Part shown: piece by piece, positions 1 to 64,000 of the stretch | Numbering within the stretch: position 1 is the stretch's first letter | How the letters are laid out: each line of letters opens with the position of its first letter | Assembly: GCA_026874595.1 (NCBI GenBank) | Contig: CM049306.1 | Location: forward strand, 60,952,019-61,016,018 | Direction of reading: 5' to 3' | Length of the DNA stretch: 64,000 bases | From: Sipunculus nudus | Lineage: Eukaryota > Annelida > Sipuncula > Golfingiida > Sipunculidae | The notes under the pieces: model-generated | Databases searched by the model: none | What the model was told of the DNA's origin: nothing | The model's input: only the letters and a program-made list of their open reading frames with translations | Position numbers and translations under genes: made by a program

Positions 1-999
1 ACTGGGTAGAAACCCAACCTTGTGATGTAATTTGGAAGTCTCAAAAATACATGAAAAAATGCATCAAAAATAGAAAAAAAATAGAAATGGAGCCATAAGA
101 ATATAAGTTGCTGTGACATAATTTCAGGTTCCCAGGGAGATTTATAAGGACCTCTATGGATGTTCAGTTAGAAGTTTCCAGGTCAACGGTTATGATTTGT
201 GCCAAGCTAACGGCTTGCCAGACAGCATGACAGGAGGATGGCCAAATGGAGAGATGACAGACAAAAGGTGATTTCTCAGCTCAGTATGACTGAAAGTCGA
301 AAAACACCATGCTCATATACAGGGCTATTGTAAGAATATCACTCTTTTCTGCGAGGAGAGGGTCAGTATAATACAAGATGAAACAGTTCTGATCCAAATA
401 ATTATATTTCAGTAGATTTTCCACAACCCCTTAGATAAGTTTCAGTTCCAATGAAATTGCAGTTCAGCAGTGGTGGAACATTAGTTAATATCAAATCTGA
501 TTTTCATGGATATATTGAAAGTATTTGAGTTTTTTACAGTATACCAATTAACCGGTACTAGGTCACAATTTGTAACACAGTCCCATTTGCCTGCTGAACT
601 ATTTATAGGTCATTTACATAGAGTCAACATGGTTCACAAGGGAATGTGTGAATAAGACAACTGGTCAATGTCTGCTGCTTATATGGTAATCGAGGACAGC
701 CAGTGAAATTAGCTGATTACCATAAGGACTGACTTATTTTGTATAATCAGACATTTCACATGCAATCGTAATTCAATATCTAGCAATGTATTCCAACAGG
801 GCACCACTTATACACAGTGTGATTAGTAAATAACTAGTACAAAATTTTGCAACAAGTTACCACTTTGATCTTTTAGTGTCCGGAATGATGCCACGTGTTT
901 CCTAACAGAATTATTGGAAAAGCAATCAAGATGTTGCAAGAGTCAACTCTTATTACACTTTATTCTTTTATCTATCCATATTAAGCTTTGTATCTAGGT

Positions 1000-1670
1000 G
1001 TGGGGTTCTGCAAGGTAGACTGCAGAAAAGAGCTATATGAATGATCACCTCATCTCCATATATTTCACATTTACCTGATCTGTTTATTTCCCTAAGGTTA
1101 CTAACCCTAGAAAATATCTACAATTATAGTGTTGGTTTATTTATTTATAAGATTAATTATGAAATGTTACATTTAACTGTATCTGAACAATTTTGCAAAA
1201 ACTTATATGTCCATCATTACAGAACAAGGCAGAACAAGGAGAATGCATTTTCCCATGTTCCAGTATGTAAAACTGCAGCAAACAGAAAAACTTCACAAAT
1301 CAAAAGGGTTACAATTTGGAACAATACTATGAAAGATATTAATCCTTGTTGTTCAATACCAACATTTAAACGTCATCTGAAAAAAAAAATTTTCTCCACT
1401 TAAGAGTCATATTAATTATATTTAACTAAATTTTTATAATCAAATGTTTATTAGTTTGCTTTTCTCTGTACTGCAAAAAGTTTAATTTTAGTTTTCTTAT
1501 TGCACAGTGCCTGCACTGTATGACCTACTATTTTAATGTTAATACTGAGAAGACATATACTCTGTCAGTTAGTCCATTTTATCACAGGAATAACTACATG
1601 TATAAATGAATGAACTTTTTCATGTATATTTTATATATACTTGTGGCAATAAAAATGAATTTAATTGATT
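1000..1670 (+). mobile_element. 5'-truncated non-LTR retrotransposon, 3' end
   Basis: The frame at 1041-1403 encodes the end of a LINE ORF2: residues like NYSVGLFIYKINYE, VHHYRTRQ, VPVCKT, IWNNT and FKRHLKKK follow the familiar order of the region after the reverse transcriptase in Jockey/CR1-group elements. Just upstream, the same frame reads LQKRAI, stop, MITSS, where the family usually has an arginine (CGA to TGA). The 3' tail ends in GTGGCAATAAAAATGAATT, a typical LINE terminus. There is no reverse transcriptase core, so the copy is 5'-truncated and inactive. The 5' limit is approximate. Confidence 0.7.
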
Positions 1671-1704
1671 ACATATTTACATATTACATATGTAAATATG
1701 TAAT
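1668..1704. repeat. Perfect 14-bp inverted repeat (AT hairpin)
   Basis: ATTACATATTTACA is followed by a 9-base loop and its exact reverse complement TGTAAATATGTAAT. It lies directly after the LINE tail and may be part of the element terminus or of its target. Confidence 0.6.
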
Positions 1705-2089
1705 GATTACATATTTCATATTTTTCTAATAATCTTTTAAATAATTTAATATTATTTGGGAAATGTGTGCCTCTTACTGCTTCCTCAAAATAGCTACTTT
1801 TTAAATATGAGTATCTTACTAATTTCTTTTAATACAAAAAAATTCTTCAGCATGTGCACTCACAGACAGAAAACTACTTGGTTTAAAATGGTTATGTTGC
1901 ATAGTGATCTCACATTTGGATAAAATGAAATAAACAAAATTTTAATTAATGGGTTATCTTATAGCTGGGGATGGCACCTTCATTAGACATTCCATTGATT
2001 TTCAGCTGACAGAGCTCCATGTAATTTGACGGTAACTGGGTATTAATCAAGACTTCTAGTCCTGAGTTGCATGCTAAAATCACTTGTTA

Positions 2090-2345
2090 GGCAAAAAAAT
2101 GTATGGTTCTCAGGCACTTTTTTTTCAGAAACCAGTGCCAGTGGGCAATATTTTATTTTTTTTGTATGTTTCAATTAAAATGTCATATGATTAGGGAAAA
2201 GCATGACAATAACAGATTGTTTTTCTAAACACTACATAACAAAGTAAATCTTATCAAAATTGTATTATTTTATCTTCTTGAAATTTGAAAATAAAAAATA
2301 ATTTTTTTTTAATATTACCTTTTATTTTTTTGGCCTTAGGCCAAG
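2090..2345 (+). mobile_element. Non-autonomous TIR element, degraded copy 1
   Basis: This copy is collinear with the sequence at 8321-8627. Shared blocks include TATGGTTCTCAGGCAC, AATGTCATATGAT, ACACTACATAACAAAG and ATTGTATTATTTTATCTTCT, ending in TTTTATTTTTTTGGCC. The right end is shortened compared with the other copy. No coding capacity. Confidence 0.6.
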
Positions 2346-3278
2346 ACATGCAATTCTGTGGAGGAAATCTCTATACCTAGCATATGAATGTGTTTAAAAA
2401 GATAGTCATAATAGTCATATACATTGGCTTATGCATTATACAGGTTAGGTACATAAAAGGGTCTAATATTCCATTCAGAAGAGAGGGAAATGCAGCACTT
2501 GGTTATTTATAAACTGGTTATTAATTACTGGAAACCTGCCTATCAAATTTACTTGTAATCAATCAGAATTTTCATCATCAGAGATTAACTGAATTTTCTT
2601 ATGAAGCCCTAATTTCACTGCTGCTATAGGTCACCAGGTTCTGATATTAGTACAAGCTGGGATTTTGAGGCATGAACTCTTGTTTGCATGCTTGAGTTAC
2701 CATGGATCCATTATCGCTGAGGGGGATTTGATATGAGCTGCTACTGCATGATATCATTATTAATCATACAAGGTATCAACTTTTATGCATGACATTTTGT
2801 GTGGGATGTTTTAAATTAGGCCCAATCAGTATAGACTGATCAGTGTTGATAGTCTGTGACTAAGAGTGAGTGTCATTTCCAAACCTTATACGATTATGTG
2901 AAATCGATATACTGATAACCTGAATTCTTTTTAAAGCTGATTAAAAATAACACAAAGATCACAAAGTTTGGAGAATCTTTATGTCTCCAGTGTCTATTTT
3001 TAATTCAGTTCATGCATAAGTTTGACTGAATGTGCCTTTGTTTCAAGTTTATGGAGAAGTTGGACAGGCCTGAGACAAAAAAAGAATTTAATATTAAAAA
3101 GAGCTGTTCTAAAGCATTTATGTAATTCTGGCTTACTTGGAGTGCATATTAATGAACTGTTGGTATGTTCTGTTAAGAACAACCTTATAACACCTCTGTG
3201 ATGGATGCATGAGCTTGCACGAGAAGTTGTTAGTAAACACAACCATGTTGACAAACTGAAAAAAAAAACCATATAAAC

Positions 3279-3604
3279 TAAAGCCGCGTGTCCACTTGTA
3301 CCGATGCGGTGCGTGTGCGGTGCAGATACGTAGTTGGATATTTTGTGCGTGTGTCCATTAGATACGTTTTTCAGTGCATTTTTAGGTCTTTCACTCTCTT
3401 TCACCTCTACAAAATGGCACTTTCCGCATGCGTTTCCGAACCCGTGGCTACAATGTCTGGTTTTCAAAAAACGTATCCTTTTCCGCACGCCACACACACT
3501 CCGCACCGCACAAGTGGTCACACTCCTTTATTCCATATGCACAATTTAAAATGCGTCCGCATCTGCATCCGTATCCTAACCGCATAAGTGGAAACGCAGC
3601 TTAA
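3279..3604. mobile_element. PIF/Harbinger-like MITE (320 bp) with TAA duplication
   Basis: The termini are AGCCGCGTGTCCACTT on the left and, reverse-complemented, AGCTGCGTTTCCACTT on the right: 16 bp with two mismatches. TAA flanks both sides (3279-3281 and 3602-3604), the 3-bp target duplication typical of PIF/Harbinger elements. The interior is much richer in CpG than its surroundings and has no transposase. Overlapping ORFs on both strands here are by-products of that base composition. Confidence 0.72.
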
Positions 3605-6422
3605 GTGGTTAGTTGCATATGTGTGGAAGGTGAATGTCATCAGTTAATAAGGCCATTTGCAAACTTTGGTTTGTCTGACTTGGCGTGAGACCTCCTTGTT
3701 GAAAGTGTCTGCATTATTTTGATGCCCCCACATGTTATCAACACATGAATATAAACAAAACAAATAGCCATGCGTGCAGTGTGAACCTTCATATATCAGA
3801 ATAGGCCCCTTTAAAGATGAGGATGATGTCTGGTTTTTAAGGTACTGAATTAAGAGATGAAGGTCACAGGTTCTGTGATGAAATGGTGAATTATCTATAA
3901 AACCTCAGAGATCCTCCCCAAGATCATTACAACAAATACAGGTTATGGTTTCAGGGTTATTCTTATTAACTTATATATGAAACCTGAAGTGCAGAGGACT
4001 TATAAATTATAACATATCATTCTTATCATATGGTTTCCTTCATTCTCATTCTGTAGAAAATGCTGCTCAGTAACAAGTTAAAGCAATAGACTTATCTTTG
4101 AAACATGTATTAGCTGATTAATTTTTTTGAGTGGATCTAAAACTTGCTGTCACAAGATATTATATGTTTGTTTGTACATAATCAGGTGTACAGTCTCTGT
4201 TTGCTTTAATCATGTTTCACTTTTTTGGCATTCATTTATAAATAAAATTCTATCAAAACATTTTTCATTAGCATCCGACTTCTTCTAGTTCAATTTCCAA
4301 GTCTTTTCAGGTATCAAGGGGAATATGCATTACATGAGTAACTGACTTATTCTGACATTTCCAAGATCATTAAACAATCATTTATTTGTGTGTATGTGAT
4401 ATATTTATTAAATATGATGAAGAAATATATGCAAATATTATTGCAAACATTTACTGTGGGTTAACATTATTAATTCAGGACAGACATTATCTGGTAACAT
4501 CTGGCACTCAGCAGCAGCTTGACCATCATGTTGGACCTTTGTGCAGCCTCATACATAACTGTTTATATGAATTGTTTATCCGAAAAAAACTGATACCCTG
4601 AGCTGTTTAGATAAACAAAACTGTACTGTATATTCAAATTTAAAGTTGGAATTAATTTATTTTTAATTTCAAGATGAACACTTGTGTTGAAGGATAAAGT
4701 GTTATTGAATTTTACATTTTGTTTAAGTTATGTAATTATGAAAAAACATCTTATTGTAAAAGTTTTTATCTGCAAGCCTGGTTCACATTAAAAGCATGTT
4801 GTAATGTTCAGTGTTTTGATATTCATTGCCTATTGGCTCTGTTACCTCATTTATCCAAGGCAATTTGCACTTCATCCTTTTTACATGTCAGGTTTAAGGT
4901 CTTAAGACAGTTTGCTCATTATGCAATGATTTAAATCTGCAAAGCCAGCAATTAGGACTTTAATGTGCTGTCTGTTATAGTCTGATTAAACAGGAAGCCC
5001 TTAAAGCCACCTACATCAAGCTAAATCATTGTTACACAAAAAGAAATTGTCAATCACACAAAGGAGTCTTTAGGATCTTCCAGTAAATCATGTAAAAATG
5101 ATAAATTAAAATGTGTAATTAATTAAAACACATAGAAGTGCCACAAGTTCTTGGCATAATGCTGTCTTAAGCTTGAGTAGCTTTAGCAAAAGATAATAAT
5201 CATACTTGGTGAAGATTTTCTCTTACATTTCCATTTAAGTATTTCAATGTTGTGATTATTTTAATCTGCCTCTAAGCTTTACCAATTCAGTCTTCCTTAA
5301 ATATCCCATATAACAATTTAATTGATGTGGGCTAATGTACTTTATGTGGACATATTTTGTGTGTACTTATGCTGGTCATGTGAGTTATGGTCAGTTCAGG
5401 TGGCAGCTGGACGCAGCTGGTGGTTAATTGGGGGGATGTCTTAACACAGGTCACATAAACTAATGAATGTATTATTGACAGACCTTTTTCAATTTCTTGA
5501 CAAGGGCTTATATGTAGCTCTGTCCTAGCTATGTATCTGTTAAAAATTAATAAACATACTTTCACCATAGATGGAAAGTAGGATTTAGCATTCATAAAGA
5601 CACCCAGTATCTGGCTATAATTAAATGTATAAGACTGTATTACTTTATAGTCCTAAATTGTTTAAAACTGAGAGCTAGAAAGATGATAATTCTTGAGAAG
5701 CTATCTAACTGAACCATGACATTCAAACTTTTGTCTGAGTTTCAAACATAATCACTGTTCAAAGGGAAGAAGTTACACAAATAATTAGCATAATCGCATC
5801 TATCACTAATATGCAACTGCACTTGAAAGTATAAAATTATAATTATTTAGTGATATCAATGAACAAATGTCTGTTGTACACAAGGTTTCAGGCTGGAATT
5901 TAGTATTTTTATAAACTAGCATATCAATTAAAGAAGTAAGTAACTGTGAAGGAATGAGACAAACCTATATAATTGGCTACAACCAAACCAATAAACATAC
6001 AAAGAATTTCAATCTCATATCACTGATAATAGCCAAGCTCACTGGTCTTTTGCACTGGGGTATGCATTGAAAATCATCTGATTGGTTATCATAAATATTC
6101 TAAAAAAGTGGAAATGTTAAAGACTTAAAGTAGAGTTGGCAATTTAAGTGGGATACCTGGTCACCAGGCACCAATAACCAGATAAATCTGGAGGGTTGTA
6201 AAATATAGATGTTGGTTTTCATCATAATGCTTTCAAATCATATTTGGCTATAAATCAATTTTTGTGCCATATATCCTGTGATGATATTTAAATTTGTTCG
6301 AAAAATCGCCCAATTTTATTTGACACTCTGCTGAAAAGGCAAATATAATAAAACATGTTGCACATAAAGGCTTCATCATAGAAAAACATTTGAAAATACA
6401 TTGCCAAAGCAATAAACTGGCA

Positions 6423-6423
<1 letters not shown>

Positions 6424-6520
<97 letters not shown>

Positions 6521-6550
6521 GTACATATATATATATGTATATATATACAC
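6424..6550. repeat. (TA)n microsatellite
   Basis: About 125 bp of nearly pure TA with a few G and C interruptions, 26 bp inside the donor of the STK32-like exon. Tyrosine/isoleucine ORFs running through it are artefacts. Confidence 0.95.
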
Positions 6551-6576
6551 TCCAGGAAATTGATAAATCCACCTAC

Positions 6577-6628
6577 CTTCACCATTGGCATCAAATGATG
6601 CTTTACGGGCTGACTGTCCCACTCCCAT
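6577..6628 (-). CDS. STK32: STK32-like (YANK) kinase, first coding exon only
   Basis: Seventeen codons plus one base on the minus strand read [17 protein letters not shown] and end at a good donor (GAAG|GTAGGTGG). Vertebrate STK32 kinases begin with a short exon of the same shape (MG, then S/R/K, then FD-x-x-E), followed by a codon for D and then VNFDHF. The leftover G here would give that D or a similar residue. MGxxxS is an N-myristoylation consensus, so membrane attachment is inferred. The kinase domain is not in the window: nothing resembling a glycine loop was found on the minus strand out to position 1, so intron 1 exceeds 6.5 kb. The head-to-head LRRC27 neighbour matches human STK32C-LRRC27. 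The peptide is very short, so the call rests on motif plus synteny. Confidence 0.55.
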
Positions 6629-7719
6629 GATGTCTGTCACTGCCTCTGTAACAGCTCCAGCACTGAACAGTTATTACTCTCCGTCCAGCAGCCCTGAATA
6701 ATATCCTCTCAACAGGAGTCTACGCCACTCCATCAATTATACCCTGACATGCATGCACTGACTGGAGGTATGTGTGGCACAGGTACACTACCTACGATTT
6801 CCTGTTGTCATTAATTAACCGTCATTAAATGTTACTTATCCCGCCATGCGCTTTGTGAATGTCGACGTTTTGCTTTTTGTTTCAATTTCAGATCTTCACC
6901 CTTCTTTCATAGGAAATTTAAAGACTTTATAAAAATAATGTAATTATTGATTCAAAATTATATATGGTATTAAATACAAAACACTGAATATATCCTTGTT
7001 GCTGGATCCTTATACAAAAATGAACTCATAAACTGAATGATCAATACAAGTGTCAGCAAAGCAAAAATGTCCAAAACTCAAAACTTCGTCAGTTCAAAGG
7101 CCAAAGTGCACAGGGAGCTCAAGTTTCTTTGATCTGCGTCCCCTTATCCTTTGTAATCAGAGTTTCCACGCTTCAATCAAAGAAGTTCACTGGTCGTGTC
7201 CAGAAGGCCGGTGCTGCTGTCACTGGCACTGAGTGCAAGCTTTGAACGTGTGCTGGTCATGCGGGGCCGCTCCAACCCAACAACTGATAAACGGCCAGTT
7301 ATCATCAATCACCGGCGCAAAGTAACACCGAAACGAATTAACACTCGTGCCTTCACAAATGAACCGGATTGCCGCCTTCTGCCGCGCTGATTTCGCTAAT
7401 TTGAACCCCAACGCCAGCTCTTTTATTCCCGCGTTTCCAATTTGTTGGCGCCGTGTCAGTGTTTTGCGTCCACATTCCAGGAACATGGTGAACACCGTTT
7501 CGGGGAATCCTCGAAAGTCACGTGACCTGGTCGCTATAGCCACCGCTTGAGCTTGATCCGCCATATTGAAATGGTGTGCTGGTCAAGACGTGGTGCTCTC
7601 GCTTCATGTGTTTTGTCATTTGCTCATCTTTGTGTATCTGGGTATAAACCAACAGCTGAGAAATATGTGATAAAGGAATAATGGTTGTGAAAAACTACAA
7701 TAGGAGTTCTTAAAGACAT
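6629..7719. promoter_or_regulatory. Candidate bidirectional promoter, STK32-like / LRRC27-like
   Basis: The two ATG codons face away from each other about 1.1 kb apart. The right half (about 7190-7620) is far richer in CpG than the rest of the window. It contains a perfect palindromic E-box GTCACGTGAC at 7517-7526 and a YY1-like CCGCCATATTG at 7558-7568. Transcription start sites cannot be placed from sequence; 5' UTR exons of either gene may lie here. Confidence 0.5.
7220..7564 (-). CDS. Unrecognised 114-codon ORF in the CpG-rich promoter block
   Basis: It opens with a strong Kozak-like ATGGCGGATC and has mixed, protein-like composition at its start (MADQAQAVAIATRSRDFRG). I recognise no domain. 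It is divergent from LRRC27 and upstream of the STK32-like exon, so it could be an upstream exon of that transcript, a small independent gene, or a chance ORF in CpG-rich DNA with few stops. The ATGGCGG start also overlaps the YY1-like motif, which argues for a promoter element rather than a start codon. Confidence 0.2.
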   Translation of the reverse strand: MADQAQAVAIATRSRDFRGFPETVFTMFLECGRKTLTRRQQIGNAGIKELALGFKLAKSARQKAAIRFICEGTSVNSFRCYFAPVIDDNWPFISCWVGAAPHDQHTFKACTQCQ

Positions 7720-7947
7720 ATGAACATGTCGTACGCAAACGGAAGTGACTTTGAGCAAGAGGACCCTGGCCCGCCACCTGACGGGAGGGATGCCCCATCC
7801 GCTGGTACCCGTAAAAGAGTAGAGACTGAGGCTGCTGTAGCCCGCCTTATTGACGAGGCAGGAAAAAATGGTGCTAAAATTCTAGAGCTTAACAACAAAA
7901 ACATCAAAAGCATTCCAGTTGCCCTACTCGAACTGTCACAACTACAG
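7720..7947 (+). CDS. LRRC27: LRRC27-like exon 1
   Basis: 76 codons, ending in phase 0 at ..LSQLQ|GTGATT. Encodes the acidic/proline-rich N-terminus and the first leucine-rich repeat (AKILELNNKNIKSIPVALLE). Confidence 0.85.
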
Positions 7948-10900
7948 GTGATTCAGATCCAAAGTTTACACTTAGTCATTAAAATCTCCATTGGCATTGA
8001 TTTTTGTATATTATTAATGTTATTATTATAATTATAAAGGTATAAAGCCATAACACAATTAAAATGATAAACATATGTACTGAAAACAAACTTCAAAACT
8101 TTATATGCCATGGACAAATAACTGTGACAGTGACACAAACAATGTATTTCTCTCTCTCTCTCTCTCTCTCTATATCTATATCTATATATATATATATATA
8201 TATAATATATATATTCATGATTTATAGAGAGGAATACGAGTAGAGTCAAGTGCTTATTACTATGATTAGCTGGTAGTGCAGGTGTTGAATTCACATTTAT
8301 CTGCAATATAAAATGTAACAGGCCAAAAAATAAAAAGGTATGGTTCTCAGGCACTTTTTTTCAGAAAGCATTGCGGGCTAGCGGTATTTTATTTTTGACC
8401 TATTTTTTTGTTTGTTTTGATAAAAATGTCATATGATAAGGGAAAAGCAAGAAAATAACAGTTTTTTCCTGCTAAACAGGTAAAAACACTACATAACAAA
8501 GGAAACAGTATCAAAATTGTATTATTTTATCTTCTTGTAGGATGAAAACCAAAATAATAATGTTTGATGCGGGGGGTTCAAACTTATTGGGCGGTACCTG
8601 AGAATCGAACCTTTTATTTTTTCGGCCTTAACCGACAGATCTTGTTTGTAATGTGAGGACTCGAGAAGGGCAAATGTGGTTAAACAGCACATTCAGTCAG
8701 GATTGGGCGAGTAATACCCAGGTGTCTTTGACCCAGTCAGTGTGCCATAGTTGACACCATATTGCCCATACTGAAACCTTTAAAACCCATAAACCCCGGG
8801 TTTACCCAGAAAAACCCACTGGGCTGGGCTTTATGCTTAAAATCCAGGTTATACCCAACCCTGCATTCAGTTCAAGATAGTGCACAGGCTGTATAAATCA
8901 ATTAGTATGAAAAGAAGGTCAAAGAGCATACCACAGCAGATTAAAATGTTGCATGTTGGAATTAAAATAAACTTCTGTCAAGTTAAGTTTTTTTTAAATA
9001 ATACAGGTATTTACTTCCCAGTAATGGTAATATACAGTTAATAGGCCTGCATGTGTTTTATGTTGCTTAATTGCTCTTTTAAAATTCTGACAGGGGGTTC
9101 CTCGTCATAAATTTTAGAATTACTAATAATTACTGAAACAAGGTCTGTGTCCAAAAGGATTGACCAACAATCACTCTTTGGCCCAAGTTTGAAACCTGCT
9201 GGCTGCTGGTGCACTGTGCCAGCATAAAATTTGTTTATTTTCAGTTAACATAGACATACCTACATTAGCACAAATCTAGGTTAACCAAATTGACAAGGTG
9301 AACCATAACAGATTATATATATATACATATGCCTTTGGTCTCTACATGAATTGTAATGTTAAAAAAATAATTACAGAGATATGTTAATTCTAAATTCATC
9401 TTGGATGTAAAAGAATCTTTTGCAGAAATTAAGACATAAACACAACATCTGTAATAATACTGTATATGTGTATGTTTTTCTTCATAAGAACATTTGATGT
9501 GTGCTTAAATAATTGGCAGGTTTTTAGAAGATTCATCTGCAATTTTCAGAAAACAGAATCTCTGAGCAGTTTCTTTAAATCTGACCACTAGTAGGGGATC
9601 ACTCATGTAATGTAAGATAGATCATCAGTAAAAATTAGCTCATCTCTACCAACCAATATTATAAATAAGAATTAATTGGTTGTTTATGAGAATGTAATTT
9701 GTGACCAGACAATATATAGACCTGTACATTGCCTTGGCATAAAGTAATTGTCATTACAAGGCCTTGCTTGAAACAACCAATTGTAGCAATGTACAGCCAC
9801 CTGATGAACATTACTTTAACATATTATTTATAAAGTGTGGCATGTTGGCTGGTATCAAAGCCAACAAAGGCAGTTTGGGACATTTAAATTATGACATCAC
9901 TTAGAATCCAATAATCTGATCAAGACAAATTGTTCTTTTAGGTTTTGGTAGTGGTTTTGAATATCACTTTCATATTTATGTTATTTTGAAGTTTGCATCA
10001 TTTGAATTAATTACTGTTTTAGTACCTGTACCTGGAAGGAAATGAGCTTACTAGTTTACCTGAGAACTTTTTTGACTGCCTGAGTAATTTACGCTGGCTG
10101 GACTTGAGGAGGAACTACCTAGAATCTATACCCAGCACATATATTGGCCGCCACAAGCACCTACGCAGTCTTCTATTGGAGAGCAACAACCTTAAAACAC
10201 TGCCACTTGAACTTGGTAAGTTATGTTGTATCTCAAGGAAAAATGCAGTATTTTCATTTAAGCTACCTACAGCAGGCTCTATAAAATCTTTTAATGTGTT
10301 CTTAAGCTCTTCCTATTAATGCTTCTTACATATTGATGTTTACTTTTTAATGCGAACAAGGAAGGTTTCATTTGTGCATGCAACTGCCCACAGGGAGGAA
10401 GAATGGAACTGGCCATTTTTCATGTGATAACCCTAATCATTAGGTCCTAGATATTGGCCACGCATGACTACACTGCAGGTGCAGTTATATTTGAGGCTGA
10501 GAATACCGTGCTGTCCTCTGGTGGGTGTATTGTCAACCAGTCTGCCAAAAGACCAGTCACTGGATGGTGATAAATGCACAGATTAACCCTATATTTAATT
10601 AATGCTGTAAAATTAACTGTATAAATCTTATGTCATCTTCACATAAGATTTTGTTGATCACCAGCTGTATATGGGGGAGACATGTTGTTTTCAATGACAT
10701 TGTCTGTTGCCATCTGTTAGGCATCTTATATGTGATAACTTTTTTAGGGCTGCTTGTATTTTCTCCTGAAATTTGAAAAGCACATTGTATCTACTTAAAT
10801 CTTGATTTTCAAAGTGAAATCTGTGCATTTATACATTTATCAAGATACTATAACTTTTGAGATAAGGCATAGTGCCCCCCCCCCCCCCACCCAGATTTGG

Positions 10901-13900
10901 AAGGTTGGAGGTTGAGACATATATCTGTTTTATAGCGTCGGAAAAAGCAAACTTAGCAAAGCCATTCTAGTTAAATAATGCTTTACATTTGAAGTAAAAA
11001 CATAATGTGTGCCTCCAATTTTTCAAGAGACATGGAACATTTATGTCAATGCTGTGTAGATGTGCTCACATGCACACACACAAATCCAAATGTTAACAAA
11101 TCTTGTTCTTTGTACAGAATTAAAAAGAGAGCTAGCCAGTGCATTTTTAGGAATAGATATGTTTGGCCTTATAAGATATGAAATATACTCAGCAATTAAT
11201 GTTAAATGTATTTTATAATTAGGCACACAGATGCCCAGTGTAGGGGTGACTGTAAAGTTCAGATTATTGAGGAGTGTCTAACTCTTTATACATATATTGA
11301 TATATAATACAGCCAAGCTGCTGAGGCTGCATTCACCCTTTATAAACCTCATATTTTCATTTTCAAATTTGGCAAGAAGAATGATTAGTTACTTACGTCT
11401 GAAGCAAAATGTCAAAAGTGATACTCTTAATACTGAAATGTAAATTAGAATCTTATCTTTTTTGTAACTTTTATATCATTGTTTAAAGGGGTTCTTATAA
11501 ACTGTAAAACTGTTTTATAGGTTTGATCTCAACCCTGAATGGCTTGAACATTGCCAACAATCCACTTGAGTTTCCTCCAGATGATATCATTGAGAGAGGC
11601 ACTCAGGCAATCCTGCAGTTCTTTAGAGAACTCCTGGCAGCAAAGTCAGGTGGCATGCTTCCAGAAGAAGGTGTGTAATTATAGTAACTTAGCAGTTTGT
11701 TAAACTTCCAGTGTTACATTACTTCACACATGGTTTTATTAATGGATACTGGCTGAAGCTTTTTTGAACATTGTGGTGTAATGAATAGTGGGTTTAACTT
11801 GGGGCCACAAGGTTGTGGGTTTATATAGCAGTGCTTAGCATCCCTTTCAACCTGCCTTTCCCGCAAAGAATCCTGGCCAAAGTCTTTACAATAAGGATGC
11901 GCGGTCTCCACCCAGGAGTGAATGGGTATTGGTCATGAGCAGTAGGCAAATGTAGAACGAACAGTCTTCCAGCACCTGATATGGCTGCTTGGGTTGTATG
12001 CTCCCAAGAGGGCTTAGAAAAGGTACCAGATTGAACAGGCCTAAAGACTAGGAAGTGTAAAGTCAGATGAGACTGACATTGTTGGTGATATCAGACTGTA
12101 AACCAAACTTTTACTTTTAATGTTTGTTTTTTTTTTCCAGTCTTCAAATGACTTAATGTTTGTTTTTTTATATTCTTAGTTTTTGAAACCTTGAAATTTT
12201 TGTTGTTTAGATGTTGTATATAAATTTTTATTCAGAGTATATGTAGTTATAAGTGAACTTAAACTAATTAATTGCACACAATTTGTTCCTGGCCATTAAA
12301 AACACTTGACAAATTAGCAACAAACACCATATACCATCAGTCGTTACAATTATAAAAAAATCACAGAATTTAACTGAAAACCCTGTGACATTTAGTCTGA
12401 TGATGCGTAGCAATCTTTATATATTTGATGTCTTCCTTTAAACATCTTATCACTGATCTGTATCTGTGCCTTTCACATTTTATTCTGAATATTTATGCTC
12501 AAGTATATGTGTGATGCAGGGATAAGGATGGACCAGTTGCAAATCCAGGAACCAGTGAAGAGTGCTGGTCGGTCAGAAACATATCCGGACTGGGGCAGCC
12601 ATGACACACAGCTTCTTGAAGACTACATGCTGCAGCAGGAAGGGAGTCAGACCCTGGCTGGGGGACATCCCATGGTGACCCCTGACCCTGACCTGAATGG
12701 TCCTGTCCATCAACCCATGTCCCTTCACAAGCCACGCAGCTATGGTGAGATAAAAAAGTCAAAACAGGAGAAATTAAGGAAAATACGATCAACCAGTCAA
12801 GCAGACAGACGGAGTGCCAAGTGAGCAGGGTTTTCCTTTTTATATAATTTTCTTTTATTCTTTGAAATTGTCTGCTATGTGTATTTCTAAAATAAAAATA
12901 TAATAAATTTCTTCAGCTTTATCAGCTGTTCTATATTTGATATAATTGATTGAATTAAGATTACTGTGGTTGGCTCCATGTGCAATAGGATAAAATTAAG
13001 AGTAATAAACAAACTTTGCATGCATATCTGATGATCACATAATGAACTGACCTTTGTTTAACAAGTCAGCAATCTGGCAGAACTGTCATTTTCATTTAAG
13101 GACATATATTGACTTGTGTAATCAGTTCACACTTTGAACAGTATGTATTGCAGATTTGGGACACAGATAAGTGGATTCATCTGCTGCTGAGATGAATGAA
13201 ACAGGAGATGATTGAGTGTATGAATCAGAATAATATATTAACCTATTTCTGACAATTCTTATAAAGTTTTAAGATGTTACATAATCTGATCCAAATGGCA
13301 ACTAATGAGAAAATTCACACCTCTAGTTGTCTAGACATATTGTATGAATTTTGCAGTAAACAAGGTCGGATAGTGCAATACGATGGTCCTGTTCCTCCAG
13401 AGGTGATTGAACAAAGAATGCTTGAAGAGCGAAAATTGGCGAGATTAAAAGAAGTCAAGGAAAAGCAAGACTTAATTCTTCAGAGGAGAAAGTGAGTGTA
13501 TATTTAACATCATCTGCTCTTCAAAATGTAGATACATCTTTGTTATAGGACAGCAGCAGCTCATGACATCATGAACATGTGTGTCTTGTATCATGTAGCA
13601 AAGGTTATGCTGTATGCATGAATACTACTTTCATGCTCTGCATACACTGCAGCTGCTGTTCCTGCTATCACTAAGATATCACTGTACATGGCGGGTCAAC
13701 TTAACACTCGATATATTATAATCATTGACCACAGATGAATCATTTTTATACAGATTTTCCTGGCCTGGTCTGATCATCCATGAACATACTATATGTCCTG
13801 CACTTTTTTGATTTACAGCCCATATTTATCAGTGATTTAAGGCATTGCATGGGCAAAACAAGGTGCCGCTGTTCCAAGTTAAAGTATATGATATAAAAGG

Positions 13901-16900
13901 CTAAAAAGCCATGAAAAACTGGTTTATATTTCAAGGTGGTCCCTATACCAAGGTGGTAGTTAGATGAAGTCTTCCCATAATAAAGTGAGTCCCATTTTAT
14001 TGTTCACTGGAATGAGAGTCCCATATCTCTGTACACTGTAATGAGAGTTCCATTTCTCTGTACATTGTAATGAGTCCCATTTCTCTGTACACTAATGAGA
14101 GTCCCATTTTTCTTGATACTTTAAGAGGAAGGTTGCAAGTTTGTACAAAAGTATGACTGTGTCTTTTTGTCTGGACACTGATGTCAGAGTCTCTTTTCTG
14201 TATACTTGAATGATAATTTAAGTGAAACTTTCTTAACACATTCATGCCAAAACTCATGGTCAGTGTATTATCTGTTTATTTCAGGGACAATGAAGTATTG
14301 AAAGACTTCCAGAATGAGAGTAGAAGGAGGCAAAGGCAAACATATATAGATAGTCTACACAAAAAAGAAAAAGGTAAAAATACAACAGCTGCTTCTTCCT
14401 ATCTAAGTGTAATGTGCTTGTTGTTGAAAAACCTGTCCTTCTGACTCTTCAGTATTAAATGTGGCTGGAATATTAATGAAAGAACTGGAGGTGGTTGAAA
14501 TTATATAATATATATTCGAGATCCCTACATGAAAGACAGCTGAGAAAGAGGTTCATGATTCCATGGAAATATTCAAAACTTCTCAAAATCTTTCCTGAAG
14601 TAAGGCTGTTCTCATTTACTACTTTAATTTGAGGTTTTGGGTGTGATAAAAAAAAGGTTTTTTAGCTTTGGACTTTCACTGAAAGTTCTTTATGTCACAT
14701 CCCCTTGTGGTATCCATATCAAACACTGACATTTCTGTTTTTCCCGGTGTCTCTAAACCCCTCAAAGGGATGCAAATTTGCGTACGCAGTGAAACCTGGA
14801 TGTCATTATGGGTATACCACAAGTATCATGAATATGGTGTATTCCCCTGTTTCATGTCATAACACTTAACTGTGGTTAGTATACCTTCAAACATATTACA
14901 TATCCACTAGCGTCCTCATGGATATTAATTACTAAGCTTATCTTTAATTGCAGACTTCACGGATCCTGTCATGCAGGCCCCATTTGCTATTGATGATAAA
15001 CATATAAAATTGCCTACCAACCAGGAGAGAATAGCTGTAAGTATTTGAAAATTCTTCTGATTTCCACTACATTGTGAGTTAATATGAAGAAAAATGAATC
15101 CTATCACTGCGGAGTTAAATTTCAAAGTGACTTTATATTTTGGTGCAGGATGGACCAGGCATTTTCTTAATCAACTCTATTCAAAAGTTAAACAGATGCA
15201 AAGGATTATAAATCAAATAAACATCAGAAGACAATTTGCTGTGTGGCATGCTTTATGAAGTAGCAAATCCAATAATTACAACTCTGATATTGGATTTGAA
15301 TAGCAGAATTGAGAATTTCAAAAGGTAGCTTATTTCTAACACAATAAAACTGTTTTGCTACTTTATTAAAACTACCAATGTAACCAGAGTAAATTCTGTA
15401 ATATGTGGAATCTTGGGGAACAAAAATATGACTTTTTGCTATTTTGTTGCAATTACCATGAGATTTTTTTTTACCAAAGAGATGTTACATATATATCTGG
15501 AGATTTTTTTACAGCAGAAGTTATTCATGGTTAGAGTTGATGAAAAGATCACCCCAAAGTGTCATATACTTTCTTGGCAGGTTGTTTCACCTTATGGCCA
15601 CCAGAGGGCGCATCCTGATGGTGCCTTTTGGCCATTCCTTCTCAGTGTAATTTGTGACCTCATGTGGAGGTGCAACAAGATATACTGTGGTTGGCTTCCT
15701 AGTTTTAAATTTTTAATGGTTTCATTTTCTCAATATTTGCAAAAGCAATAAAATTACATAAAGCAACCATCATGATTAAGACCCCTCATCAGCTCAGCTG
15801 AGCAGTCACTTATACAATGACCACATTATTCATCTTGCCTAACTGGAGTCTTGACGGTTGAGATTTTTATCATGAAAAACCACCCACCAATCAGCAACAT
15901 ATGCTGTGCATGGAATTGAGACCAGACCAGGAACAATACAGATTAATATATTTTTAAGATGAGCACACTCCCACCATCACTGCAACTAGATATATAAATC
16001 ACAAGTACCAAAATATAATTATATATTTTAAACATATTTATGTTACATTCTTTAAGCCTTAGTGTAGGTTTCTGGGGCTTGTTGCAATAACACTGTACCT
16101 GACTTAAACCCAGCAGCAGGCCTAAATACCATTGTTACACCTATGATGTCATAGTTGTTACAATAGTAACACACGGAAAACCCTTAAGTCAATTTATTGC
16201 ATCAGACTCTGGTGATATTTGTGAAATATTGAGTTATGAAAGCACATGAAATTTCAGTCTTGTGAATATGAGGGTAACCACAGTAACTCATGCTTCCTTT
16301 TGGTCATGAATGTTTAACGTTATGTTTGTGTTATCCAGAGCAGCAAAATCAGGGAGGACAGGGTTTGTTTTTGAAGACATATAATGTTTGTTTTAATTTC
16401 TTTAACAGCAAGAGATCAAGGACACCCATGAGAAGATGAGGAAGCCCCTGTCACCAAGGAGCAGACGGAAACTGGAGGAGGCCAGGTAGACTTACAACAA
16501 TTCCAGATCAAACATGGCCTTCTGACCGTGTGTGGACCTGTACCAAGCCTGATATCAAGGGGTTCCAATGTGTTGCATTTTGAGAGAGATACTTGAATTA
16601 CATTAGGAAGCTTGTTTGTTACTAAGAATATTAAAAAAAAAAAATATTTTTAGATTCCAATAAGAGAATATCCCAGTTGTTTCAGTGAAAATATTGCCCA
16701 CCAGATCATGGTTATTACATTATTAATTGCTGATATATCAAGACCTGCTAATGAAGCAAGCCAATTTCTACCCATTACCATTATACATAGGTATTTTTAG
16801 ATATTCAAATCAAGGTTTGAAAATTGCTTGTGTTGAAATTTTATAGAAAAATGAACCGTAAGAGATCTGAATACACTTGCAAGGCTGGCATCATGTATAC

Positions 16901-19900
16901 TGCACTGAACAATTATAAGTGAACAAATTAAAATGATACACTGAACAGTTTATAAGTGAATATCTTAAAATAACACACTGAACAGTTATATGTGAACATC
17001 TTAAAATAATACACTGAACAGTTATAAGTGAACATCTTAAAATAATTAAACTGAACAGTTATAAGTGAATATCTTTAAATAATACACTGAACAGTTATAA
17101 GCGAACATCTTAAAATTATGTATACATGTTAGGATGGAACTGTAAACTAGGATACGTCAAGCATCACATCTGTTTATATCCTGACGGATTGTCCCTGCAG
17201 GTCAGAGAGAGATCGAGAACTTGAACGTCGTATTAAAACCCACATGCTGCTAATGCAAGAAAGACGACGGCGGCCTAAGGGAACACCTCAGGAAGAGATG
17301 GAAGCAGCAAAACAAGATTTGAAACTTGTGAGTAGTGTTAGGGTTTGGGCTTCTGTGTCATGTTAAATGTTTTGTTTGCTTCACTAATTTCCACATGCAC
17401 ACTGCTCAACCATTGTTACACTGTGTGGTTTTGTAATCAACAAGTTTTTGATTTACAACTGAATTTTTTTACAGGCATGCATGTATTTATTTTCATTATA
17501 TTAGTCCCATATAGGAATTTTAGATATTGGTGGAATAAACTTAAGATATTTAATACTAATCTTAACTGTCATAAAATAGTTTGAAGTGGAACAGTTAAAA
17601 AATTAGATAGAGTTCCCTTATATAGTTTCAGAAGTGCTCTTTTGTGTTTGAAAATTCTTTGAAAAACTGTGTTAACAAATAAACTGCACAGAATTACCTT
17701 CTGATCAGCATAAATTTGACAGGAAACACAGTTGCGTTTATCCATGTTACTTATGTAACTGGGTTATACAAATCAACTTATCGGGGAATAACACCCAATC
17801 CTAGACAAAATTTATCTTTAACCCCTGCATGTTTGATTCATTCTTTAAATTAAATCCATTGTATAAATGCATGAGATTCCAATATCTCAAAACTTAAATT
17901 ATTTTCTTACTATTATCCTGGGCACTAATGGTGATTGATTAATTTATTTTATTTCACTTATTGTATATACAACAATGGGTCTGTATATTAGCAAGATTAT
18001 AGGATTAGAAACTGAATTTGTTTTTATTTTGATTTTGTCATTACCATTCAGCTTTTTATCCCAGCCTCATACTCCTTGGTATTCTGATTTGCATGTTGAT
18101 TCTGCACATATTACTAATCCTGTTTTGATTGATTTGACAGTGCTGCCACTATACTTTTTTAAAAGTACAATAATCAGGGCTTTCAGGAATGTGGGGGTAA
18201 GCGTCTCTGACACCTGAATTCTCTTAAGGACGCTTGGTTCTGAGGGTCCAAGTGCCTGATGCGACGCATGAATTTCTGGCTTTAGGACCTTGTATGAGTC
18301 AGTGACTATTACTGGCTGCCTCAAACGAACCCGTCAGTGGTGTAAACACGTCAACAACACGTTGATAACTGCTTGAGGCTTACATTTAGCTATAAGCATA
18401 TATTCATATCATGACACATATATATGACACATATATATCATAATAATGATATGATAATTACATAAAATATAAAAAAGATTAAATATTTACAAAACCCTTC
18501 AAAATTTTACACATCTCCCCTTGGGACCCTCTAAACTCGGATGGGACTCCCAACAATTTTTGCCCAAGTGTCCGGGACTCTTCAATTTTCTTCCTATTGA
18601 AAGCCCTGAATACTTTTTTTTTAACCATAACTTCTTTTATACTTTTTCATACTTTTTCAAGGGTAAATACTTTTTTTATACCCTTGTCTAGGACAGGTCA
18701 TGTTATGGTACACCCACGGTCAGTCTGTCCGTTTACTTCTGGTGTCACCGCAATAACTTACTGGGGCTTTGATGGATTTACACCAAAATCTGATCATATC
18801 TACTCATCAATAGATTATCTTGCATGAGTTTGAAAATGGGCAAAATCCACACATATTTTATATAAGGTCCAAGGTCACTAGGCTATTTTGTGGTGTTGCC
18901 ATGATGATAAATTACCAGAAATATGATAGATTTTAATCAAACTCAATAGAAATATTAATCAATATTATCTCCCGCCTCAGTTCGATTTCCAGCAAAATCC
19001 ATGCATATTAATTGAGTTCAGAGGTCTCCAGACTTTGGTAGCACCATGATTAGTTACCAAAAATCTGATGGATTTTCATGAAACTCAATATGTCCAATAT
19101 ATACAAATACAGTTTCTTGCCTGAATTACATTCTCAGCAAAGTTCATGCATATATATTTAATGAGATCAGTGTTCGCAAGAGAAGCAACAGGTGTATTTT
19201 ACACTATTTGCAATCCTCTTGTTCTCAAATCCACATCTTCAGGTGGTGATTATAGCTGTTTACCTGACCTTATTGAGTGCAGTAAACATGCTCTGTAAGT
19301 ATTACATAAGAGTGGCATTTTATTAGTGATGATTTTTTTTTGGTGATCTTGCCAATTAATGTTTTACAAAATCACTGGATATATTCTTTTTATACTAAAT
19401 AAATACAACATACCTGAAGCTTGTTAAGGATTACAGTCATATTTACTTTTTCATTATTTTTTCAGACAATTTATACTTTTTTCTTTGAAGATTTTGTACT
19501 TTTCTCAATTAAATCTACAGTGGCAGCACTGTTTGACCTGTTTGTGCCCTTTAAACTCTGAATGATCACGGGCGTTTTTGTTTGTATATATGTTACCAGG
19601 TAAAACAGATGCAGGGTGATCTGAAACGACGTTACGCTGACCTCAAACACTGGAACACAGGTTGTATTTCTAGGACAGAAACTTGTACAGTCATATTGTC
19701 TCTACAGCAGCGTGTCTGGTGTTGGTTGAACAGAAAATGAACTAAAGCTTTTGTAAATCAGATGTATACACAGTCAGTAACATCCACCTTCATAAGTCAA
19801 ATGTATCTACAAGTTGTAGTTTGCTTTCTAATTCTGGGGAGAAATTGGGATTGGATAGTATCTTCTTACATAATATAGATACAACTGTTCGAATGAATGT

Positions 19901-22900
19901 AACTCTAGGCTCCCAAATCATCAAATTTCTTTAATTTTGGGTAGATTAATCATGAAATTAAAACAGGCATACCTTGGTAGAAATTATGGCTGCTGTTTGT
20001 GGGGGTCGCAGGCCTGTAAGTCTAAATTAACCCTCAAAGAATGTAAGTGAAAACAGTAACAGTATATGCTCAGTATTACTCTGTTTTCTGATGTGAAATT
20101 TTGTAAATTACCATTTGGCATAGTGTTTTAGAATTATGACTTTATGTAAATGGTCTTCTGTAATAAGAAAAAAAAAATGTCATGAACATCATCTGAATTC
20201 ATATATTCTAAACTAATAGCCCCTTAACTTTTTTTTGTTTCATACTACTTCCGTACACATTTTGGATATATATCCAGAGTTGTCATCTGTGCATTGTGCA
20301 CACTGAGTGGAAGATACCCTAGTCCAGTTTACGTAAAACTTTGTCATATAAATCTTATCAGATTCCATCGAATGAGAAATAACAGAAACCAGTACAATCT
20401 CATTTGGTTTTACAAAGTGAGTTTTCACTTTTATTTAACACCTGAATCATTTATTGTCAGATATTTGGAAACATTCATTATATCTGTTTCACCATGCCCA
20501 GCTCATGCTGCTTGGAGACCAGCGGTCAGGAGGATATTTGTATTGCTGTGCCATCACAAGGAAGCTGCTGTTTAAAGGGGGGCCAATCAGTACATCAAGG
20601 CAGCTGGTAGCTCCACTATGGAATGTGCTAGTTAAGCTTTGTCCTGTCTTGTCATGGCACAGCAATAAGTTGATTCCCAAGTTGGGTAAACCTGTGCTTT
20701 ATTATGTTCATTTTGCTTGTAGAGCTTACTGGGTGTTCATCAGTAACCTTACTCCCTTAACTAAATAAATTTATTACAACCCCAACATTACAGGTAGTTT
20801 GTAAAATCATGACTCCCCTCAGTAACACTGATGAATAATAGTCTGACCTGCATGAAGTGCCTGAATACCAGTAGAAGTCTCTGATCGAGACCTAACACTT
20901 CATAAATTATTCATCTTGGGCTGTGGAATTTTGCATGATATGTACTATTTTCTGTATGAGTATCAAATTATTCACAAACATACAAGTTCATACATTTTTG
21001 ATTCATGTCTTGTTATCATGTAACCTGCATTTGATTGGCATGATGATATGAATAAGTCATGATTAGACATACCACAGCATGAATATTAAAGTCATTCTTC
21101 TGCCCTCGCATCTGGCTGGATTTAACTAACTTATATGGGAGGTACTTTTCTGACTTATTATATGACAAAATCAAGTTGTCTTCACTAACATTTACTTATC
21201 ATGGTCATTTTTATTCACAGTTTATTAAATGAGTGCTAATACTCTACTGCTGTACATGGGTTGATAGCTGTTGACCATGTGATTCACATTTGGAAAAATG
21301 TTAACCTCTATATAAAAGCAGTTAAATTTGAAACAAAGGCTTCTGTTTGATCATTATTTGTGAACAGTTAAACACTGATACACTACATGTGTCAAGTAAA
21401 ATATGATCTGAACAAATCAAAGATCTATACCTGCCCTGAATAATGGCAGTCTTTTGCCTGTGGACTTTTTTGAGAGGCCATTGTTTCAAAACCCTCTCGC
21501 TTTGATCAGAGTTAATCAATTGATTTCAGCTTCATCATCAATGACTTTAAATACTGGTACATTTATGTTAGCTGACTGATACATTTCAGTTAAACAGTTG
21601 TAAGGCTGAGAAACTTCTAATAAATGCTTATCTGCATAAAGAAATAGTAAAAGGCCACATTTTATAGCACTATAGTTTGGGTATAAAATATAACACATAG
21701 TTCTCAGTTTAATATATGCAAACTTGCTCATGAAGGACTACCCTTACCAGTATGTTTTGACACCAGCTGTGCAGACTGGAATATTGATTCAGGTTGTCAT
21801 ACCAAGTACGTGCAGAATTAACCCCAACTGTTTACATTTGTATATTTCAGGTTCAGATATTGTTTCTCAGTCTATGTGCCTAAGATGCCAGTGTTTTTCA
21901 TTGTACAGCTGTATTTAGTAAATAGTTTCTGGTTGTTTACAGTTAGCTTACAGAAGCTGTGTAGATGCATGCCATAGTGACAGATGTACATATGATGATA
22001 AATGGAAACATCATTATTTTTTGAAAGGTGATGGAAGATAATAATCACACATTCCAATAATGTTTCTGCATTTCAAGATAATACAGGAGATTGCTTTTTT
22101 GGCATGTTTTAAATATTATTGGACTTGTGATATGGTTACCAGGGTTTACTTGTATATGAGTAATTTACCTTTTTTCACAATGCTCATGCCCCCTGGTATT
22201 GACAAACCAATCTTAGGTGGTCAGAGAGGGACTGCCTTTGCTGTATATTTGGGTGAAAAGTGTTTACTTTACTCAAGAGGTACAAACTGCTGGACAAGAT
22301 GGCATGGCTGACTTGTACAGCCAAGAACTTGTCATTTTTTCCTCATGATAGTTTACATAGAATTTAAAATAAAAAAATGCTAGGATTCGGGTCTGAATTT
22401 TCCTTTGAAAATTACTGATCCTACCAGTGGTAAGATTAATTTAAAATCTACAGTCTTTTTACCCTCTTAGTGGACACTGTCACTGATATTCAGATATTAC
22501 AGTCTGGATTCAGTTGTGAAAATTATAATGAGAATGAATTTTTATACAGTCAGTTTGAAGGGTAAAAGATAAAAACTTGACTGACACTGCAAGAACAATT
22601 CTCAGCATTTAAAAGTTAGTAGTGTGCCAATTCATCATTTATATCCATGTTGGGCATTTTCTTTCATAATCAGATAAATCGATTGCAGTTTTGCATAATT
22701 GATCATAAATTGTTATTTATGCACATAAAAAAATCATTATCCCGATGAAATATCAGAGATATAAGAAAAATTTGGCACAAAACAGCAAACAGTATTAAAA
22801 CTAACCTTGTGCAACAAATTAGTGTCAACAACTCATCCATTACCTTGACCTTCCAGCGTGATGTACAAGTTAGACTGAAATTACCTGGTCAGTATTTTAG

Positions 22901-23116
22901 GTATAATTCTATACAGCACATTTCATGATAATATAGATGGTACATAAAATAATCAATTAATAATTAATCCATCTGCTGTGGAAATATTTATTCCATTAAG
23001 TCACAAGGTCATGTTGCCTCTCTGTCATCCCTCAGGCTGAGAAACTTCAGAAGGACTTGGCAATTCGACGGAAGGCGCTAGAGTACCGATTTCAAGCATT
23101 CACTGGGGGCGTCTAG
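7720..23116 (+). CDS. LRRC27: LRRC27-like leucine-rich repeat and coiled-coil protein (11 exons)
   Basis: Joining the exons gives about 507 residues, close to human LRRC27 (about 530). Residues 1-50 are acidic and proline-rich. Residues 52-165 hold four leucine-rich repeats (ILELNNKNIKSIP, YLYLEGNELTSLP, WLDLRRNYLESIP, SLLLESNNLKTLP), then LNIANNPLEFPP and a helical cap GTQAILQFFREL, the arrangement seen in LRRC27. From about residue 275 the chain is K/E/R/Q-rich and probably coiled coil. An in-frame TAA lies three codons before the ATG, fixing the start. There is no signal peptide or membrane segment. Function is unknown; a scaffold role is inferred. All phases agree except exon 10 to 11, so a small exon may be missing. 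Confidence 0.85.
8149..8215. repeat. (TC)n-(TATATC)n-(TA)n compound microsatellite
   Basis: A TC run passes into TATATC and then TA repeats. Confidence 0.95.
8321..8627. mobile_element. Non-autonomous TIR element (about 307 bp), better copy 2
   Basis: The left end GGCCAAAAAATAAAAAGG, then TATGGTTCTCAGGCAC, is mirrored by the right end, which reverse-complements to GGCCGAAAAAATAAAAGG, then TTCGATTCTCAGGTAC: an imperfect TIR of about 34 bp. A second copy lies near 2090-2345. No convincing target duplication was resolved, so the superfamily is open. Confidence 0.65.
10023..10215 (+). CDS. LRRC27: LRRC27-like exon 2
   Basis: 64 codons plus one base; donor CTTG|GTAAGT. Encodes leucine-rich repeats 2-4 (YLYLEGNELTSLP to LKTLPLELG). 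Confidence 0.88.
10216..11520 (+). other. LRRC27-like intron 2
   Basis: Contains a run of 14 C at 10875-10888; otherwise nothing recognised. Acceptor TGTTTTATAG. Confidence 0.8.
11521..11670 (+). CDS. LRRC27: LRRC27-like exon 3
   Basis: Completes G, then LISTLNGLNIANNPLEFPP and the capping helix GTQAILQFFRELLAAKSGG. Ends in phase 1 at GAAG|GTGTGT. Confidence 0.86.
11671..12519 (+). other. LRRC27-like intron 3
   Basis: Mostly occupied by a SINE-like repeat (11775-12060), followed by AT-rich sequence with no recognised element. Confidence 0.8.
11775..12060 (+). mobile_element. Degraded tRNA-derived SINE
   Basis: A degenerate A box (TAGTGGGTTTAACTTGG) and B box (GGTTGTGGGTTTATAT) lie about 25 bp apart. 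The body contains CTCCACCCAGGAGTGAATGG and later GGTACCAGATTGAACAGGCC, blocks I associate with SINEs of molluscs and other marine invertebrates. Family naming needs a library search. Confidence 0.6.
12520..12820 (+). CDS. LRRC27: LRRC27-like exon 4
   Basis: Begins GIRMDQLQIQEP after acceptor TGATGCAG and ends in phase 2 at GCCAA|GTGAGC. Low-complexity linker rich in S, P and Q, ending in a basic stretch EIKKSKQEKLRKIRS that starts the coiled-coil half. Confidence 0.85.
12821..13356 (+). other. LRRC27-like intron 4
   Basis: AT-rich; nothing recognised. Confidence 0.8.
13357..13491 (+). CDS. LRRC27: LRRC27-like exon 5
   Basis: Follows TTTTGCAG. Reads NKQGRIVQYDGPVPPEVIEQ, then a charged helix RMLEERKLARLKEVKEKQ. 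Ends in phase 2 before GTGAGTG. Confidence 0.86.
13987..14120 (+). repeat. 29-bp minisatellite in LRRC27-like intron 5
   Basis: About 4.5 units of GAGAGTCCCATTTCTCTG followed by TACACTGTAAT, with unit lengths of 26-29 bp. It fills the middle of intron 5 (13492-14284). Confidence 0.85.
14285..14373 (+). CDS. LRRC27: LRRC27-like exon 6
   Basis: Reads KDNEVLKDFQNESRRRQRQ and on to HKKEK; charged helix. Phase 2 to 1; donor AAAG|GTAAAA. Confidence 0.82.
14374..14953 (+). other. LRRC27-like intron 6
   Basis: Nothing recognised apart from AT-rich sequence; acceptor TTTAATTGCAG. Confidence 0.75.
14954..15036 (+). CDS. LRRC27: LRRC27-like exon 7
   Basis: Reads DFTDPVMQAPFAIDDKHIKL, then PTNQERIA, ending in phase 0 at GCT|GTAAGT. 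Confidence 0.82.
15037..16408 (+). other. LRRC27-like intron 7
   Basis: Contains one CTCF-like motif at 15598-15611; otherwise unassigned. The 112-codon ORF at 15413-15751 has no recognisable domain. Confidence 0.75.
15598..15611 (+). promoter_or_regulatory. CTCF-like core motif
   Basis: CCACCAGAGGGCGC fits the CTCF core CCASYAGRKGGC at every position. A single motif can occur by chance and occupancy is unknown. Confidence 0.3.
16409..16485 (+). CDS. LRRC27: LRRC27-like exon 8
   Basis: Reads QEIKDTHEKMRKPLSPRSRR, then KLEEA; phase 0 to 2; donor CCAG|GTAGAC. Confidence 0.85.
16903..17117 (+). repeat. 36-bp minisatellite in LRRC27-like intron 8
   Basis: About six copies of CACTGAACAGTTATAAGTGA followed by ACATCTTAAAATAATA, just upstream of exon 9. 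The rest of intron 8 (16486-17200) shows nothing. Confidence 0.9.
17201..17327 (+). CDS. LRRC27: LRRC27-like exon 9
   Basis: Follows GTCCCTGCAG. Very basic helix (RDRELERRIKTHMLLMQERR, then RRPKGTPQEEMEAAKQDLKL). Ends in phase 0 at CTT|GTGAGT. Confidence 0.88.
18138..19531. mobile_element. Non-autonomous hAT-like element (1394 bp)
   Basis: A perfect 13-bp terminal inverted repeat, CAGTGCTGCCACT at 18138-18150 and AGTGGCAGCACTG at 19519-19531, bounds the segment. A further AAAAGTACAA block is shared a little inside each end. CAGTG termini fit hAT elements. The 8-bp target duplication is not clean (TGATTTGA against TTTGACCT, with a shared TTTGAC offset by one). No transposase is present. The interior holds a tandem repeat also found at 25690-25960. 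It ends 68 bp before exon 10. Confidence 0.6.
18680..19165 (+). repeat. About 148-bp tandem repeat, family shared with 25690-25960
   Basis: Units starting CAAAATCCA lie at 18841, 18993 and, as CAAAGTTCA, 19137, spaced 152 and 144 bp. Each runs through AGGTC, CTTTGGTAGCACCATGAT-like and TGATGGATTTTCATGAAACT-like blocks. Confidence 0.7.
19600..19660 (+). CDS. LRRC27: LRRC27-like exon 10
   Basis: Reads VKQMQGDLKRRYADLKHWNT plus one base, after TGTTACCAG. The only nearby donor, AACACAG|GTTGTA, is weak and leaves phase 1, which does not fit the next exon. Confidence 0.7.
19661..23035 (+). other. LRRC27-like intron 10, possibly hiding a small exon
   Basis: A 3.4-kb interval. An exon of length 2 modulo 3 would repair the phase between exons 10 and 11; I could not identify one. 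ORFs at 20294-20768 and 22060-22311 have no coiled-coil character and look like chance. Confidence 0.6.
23036..23116 (+). CDS. LRRC27: LRRC27-like last coding exon
   Basis: After the strong acceptor TCTGTCATCCCTCAG it reads AEKLQKDLAIRRKALEYRFQ, then AFTGGV and TAG. The frame requires phase 0 entry. Confidence 0.8.
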   Translation, partial: AEKLQKDLAIRRKALEYRFQAFTGGV

Positions 23117-23990
23117 CGGGCTGTTAATAATGCAGACCGTCCTTGTTACCGAGTGTTTTCTTGGCAGCTTCTGATTTAAGGTGTTCATATTTCCATCACA
23201 TCAATGTATTCTGCAATCATTCATCGAGTGACACCTGCTGATATTTATTTTCTAATTTTCCAAACCTGTGTATCAAACAAAATGTTTTATTGTAGCACAA
23301 AGATGTTTACATTTACAAATATAAATGCATGTATAAGGAATAGCTACTGGTGAACTTGATGAGGATAAATGGACCTGACCGAGGATGTCAAATACCAATA
23401 GATGGCACTTTGATCACAGAGCAAGCAGTCTGTGTGTTTTGTTAATCATAATTTTTTCTGTAGGGCATTGTTTTTTCACTGTAACCAACACTAAGCATTC
23501 CACATTTGCTAAGACCATTTCTGCCTTTTATATGTGGTCAAAATATTGTAACAGAGAATAGGACACCTTGACTGTAACTGATCTACAACTCTGTTCATGA
23601 AGGAATCTGTGATGCGGAAAAGTGGGCAACTCAAGAACATGGCACAAAATATGCAGTTTAAAACTTAAATATGTTGTTATTTGTTGCATAAATAATGTAT
23701 TACCCCGCTCTAAGATTAAACTACATGTAGAATATTTCCGAGGTCTGCTGACCATGTTTCCTGTTACTGTAAAGCAGTTTAGCAGACTGAAGCTCAAAGT
23801 GACTTGGTTATCTTTGGTGCTTGATGCCCTGCTCTTGCTGCTGAAATCAACAGATACATGGACCATTTAGCATGTCTTACTTTGGGATACAGGAACATAG
23901 GATTAACGAATTTTGAATGTCCTGTTAATGTATTTTGTTAAATATACGTATATGTATCTTTGATTAGAAATAAAAAGTTTTACCTAGTTA
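23117..23990 (+). other. LRRC27-like 3' UTR
   Basis: Non-coding sequence after the stop. The first clear AATAAA in a suitable context lies near 23969, followed by a T-rich stretch. ORFs on both strands at 23528-23870 mirror each other and look spurious. Confidence 0.5.
23969..23974 (+). terminator. Putative polyadenylation signal AATAAA (LRRC27-like)
   Basis: AATAAA about 850 bp after the stop, followed by AAGTTTTACC. The cleavage site is inferred only. Confidence 0.45.
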
Positions 23991-24132
23991 AATGACTTGT
24001 CTTCTTGCAATTTTAAAACTGGCAAGTTTCCATTTGTAGTCATTTTTTAACTCACATCACTCTTTGTTTGATGTCTTGTTTTTCAGTATTCCGTACGGTT
24101 GTCCATTAATAAGGCACAAATCAGTGTTGGAG

Positions 24133-24255
24133 GTCTCGAGGCCGGTCTTGAGGCCGGTCTTGGCCTCGAGGCCCGGTTTTCTCGGCCTTGGCCTTGGCCT
24201 CGGAAGGCCATGACTCGGCCTCGGGACAGACGGGTCCGAGGCCGCGCACGTTTGA
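24133..24255 (+). repeat. GC-rich subterminal repeat block of the hAT element, left
   Basis: Nested short repeats GAGGCCGGTCTT and CGGCCTTGGCCTTGGCC. The segment with TGACTCGG is matched by 32640-32690 at the other end as a direct, not inverted, repeat. Confidence 0.7.
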
Positions 24256-25689
24256 CCTTTTTTGAATGTACTCGGCTTGCATTTGTGAACAGGATTCGAA
24301 TTTTAGGGGGCCAATTACCCGTATTTTTTGGCTCACTTCCGTGAAATGTGAAGGTGCAAGCTTGTTTGGCCCGTAAAAATCTGCCTTCAGGTGCTAGACA
24401 TATAGCCCTTCTATTTTTAATCTCCCTCAGTCTCCATGTAGATATTCTTAATTTCCATAATGAAAGCCTTTGAAAGGTATTACCCGACGTAGCCGATCAT
24501 TTAATTTGAGCCTTTTAAATTAGTCTGATTGTGCCTACATACAAGGAACGATCGGTACACTCGTACGCTGGTGAGAGGAGAAAAACTGCCGGTAAACCGC
24601 TCCCAAAGTTTCAACACTTGCAAGAGTGAAAAACTCCATGAACTGACTTATTAACATGCACAAACGTTATAAAAATAGGGGGATCGCGTAAAAGGACACA
24701 TTGAGCAATAAGAAACCATTCTCGTTGGATTACAAATAAAGCGCAAGTTCATCGTTGTCGCATTAAATGAGTTCTCTCGACATTCATACTGTCAACCGGC
24801 CATGTTGGCATTTAAACCATATATGGCACGTCGCCTAACATGCAGTTGATTTGCATAGATCCGTGCCTAGCCAGTGCACGCATACGTTCTTGTGATTGGC
24901 GGAGAGATGAAGTGTCATAGATAGAGAGCCAATAAGAGGTTCGTAGTAAAATCCACCCAATGTGACTTCAATCATGACAATTTTGGCGGGAAAATGTTCA
25001 CTGACATCGCTTCGCCTTCGGTTTTTTTTTAGTGTTTGATTTTCTAGCTAAGATCCTGGTGGCACCGTGAGTATATAAAGCAAATGACGCAGGGCTATAA
25101 TGAAACCTGCAACTGACGATGTCTGGTGCACGATCTACACAAATCAGATGTTTGTAATTGCAAGAATTGTGCAATTTCCCCGGTTCTGTAACGATCATAA
25201 CAGGGTTTTGGCAGCAGACGGTTTCTAGCGTATCGTCCCTATACCATCCATAACTGCTTTGATTAATTAAAGCGACTGTGTATACCGTATACTTTTTGTA
25301 ATGTTTCGATTTAACTGCCTTTGTTTACGTCAATTTATTTCATTTGATTAATAGCGTTTAAAATAAACCTGGAACCTTGTTTGATTTAAATAAGAAAAAA
25401 GAAAGATATTTCCCAGCCGTGCGGCGTTTCATGTGGAGACGTTGAAAGGGTACAGAAGATCAACATTATTTGCTAAGTCATTAATTAAAGAAAAATAAAA
25501 TATAATCAACACTAGGCAGCGCCGTGCCTGTCGTTGAATTTTATTATTTTTCTAGTTTATATGCTGGTACGTTATTTAACAGGTATTTTGCCCGGGTGAC
25601 TATAGTTAAGTGGATTTTCCAAAATAAAGAAAATGACATGACAATTAAATTAACAGACTGGGAAAATAGATCGAGAAATCAGTCTAATT

Positions 25690-25960
25690 GTCCGTGAGAG
25701 TAATATTATCTCGCCCGAGTTCCATTCTGGACAAAATCCACGCATATTTAATAAGGTCAGAGGTCACTATAGGCTGCTGTGTGGTGTCGCCGCGATAACT
25801 TGCGTGGAATACGATCGATTTTGATAAAACTCAACAGAAATATTATTCAATATAATATCTCACCTATAGATTTCCAACAAAATCCATCCATAATCAGTGA
25901 GGCCAGCGGGTCACCAGACTTTGGTGGCACCATGCATGGCATATTAACCCTTTAATGTTC
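25690..25960 (+). repeat. Dispersed about 148-bp repeat, second location
   Basis: Matches 18840-19060 in block order (CAAAATCCACGCATATTTAA, AGGTCAGAGGTCACTA, TTGATAAAACTCAACAGAAA, ACCAGACTTTGGTGGCACCA). Two units. Confidence 0.65.
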
Positions 25961-26149
25961 AGATTAGCCTGTGGATTGTCACACTCCTACTGTTCAGATT
26001 TATTTTGCATTTTTTCCACATTTTGACATGAATCTATATAAGAGACATTAACTCAGTAACCGTTAAAGGTATCTTTGTGAAATTTTCAGCTTTTACTGTC
26101 AGGTATATGTCCATCATGTTATTTTATTTATTTTCTATATACCTGGTTT

Positions 26150-27590
26150 GATATGTATGTAACTAAGGTATATACAGGTAAAAACAGGTAAATCTGTACT
26201 AACTGTATTTCCACTCACTGGTATATCACCAAAATGACCCCTTTCATCCTGTTCAGGTAACCCATTAACCCTTTGATAAAAAAAGGGAAATGTAAGGATT
26301 TTTTTCACTCTAAGGTAATTATTAATTAATGGTAAGAAAAAGGTAAATGATTTGGTTAAATACTGGAAAGGGAACCACCAACGAACCAGAATGTGCAAGT
26401 AAATTATATTTTTCTGTGGAAATCAAATATTTTTCACCTGAAAAGCTTGCTGACCCAAAGAGCACATTCTATGATTATTAACATATAACACATATGTTTA
26501 CCTGTACAGGTAAGTAAAGGTAAATTATTTTTTTTTTCTGAATATGTTAGCAAACACCTTGTTCATCAATATAGTTACTATAAATTAATACCTTCTCTAT
26601 TTATGGACTGTATAATTCATTTTGATATAAGAACAGGTGCTTTTAATACAGTAATTAAGTTACCTATGTGAATAGTACCTTTGTTCTTCAACTGATCTAA
26701 TTACCTGTGGCAGTGACAAAATCATGCTGAAAAGTGGCTGAGAAGAATATGGATAAACAAGTGTCAACTGTGTAAAACCATTATATTTTGATTTTTCAGA
26801 CATGTAAAACATAAATTGATAATTTTGGTTACGGTTACACATAAAAACATACTCACCTGTACAGGTGAGTTCAGGTAAATACAGGTAAATTATTTTTTTA
26901 ATGAAGTATATATTTTATACATGTAATAAGGGAGAAAAAAAACATACAACTTAATTTTGAGTGCCATGTGTAAAATTTATGAATTATAGGTACTAACTGC
27001 ACTATTTATTGGGTTACCTGAAATGATACCTTTGATCTTAAACAGATTTAATTACCTTTGTAAGTACAGAATATAAAGACAACTTTTTATTTTAAAAGTG
27101 GAGAGGAAATTTTTGAAGGAGTTTAAACAATATGCAGAAACTATCTTTTAATTAACTGCACAGCCACGAGACTTGTGGATTTCAATTTTGCCAATTTCTA
27201 CCTGTGAAAGTTTACTCACCTGCACAGGTAAGATCAGGTAAATAAAGGTAAATTCTCATTTTTTTAATTTAAATTATATATTATACTTGTTATAAGGGAC
27301 ATTGCAATAAAAACTATTTACTTTTGTCCAATGTGCAAAATATATAATTTATGGGTGTGAAATGCACTAATTATCTGGTTACCTGTAATATACCTTTTTA
27401 TGTCAAATTAATATATTTTTACATGTGCAGGCAAAAACAAATCGCCGACTGATTTTAAAATAAAATCTGGAAAAATGTGTCTACCCTGTTTGTTAACATT
27501 TCATGCAATAATAAAATTGCTGTTTAGATGGTCTGTAGCGTTTATCTGCACTTGTAAAAATCCAGGTGCGACAGGTAAACAGGTGTGCAC
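26150..27590 (+). repeat. About 355-bp tandem repeat with CACCTG/CAGGTG palindromes
   Basis: CCTGTACAGG or CCTGCACAGG cores recur at 26501, 26856 and 27219 (355 and 363 bp apart), with weaker units about 330 bp to either side. Each is followed by AGGTAAATACAGGTAAATT-like sequence and, later, TTACCTG, ATACCTTTG and TTAATTACCT blocks. At 26851-26870 there is a perfect 20-bp palindrome, ACTCACCTGTACAGGTGAGT. Confidence 0.75.
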
Positions 27591-28058
27591 TTGGTTCGAT
27601 CAACGATTAGCCTAAATAAACGTTGATATATCCAAATCTTTCCCATTCGAAACAGTGCGAATGTACTAAAATTTGAAATAAAAAATCAAAACAAATATGT
27701 CTTGCACTTGTGAAAACTCTTATTTTCTTAATTGAGGGTATCCATGCAATTTCTTTTGAAGTAACGCGGCTGACGGTGATTGAGCGATAATGAGTGAATT
27801 TAGCAATATGTAGCACACAAGGTACATTAACGAGGCGGTTTTGCAGACTTTAGTCACAGAATTATCCTATCTAGTCAATATAACGAAAAAATAAAAATAA
27901 ACAAAACATTTACTGGACAATTAAGATGCAAGACGACACGTCTGTTTGGGTTTTTTTTCCTGAACGGTCCAATTTTACCGCGTCATCCCTCAGCCAGCGG
28001 TGACGCACTGACGCTGCAAACTTTTCTCACCCAATCGTATCTACTTTTACATCAGCAA

Positions 28059-28143
28059 GGTTCACGTGACTGGGTCTGGCGTGTTTATTTTGTAAAGTCT
28101 TTTAAATGGACATGGTTCACGTGACTGAGTCTGGCGTGTTTAT
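28059..28143 (+). repeat. 30-bp direct repeat containing TTCACGTGAC
   Basis: Two copies of GGTTCACGTGACTGGGTCTG then GCGTGTTTAT, with one mismatch, 55 bp apart. Each carries an extended E-box. Confidence 0.8.
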
Positions 28144-28213
28144 TATAAGAAGCATCATGAGATGCTGTGCCGACTGGCGGTCTGATTATTCTTTTTTTTT
28201 GTGGGGGTGGTGT

Positions 28214-28234
28214 GGGGGGGGGGGGGGGGGGGGG
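28214..28234 (+). repeat. G homopolymer (21 nt)
   Basis: Uninterrupted G run flanked by further G-rich sequence. Confidence 0.95.
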
Positions 28235-30940
28235 AGTTACCTGGAAACATCCTCTCACGTCATGCAATATGTATGCATTAGAATCGATTCTTTCCCGCAG
28301 GGATCAGAAACAATGAAAACACTGGTAGTACTAGTGGAACAATAATTTATTACATATATATAATAAATAGGCCTATGCACATTAATGTAAACAAATCGTT
28401 ATTAACAAGAATATAAAATAACGGAAATTCAATATTTTTTATTGTTGAAAAGGTGTTTTTAAAATGTGCTATTGGGGATAATGCACATAATACCAAAGTT
28501 TATAAACGTGAGAAAACGATACTAAACTGTGAAGTAACACCAAAGAAACATGTTTTCACAGTACATTTTAATGTATGTTAAGTTATTCAAATATATAGGC
28601 CTACGTAAGTCCAACAATGCTTATCAAAATCATGCCTAGTTACTATGATTTCATAGCAGTACATTCTGGTATCTTAGAGGAAAATTGCACGTAGGCTTAC
28701 ATATCTTCATGCACTTACTTATCCAGGTCTTCAATTTGCACTTTATTTCAGTGACATTTAAATGAAGCATAATTACGTCATATGAAATTAATATAAAATG
28801 GAAATATAATATATAATTACATTTATTTAATTCAACTTCACTTGAAGAAAAGAAGGAAATTTATTTTATAATTTTGAGATGCACAATTCCTTGGTTAACT
28901 AGATGTATACACGAGACCTAACTTCAAATCATATAGCTAATCTGGTAACCTCCGTATGCAACTTTGTACATTTAGGCCCTCATATAGTCAGAAATCATGC
29001 ACTGCTGATAAAACTTCAGCTTTAGCAGGAAAGCATGCGGTCTCCCCAGGCTGCAAGGTGCATGGTGATTTCACGGAGAGGCAGAGTTCCAGTTAATTAT
29101 AAAACAATATGCAGCAACAATTCAATAATTCTTAAGAAGCACCTGGAATGTTCCAAAAACTTCTAATAAGTTATGATCTCTTGGGTGTTTGTTTATTTAT
29201 TTATTTTGTATTCACCAGTCCCGTCAGCTGTAGAGACGCGGACCATGACCTACACCTGGCAATTATACATGTCGTTCGGTTCCCGAACATTGTAAATGAT
29301 GTCATTATCCTTTGATGATTAATGTAATTGATGCCAATTTAAATTAGTAATTTTCACTCCGAATCCCCGTCTGGTTGGACACATGTTGTGTGCTGTCTTT
29401 CCGCTAAAATCTTCTGTGTGATAGGAAAATTTCCTTGTGCTAATAAAACTGTCAATCAAACGTGAAAATGACAAGGTCGGTGGGTAAAAATAGAAGCCGA
29501 CACCCTGTGGTATTTTAGGTCTTCGAAAGGGGCAAGTTTGAGACAAAGCCATCAAACATTTTGCAATATAGATATATATTTGTATACCTGCGTCTTTTAA
29601 ATCTTATTTTACAGCAATGGAAAGGTACAATTAGATTTCAGTCTAATTTGTCCACCTGCATGATTTCTCGATCGTCATTTTGAATACACCATGCGCATGC
29701 ATATCGAAAGTCCGCATCTTTGGTCTTAATATTTTACTTTCACTGTGTCACCGTCACTATATATATACGCTATAGCTTCTAATTTAAGATTGGCGAATGC
29801 ATTTTATTCATTTTCTTGCATGTATCATGACTGAGACTGACTCCGCCGTATGACTTTAAAGGATTATCATGACCACGACACATTTTCCATATTTAATCCC
29901 TGGGCCATGCATGCAAGCGTTGACTGGGTTTTGAGAGCGATATCAATATAAAGCGGCGTTTATACCGGGTGCACGTACGGTATATGCGATATATATGCAG
30001 TCTGCGGTATACGTTATGTATTTTTTATGAATATAGGCGGCGAATGAACCCGATTTGAGAAACTTTCATGGATGAAATATAAAAAGGAGTTATAAGTTCT
30101 GGTATTAGTGATCAGATTTTATGTTTAAAGGGTACAAACATTTATAACGCAGTACTATTCCTTACAACAATGAATAGCCTGTTATAGGCAAACGTATTAC
30201 AAAAAAAAAAAATATTTACTTCAATTCATATAATAATAGGTTATATTTTTACAATTAAGTTTGCTATGTGCCATATATATTTAAAGATGTTTTGCAGCTC
30301 CGCCCAAAATCTGTTTCACTGGCAGTGACAACTACTGGTGCTTTTATCAATCACTAATGAAAATTATAATAGGCACATAGGCCTATATATATACACACAC
30401 ACACAAAAGCGCGCACACGTGCACGTACACATGTAGCCTATACATATAAAGGAAGTACTACACATATAAAAATTTGTAAAATCTGTTCAGTATGTGTTAA
30501 AACCGTATTAATACATATTTGTTCAAGCGTATAAGTCATGCACTTACTGTCTTGTTTTACATATTCAAGGATCTGGGTGTATAGGCGTACAGTTCCACGT
30601 ACGTCGTAAAATAATTACTTCAATATTTCATGGAGTATAAAGTTATCTTTATATTTTACACTGGAAAATTAACTATATCTCTATAATATCTGGCTGTTTC
30701 TAATTTAAGACGGTATTAATTTTATTTTCAATCCAAAAAGCCTCTTAGAATGATTGACAGTTCTTGTGCCCGATTACGATTGTACATAAAATGTTTGGCA
30801 CAGAAATGATCACTAGAAAACAATCAGACATCACATATATATACGACATGATATATGACAGTATCTTCGATTTTTAGTTAAGAAAATATGTTAATATTTA
30901 AAATAAATACTCATTTTATTATATGATATCGGTTAAAAAT
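28235..30940. other. Unassigned interior of the hAT element
   Basis: AT-rich DNA with scattered CpG. No ORF longer than about 80 codons and no recognised domain. Confidence 0.5.
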
Positions 30941-30964
30941 GGTTTTCCAGTGCCAGTACATGAC

Positions 30965-31500
30965 ACAGTAAGGAGGTCACGCAGATCACGTGCGTGGTGT
31001 CTGTCAGACGCGTCAGTCAGTCGGACGGCGATCATTGGTCACAAGTTAAACCAATAAAAAAGGGGATAATATATGATCTTGGAAATGTTTAACGGAAGTT
31101 AAATCTGTAAACACACTGCACTTGATTTTGTCACCAGGATTGATTGCCAACATTTGGTAATTTACCGATTTCTGATGAATTTAGCGTAGGAGTCTGATTT
31201 TACTCTCGCAGCCGACATGTTACCAGGGCCCACGTAACAAGGCCACGTGAGTGAAAGTCAATCATTTTTATATTTTTCCAACAAGTCTGCGTTCGCGCCA
31301 GTTTGGATCTTGGTCACATGTTAGAACAACACTTGACGTTTTTCTCTTTCATTTAAGTACAAATATGATGGATGACAATAGACATTTCACCCCCAAAACT
31401 TGCCCCAATTACGGGTATGTAAAATGGGCTTTAGCGCGCCCGGGCGGGCGCCTTTGAACTACAGGCCCGTGACAAACGCGCGCCCTGGCGGGCGTTATTG
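30965..31500. promoter_or_regulatory. CpG-rich segment with E-boxes inside the hAT element
   Basis: CACGTG occurs near 30987 and 31242. A GC-rich stretch at 31430-31500 carries two related blocks, GCGCGCCCGGGCGGGCG and CGCGCGCCCTGGCGGGCG. It resembles a promoter, but no transcript start can be shown. Confidence 0.25.
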
Positions 31501-32195
31501 GAGTTTAAAGCCTTAAAGAGGTCACGAGACAGAAAACGGGCGCATCGGTGCTCATGTTTTTAAATCAAAACCAAATAAAAAAATTATGCCATCGAGGCAG
31601 TGAACGATATACAAAGAGTACATATGTAGTTAATTATATTTAATCTTTTAACTATTTTTTTTTATTTAAAAAAATATACGGGCCTGTATTTTTCTGGCGG
31701 ACCTGTGAAACCAGCGTTACACATGGCCGACTGGCCTATATATTTTCAAGCCTTTTTTTCTGATTTTGCTCTGAAATGCCCCATAAATTAACGGTAATTA
31801 TACTGACCATCACTCTTGACAGTGGCCTTTGTCCCGCAAGCAAAAAAATGACGTTTCAATCTACAGTATTGGAACTATCGGAAGTATTGGGAATTTTGGG
31901 ATGCATTTAATTGTTTTTCACCAAAACAAACCTTTATCATGAACATTTGCAACTGTTAATTATCTCCTCGAAGATGTTCTATTTTTAAGTGTTATTAATC
32001 ATAAATAAATAATTATTTATGCATGAGTGTTTTTTTAGCGGGATCTTTTCCAAGCGGGAATTTCCCAGAAATGTCACTTATTTGTGACCGTGCCCCGTGA
32101 TTTTCCTGTTAGCCGGCGCAAACACTGTGTGGACAGATGGGTTGGGTTACGCGTGTGAGCAGAGCGAATGCATGAGCACAGCATAATCGCTGCTT

Positions 32196-32618
32196 TTGGA
32201 GTGTACATGCAAGGCACGGAGTATCCTTTGGAAACTGTGGACAAACAATACTACCCTTCTGGGTCAAACTGCGTTTTATCAGCATAACTTTGTACAGTTT
32301 TGTATACTTTGTAACTTATGGATCCGGGACACATCACGACTTATAAGACCATCACTAAAAAAACATATACTCATATACAGACTATTGTGGCCCAAAATGT
32401 GCATTAGGGCGATGTTTAACGTTATTAAAAATATCGTCGGGGTAAATACATTGCTGGCAGGAAGGATAGGCCTAAAAATACGTGCAGCATTTCTCGGAAT
32501 GGTCCAGATGAACCACAAAAAGTTTTATCCGCTATATCTAGGCATATATACGCTATATAGGCATATATATTGTACTTTTATGAATGAAATATTTGCCTTC
32601 TTAAATATAGGCAGTTAA
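32196..32618 (+). CDS. Unrecognised 140-codon ORF near the right end of the hAT element
   Basis: The longest ORF in the element. Its composition is hydrophobic and basic, with no hAT transposase signature (no BED finger, no hATC dimerisation region). Probably chance; listed because of its position. Confidence 0.15.
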   Translation: MECTCKARSILWKLWTNNTTLLGQTAFYQHNFVQFCILCNLWIRDTSRLIRPSLKKHILIYRLLWPKMCIRAMFNVIKNIVGVNTLLAGRIGLKIRAAFLGMVQMNHKKFYPLYLGIYTLYRHIYCTFMNEIFAFLNIGS

Positions 32619-32720
32619 ACTGGTAGATCGCGGTGATGCGGCCTCGGCCTTGGCCTCGGACGGTGGTGACTCGGACTCGGCCTTGGAGTTTGGTGACTCG
32701 ACTACAACACTGGCACAAAT

Positions 32721-34090
32721 AGTAACCACTGGACCTAACTGTACACCCATAAACCATCTCCTTGGAAACCTGATATTAGGTCACTGTGACCTATATCCTC
32801 TAAGCTATGTACCTGCCAGAATTCTAAAAAATAAGATGCAAAAGCTCCAGTATCTGAATAACTAATGCACTGAATGCTATGATTCTTTCCATGCAAATTG
32901 ATCATGGAGTGTTCCATCATTTCCTGAAGACTGGTGGCACTACTTGTATATATATTTTTTAATTTTTATGCATTTTTTCTCTCTGTTTGAGACCTTCAAA
33001 TGAAGCAGTCCAGACATTAATAGGGCACAAACCATAACCGTTTGATCTAAAAACCACTAACTATACATCCACAGAGGTACAAGGCACATCTTGGAAACCT
33101 CATATTAGATCATGGTGACCTATAATTTGCAAACTACAGGCCAAAAACATGATTTTGAGCACCCAGGGAGTCGGACAGGGCACAAATTGTATCCACTAGC
33201 CGTAAAATCTTCTAACATTACATCCAGGGAGTTCTTTGGCAAATCTCCTTGGAAACCTGAAATTAGGTCATTGTGACCTATATTCAGAGAGCTACTTGCA
33301 AAAAAACATGATTTGAAGTACCCAGACAGGGCACAAAACTTTACAATTGCATCTAGAATCCTCTAGGGTTCCTTGGGTCCTTGAAAAATTTCCATGGAAA
33401 TATGAAATTAGGTCACTGCAACTTGTATTCTCTAGGTAACAGCACCTGTTATTGCGCCCGAGAATAATAAAATATTTGATGCAAAAGCTCCAGTACCTGA
33501 ATAACTGATACATTGATTTCAATGATTCTTTCCATGCATATTGATCATGGATTATTTCATCAGTTCCTGAAGACTTGTTGCTCCAATTTTTCTGAGACCT
33601 CAAAATGAAGCAGTCCAGCTGTTAATAGGGCACAAACCATAACTGTTAGAACAAAAAACTTTTAACTATTTAAACATCCACAGAGGTTCTAGGCACATCT
33701 CTTTGGAAACCTGAAATAAGGTTATGGTGACCTATATTCAGCAATTTGAATGAACAAGATTTGAGCAACCTAGATGAAAGTTTTGCATGATTTGGTACAG
33801 TTTGACCTAGATTAAGATCCTGTAAATATTACTTTGAAACTTGAAATGATGTCACTGTGACCTGTATTCTGTGAGCTATGTGAAAGAACATGCTTTTAGC
33901 TATCTATTAGTTAGATTGGCCAAAATTGTAGCCGTTGTACAAAGAACTCTAGGGAGTTCCTGGTGGAGTCTTCTTAGAAAGTCAAAATAAGGTCACTGTA
34001 AGTTATTTGTAAAGACTATTGGCAAAACGCATGATTTTGAGCACTCTGAGAGTCATTTTGATCATTAATTGTTCTAGGTCCCTTGAATTC
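32721..34090 (+). repeat. About 150-165-bp tandem repeats within about 640-bp duplications
   Basis: GGAAACCTGAAATTAGGTCA and related blocks recur at roughly 32764, 33093, 33250, 33394, 33706 and 33837. A larger block containing TTCTTTCCATGCA and TTGATCATGGA repeats at about 32880 and 33525. Several units carry AGGTCA-N3-TGACCT. Confidence 0.75.
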
Positions 34091-34099
34091 AGCTGAGCG

Positions 34100-35946
34100 T
34101 CATGGCCCATGGGCCACTTGTTTGAGAATGTCATTCAGTGTGAAAAGTTCACCAACAGATGGATTGACAGAAAGCTGTTTATTCTAGCTGCGACTTGTGG
34201 GAATCAGGTTCTGCAGGTTGTGACAAAAACTAAGTAAAAGCTTTCTGTGCAGCAATTGACTTATCCACCACAAACCAAATGCTCCCTCATTTAACCTAAT
34301 TAGTAAAATGAGCCCCCAAAATGCTCATACGCAGGTCTTCCATGGCCATGGTATAGAGAGCTGCTTACAACATAATGTTGACATCACAAAAGTCTATGAC
34401 GCATGACAACGTATTGACTTACATCATCAACTGGTACCGCTGTCCTTCATTGTTTAATATAGAGCAGTCATTGTGAACTGTCTTGTAATATTTGGATTAT
34501 TTGTTTCATACAAATTACGTGCCAGGTAAGACATTATTATTTACTTGGTAGTCGGAGGAATGGCTCCTCAGCAGCAGCCTAAAGCCTAGAACTTTTTATA
34601 CGGTCTCCTTTATATAAAAAAAAATATCCCAGAAAACATGGAGACATGGCACTGGTACAGACTACACGTGTTCTGAGTGACAGAGCTCTGTCAAATTATG
34701 TAAATTTTGTTTTTTGTTGGTTGATAGACGCTTTACAATGTTCACGGTTACCCGACAAGTTGCTCATTAGTCCAATGGTTATGATTATTCATTGAATGCA
34801 TATGCAATTATGGTCACATAGAGTTCAAGGATACGTCTGAATTGCACATTTTGATTTAATTTTGACAGGCTCCCTCATTTTATTTAAACCACATTTGTGG
34901 AACCACCCACCTCAAACTTTGTTTTAAAAAAGTTCTTTAATAAAAAGTACTGTTGCTCTGTTGCTGCCTTGGCCACTGGCGGTTCCTGTAAATTACAATT
35001 ATCACTAAAGGTGGCATCTGTGTGCTCAAGGATTCCCATGTAGTCCTTACCAAATAATGAAAGTGGGGCCCCTGGAGAAGGAAAGTAAACTACTTGCACC
35101 CAACAGAAGAAGCAATTACATGAATTATAAAATGATCACTGAACATTAATAAATGTGATAAAAAAATAGTTAACTAATCTGTACCTCGGTCTGTTGCAGG
35201 TAATGCTGAAGTATCCCAAGACCTTGGGCATACCCCCTTTAAAATAGGCCCTCTACTTCTGCAGCATATTGACAATTCACAGACTCATGGTCAACAGTGT
35301 TTTAATTTGTCAATGGTTGATAACTATTTGTGTGTCAAAACTGATTAAAAATACTCAGTACTTAAAAATTTTGGGTTTACAAAACTCATGTTTTTGCTGG
35401 TTTCACCTTGCGGTCCAAGTCACTAGATTTCACCAGGTATATCAAATTTGAGAAAAATATATGCAGTGTTCAAAAGTTCAAAAGGGCTTACAAAAGATCT
35501 TTATTTATGCAGATTTGACCTTGAAATTCAAAGTCACCAGTTTTTAAACATGTATGAGATATTGGTGGAAACTATGCATGTGTCAAAATTGAAGAAAAAA
35601 GATGCAATACAAGGGACCCAAGGGTCATGGCGCTTAGCTGAATGAGAGATACAATTGTGTCACTATTGTTGTATGTTGACAGATGTAATTTTTTGTATTA
35701 ATTATGTAGTTGAGCGGAATAGTTATATAGAAGTATCAGTATTTTAAATATGAACAAGAATGTGTGTCTAAAATATTGCAATGGGAATGACTAGATGTTG
35801 TAAATTGCAGAGGAAGGAAGTGGAGATTTGCAAGTATAAAAATACACATTTAATAAATCAAAATATTTATGGAAAAGTAGAAAACATATGTTTTGGGAAG
35901 CAGTTGTTGCTGAATTAGAGAGGAAACAGAATGTCTCAAAAAGTAT
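34100..35946. other. Intergenic sequence, no gene recognised
   Basis: Short ORFs only. Fragments such as CAAGTCACTAGATTTCACCA and CTTGAAATTCAAAGTCACCAG suggest old dispersed repeats. Confidence 0.5.
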
Positions 35947-36342
35947 CTATAGAGAAGAAATTGTAGAAGTTGAGAAGTTGCCATGTTTGATCTGAATTGA
36001 AGAATGGGGGATTGTTGCTAATAATATCTTGTGATCTGACCATGTGTTTTCTAATGTTGAAACTGAAGCATTTAAACAGTTAGTAAAGACAAGATCTATG
36101 GTATTTCCATGGTCATTGGTTGGTTCTCTGACTAGTTGTTGACATTTAAAGTGTTGACATAATTGTGTTAATTTGGTGTTATATATTATATTAGAAATGT
36201 CAATATTGAAATCGGCCATGATCACTATAGGCAGATTGTGGTCAACTTGAGAGACTAAAACTTGGGAGTTCAGAGAAGAAGTTACTGATGGAACATGCGG
36301 TCCGCAGAGTCTAAGTGTGAATATAGAGAAGAGATGACTCAA
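35947..36342 (-). pseudogene. Endonuclease-domain remnant of a non-LTR retrotransposon
   Basis: On the minus strand, LPIVIMADFNIDI, EPTNDHGNTIDLVFTN and WSDHKILLATI reproduce, in order, the C-terminal motifs of the LINE apurinic-type endonuclease (GDFN-like, substrate loop, SDH). About 131 codons are open. The upstream part ends at a G/C homopolymer at 36401-36425 and no reverse transcriptase follows, so this is a fragment. Confidence 0.75.
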
Positions 36343-36400
36343 AATCTGGTGTTGTGTGGTGGTGAAGGGTTACATGGGGACTCAGCTGATTGACCTGATT

Positions 36401-36425
36401 GGGGGGGGGGGGGGGGGGGGGGGGG
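36401..36425 (+). repeat. G homopolymer (25 nt)
   Basis: Uninterrupted run of 25 G. Confidence 0.95.
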
Positions 36426-37057
36426 AGGATGAGAGTTTAAAAACACCTTTGTAACTCTGTATATTTATTTCTTTATTTACCAGTTATAAATTTTATGCAG
36501 TTGCCAGAAGAATATTGTCCTAAACAAATACTCAGTGGCAGGGAGTGAGGAAAGTTACAACACCTTTGCATATAAACATACAGGATACAAAATTTAATCT
36601 TACAGGTAAAAAAAAGTTTTATTCATAATTATTGAATATTTAAAAACAGACAGAGAGATAGAAAAACAAAGCAAATCACTTTAATTCCCATTCTACTGAG
36701 GCAGAAAAATACTGAACGAATGTTTGCATAAGGTCCTCATTTTTTTATAACCTCCATTTTTTGTTAAGGGAAATTTTGGACAAAATTTATAAATTTTACT
36801 ATACATTTACAATATATATCAATTATATTTGAAAATTTAAGTTGATTAACAATTCTAAATTGCATCAACATTTACAGTTAGTCTGCTCAGTCAACATCAC
36901 ATTATATACACAGATGTATTTATTTTTTCTTAAAATATATTTTTTTAAATTTAGAAAATAAATATCTGAAAATAACACTTGATTCAGGAAAAGTTGTATA
37001 CACTGGATCGGAAACAGCAATGTAATTGAAGGATGTAATTAATGCAACATATCTGTT

Positions 37058-37072
37058 GGGGGGGGGGGGGGG
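37058..37072 (+). repeat. G homopolymer (15 nt)
   Basis: Uninterrupted run of 15 G. Confidence 0.95.
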
Positions 37073-37739
37073 TCAGGGTTGCCATGTGATTCTACATTTG
37101 TGACAGCAGTGTTTCATCTATTGTAGCGCTCTCGGGATCTTGTGTTTGTGGGGAAATTAGCAAAATACAAACAATAACAAGTCCTCAAGTGGTAGAGACT
37201 TTGGTGTATTCAGTAAACACATGTACCAGTATACAGCATGCTGGTCAGTTCATGTCTGTCCAGCTCAGTGGTCATTTCAAATCTGCCGCTGTCCAAACAT
37301 CTGGCAGCATCATTATACTTTGACCCTGATGCTACCAGGATGACACTGATGGGCTGCTCATTAACACTGATAGGATCATGCCAAGATACATAAATTTACA
37401 TTCTGTTACAGCAATTAATTAAATCTGTGTTTCCTCATGTTACTGACACATTATACAAAAACTACCTTATGAAATTAAATGAAACTTTACATCCACATGA
37501 AATGTGACCCAAAGATTATAAATGTAGAAAATGGTATCAACGCATGGTTCTTCACATATAAAGTTAATAGTACAGTTTGAACATAAACAATTAATTAGCA
37601 TCATCTAATTAAGCTCTACCACACATCACTAATAAGTTTACCCAGGCAAGGCTGTAGGGACCATGCAGACATGACTTGTCTGGAGGTTCAAAATGAAAAT
37701 ACATTAGAGCCTCAGAAAAACTTCAATAACTAGAACAAT

Positions 37740-39590
37740 TTTTAAGCTTTTATTTTGAAATTTCAGAATTTAACAGATTAAATCTATATATATTGACTGT
37801 GGAAAGTAAATCAAATGTTCTTACAAGAAAGAAACATGCCATGGTCAAACTTGGGCAAAATTTAAGTTATATAGAGGAATATTTATGGTAAATATGAAGA
37901 AAACCAGATGAGTGGTTTTGATATCCGGCAGTCCTGAAGTATGAAAATAGATATTTAATAGGAACACAGATGTATTGATTTTTTTCTAAAAATATATTTT
38001 TAAATCATAACTTTTTAATATTATATAATACTGACTAAATTACTGGCACGTACATAGGAACTATACAGAGGAAACAGTAAAAGTTTTGAGATACTGTGAT
38101 GCATATGAAAAATTTACAGATGGACAGGCAAGTTGACAGAATGGACTAATACATTTATTTCACTTTCAAGGGAATAATGCATTTAAGTTTATATATAAGC
38201 CTATTTTTTTAGCATATCCACTTTTTCCATTAATAGTTTTAAATCTGATTCATTTTTTTTATTTACAAGTTTTATAAATTTGTAATAAAACAACTGAAAA
38301 TATAAGTTAAAATATTCATAATAGAATTCTAAGCTGCAATCATTATATATCCAGAGTGTAGCTCATATTGGGTCATATTATGCATACACATATATTTTTT
38401 TTATTTTTAAATCACAAATGTTTAAACTGAATTTAAAAGAAAATGATGCCATGGCAAAATAACATGGCATCTACTAGATTGTTCCTTGAATCACTTATTA
38501 AAAAGTTTTGCACATTGGAGTTTTCAGTACATGCTAAATTTTATTCACCAAAATAAAATAAAAGATTCAGTAAATTTGATAAAATAAAAACATCTTTTCA
38601 AATAAAGTATACACACTTTTGGTTGAACGAGGGACAAACAATATCATTATGCTAATTACAATCTCAGCTATAATTTATTACTGGAATTAATAGTCAATTT
38701 CACACCTGGCGAAGTTTTTACTCTTCTGAAGTAAGGAATTACTTATCTGATGAACATCCACACTTTCATAGCAATACACCACTTTGTGGACACTATGAAA
38801 TGAGCACTTTAATCATTGTAACCCTGGTGGTACAATACAAAATCTAAAATGTAGCATAGCCATGAATAAAAAAAAATACAGAAAATTATAACATTCATCT
38901 AGTTAATTCAATTCCTTTGAAATTTCAGATTTTAAAAGATTAAATCCTTATGTATATATGCTGTGAAAATTAAATCAACAGTGCTTACAGAGAAAAAACG
39001 TGCCATTCCCAAAGTTGGACAAAATTTATGGTATTAATTTTTTATTTATGCTAATAACTTGAAAAATTTGCAAAATTCAGATCTAATTTTGGATGAATAA
39101 TTGAATCTTGATTAAATAAAGTTATATTCCTGAAAAAAGTCTCCAGCTTCAGCAATTCTCATGTTAGGTGAGTAAATATATTTCCTGATCTTTTAAAAAT
39201 TGCATTATATTTGGGCCCATAACTTCAAAATAATACCCAATACTGACCTAAAATTTGGTATGTTCATAGAAAATGTATGGAAGAATATGAATACTAAATA
39301 TGACCAAGAACAGATCAGTGGTTTTGATATTAGGCAGCCTTGAAATGTAACAATGGCTTTTTTATGGAAAACGGAGGTTTTTCCTTAATATCTCGAAGGA
39401 ACGAAGTCCTAATGACTCAATTTTCGGTATGGTAGGAGATTTTGGGAACATCTAATGGTATGTATAATTTTTGATTCGTAGGTCCAACGGTTTTAAAATG
39501 TGCCCTGTTAACGGACAGACAGATGGATGACGGACAAAGGACCACGACTATAGCTCAGATGACTTATAGTCAGCTGAGCTAAAAATGACA
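37740..39590 (+). repeat. Diverged dispersed repeats with a hairpin-containing 3' tail
   Basis: The blocks at 37770-37950 (GATTAAATCTATATATATTG, ACATGCCATGGTCAAACTTG, GTGGTTTTGATATCCGGCAG) recur with divergence at 38935-39350. The tail at 39499-39590 contains GGACAGACAGATGGATGACG and a 31-nt near-perfect hairpin. This tail type is frequent in bivalve genomes. Confidence 0.55.
39551..39581 (+). repeat. 31-nt hairpin
   Basis: TAGCTCAG-A-TGACT, loop TAT, AGTCA-G-CTGAGCTA: 13 paired bases per arm with one internal A/G mismatch. Confidence 0.7.
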
Positions 39591-39719
39591 GGGTTCAGAA
39601 GAAAATTATATTTTGACAGATTTTACCTTGAAAACAAATTTAGGTTAAGGTCACTGATTTTTTTTAACTCATTAAACAACTTCCCATCTGATATTTTTCA
39701 TGTTATTGTTTGATTTTTA

Positions 39720-40110
39720 CCAAATATGGAAATATTTAAGGTCAAGACCACTCATAGTGTAGGTCATGACCCCAGTTTAAATAAGACTTCATCCCATAAC
39801 ATATTTCTGTGCATGATATGTAAGAAATCATTCCTATAGTTTTTGCCTTTTAAAGCTCGCACTACTGTAAGTGGCAGTGATGGGGGGTATAACAGGTATG
39901 AAAACAAAGAAAGGATTAGAGGTGGTGCCACCATGAGTCTTCCATACAAGACAAATCTTTCCAAGATCATTGGTCAACCTGTTTTTGGACCAATCCATAT
40001 AAGCCTTCTTGGGATATTAAGATTTTATATGATTTTCACCAAAAATGAATCGATTTAATCACAGTCATGGTCACTCTCCTAGTGAAGGTCATGACCCCAT
40101 TTTAAATTTT
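39720..40110 (+). repeat. Two-copy about 325-bp repeat
   Basis: AGGTCATGACCCCAGTTTAAAT near 39760 and AGGTCATGACCCCATTTTAAAT near 40085, each preceded by a TTTTACCAAA or TTTCACCAAA block. Confidence 0.55.
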
Positions 40111-40228
40111 CATCGTCCTCCAACCCAGTTTTATAAAGGAGGAAATATGTTTTTAGTAATCTCTTTAGAATCTCTTCAGTACATGAATACTGAGGCACTG
40201 TCTTCTCTTCAGTAAATGAATACTGAGG

Positions 40229-43200
40229 CACTGTCTTCTAGTTGCCTGAACCTGGAATCTGGGGCACTGATGTCGTATCATGTACATGTCCTGTAGTCTG
40301 TCCTTTAGTTGCCTGTACCTGGATACCAGGGTACTGAGGAATGATGAAGATGAACCTTGCCTGTAGTCTGTCCTTTAGTTGCCTGTGCCTGGATACCAGG
40401 GTCCTGATGAATGAAGCACCTTGCCTGTAGTCTGTCCTTTGGTTGCCTGTACCTGGAAACCTGGCTACTGATGAATGAAGTACCTGTCCTGTAGTCTGTC
40501 CTTTGGTTGCCTGTACCTGGATACCAGGGTACTGAGGAATGATGTCATGTCCTGTAATCTGTCCTTCAGTTGCCTGTTTGTGGAAACCTGGATCCTGATG
40601 AATGAAGCACCTTGCCTGTAGTCTGTCCTTTAGCTGCTTGTACCTGGATACCAGGGTACTGATGGATGATGTACATGTCCTGTAGTCTGTCCTTCAGTTG
40701 TCTGTACCCAGAATCTGGGGCACTGATGGGTGATGTACATGTCCTGTAGTCTGTCCTTTAGTTGTCTGTACCAAGAATCTGGGGCACTGATGGATGATGT
40801 ACATGTCCTGTAGTCTGTCCTTTAGTTGTCTGTACCAAGAATCTGGGGCACTGATGGTTGATGTACATGTCCTGTAGTCTGCCCTTTAGTTGTCCGACCA
40901 AGAATCTGGGGTACTGATGATAGATGTGTGTGTCCTGTAGTCTGTCCCTTAGTTGTCTGTACCAAGAATCTGGGGCACTGATGGATGATGTACATGTCCT
41001 GTAGTCTGTCCTTTAGTTGTCTGTACCAAGAATCTGGGGCACTGATGGATGATGTACATGTCCTGTAGTCTGCCCTTTAGTTGTCTGTACCAAGAATCTG
41101 GGGCACTGATGGATGATGTACATGTCCTGTAGTATGTCCTTTAATTGTCTGTACCAAGAATCTGGGGCACTGATGGATGATGTACATGTCCTGTAGTCTG
41201 TCCTTTAGTTGTCTGTACCAAGAATCTGGGGCACTGATGGATGATGTACATGTCCTGTAGTCTGTCCTTTAGTTGTCTGTACCAAGAATCTGGGGCACTG
41301 ATGGATGATGTACATGTCCTGTAGTCTGTCCTTTAGTTGTCTGTACCAAGAATCTGGGGCACTGATGGATGATGTACATGTCCTGTAGTCTGCCCTTTAG
41401 TTGTCTGTACCAAGAATCTGGGGCACTGATGGATGATGTACATGTCCTGTAGTCTGTCCTTTAGTTGTCTGTACCAAGAATCTTGGGCACTGATGGATGA
41501 TGTACATGTCCTGTAGTCTGTCCTTTAGTTGTCTGTACCAAGAATCTGGGGCACTGATGGATGATGTACATGTCCTGTAGTCTGTCCTTTAGTTGTCTGT
41601 ACCAAGAATCTGGGGCACTGATGGATGATGTTCATGTCCTGTAGTCTGTCCTTTAGTTGTCTGTACCAAGAATCTGGGGTACTGATGATAGATGTGTGTG
41701 TCCTGTAGTCTGTCCTTTAGTTGTCTGTACCAAGAATCTGGGGCACTGATGGATGATGTACATGTCCTGTAGTCTGTCCTTTAGTTGTCTGTACCAAGAA
41801 TCTGAGGCACTGATGGATGATGTACATGTCCTGTAGTCTGTCCTTTAGTTGTCTGTACCAAGAATCTGGGGCACTGATGGATGATGTACATGTCCTGTAG
41901 TCTGTCCTTTAGTTGTCTGTACCAAGAATCTGGGGCACTGATGATAGATGTACATGTCCTGTAGTCTGTCCTATAGTTGTCTGTACCAAGAATCTGGGGC
42001 ACTGATGGATGATGTACATGTCCTGTAGTCTGTCCTTTAGTTGTCTGTACCAAGAATCTGGGGCACTGATTGATGATGTTAATGTCCTGTAGTCTGTCCT
42101 TTAGTTGTCTGTACCAAGAATCTGGGGTACTGATGATAGATGTGTGTGTCCTGTAGTCTGTCCTATAGTTGTCTGTACCAAGAATCTGGGGCACTGATGG
42201 ATGATGTACATGTCCTGTAGTCTGCCCTTTAGGTGTCTGTACCAAGAATCTGGGGTACTGATGATAGATATGTGTGTCCTGTAGTCTGTCCTTTAGTTGT
42301 CTGTACCAAGAATCTGGGGCACTGATGGATGATGTACATGTCCTGTAGTCTGCCCTTTAGTTGTCTGTACCAAGAATCTGGGGCACTGATGGAAGATGTA
42401 CATGTCCTGTAGTCTGCCCTTTAGTTGTCTGTTCCAAGAATCTGGGGTACTGATGATAGATGTGTGTGTCCTGTAGTCTGTCCTTTAGTTGTCTGTACCA
42501 AGAATCTGGGGCACTGATGGATGATGTACATGTCCTGTAGTCTGTCCTTTAGTTGTCTGTACCAAGAATCTGAGGCACTGATGGATGATGTACATGTCCT
42601 GTAGTCTGTCCTTTAGTTGTCTGTACCAAGAATCTGGGGCACTGATGGATGATGTACATGTCCTGTAGTCTGTCCTTTAGTTGTCTGTACCAAGAATCTG
42701 GGGCACTGATGATAGATATACATGTCCTGTAGTCTGTCCTATAGTTGTCTGTACCAAGAATCTGGGGCACTGATGGATGATGTACATGTCCTGTAGTCTG
42801 TCCTTTAGTTGTCTGTACCAAGAATCTGGGGCACTGATGGATGATGTTAATGTCCTGTAGTCTGTCCTTTAGTTGTCTGTACCAAGAATCTGGGGTACTG
42901 ATGATAGATGTGTGTGTCCTGTAGTCTGTCCTATAGTTGTCTGTACCAAGAATCTGGGGCACTGATGGATGATGTACATGTCCTGTAGTCTGCCCTTTAG
43001 GTGTCTGTACCAAGAATCTGGGGTACTGATGATAGATATGTGTGTCCTGTAGTCTGTCCTTTAGTTGTCTGTACCAAGAATCTGGGGCACTGATGGATGA
43101 TGTACATGTCCTGTAGTCTGCCCTTTAGTTGTCTGTACCAAGAATCTGGGGCACTGATGGATGATGTACATGTCCTGTAGTCTGTCCTTTGGTTGTCTGT

Positions 43201-46200
43201 ACCAAGAATCTGGGGCACTGATGGATGATGCACATGTCCTTTAGTCTGTCCTTTAGTTGTCTGTACCAAGAATCTGGGGCACTGATGGATGATGTACATG
43301 TCCTGTAGTCTGTCCTTTAGTTGTCTGTACCAAGAATCTGGGGCACTGATGGATAATGTACATGTCCTGTAGTCTGTCCTTTAGTTGTCTGTACCAAGAA
43401 TCTGGGGCACTGATGGATGATGTACATGTCCTGTAGTCTGCCCTTTAGTTGTCTGTACCAAGAATCTGGGGCACTGATAGATGATGTACATGTCCTGTAG
43501 TCTGTCCTTTAGTTGTCTGTACCAAGAATCTGGGGCACTGATGGATGATGTACATGTCCTGTAGTCTGTCCTTTAGTTGTCTGTACCAAGAATCTGGGGC
43601 ACTGATGGATGATGTACATGTCCTGTAGTCTGTCCTTTAGTTGTTTGTACCAAGAATCTGGGGCACTGATTGATGATGTTAATGTCCTGTAGTCTGTCCT
43701 TTAGTTGTCTGTACCAAGAATCTGGGGTACTGATGATAGATGTGTGTGTCCTGTAGTCTGTCCTATAGTTGTCTGTACCAAGAATCTGGGGCACTGATGG
43801 ATGATGTACATGTCCTGTAGTCTGCCCTTTAGGTGTCTGTACCAAGAATCTGGGGTACTGATGATAGATATGTGTGTCCTGTAGTCTGTCCTTTAGTTGT
43901 CTGTACCAAGAATCTGGGGCACTGATGGATGATGTACATGTCCTGTAGTCTGCCCTTTAGTTGTCTGTACCAAGAATCTGGGGCACTGATGGAAGATGTA
44001 CATGTCCTGTAGTCTGCCCTTTAGTTGTCTGTTCCAAGAATCTGGGGTACTGATGATAGATGTGTGTGTCCTGTAGTCTGTCCTTTAGTTGTCTGTACCA
44101 AGAATCTGGGGCACTGATGGATGATGTACATGTCCTGTAGTCTGTCCTTTAGTTGTCTGTACCAAGAATCTGAGGCACTGATGGATGATGTACATGTCCT
44201 GTAGTCTGTCCTTTAGTTGTCTGTACCAAGAATCTGGGGCACTGATGGATGATGTACATGTCCTGTAGTCTGTCCTTTAGTTGTCTGTACCAAGAATCTG
44301 GGGCACTGATGATAGATATACATGTCCTGTAGTCTGTCCTATAGTTGTCTGTACCAAGAATCTGGGGCACTGATGGATGATGTACATGTCCTGTAGTCTG
44401 TCCTTTAGTTGTCTGTACCAAGAATCTGGGGCACTGATGGATGATGTTAATGTCCTGTAGTCTGTCCTTTAGTTGTCTGTACCAAGAATCTGGGGTACTG
44501 ATGATAGATGTGTGTGTCCTGTAGTCTGTCCTATAGTTGTCTGTACCAAGAATCTGGGGCACTGATGAATGATGTACATGTCCTGTAGTCTGCCCTTTAG
44601 GTGTCTGTACCAAGAATCTGGGGTACTGATGATAGATATGTGTGTCCTGTAGTCTGTCCTTTAGTTGTCTGTACCAAGAATCTGGGGCACTGATGGATGA
44701 TGTACATGTCCTGTAGTCTGCCCTTTAGTTGTCTGTACCAAGAATCTGGGGCACTGATGGATGATGTACATGTCCTGTAGTCTGTCCTTTGGTTGTCTGT
44801 ACCAAGAATCTGGGGCACTGATGGATGATGCACATGTCCTTTAGTCTGTCCTTTAGTTGTCTGTACCAAGAATCTGGGGCACTGATGGATGATGTACATG
44901 TCCTGTAGTCTGTCCTTTAGTTGTCTGTACCAAGAATCTGGGGCACTGATGGATAATGTACATGTCCTGTAGTCTGTCCTTTAGTTGTCTGTACCAAGAA
45001 TCTGGGGCACTGATGGATGATGTACATGTCCTGTAGTCTGCCCTTTAGTTGTCTGTACCAAGAATCTGGGGCACTGATAGATGATGTACATGTCCTGTAG
45101 TCTGTCCTTTAGTTGTCTGTACCAAGAATCTGGGGCACTGATGGATGATGTACATGTCCTGTAGTCTGTCCTTTAGTTGTCTGTACCAAGAATCTGGGGC
45201 ACTGATGGATGATGTACATGTCCTGTAGTCTGTCCTTTAGTTGTTTGTACCAAGAATCTGGGGTACTGATGATAGATGTGTGTGTCCTGTAGTCTGTCCT
45301 TTAGTTGTCTGTACCAAGAATCTGGGGCACTGATGGATGATGTACATGTCCTGTAGTCTGTCCTTTAGTTGTCTGTACCAAGAATCTGGGGCACTGATGG
45401 ATGATGTACATGTCCTGTAGTCTGCCCTTTAGGTGTCTGTACCAAGAATCTGGGGCACTGATGGATGATGTACATGTCCTGTAGTCTGTCCTTTAGTTGT
45501 CTGTACCAAGAATCTGGGGCACTGATGGATGATGTACATGTCCTGTAGTCTGTCCTTTAGTTGTCTGTACCAAGAATCTGGGGTACTGATGATAGATGTG
45601 TGTGTCCTGTAGTCTGCCCTTTAGTTGTCTGTACCAAGAATCTGGGGCACTGATGGATGATGTACATGTCCTGTAGTCTGCCCTTTAGTTGTCTGTACCA
45701 AGAATCTGGGGTAGTGATGATAGATGTGTGTGTCCTGTAGACTGTCCTTTAGTTGTCTGTACCAAGAATCTGGGGCACTGATGGATGATGTACATGTCCT
45801 GTAGTCTGCCCTTTAGTTGTCTGTACCAAGAATCTGGGGCACTGATGGATGATGTACATGTCCTGTAGTCTGTCCTTTAGTTGTCTGTACCAAGAATCTG
45901 GGGCACTGATGGATGATGTACATGTCCTGTAGTCTGTCCTTTAGTTGTCTGTACCAAGAATCTGGGGCACTGATGGATGATGTACATGTCCTGTAGTCTG
46001 TCCTTTAGTTGTCTGTACCAAGAATCTGGGGCACTGATGGATGATGTACATGTCCTGTAGTCTGCCCTTTAGTTGTCTGTACCAAGAATCTGGGGCACTG
46101 ATGGATGATGTACATGTCCTGAAGTCTGCCCTTTAGTTGTCTGTACCAAGAATCTGGGGCACTGATGGATGATGTACATGTCCTGTAGTCTGTCCTTTAG

Positions 46201-47035
46201 TTGTCTGTACCAAGAATCTGGGGCACTGATGGATGATGTACATGTCCTGTAGTCTGCCCTTTAGTTGTCTGTACCAAGAATCTGGGGTACTGATGATAGA
46301 TGTGTGTGTCCTGTAGTCTGTCCCTTAGTTGTCTGTACCAAGAATCTGGGGCACTGATGGATGATGTACATGTCCTGTAGTCTGTCCTTTAGTTGTCTGT
46401 ACCAAGAATCTGGGGCACTGATGGATGATGTACATGTCCTGTAGTCTGCCCTTTAGTTGTCTGTACCTAGAATCTGGGGCACTGATGGATGATGTACATG
46501 TCCTGTAGTCTGTCCTTTAGTTGTCTGTACCAAGAATCTGGGGCACTGATGGATGATGTACATGTCCTGTAGTCTGCCCTTTAGTTGTCTGTACCAAGAA
46601 TCTGGGGCACTGATGGATGATGTACATGTCCTGTAGTCTGTCCTTTAGTTGTCTGTACCAAGAATCTGGGGCACTGATGGATGATGTACGTCCTGTAGTC
46701 TGTCCTTTAGTTGTCTGTACCAAGAATCTGGGGTACTGATGGATGATGTACATGTCCTGTAGTCTGCCCTTTAGTTGTCTGTACCAAGAATCTGGGGTAC
46801 TGATGGATGATGTTCATGTCCTGTAGTCTGTCCTTTAGTTGTCTGTACCAAGAATCTGGGGCACTGATGGATGATGTACTGTGGTCTGTCTTTTAGTTGT
46901 CTGTACCAAGAATCTGGGGTACTGATGGATGATGTACAAGTCCTGTAGTCTGTCCTTTAGTTGTCTGTACCAAGAATCTGGGGCACTGATGGATGATGTA
47001 CTGTGGTCTGTCTTTTAGTTGTCTTTTCCTGGATA
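40229..47035. repeat. 64-bp satellite array, about 106 copies
   Basis: The unit is CCTGTAGTCTGTCCTTTAGT, TGTCTGTACCAAGAATCTGG, GGCACTGATGGATGATGTAC, ATGT. Units at both edges (before about 40660 and after about 46990) are diverged; the core is nearly uniform. Recurrent variant units carry GTACTGATGATAGATGTGTG or TTAATGT in place of TACATGT. The minus strand lacks stops in all three frames of the consensus, so ORFs of up to 154 codons appear. These are a by-product of unit length 1 modulo 3 and are not called as genes. Confidence 0.97.
42064..45263. repeat. Tandem 1600-bp higher-order duplication within the satellite
   Basis: 42064-43663 and 43664-45263 carry the same order of variant units. 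Matched landmarks include a diagnostic G-to-T change giving TTTAGGTGTCTG at about 42231/43831 and 42999/44599, the GATAGATATACATG unit at 42712/44312, and CACATGTCCTTTAGTC at 43230/44830. 1600 bp is exactly 25 units. A 768-bp (12-unit) spacing also recurs inside each copy. Confidence 0.85.
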
Positions 47036-47189
47036 CTGAGGCATTGATAAATGAAATACAGGTCTTGTGTCTGTTAGTTGTCTGTACTATCCTCTTAATT
47101 GGACTTGTGTGGATGACTCTCACTGTAGGTCTTTGAGGGCATCTCAGGCTTAATATCTGTAAGGGCAAGGGGTTTTTGTCTTTAGGTGT

Positions 47190-48560
47190 TCTAGGTTATG
47201 ACCAAGGTTTGTGTGTCTTTGAGAACATGACTAAGATTTGTTTCAATGTCTTTGAGGTAAAGGCTGGGGCATGTCTGTCAGTCTAACAGGAAATGGTTAT
47301 GGGATGTTTGTAGGTCTGTGGGGATGGCCAAGGTTTGTGCCTGTTTTTTTTTTTAGGAAATGGCAAAGGTTGGTGTTCGTCTTTGAATACATGACTAAAG
47401 TTTATCTAAAGCTTTCATCACATGGCCATTTATTTGCAAATCAGCCTTCAAGACTTGGCTAATTTTCATAATCGGTCCGTGAAGACATGACTAGGGTTTG
47501 TCTGTAGGACTTTAAGAACATTACAAATGTTTGTGTTTATAGGGCCTAAAGTACATAACCAAGTGTTCCGTTTTTTTTTTTTTATGGGGTGGGGGGGGGG
47601 GGGGGTGGGGGAATGGCTTGAGGTTTTGTATGGGTTTGAGGAAATGGCTATGGTTTGTCTGTGATGACATGGTGAAGGTTTATGTATGTCTTCATCACAT
47701 GGCCATTGTAAATCAGCCTTCATGAAATGGCTATGTTCATTATCAATCTTTGATGACATAACTAAGGTTTGAGTCTGTGTCTTTTGAAGACATGACCAAG
47801 GTTTGTGTGCTCGTCTTTAAGAATATGGCTAAGGTTTGTGTCTATGTCCCCGAGGACATGGCCGAGGTTTGTGTCTCTACTTCTGAAAGAAAGGGAAAGG
47901 TGTGTGTGTGCGTCTTTATGAACATGTCTTAGGTCTGTTCGTCTGTCTCTTTGGACAAGGCTAAGGTTTGTGTCTGTATGGTTGTATCTTTGGGAACAAG
48001 GCTAAGGTTTGGGTCAGTACGTATGTGTCTATGGGAACAAGGCTAAGGTTTGTCTGTACATCAGTCTTTGAAAACAAGGCTCAGGTTTGTCTGTACATCT
48101 GCCTTTGAAAACAATGTTAAGGTTTGTATCTGTATGTCTGCATCTTTGGGAACAAGGCTCAAGTTTGTGTCTGTACATCTGTGTCTTTGGAAACAAGGCT
48201 AAGATTTGTGTCTGTATGTCTGTGTCTATGGGAACAAGGCTAAGGTCTGTGTCTATGGGAACAAGGCTAAGGTTTGTGTCTGTGTCTATGGGAAAAAGGC
48301 TCAGGTTTGTGTCTGTATGTTTGTGTTAATGGGAAAAAGGCTAAGGTTTGTGTCTGTATGTCTGTATCTTTGGGAACAAGGCTCAGGTTTGTGTCTGTAC
48401 ATCTTTGTCTTTGGAAACAAGGCTAAGGTTTGTGTCTGTATGTCTATGGCTATGGGAACAAGGCTAAAGTTTGTGTCTGTATGGCTGTATCTTTGGGAAC
48501 AAGGCTAAGGTTTGTGCCAGTGGGTTTCTGAGGACAGGGAAAAGGTTTGTGTCTGTCTTG
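47190..48560 (+). repeat. About 41-bp minisatellite
   Basis: Units of AAGGTTTGTGTCTGTATGTC, TGTATCTTTGGGAACAAGGC, T repeat about 14 times in 47930-48515, with more diverged versions (ATGACTAAGGTTTGTCTG) back to 47190. ORFs reading FVSVCLYLWEQGS- or KAKVCVCM-like peptides follow the DNA period. Confidence 0.88.
47571..47605 (+). repeat. T-run followed by G homopolymer
   Basis: 13 T, a short spacer, then 15 G. Confidence 0.9.
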
Positions 48561-48569
48561 GAGTACATG

Positions 48570-49955
48570 GCTATGATTTGTGTCTTTTAGGGTATGAACG
48601 CTTCTTGCATGTGTTTGTCAGTCTCCAGGGGTATGAACACAGGTTTGCGTTAAATTGTGTGTATATGTGTATATTACAGGACCAGCTGGGTATGAATACA
48701 AGTTTGTCTATCAGCCCTTTAGGTTATGAACACTTTCAATGTGCTTGCATGTCTTGAACACAGGTTTTGTGTCTATGCATGTACCTCTGAGAGGATGAAG
48801 AACTTCAACACAATTGTAGTATGACAGCAGCAATATATTTCAGGCAGCTAACTACAGGAGGTAATAACGAGTAACAACAGAAGTAGTGGAGCAGCAAACA
48901 AAAGAAAGGACACACAAATCTCTCACACACATTCTGCAGCTTCAGCTCGCTGGCATCCACACAGCCAACAGCCTCCAGTGAGGGTAGCATTGGTCTTAAA
49001 TAAAACGTGGTCTGGCACAACAATGGTTTATGGAAGCACACTACCTTAACATCAGGCATTGCATAGCAAATGAAATTGGTGGATCCAACCACACAGGCAA
49101 CAAATCCAAGGGCAACATAAAAACACTGGTGTCCACATCATCTTTGTGACTGGCTGCACCCAATATCCCCAGGGGTTCCAGCTTCAACCCCTATGGGACA
49201 CACAGGGCATGCTGTCCAGTGCACCGATTCTCCTGTAGTCCTTTGTGCATATAATCAGTTACCGTCTCTTGTCAACTGGTTTTCCACGCCTCTTGCCTAA
49301 CATGGTAATTACAATGAAGTGATTGATTAACACATGCTGCATACTTTTAAATTCAAACTTGTGCTAAACTGGTCATTCCACAATAAAACCCGTCCAGGGG
49401 CAACCAATATGGTTACTATAACAAAATAATTCAGCCACGATAAATCATGATGGATTATGGTGGAAATCCAGTACTGCTGGCCCAGTAATTGGTGCTGTTT
49501 TCATTAGGGGTATTTCATTTTAAGTGCCAACTGGGGATCCATTTAATAACAGTTGATTTCAGAATTCATGGCATGTGATTGGTGATATCTGTGCACATGG
49601 TATTGCTGGTCCTAAGGACATTTGCTGTTCATGTCAGACCATGTGTGAAGTAGTGGTATTACATTTACATCAAAAAATTTCTTCCATTCTCCCGGTGTCA
49701 TGAAATTAATACCTAGGGAGAATCTGTACAGGCAACAAGGTACTGACATGCATACGTCTGTTAGTGCATACTGTGCTAGGCAATTCAAACTGGCAATCCA
49801 ATTTAAACTGGTTCTCGGCACACCAGTGTTGCAGTCCCAAAATCCTCAGTCAGGTACCAGTCTCTTGCAGACTTGCGCTAGTGGTACATGAAGCAGAAAT
49901 CATGGGCATCAAGTCCACAATGAGTTTCTTGTAGTCAGCAGCGGCGAGGCAGGGA
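48570..49955 (-). other. Putative FAM193A-like 3' UTR and flank
   Basis: No coding match was found downstream of the FAM193A-like stop. An ATTAAA-type signal on the minus strand occurs at 49542-49547. The minus ORFs at 48805-49092 and 49612-49821 have no recognised domain. The true 3' end is unknown. Confidence 0.4.
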
Positions 49956-50064
49956 TCAAGCACAGCTAATCCCGGACTGCTTCTTCTTGGAGAAAATGTC
50001 CTTTAGATTCATGTTGACCTGCAGCTTCTCACGCTGCTTGGAAGGTGTCGAATCAAAACAGAAC
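49956..50064 (-). CDS. FAM193A: FAM193A-like last exon J
   Basis: Completes R, then FCFDSTPSKQREKLQVNMNL, KDIFSKKKQSG and TGA. The EEFKR-FCFDS junction matches the family C-terminal domain. Confidence 0.9.
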
Positions 50065-53000
50065 CTGTAAAATACAGACAAGACTTTATAGTCCTTAACT
50101 GCAAAGCCATTGGTACATAGGCTGCACCTACTTTTCTTACACTGATACTCCATACTAATCTTTAAAGGTTATGATCAACACCTCTAGTAGCTATTCTTGA
50201 ATCAGGATAAAATTCATATCACATTTTGAGTAATTAATTAATGTTTCAAGTTTTCTGTCACTACTTAGCATGACAGGATACTCTGGTGCACATTCAAAAA
50301 GGATCCAAAAGCTAACTTCAATAAGTATCCAAAATGAGTAAACAGGTTAAAATGGTAGGCCCTGCAGTATGACCCCTACATCAATAGGTGATTTCATGAC
50401 AATTTATATATATGAAGTGCATAAACCGTAAGTATGCTCTGGTGTTAGCTAGCTTACCGCTTGAACTCCTCCAGTTCGCGCTCACTCTCATCAAGATCAC
50501 CATTTTCCAAATCCAGTGTATACTTGGGCATGAAGATCTCATCTACAAAAGTAACAAACAATTTCATTATATAAACAATTTTCACTCCTTGACATTAAAA
50601 TCTATTTAAATTCTTGAAACTGGATACTGACACTAAAGAAATTACTTTCACCAAAAAAGTTAACAAGTAAGCAAAGCTTTTGAATTTGAAACATCAACCG
50701 ATCAGTGTGTATATTAGACCCCTATTATATAGACAAAGATTCAATCACCAAACACATTATTTTCTTTTCTTTTCTGGATTTTACAAGATCAAATCAGTTA
50801 AAAACAACAAAAGATAAGGGTAAGTTGGTGATAAGAAGAAACAAAATACAATTTCCTTGTCAGCAACAATTCATGGCCATAGGTCATCTCAGCCAAAATA
50901 ACTGACCCAATTTTATTCAAACTTTGCATGGAGGCAGGAATATATGTGAGGATTATGCAGATTCTTTGTATTTTAAGCTATTATGAAAACGTGCCAATGT
51001 ATCAGGCTTAAACACATTTACATGACTACTTATTTCAAACAACTGACACAAAACCCATATGATGATCAAAATTCAAAAGATCAAAATTATCAAAATGACC
51101 AACTCTTAACCAGATAAACAAATGTGCAGCAGTGGAAATTCACACACTGCAGAGATAAAAGGAAAATATATTTAGTAACACTTCTGTACTGACTGCAAAA
51201 CAAAACTACTATAGCATAAACAATGGATGGATATGGCACAAGTGAGCAAATTGCATGACAGGTCTTCTGAAGGATGCCATGCGTAGGCCACAACATGACT
51301 ATATATATTTCTTACCAACTGAACTCAGGTCATCCTGAGCTTTGTTTTTCTTCTTGTTCTTCTTCTTGCTGGTAGTCTACAAAAATAAATCAGCCTTTTT
51401 AAACATTTTCAACAAAATGTCCAGTTACAGATACTCAATACCATTTTATACATTCTTGGATTGTACATGTTAGCTTATGAACCGACACTGAAAATATCTG
51501 TAAAGCATTAAGCTTTACTTTAATATATGACTCTATACAATACAAATGCTCTGACCATAAATCTCATAATTATCCTTCTCTGTGTTAATGTGGGAGAATT
51601 TCTGGTGGATCAGTTACATTATACCTCTTCATTTGTGGTACTCAACTTAATTAGTGACACTGTATATTCACCTGTAAGTGAAAGAGCTATAACAAAAGAT
51701 ATCCAACACTGATGTTGCATCTATATACATTCCTTGACAATAGCACGCCTTAAAATAACCTACTTGTCATACAACTAGTTATAATATTCACCTGCTCCAC
51801 CCTGACTGGTTTGTCATCTTTATTGCGGTTGGCTTCAGTGAGCACTCGTGTTTCGCTCTTTGACCGGACTGGGCTGGCATCCTTTTGGGGGCTCTTATGG
51901 ATACACTCAGCACTGGCGGTACCATGGACACCATTCATCACAGGAGAGGGGCATGCTTCTGTTGTTATGGTAATATTTCTTGCATGCTTGGGTTGTTTGG
52001 CACAGCCAGCAGACACTACAGAAGCCTGGGCCTCTGAGCCGTCACCTACAGTCCCAGCTGAACCAGCATCCAGCCTGGGTGTACTACCATTTCGACCCTT
52101 TTTCTTGCTGGAAGCCTCTGCTTGTCTACTTGACCTGTTTCTGCTTGCATTAGCACACTGTGCTTGCTGCTGAGCATTCACTGCTGCACTACAAACTGCA
52201 GAGTCGTGTTTGGGGTTTGAGTTTGCACTTGCATTGGCCTTAGTCAGAGAGTGAATGGACTTCTCTCCGGTGTGATGATGACCAGCCTTGACAGGGGCAT
52301 TAACGATGTCACTGGGAGGGGACTGCCTGCCACGTTTTTGGTTTTTCTTCTGAACCCTTGGTGAATCATGCGGCGACCCTGCATCCCCCACTTTCTCATG
52401 ACCCTGGTGACTAGCTATTCCTGCACTGCTGGTAGCCCGGAGACACCTGGTGGTGGGCAGGCCATTGTTCCTCATGTGATGGTGAATGTGACTATTCTCA
52501 CTCCCAACACTTCCCTTCAGGTCGTGATGAACATTCACAGTTGTATCAGATCGTTTTTCTTGAGTTGACTGGTGCTCCTCACACACCACCTTTTTCTGCT
52601 TGGTCTTCTTCTTGCGAGACAGCGAGTCCTGATGGGTCTGAGATAACTCATCTCCACCTTTAATCGGTGAGGGGACTCGTGCACTGATCACAGAAGGTGT
52701 TTCTTTCACATTTGCATTCTTAGTTTCCTGGCCTTTCTTGGCTTTCTCTTCAGCCTGAAATATTCAAAAGAAATTACTTTTGATTAATAGAAGTTAATGA
52801 GATAACTAGGCATTCAAAATGACTGAATTTACACAGCTCAACCCTTGTATTCTTTTAACTATTAGGTACACCTAGTCTTCAAACAGGTCTTCTAAAAATA
52901 AAAGATAGATACATCAATACTTCAAGCAGCATCCAAAGGCCACAGGCTCCAACAGACACGCCTGACACGCTGCAGGCACAAAGCCTTGTGCACACTGGTT

Positions 53001-53291
53001 TCTGGTCGGCAAGCCTTCACTCAAAACAAAATGTAACATCATTGGCTCTGTGCACTCCTCGCTGGGCTGGTATCTGTTTTGCTAGCAAAGGATACAAGGC
53101 ATATGAGGTCGATGAAGTGGGAAATATTTAATAAGAGTAAGGGACAGATGGACAGGTGGATCGGACTGTGTGCAGGAGACAACAAATGCTTGCTTTTGAT
53201 GGCCTCAGAACTCAGGATATTTTGGACTCTCCTGGTATACAGATTCTCTTTCTCTCAATTTTTTTTTCTCTCTCTTTATATATTAATACTC

Positions 53292-53350
<59 letters not shown>

Positions 53351-56300
53351 AAGCCAATTTATATATTTATTTTTTCTGGTTAATAAACCATAAACTCCAT
53401 ATGAGAAATCTTGACAGGCACTTGAAATGTTTACTAGTGTTATACTTGCCTTTCGTTGTTTCTGCCGAGCCCGTTTTGCAGCCTTTGTGCTCAGGGCCCT
53501 TTCAGCGTTCTTTTCATCCTCCCCACCATTTATATACTGCACAATTTCATCAATACTCAAACCTCCCAGTGGATCTTTCTGGCACTTTGGTTCCTCTGGC
53601 TTTGGCTCCTCAGGTGGAGGTTCGACTACTTTATCATCGTCAGTTGTCTTTAGTTCATTCTGCAAAACATATTCATAATAATATAATGTATTTTCAAAAA
53701 CTATCCATGGCTTAACTGCATGCAATAACACAGACCTATATCATAAGTGTACAAATCCTGAACTAGAGGTAACCAGAGGACTAACAGCAGTTAGCAAATA
53801 ATATATGGCTATCAAAGACCTGCAAATATTTCAACAGCTGCTTTGATGAAAATATAGTAAGGCTAAATTTTTAGGGCCCCACCTTGGTGGCCTCCTGTAG
53901 TAATCATGTATTAATCCATCTGTCTGGATATTTGATGCGTATTTTCTCAAGTCCTGTTTAAGGAATTGCTGTGATAAACAGCTGAAGACTGACAACCATG
54001 AGAAGATGTGCACTACTGAATTTTATACCCATCATGCATCAGAAAGACAATATGGATGCCAGGAAGGTATTTCTTAATTGCTTTAGCTTGTATTAGGTCA
54101 AGAACCATTCACAGTGCTGCAACTTAGGATTTAATTTTACAGCCTGTGATAATACTTATAAACAAGCTTCCAGTATGAAAGTAAAAATATATTCCAGTAT
54201 TCCATATATCTATTGATTTTGTAAAATATTGGCAATGTCACAGAAAAAAAATCTTTGCTAATAAAATGCCTCTATTATGAAATATTGACATTGCATGTAT
54301 ACTGCACTCAATAACTTCAGGAAAACAACCTAAAATCACCACCTGAAGATGAAGATTTTAGAAATAAAAGTGTAATAAGGGCACCACAAAGTGGAGCATC
54401 CCTTTGCATGGGGCATCATTAGAATAGGTGTATGACACAGTGTGAAAATAAGGAGGGCAGCTCTCTGGCCCTGACCTTTGCTCCTGTGACCTCAAACTAA
54501 ATAGGGTTCTTCATCCATAGGTGGGTGAGCCATATGAGCAAGATGACACTGACAGGTGTTGGTCAAAGGGTTTGGCCTAAAATGGGCCACAGGCTTTTTC
54601 AAAAAGTAGGTGCTGTGGCTGTGACGTTTGACCCTGTAACATGAAAAACCATAGGGTTCTTCATTCATAGGTGAGTGAGCCATATTTGCAAGATGAAAGG
54701 TTTTGGTCAAACGGTTTGGGTTTCAATTGGTCCACAAGCTTTTTCAAGAAGTGGGCCCTGTCTGTGACCTTTGACCTCAAAATCTATAAGTGAATTCATT
54801 CATCGGTAGATGAGCCATGTGTGCGAGATGAAAGGTTTTGGTCAAACAGTTTGGCTTTATATGGTTCCACAAGCTTTTTCAAGAAGTTGGCCCTGTGGCC
54901 GTGACCTTCGACCCCATGACCTCAAAATCAAAAGGGGCTTTCATCTACGGGTAGGTGAGCCGTATGTGCAAGATGAAAGGTTTTGGGTCGAACGGTTTGG
55001 CTTTCAATTGGTCCACAAGCTTTTTCAAGAAGTGGGCCCTGTGGCCATGACCTTGTGACCTCAAAATCGAAAAGGTTCTTCATCTATCATTCTATGGGTC
55101 AGTGAGCCATATGTTCAAGATGAAGGGTTTTGGTCATACAGTTTGGCTATAAATCAATCCACAAGCCAATTCTGGACAGACAGATGCACGAACGGAGGCT
55201 TTACTATAACTTTGTTGCAAGGGAATAAAATAGTATCCATCCCTGAAAAGGGTATAAAAAGAATTTTTGCCAAATTATGTTACTTTTAAACAAGGCCTAC
55301 AGGCCTAATGCGAACCTGTGCATATGGATATACACCAGGTATAACGCTTCAATGTTGAACCGCTACTTTTCATATATATGAACAATGCAAGTACTAAACA
55401 TTTTGAACAAGAAACAATACACAAACATCACTGCTGAAATTCTGGCATGGGTGCACACAACACAAAAATTATTGTAGGTGGCACCACCAGTCTTGTATAT
55501 GACAAAGCTATTTGACATGTATAAATATGCCCAATTTCAGGCTGATATATCAAATTCATCCGTAGAATTAAGCAGGCACATACACTTTGCAAAAGTCATT
55601 GTAGATGGCAACACCTGTCTTGTGAACGAGAAAGCCATTAAAGACACATAGACAGGTCAGAATATCAGCCCAATACATCAAACTTACCTTGAGTCTGATG
55701 CACGGGGCTGACCAGGCTTAGGTGAGAAAGGCTGTTGCCCCAAGTGTACTGTGACAAATTACTGGCTCAGGCTACTGCACTGAGTGAACTCTTGACCTGC
55801 ACCTGGCTAGACTGAGTGAACTTTTGACCTGTACCTGGCTGCACTGAATGAACATGAGGTGATCACATGATACTCATGAGGTGATCACATGCTACCCATG
55901 AAATGATCACATGCTGCCCATGAGGTGATCACATGCCTTGTGCTTGGCTGCACTGATTGAACTCTTGACCTAAATCTGGCTGCACTGAATGAACTCTTGA
56001 TCTGTTGCCAAATCTGAAACAGTTGGCAGTTTCTCAACCTATCCAAGAAACATACACAATCTTGGCCTGTTATGTAACTCTGCTAAAATTTATCCAACAC
56101 AAACCATTTGAACAAACTTGAGAAGGCTCGCCTCTGGGATCATTTCTGTAAAATATTTAACAGTTTGGCTAGACTCTTTACAAGAAGAAGAAGTTTTTTT
56201 CAGCTTTTCCCCTGTAAAATCTAAGTAAATGCAGATAGCAAAAATAAGCTGAATCCATCAACATTTGATATGTGACTGATAATTGCATAAAATTTGGAGA

Positions 56301-59300
56301 TGGTAGCTCCTGCTATTCCTGAGAAATTATGAATAGTGTACAGATGATATGTATTATCATAAATCTACATTTTTTAAAAGCTTTTAAAAAACATTCTTGT
56401 CAATATTTTCCATAGATATTCTGAAATCTAAATGTCTAGAGGCATGATGTAATGGATGATGATAAACTGGTGCTAGGCTAGATGTATCTGCTTCACACAG
56501 CTAACATATATGGTAAAATGACTCAATTCAATCTTTATGATTTTAGCCAAAATTCATTTTTTGGAACCATAAAAGACAATCATTATTAGAATGATTCAGG
56601 GAATTATTCTTGCAAAATATTAAACAAACTGGCCTCAGTATCTTCAGTCGAAAAGCGTTTTGTAGGTTTATAACTCATATGGGAAAATACAGCAAAATGG
56701 CAAAGTTCAGCTTCCCATAACTCAGCCAAAAATCATTGAAGCAAAACCATTTGAACAAACTTGAATTATCAACTTCTAAGGATAATTAATGTATGAGATT
56801 CAAGAATTTGGCCCAGTGGTTTTTGTTGAGAAGATTTTTGTAGCCACTCAGCTAACATGGGCTGTTATGGCATATGACTAAATTCAGCTTCCCATAACTT
56901 AGCCAAAAGTCACTGAACTGAGACCATTTGAACAAACTTGAATTATCAACATCTAAGGATAATTAATGTGTGAGATTTAAGAATTTGGCCCAGTGGTTTT
57001 TGAGAAGAAGATTTTTGTAGCCACTTAGCTTACATGGGCTGTTATGGCATATGACTAAATTCAGCTTCCCATAACTCAGCCAAAAGTCACTGAACTGAGA
57101 CCATTTGAACAAACTTGAATTATCAACATCTATGGATAATTAATGTGTGAGATTTAAGAATTTGGCCCAGTGGTTTTTGAGAAGAAGATTTTTGTAGCCA
57201 CTTAGCTAAAAATGGGCTTGTTATGGCATATGACTAAATTCAGCTTCCCATAAATTAGCCAAAAGTCACTTAACTGAGACCATTTCAACAAACTTCAGAA
57301 AGCACTACCCTAGGATCATTTCTGTGCGATATTAAACAATTTGGCCATTTCGTTTCAGAGAAGAAGTTATTTGTAGCTGTCAGTATGATACGGGCACTGA
57401 TGACCCCCGTACAAAAAAGGCCGATGCAGGTGGCGCCACCAATACCTCAATTTCAGATATGACTCATGGGACCAACATTGGCATAAAATTTGGTGATGAT
57501 AGCTCAAGCCATTTCTTAGATTGTAATTTTAGTATGCTTTTTTGGACAGATGACTAAGTTCAACATCCAGTAACTCGGCCAAAAATCACTGAACTTAAAC
57601 CATTCGAACAAACTTGAGAGAGATTGTTCCAGGAATCATTTCTGTAAAATATTGGACAATTTGGTTGAACAGATTCTGAGAAGAAGATTTTTTAAGCTTT
57701 TTTAGCTTTTTCCCTATAAAATCTAAGAAAATTCAGTTAGCCAAAAAATAAGCAAAATCCGAAAGAGTTTTTTAGATGACTAATTTTATGCATAAGATTT
57801 CGTGATGCTAATTCTTGCCATTTTCAAGATAGTATGGGTTAACGTACAGACGATGGATGACGGACAACGCCACACCATCGCATAAGCTCACAGGTTCGCT
57901 AAAAAGTATGGAGTGGCAGCACTGCATTCAAGCATTTGCCGAGAAACTTTTATCGATGAGAGAATATGTGCAATCGAAATTTCAGACCAATTGCAGCCAT
58001 AGCCACCAAGAAGTGATCTTTGAATTCCATCTATGCACATTATCTAAAGAAATGGACAAGCAATTTTCTGTGAAAATTTAAGGAGGATTTACACCAGAGA
58101 GAATGCTCAATAATGAATTTCAGAACCATAAATATCTATCTATTTGTTCTCAATTCTTGTTAAATACTTCTCTAAAAGCCATAATCATTATCATGTGAAG
58201 TATAGTATATAGTATAAACTTCCAGGAGCAAAAATTTAAGGAATCTTGACAACTTGAACCCAATTAGCACTCACAATCTGCATATAGCAAAATCAGGTCC
58301 TGCCTACCTTTTTCTTGAGCCTCAACCGCAACTTGTCCCTCATCTCAGTGTAATTTTTGCTTGTAGGTGCAACTGGTGGCTGTAAAATAAAGGATATTAG
58401 CCATTTATACAAAGGTTTAGATGGCATTTTGGAAGAAACTTTTACAGGAATAAACTTGGTACCTTTCATCTAAAATCATCAGAAATGCTACATTGATCAC
58501 TATCAGTATTTTTAATCCTAGTTCTCATGATACTCCTGTGATCATTAGCTGGCTTTTTCACTCATTATTCAGTCCCTAAAATGTGACGTACTTGGTTAAA
58601 ACATTTTTACTATCTCTAACATTACGTTTTTTTTTAGTTGTCACATAAACACACCAAGTGCTATAAAATGCATTTTACATGAATTTAAAATAATATCTTG
58701 CCAATCAATGTTTAATATATCTCTGTTTTTCACATCCAATAAAGATTTTAAGTTACAGATTTCTCAGATTGTCACTAAAACATTTCTTCTATTTGTGTTT
58801 CATTTCCAATAGTGAACATGGAACATGTTAATTTTTCTGTATAATAAACTGATGGACTTAGTAAATTTGTTAAGTATTCTGTCTACAACTTGATGAAACA
58901 GGTCTCACTGACCAGATTTCAGATATGAAAAGAGATATTACCTAAAGTTAACAACATGCAAAATTCCAGCTCAGTAGCTTAACAGTTATAAAACATGCCT
59001 TGTTAAAACACAGCCAGACAAATGACAGGAGGGTCATCACTAAAGTTAAGCTGACTTGTAATCAGCTAACTAGAAATGCTAACTTACATTAGAATGGCCG
59101 AAGACCTCACAGTAGCAGCAGTCACAGTATTTCCCTTCCTTTTGATTGGAAGTAGATGTTGAGGAACTCTGTTCAGAGCAGCTGTCATCAATACTGTCAT
59201 AATTGTCATCATGGTGGCCATCACATTCAGCCTCATTGCACACTGTCGATGTACCTACACTCACGTTGCCCATGGCTGATGCTGGAGGTGCTAAATTTGA

Positions 59301-62300
59301 GCATGGAGCGGCTCCAGACTGATTCACTGCCCCTGGGTTTACCAAGTGTGTACTTTGAGCACCTTGACTGCTCACTAACTGACCTAGCTGGTTTGAGGCT
59401 GCTGTGTGTGAGTGTGTATGTGTGCAGCTGTGTGAAGGAAAATTGAAATTGCCAAGTGGTTGATTTAGAGTACCGAGTGCTCGTACAGCTTCTTCCTTCA
59501 GCGCCGCTGCTGATCGCAGCATCTCCGTTGTGAACCGGAGGGGGTATGAGTTAGTGCTGGTAGCAGTGGACATGTTGGTGTTCAGATTATTGGCGCTGAA
59601 TGGAACATTAGAATTGGAGATGAAAGGATTGTGTTTGAGACAATGGTCAGCCATAGACGTTGTCACATCGGATTTGGTGCCGGAGGTAGAGGCTGCGGTG
59701 ACAGTCACGTTGTTGGTGGTGGTGGTGATTGTGGTGGAGGACATGGTGGAGATTTTGTTTCCTTTGCCGGTCATGGAGTGGCTGAACAAAGAGCGGTTTA
59801 TAGGTTTCAGGTTTTTGAGACAAGCCTCGTGGCCATGGTCTCGAGGGGGTGGTTGAGATGTTGGTATTGTTGCTGCTGAGGTCAAAGATGCAGATGTCTG
59901 TGGCATGCTGCCCGTCACTGACACTGAATTGAGCGTGTTGTCCATGTATCCACCTGACAAGGCATCGTTCAAAAAGGGGTTCCCATTCAGTAACGGGGGT
60001 GGCGGGGAATTAAACAGTTCACTGCCAAGGCTACCCCCATATTTATGGGTATTTAATATAAATCGTGTGCTGTCATATGCATTGTCCCATTCACCGTAAG
60101 CGTGGTATATATGTTCCTGTAAGGCCTCCTGGGACTCCAGGTCTAAGCTGAGTTGGTGTTTTTTCTGCTGCTGCTGGTTGGGGTGCCCGGCCTTCCCCTG
60201 GGGCCGGAGTGGTGTGTGTAGTTCGTACAGGTGTGGGTGCAGCAGAGGTCGGACACCCCCTGCATTGTTGTGGTTGTGTAGATTAGGGTGGACATTTCCA
60301 GATGATCCGTGTATGTGCGGGTACAGGTGCAGAGCAGCGGGCCGTGGCGTGGTCAGCTGCGGCTGAGGGATTGTTGTCATTGGTTTACCACTCTGTTGAA
60401 GGCAGGCATGACACTGGCATTGATTCTCCTCCAGCTTTGTCTGTAACACAGGACTGACATTAGGTGCTGAAGGGTTACATCAATGTTTCAGACAGGCTTT
60501 CACTGTGAAGTAAAATCCTTATTCACTAAGCCACTATATTATTCTAAAGAAGGTTTTTTTTTAATTACCCTAATGTTGAGAGCATCATGGTCACACTGAT
60601 CAGTTATGTGATCACAATCACAGTGTTGGCCGGAATGTCATATTTTTTGCTTTTAATTGGGGTGCATATTATCTACAGTAGTGGATTATCTTTGGTGAAA
60701 GACATTATTACTAGTTTTCGAAGGGGATCATTTTTTTCAATATCTCACAAGGATAGGGTCATAATGACCTAGTTTCAAGTTATATATGAAGGGAAATTAG
60801 GGTGGACATATCTATACAAATTTTGAAATAGTCTCTACCAGGATGCAAAATTGGAACATTCTACCTGAAACAGTGGCAAAAGGGAGCCTAACCCAAAATA
60901 GCCAGAACACAAGAAGGAAACAAAACAGAAATCACAATAGCTCCTCCCCAGTGAGCTCAGCTAAGTAACTATTTAAATTTTGCTTTCTACCTGTTCAACT
61001 TTTGCCTTCTGTGAGCAATGGGTGCAGTCACAGCCTTCTGTCTGGCCCCGTTCCTGTAACTTGCGGTCAGCAGGCTTTACGTTGACCAGTTTCTCCTCCT
61101 GTTCATTCAGGCTCTGTGTAGCATCACCTTCTGCCTCCCCGTCCCCTGCTCCGCGCCCATCTTCATCATCCTCATCCTCAGATGTCTCATCATCTGAGTC
61201 TTTAGAGGCACCCTCTAACTCCATCCCATCCTCACCCATGATCTCCCTGTCATGAGATGAGATAATATTATTTATGTCAGGAAACAGTTCATGATCAGCA
61301 TGAAGTAAAAGGATCCAGCACTCATCACAGAAGAAAGCAGGTGAGGTACAAGATGTAGTAATCCCTTAATGGTAAGACCTCTGTATGACAAACATGATTT
61401 ATACACAAGCCATATTTCAACTATTTTCCTTCCTGAAGCAGATTCTTAAACATTGAATTGGTATGGGATACATATTTCAAACTGAACCCATATGAAAATT
61501 TGGATATACATTAAATATCATTAAGATACTGTCACTTGTTTATCAGCTTTTCCAAAACTTGATATTTTTACAATACAAATAGAAACAACTGAAAATACAA
61601 GTACAAGATAAAGATTTAAAAGGATCTAAGTCATGAACATACTCAAATGTCTCCTGACAGTCTTCAAATGGCAAAGCAAGGCGTTCTGGGTCAACCATGA
61701 TGGGGCTTGAGGACCCGCTGCTGGAGGTGGTACTGGACATAGAGGGTGGTGTCACGTCAATAATGTATCTTGATGGATCCTGCGTAAAAGGTGGTGCTGT
61801 GTGCACAGGCATCTGTTCCACTACTTCAGGGCTAATGATCCCACATGTTATCATGTGAGAAATGGTGCACTCATCACAAGGACACCTTTAAATATAACAA
61901 AATCATGAAAAATTTAAACAGATAAAATCAAGAGAAAATTCATATCACCACATCCCTTTTGTGTTTTAAATATCTGCAAAGCAATGAAACTTAAAACATA
62001 AATAAATAGTTTTGAAATAATTCTGATGTTACATGCAATATGTTGCTCCAAAGTTCTCCTTTTACTAAGGCCTAAAATGCATGGATGCAAAAACTATGAC
62101 TGTATATACAGTCAAGCCCGCTTATTGTCATGTCAATGGTGCATGCTTAAATTATGATAATAACCAGGATGTGATATTATGCGGGCTTCAACATCAATGT
62201 CCTTTTGAGTCAAAGAAAAAGCGATATGTCTAATGATATTAAATAAATCGTCAATAAAAAGGAAAAAGAAACATTTATGAATATTTTTTAAAGCACGACG

Positions 62301-63621
62301 GCATATAAAATTACGTTTATGCGGACCTGACAATTTATTTCCTGTAAGTTTTATGCCGCAATAACTGACTAAAATTCAACTTGCCAACAAAAAGGGACGT
62401 AGCGTCTGGGTCATGAGCTCAAATGTGTGGAAATATGCGGCACAGTTATAACGTTATGCATAGGCAAACTATTTTACTAGATAATTCTTTACCCACTATT
62501 GCGCCTTATTTTCCTTACATGTAATGTATGACTCAAACTTCCATGATCATCTTTGTGATAGGACTGTTCGAGGAGCGGGTATCGTCAAGCCATTGTCAAC
62601 ATTCTGAAGTTTCACGGTGATTGAGGTTTTCGACCAGGTATCTCCTCTAGTGCTCACAAAACCTCCAGCTTTTCGTTTACCCTTACAGGGGATTTCCAGT
62701 CGTAAGCAAGGTTTACAGCTCGTGCTTCATATCATCCCAGTGAAATGTCACCGAGGTATAAACTGCGGTCTTTCAAAGGCCAGGAGTTCAATATGTTTGA
62801 CATGTGATCGCAAACATTGCCTTTGATAATGTATAAAGAAATGCAATGATCTTAATTACCGTGGTATCTTAAGACGTTAATTTGCTAAGTGACGGGGAGT
62901 GACCCTCATGCATCACTACACTTGCCTGCAGCACACGTGGGAGATGTGATGGTTTGATACGCCTGACCGAATACAGGCTTTGCCTCGTTGATTGAAAAGC
63001 ATGACAATAAACGGGATTATGACAATCTTCCATGATATTAAACGGTCAGATTTACTATTGTTTATATAGGAAATGGTTTGGGAATTCAGATTTTTGTGAC
63101 AACAAACAGGATTTTCTATTAACCAATATGACACACAATGGGCTTGACTGTATATAGATAACAGAACTATCACAAATGCATTGAATGAACACATTACATG
63201 ATTAAAGAATTCACAAAATCAACTGATGTAAATGTATAAACACTTAAACAAATTTTGCTAGTCACAATACACATCAATCATGGCACAAAATATGTATGTA
63301 TAATAAATATATCACATTTATGCTCCTCATAATGACTTCATTATAAGCATTTTACAATAAACATAGTTAGGCAGTATGAAATTGGTACTTCATAGTACAG
63401 CTTTTCATGTATATCATGAATATCAGGATACAATATCATGAGTGATGATTTTCAATATTGCATTTCAATACCATCTACATTCCAGTATTCACTTTTATTT
63501 TTGCCTGTAAGACCTATGACCTCACCTTTTCCTGTTACAGTTTGGGCAATGGCATTCCTCCATGTTAGGCTTGGTACCTTGCAGGATGTGCCTCATTGTC
63601 TCCTTGAACTGGACTTCGAAG
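49956..63621 (-). CDS. FAM193A: FAM193A-like protein, last ten coding exons (5' end outside window)
   Basis: About 1148 residues are read in one continuous frame across ten exons, all phases agreeing. Diagnostic parts: five CxCxxC motifs (CHCPNC, CPCDEC, CDCTHC, CQCHAC, CDCCYC); YTEMRDKLRLRLKKK; an acidic/proline stretch followed by KDPLGGLSIDEIVQYING and STKAAKRARQKQRK; lysine-rich nuclear-localisation-like stretches; and a C-terminus DEIFMPKYTLDLE, ERELEEFKRFCFDS matching the FAM193 C-terminal domain. Human FAM193A has been reported as a positive regulator of p53 activity; nothing here tests that. The protein is otherwise low complexity (S, T, N, H, Q) and probably largely disordered and nuclear. 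Upstream exons must lie beyond 64000, since the first exon seen enters in phase 2. Confidence 0.9.
50458..50542 (-). CDS. FAM193A: FAM193A-like exon I (start of C-terminal domain)
   Basis: DEIFMPKYTLDLENGDLDES, then ERELEEFKR: the acidic half of the FAM193 C-terminal domain. Phase 1 to 2; donor CG|GTAAGC. Confidence 0.9.
50543..51315 (-). other. FAM193A-like intron H-I
   Basis: AT-rich; nothing recognised. Confidence 0.75.
51316..51376 (-). CDS. FAM193A: FAM193A-like exon H
   Basis: TTSKKKNKKKNKAQDDLSSV plus one base: a strongly basic tract then an acidic turn. Acceptor TTTTTGTAG, donor TTG|GTAAGA. Confidence 0.86.
51792..52754 (-). CDS. FAM193A: FAM193A-like exon G (321 codons)
   Basis: AEEKAKKGQETKNANVKETP opens the exon after TATTTCAG. 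It is S/T/H/Q/K-rich with several basic clusters (SRKKKTKQKKV, QKKNQKRGRQSP, SSKKKGRNG) that look like nuclear-localisation signals. Ends in phase 0 at VEQ|GTGAAT. Confidence 0.88.
53294..53350. repeat. (TA)n microsatellite
   Basis: Nearly pure TA run about 100 bp past the GC donor, in intron F-G. Confidence 0.95.
53450..53659 (-). CDS. FAM193A: FAM193A-like exon F
   Basis: 70 codons: NELKTTDDDKVVEPPPEEPK, then the conserved KDPLGGLSIDEIVQYINGGE and TKAAKRARQKQRK. The donor is AAAG|GCAAGT, a GC-type site; the next exon continues in frame (AEEKAKKGQE). Confidence 0.88.
54440..55180 (+). repeat. About 142-bp tandem repeat with TGACCT half-sites
   Basis: CTTTTTCAAGAAGT or close variants end at 54600, 54745, 54880 and 55026. 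Units share GTGACCTTTGACCTCAAAAT, GATGAAAGGTTTTGGTCAAA and GGTTTGGCTTTCAATTGGTC. Confidence 0.88.
55772..56010 (+). repeat. 32-bp minisatellite interrupted by a 23-24-bp minisatellite
   Basis: CTGAGTGAACTCTTGACCTG then CACCTGGCTAGA repeats about four times. It is split by four units of ATGAGGTGATCACATGCTAC-like sequence, each with the palindrome TGATCA. Confidence 0.85.
56640..57420 (+). repeat. 177-bp tandem repeat in the FAM193A-like intron
   Basis: CAGCTTCCCATAA recurs at 56708, 56885, 57062 and 57241. Each unit includes CCATTTGAACAAACTTGA, GGATAATTAATGTGTGAGAT and TTTGGCCCAGTGGTTTTTG. More diverged members lie near 56090 and 57550. Confidence 0.88.
58308..58379 (-). CDS. FAM193A: FAM193A-like exon E
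   Basis: 24 codons, PPVAPTSKNYTEMRDKLRLR, then LKKK, between TTATTTTACAG and AAG|GTAGGC. A small basic-helix exon. Confidence 0.87.
59088..60440 (-). CDS. FAM193A: FAM193A-like large exon D (451 codons)
   Basis: Opens TKLEENQCQCHACLQQSG (motif 4) and closes GKYCDCCYCEVFGHSN (motif 5). Between them lie about 400 residues rich in H, N, S, T and P with repeated threonine runs, probably disordered. Contains the helical peptide RFTTEMLRSAAALKEEAVRA. Both ends in phase 0. Confidence 0.92.
60991..61246 (-). CDS. FAM193A: FAM193A-like exon C
   Basis: Acidic run (DSDDETSEDEDDEDG), then GCDCTHCSQKAKVEQ (motif 3). Phase 2 to 0; donor CAG|GTAGAA. Confidence 0.87.
61643..61885 (-). CDS. FAM193A: FAM193A-like exon B
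   Basis: Begins R-CPCDECTISHMITCG (CxCxxC motif 2, four residues after motif 1), then a serine-rich stretch and PERLALPFEDCQETFE. Ends in phase 2 at the donor GA|GTATGT. Confidence 0.87.
61886..63525 (-). other. FAM193A-like intron A-B
   Basis: Holds a pogo/mariner-like TIR element (62109-63149); the remainder is AT-rich with nothing recognised. Confidence 0.8.
62107..63151. mobile_element. Tc1/mariner (pogo-like) non-autonomous element, 1041 bp
   Basis: CAGTCAAGCCC at 62109-62119 is mirrored by GGGCTTGACTG at 63139-63149, and TA flanks both ends. TA target duplications with CAG termini fit Tc1/mariner, especially pogo/Tigger-like, elements. Beyond 11 perfect bases the TIRs share TTATTGTCAT/TTGTGTGTCAT-like sequence. 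Only short ORFs lie inside. Confidence 0.68.
63526..63621 (-). CDS. FAM193A: FAM193A-like exon A (first seen)
   Basis: After TTTGCTTAG: FEVQFKETMRHILQG, TKPNMEECHCPNCNRK. Donor AAAAG|GTGAGG. Contains CxCxxC motif 1. The region 63622-64000 has no further exon that I can recognise. Confidence 0.85.
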
Positions 63622-64000
63622 CTAAGCAAAGAAAACAAAATGTTAGTATCAAAACACTTAGTCAAAGTGGGGTCATTTGCACATTGAGTATATGTTTCCC
63701 TGGTATAATTTGTCTTCCTGCTCACAACTGAAAGCTTATATAATCTATTAGTAAATGTAGTGTAGCTGAATCTCTCTAAATTGTTTTCAACAAAGCATTC
63801 AGAGATATCAATGCGAATCACTTATAGTATGCATTCATTTTTTATTCTCTTCTCATCTTTGGAGGAATTCCCTTTCAGCTAACATAAAATACATGTCCTC
63901 CCAAAGAATTACAAGTTCACAGCTCTTATAAGAGAGAATATTTAGACCAGGCTAGCTTTTTTATCTAGTAACAATACATGGCTTAACTGCATGGCTTTGA

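Follow-up and report, generated by a model that had tools for sequence, protein, structure and literature searches.

The window analysed here, 64,000 nucleotides of the Sipunculus nudus genome (contig CM049306.1, C1 in Table 1, positions 60952019-61016018), carries two divergently oriented genes: an STK32 kinase gene on the minus strand, whose first coding exon and part of whose first intron lie within the window, and an LRRC27 gene on the plus strand. Searches of the whole genome covered 1.43 Gb in 153 contigs. As the STK32 query we used a human STK32A sequence that is identical to 4fr4 over residues 9-192, its residues 1-8 lying outside this match; the LRRC27 query was the human LRRC27 sequence.

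Table 1. Coordinates of the STK32-LRRC27 locus, given as window positions or, where marked C1, as contig positions.
Feature	Position	Strand	Remarks
STK32 exon 5	C1:60820645-60820550	minus	About 131 kb left of the window; similarity match only, whole-genome search
STK32 exon 4	C1:60859572-60859535	minus	About 92 kb left of the window; opens with G; fitting splice sites and phase
STK32 exon 3	C1:60895036-60894711	minus	About 57 kb left of the window; ends with AG; fitting splice sites and phase
STK32 exon 2	C1:60951347-60951292	minus	671 bases left of the window edge; opens with TG (V of VNFDHF), ends in phase 0
STK32 intron 1, part in window	1-6576	minus	Whole intron 7,247 bases; its far end lies 671 bases outside the left window edge
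STK32 exon 1, first coding	6628-6577	minus	52 bases, 17 codons and 1 base (G); read directly
Gap between start codons	6629-7719		1,091 bases; putative promoter region of both genes
CpG-dense core of gap	7151-7550		29 CpG over the 400-base stretch; observed/expected ratio 1.09, against an average of 0.33 for the window
E-box palindrome GTCACGTGAC	7517-7526		Single copy in window
YY1-type site AATATGGCGG	7558-7567	minus	Single match to the long pattern in window
LRRC27 exon 1, first coding	7720-7947	plus	ATG at 7720 or 7726; in-frame join to exon 2
LRRC27 exon 2, leucine-rich repeats	10023-10215	plus	LRR_8, E 2e-10 (enclosing frame); splice sites
LRRC27 exon 3	11521-11670	plus	Similarity to human LRRC27; splice sites
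LRRC27 exon 4	12520-12820	plus	In-frame join
LRRC27 C-terminal coiled-coil-like segment	13403-13492	plus	Similarity only, human residues 329-358, E 0.22
LRRC27 C-terminal segment	17208-17342	plus	Similarity only, human residues 433-477, 40% identity, E 5e-4

According to the initial annotation, the minus strand carries an STK32-type exon of 17 codons whose donor is in the expected phase, and the junction with exon 2 bears this out. The donor GTAGGT lies directly 3' of exon 1, and the two exons join in frame (G|TG, encoding V) and in ungapped register; the junction V is residue 18, the position that it also has in human STK32A. The encoded leader has the MGxxxS start of the human form, here MGVGQS, followed by FDxxxx-VNFDHF. 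Because exon 2, outside the window, joins in frame, we regard the assignment of this exon to the start of an STK32 coding sequence as confirmed. A chance open stretch at this position, with the true STK32 first exon elsewhere, could be argued for on the grounds that the 17 codons taken alone match weakly (E = 53, tblastn with human STK32A) and that the gene model is derived from genomic sequence. Against this stand the in-frame junction in ungapped register with an exon 7.2 kb away and the rarity of the degenerate pattern MG-x3-S-x5-FD-x3-E followed by one base and GTRRG, which occurs a single time in 204 kb of C1 including the window and was absent from all 40 first-order Markov simulations of 64 kb each. 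We therefore consider a misidentified exon highly improbable.

Kinase exons following a VNFDHF-like start had been predicted further along the minus strand, and their absence would have spoken against the annotation. A search of 100 kb to the left of the window, extended by 30 kb (130 kb in total), together with the whole-genome search, located exons 2-5 in order. The exon 5 match covers residues 158-189 with 63% identity and lies in order with exons 1-4. Within the left 6.6 kb of the window (positions 1-6572 of the minus strand), neither tblastn nor Pfam gave a kinase exon; these exons are located beyond the window. The gene thus extends over 138 kb or more; its first three introns measure 7.2, 56 and 35 kb and the fourth about 39 kb. 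For the remaining C-terminal half of the kinase domain and the tail, no further convincing exons were found in the 130 kb taken leftward. Within intron 1, positions 6423-6547 are taken up by a long (AT)n run, at a distance of about 28 bases from the donor of exon 1.

The predicted product matches human STK32A (4fr4) over residues 11-158 with 261.9 bits, and the next kinase, RSK2, follows at 120 bits (among the best 60 of 323 distinct PDB sequences, E 1e-20). The protein kinase domain PF00069 is matched at residues 23-157 with 122.5 bits; the match covers profile positions 1-134 of 263 and hence the N-terminal half only. One strong STK32 locus was found in the genome, with 187 bits and a runner-up at 121 bits and 37% identity (among 115 genome matches with E <= 0.1), in a search that ran exon by exon and that a diverged second copy could escape.

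On the opposite strand, LRRC27 exons 1-4 all join in frame with GT/AG sites. Four colinear plus-strand matches correspond to residues 77-139, 119-169, 329-358 and 433-477 of human LRRC27 (E 1.3e-14, 7.4e-6, 0.22 and 5e-4, in this order), the other six of the ten rows listed having E >= 5.5. Exon 2 is 50% identical to residues 77-139, and exon 4 gave neither a Pfam match nor a listed match to the human protein. Since the C-terminal region matches too, the gene is set apart from those of general leucine-rich-repeat proteins. In the accessible text of a study of glioma, LRRC27 is one of 12 cilium-associated genes in a score and STK32 is not mentioned (PMC8640099). Two copies of a dispersed element were seen by eye, at about 2100-2340 in STK32 intron 1 and about 8338-8630 in LRRC27 intron 1, both with ATGGTTCTCAGGCACTTTTTTTCAGAAA near one end and a TTTTTTCGGCCTTA-like stretch at the other.

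The LRRC27 start had been placed about 1.1 kb from the STK32 exon and facing away from it, in agreement with the 1,091 bases that separate the two ATGs. The CpG-dense core of this gap is the window maximum among 400-base stretches stepped by 50; its near rivals have 26 CpG (at 31151) and 24 (at 3201). The core lies off-centre, closer to LRRC27, and may serve LRRC27 alone. The gap is in keeping with a promoter of the CpG type, which may comprise two opposed core promoters. A minus-strand open frame of 120 residues in the CpG-rich gap (7220-7582) had no Pfam match and is taken as a chance occurrence.

Motifs in the gap were scanned with 23 patterns. Because these patterns were chosen by the analyst, the E-box palindrome and the YY1-type site are modest evidence. 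Of the three YY1 cores, two lie in the gap, which also carries a single short E2F-like site and some common short patterns at close to chance frequency, and has no match to the NRF1, ETS, NFY, SP1, CRE and full X-box patterns between 6629 and 7719. Control of LRRC27 through a cilium X-box was considered and rejected: the gap has no match to either of two full X-box patterns, and the nearest X-box-like places, at 6639 and 6904, each differ from the consensus at three positions. Such control is unsupported because this three-mismatch level is common, being reached at 153 window positions, which count as 306 strand hits since the consensus is palindromic.

Elsewhere in the window, a satellite array at 40360-47001 consists of about 104 copies of a 64-base unit with 93% matches. 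A minus-strand open frame at 35947-36369 has a weak, below-cut-off match to the endonuclease/exonuclease/phosphatase family (PF03372, E 0.0055) and is possibly a retrotransposon remnant. Two exon fragments of a FAM193-type gene on the minus strand (50537-50457 and 50072-50013), located by tblastn, match FAM193_C when joined (E 1.6e-12). Larger minus-strand frames up to 61887 resemble what we take to be the rest of this gene, and gave no Pfam match to FAM193. Human FAM193A and FAM193B share their chromosomes with STK32B and STK32A; this co-location would point to an old STK32-LRRC27-FAM193 linkage.

On the human side there are three STK32 genes (STK32A, STK32B and STK32C), compared with the one strong locus in S. 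nudus, and STK32C and LRRC27 lie on opposite strands. The initial annotation had described these two as divergent neighbours at 10q26.3, and their adjacency is documented: the gene order, taken from a printed list of a 10q26 loss, runs PPP2R2D, BNIP3, JAKMIP3, DPYSL4, STK32C, LRRC27, PWWP2B, C10orf91, INPP5A, NKX6-2 in the portion of that source available (PMC4411697). The same two genes are directly adjacent in S. nudus, with a FAM193 gene on the LRRC27 side, where the human list has PWWP2B (PMC4411697). PPP2R2, which the same list places at a distance of two to four genes from STK32C, gave six matches in S. nudus, all at C1:48521165-48542917, the sole locus found in the genome. This locus is on the same contig as STK32 at a distance of 12.4 Mb, so the STK32-LRRC27 pair stayed while that neighbourhood was reshuffled. 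For PPP2R2, a small sample of one gene, long-range linkage is kept and local order is changed. The JAKMIP profile PF16034 had no match in the S. nudus genome and none in the control genomes either.

How did the same divergent arrangement come to be present in both lineages? The comparison includes only two of them, human and S. nudus, and the divergent arrangement might have arisen twice, once on the way to vertebrates and once on the way to S. nudus. We regard this as very unlikely, given that the same two single partners are directly adjacent in the same divergent orientation and that the chromosome linkage with PPP2R2 common to both favours descent. The arrangement is best explained by inheritance, and the pairing is probably very old. 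In the fuller form of this reading, to which we give an even chance, the divergent pair, orthologous to human STK32A/B/C and LRRC27, was inherited from the common ancestor with vertebrates, with opposed core promoters in one CpG-rich region. A single CpG-rich open region of about 1.1 kb would then carry both core promoters; LRRC27 transcription would start close to the CpG core (about 7.5-7.7 kb). For STK32, the start would be in this core as well, which would give the transcript a long 5' leader, or else closer to its own ATG. A rearrangement within the gap would cut elements off one of the genes, which would tend to hold the pair together.

Alternatively, the two genes may be ancestral neighbours with separate promoters that have not yet been broken apart in two slowly rearranging lineages, without selection. 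This we judge to have a little under an even chance. Chromosome-scale linkage is generally kept here, as seen for PPP2R2, the CpG core is off-centre towards LRRC27, and human divergent pairs are in part retained even in distant animals: of the 1,399 known, fly shares 66 and worm 50, according to the accessible text of PMC12672016. What argues against such purely passive retention is that the pair is intact although local order around PPP2R2 has been shuffled, again a sample of one gene. The proposal that conservation of the pair reflects a shared bidirectional promoter kept under selection is accordingly upheld in part: the gene identities, the divergent orientation and the human neighbour order stand, and the shared promoter under selection is a fair hypothesis from the sequence, as retention without selection accounts for the same facts. 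Doubtful, in our view, is the more extended proposition that one promoter region has been common to STK32 and LRRC27 since the bilaterian ancestor and that vertebrates kept it, after genome duplication, at the STK32C copy alone.

With divergent pairs that have CpG-rich bidirectional promoters, as described in the available part of PMC12672016, the locus has in common the opposed genes, the short CpG-rich gap and the apparent deep conservation. It differs in that its gap, 1,091 bases from ATG to ATG, is borderline in length: such pairs are usually defined by a distance below 1,000 bases between transcription start sites (PMC12672016). Expression is reported there to be less synchronised in divergent pairs about 1 kb apart, and the main text, as far as accessible, names neither STK32 nor LRRC27. 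Co-regulation has been argued not to be what preserves divergent pairs (PMC3403606, accessible text). A shared STK32-LRRC27 promoter is not treated in the consulted passages of papers that name both genes, and neither a link between STK32C and the term "bidirectional promoter" nor STK32 synteny in molluscs was found in the literature searched. This literature, which leaves out most subscription journals, also yielded no description of the pair's conservation outside vertebrates.

In conclusion, the divergent STK32-LRRC27 pair of S. nudus adds a further case to a known class, the conserved divergent gene pairs. Two genes that have received little study may thus be linked in their regulation. 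Should other animal phyla have the pair too, STK32C would be the vertebrate copy that retained the ancestral neighbour, and the pair would provide a clean test of promoter sharing against chance in the keeping of very old divergent pairs. Should the promoter indeed have been shared since the bilaterian ancestor, the locus would represent a very old regulatory unit that combines a kinase gene with a cilium-associated gene.
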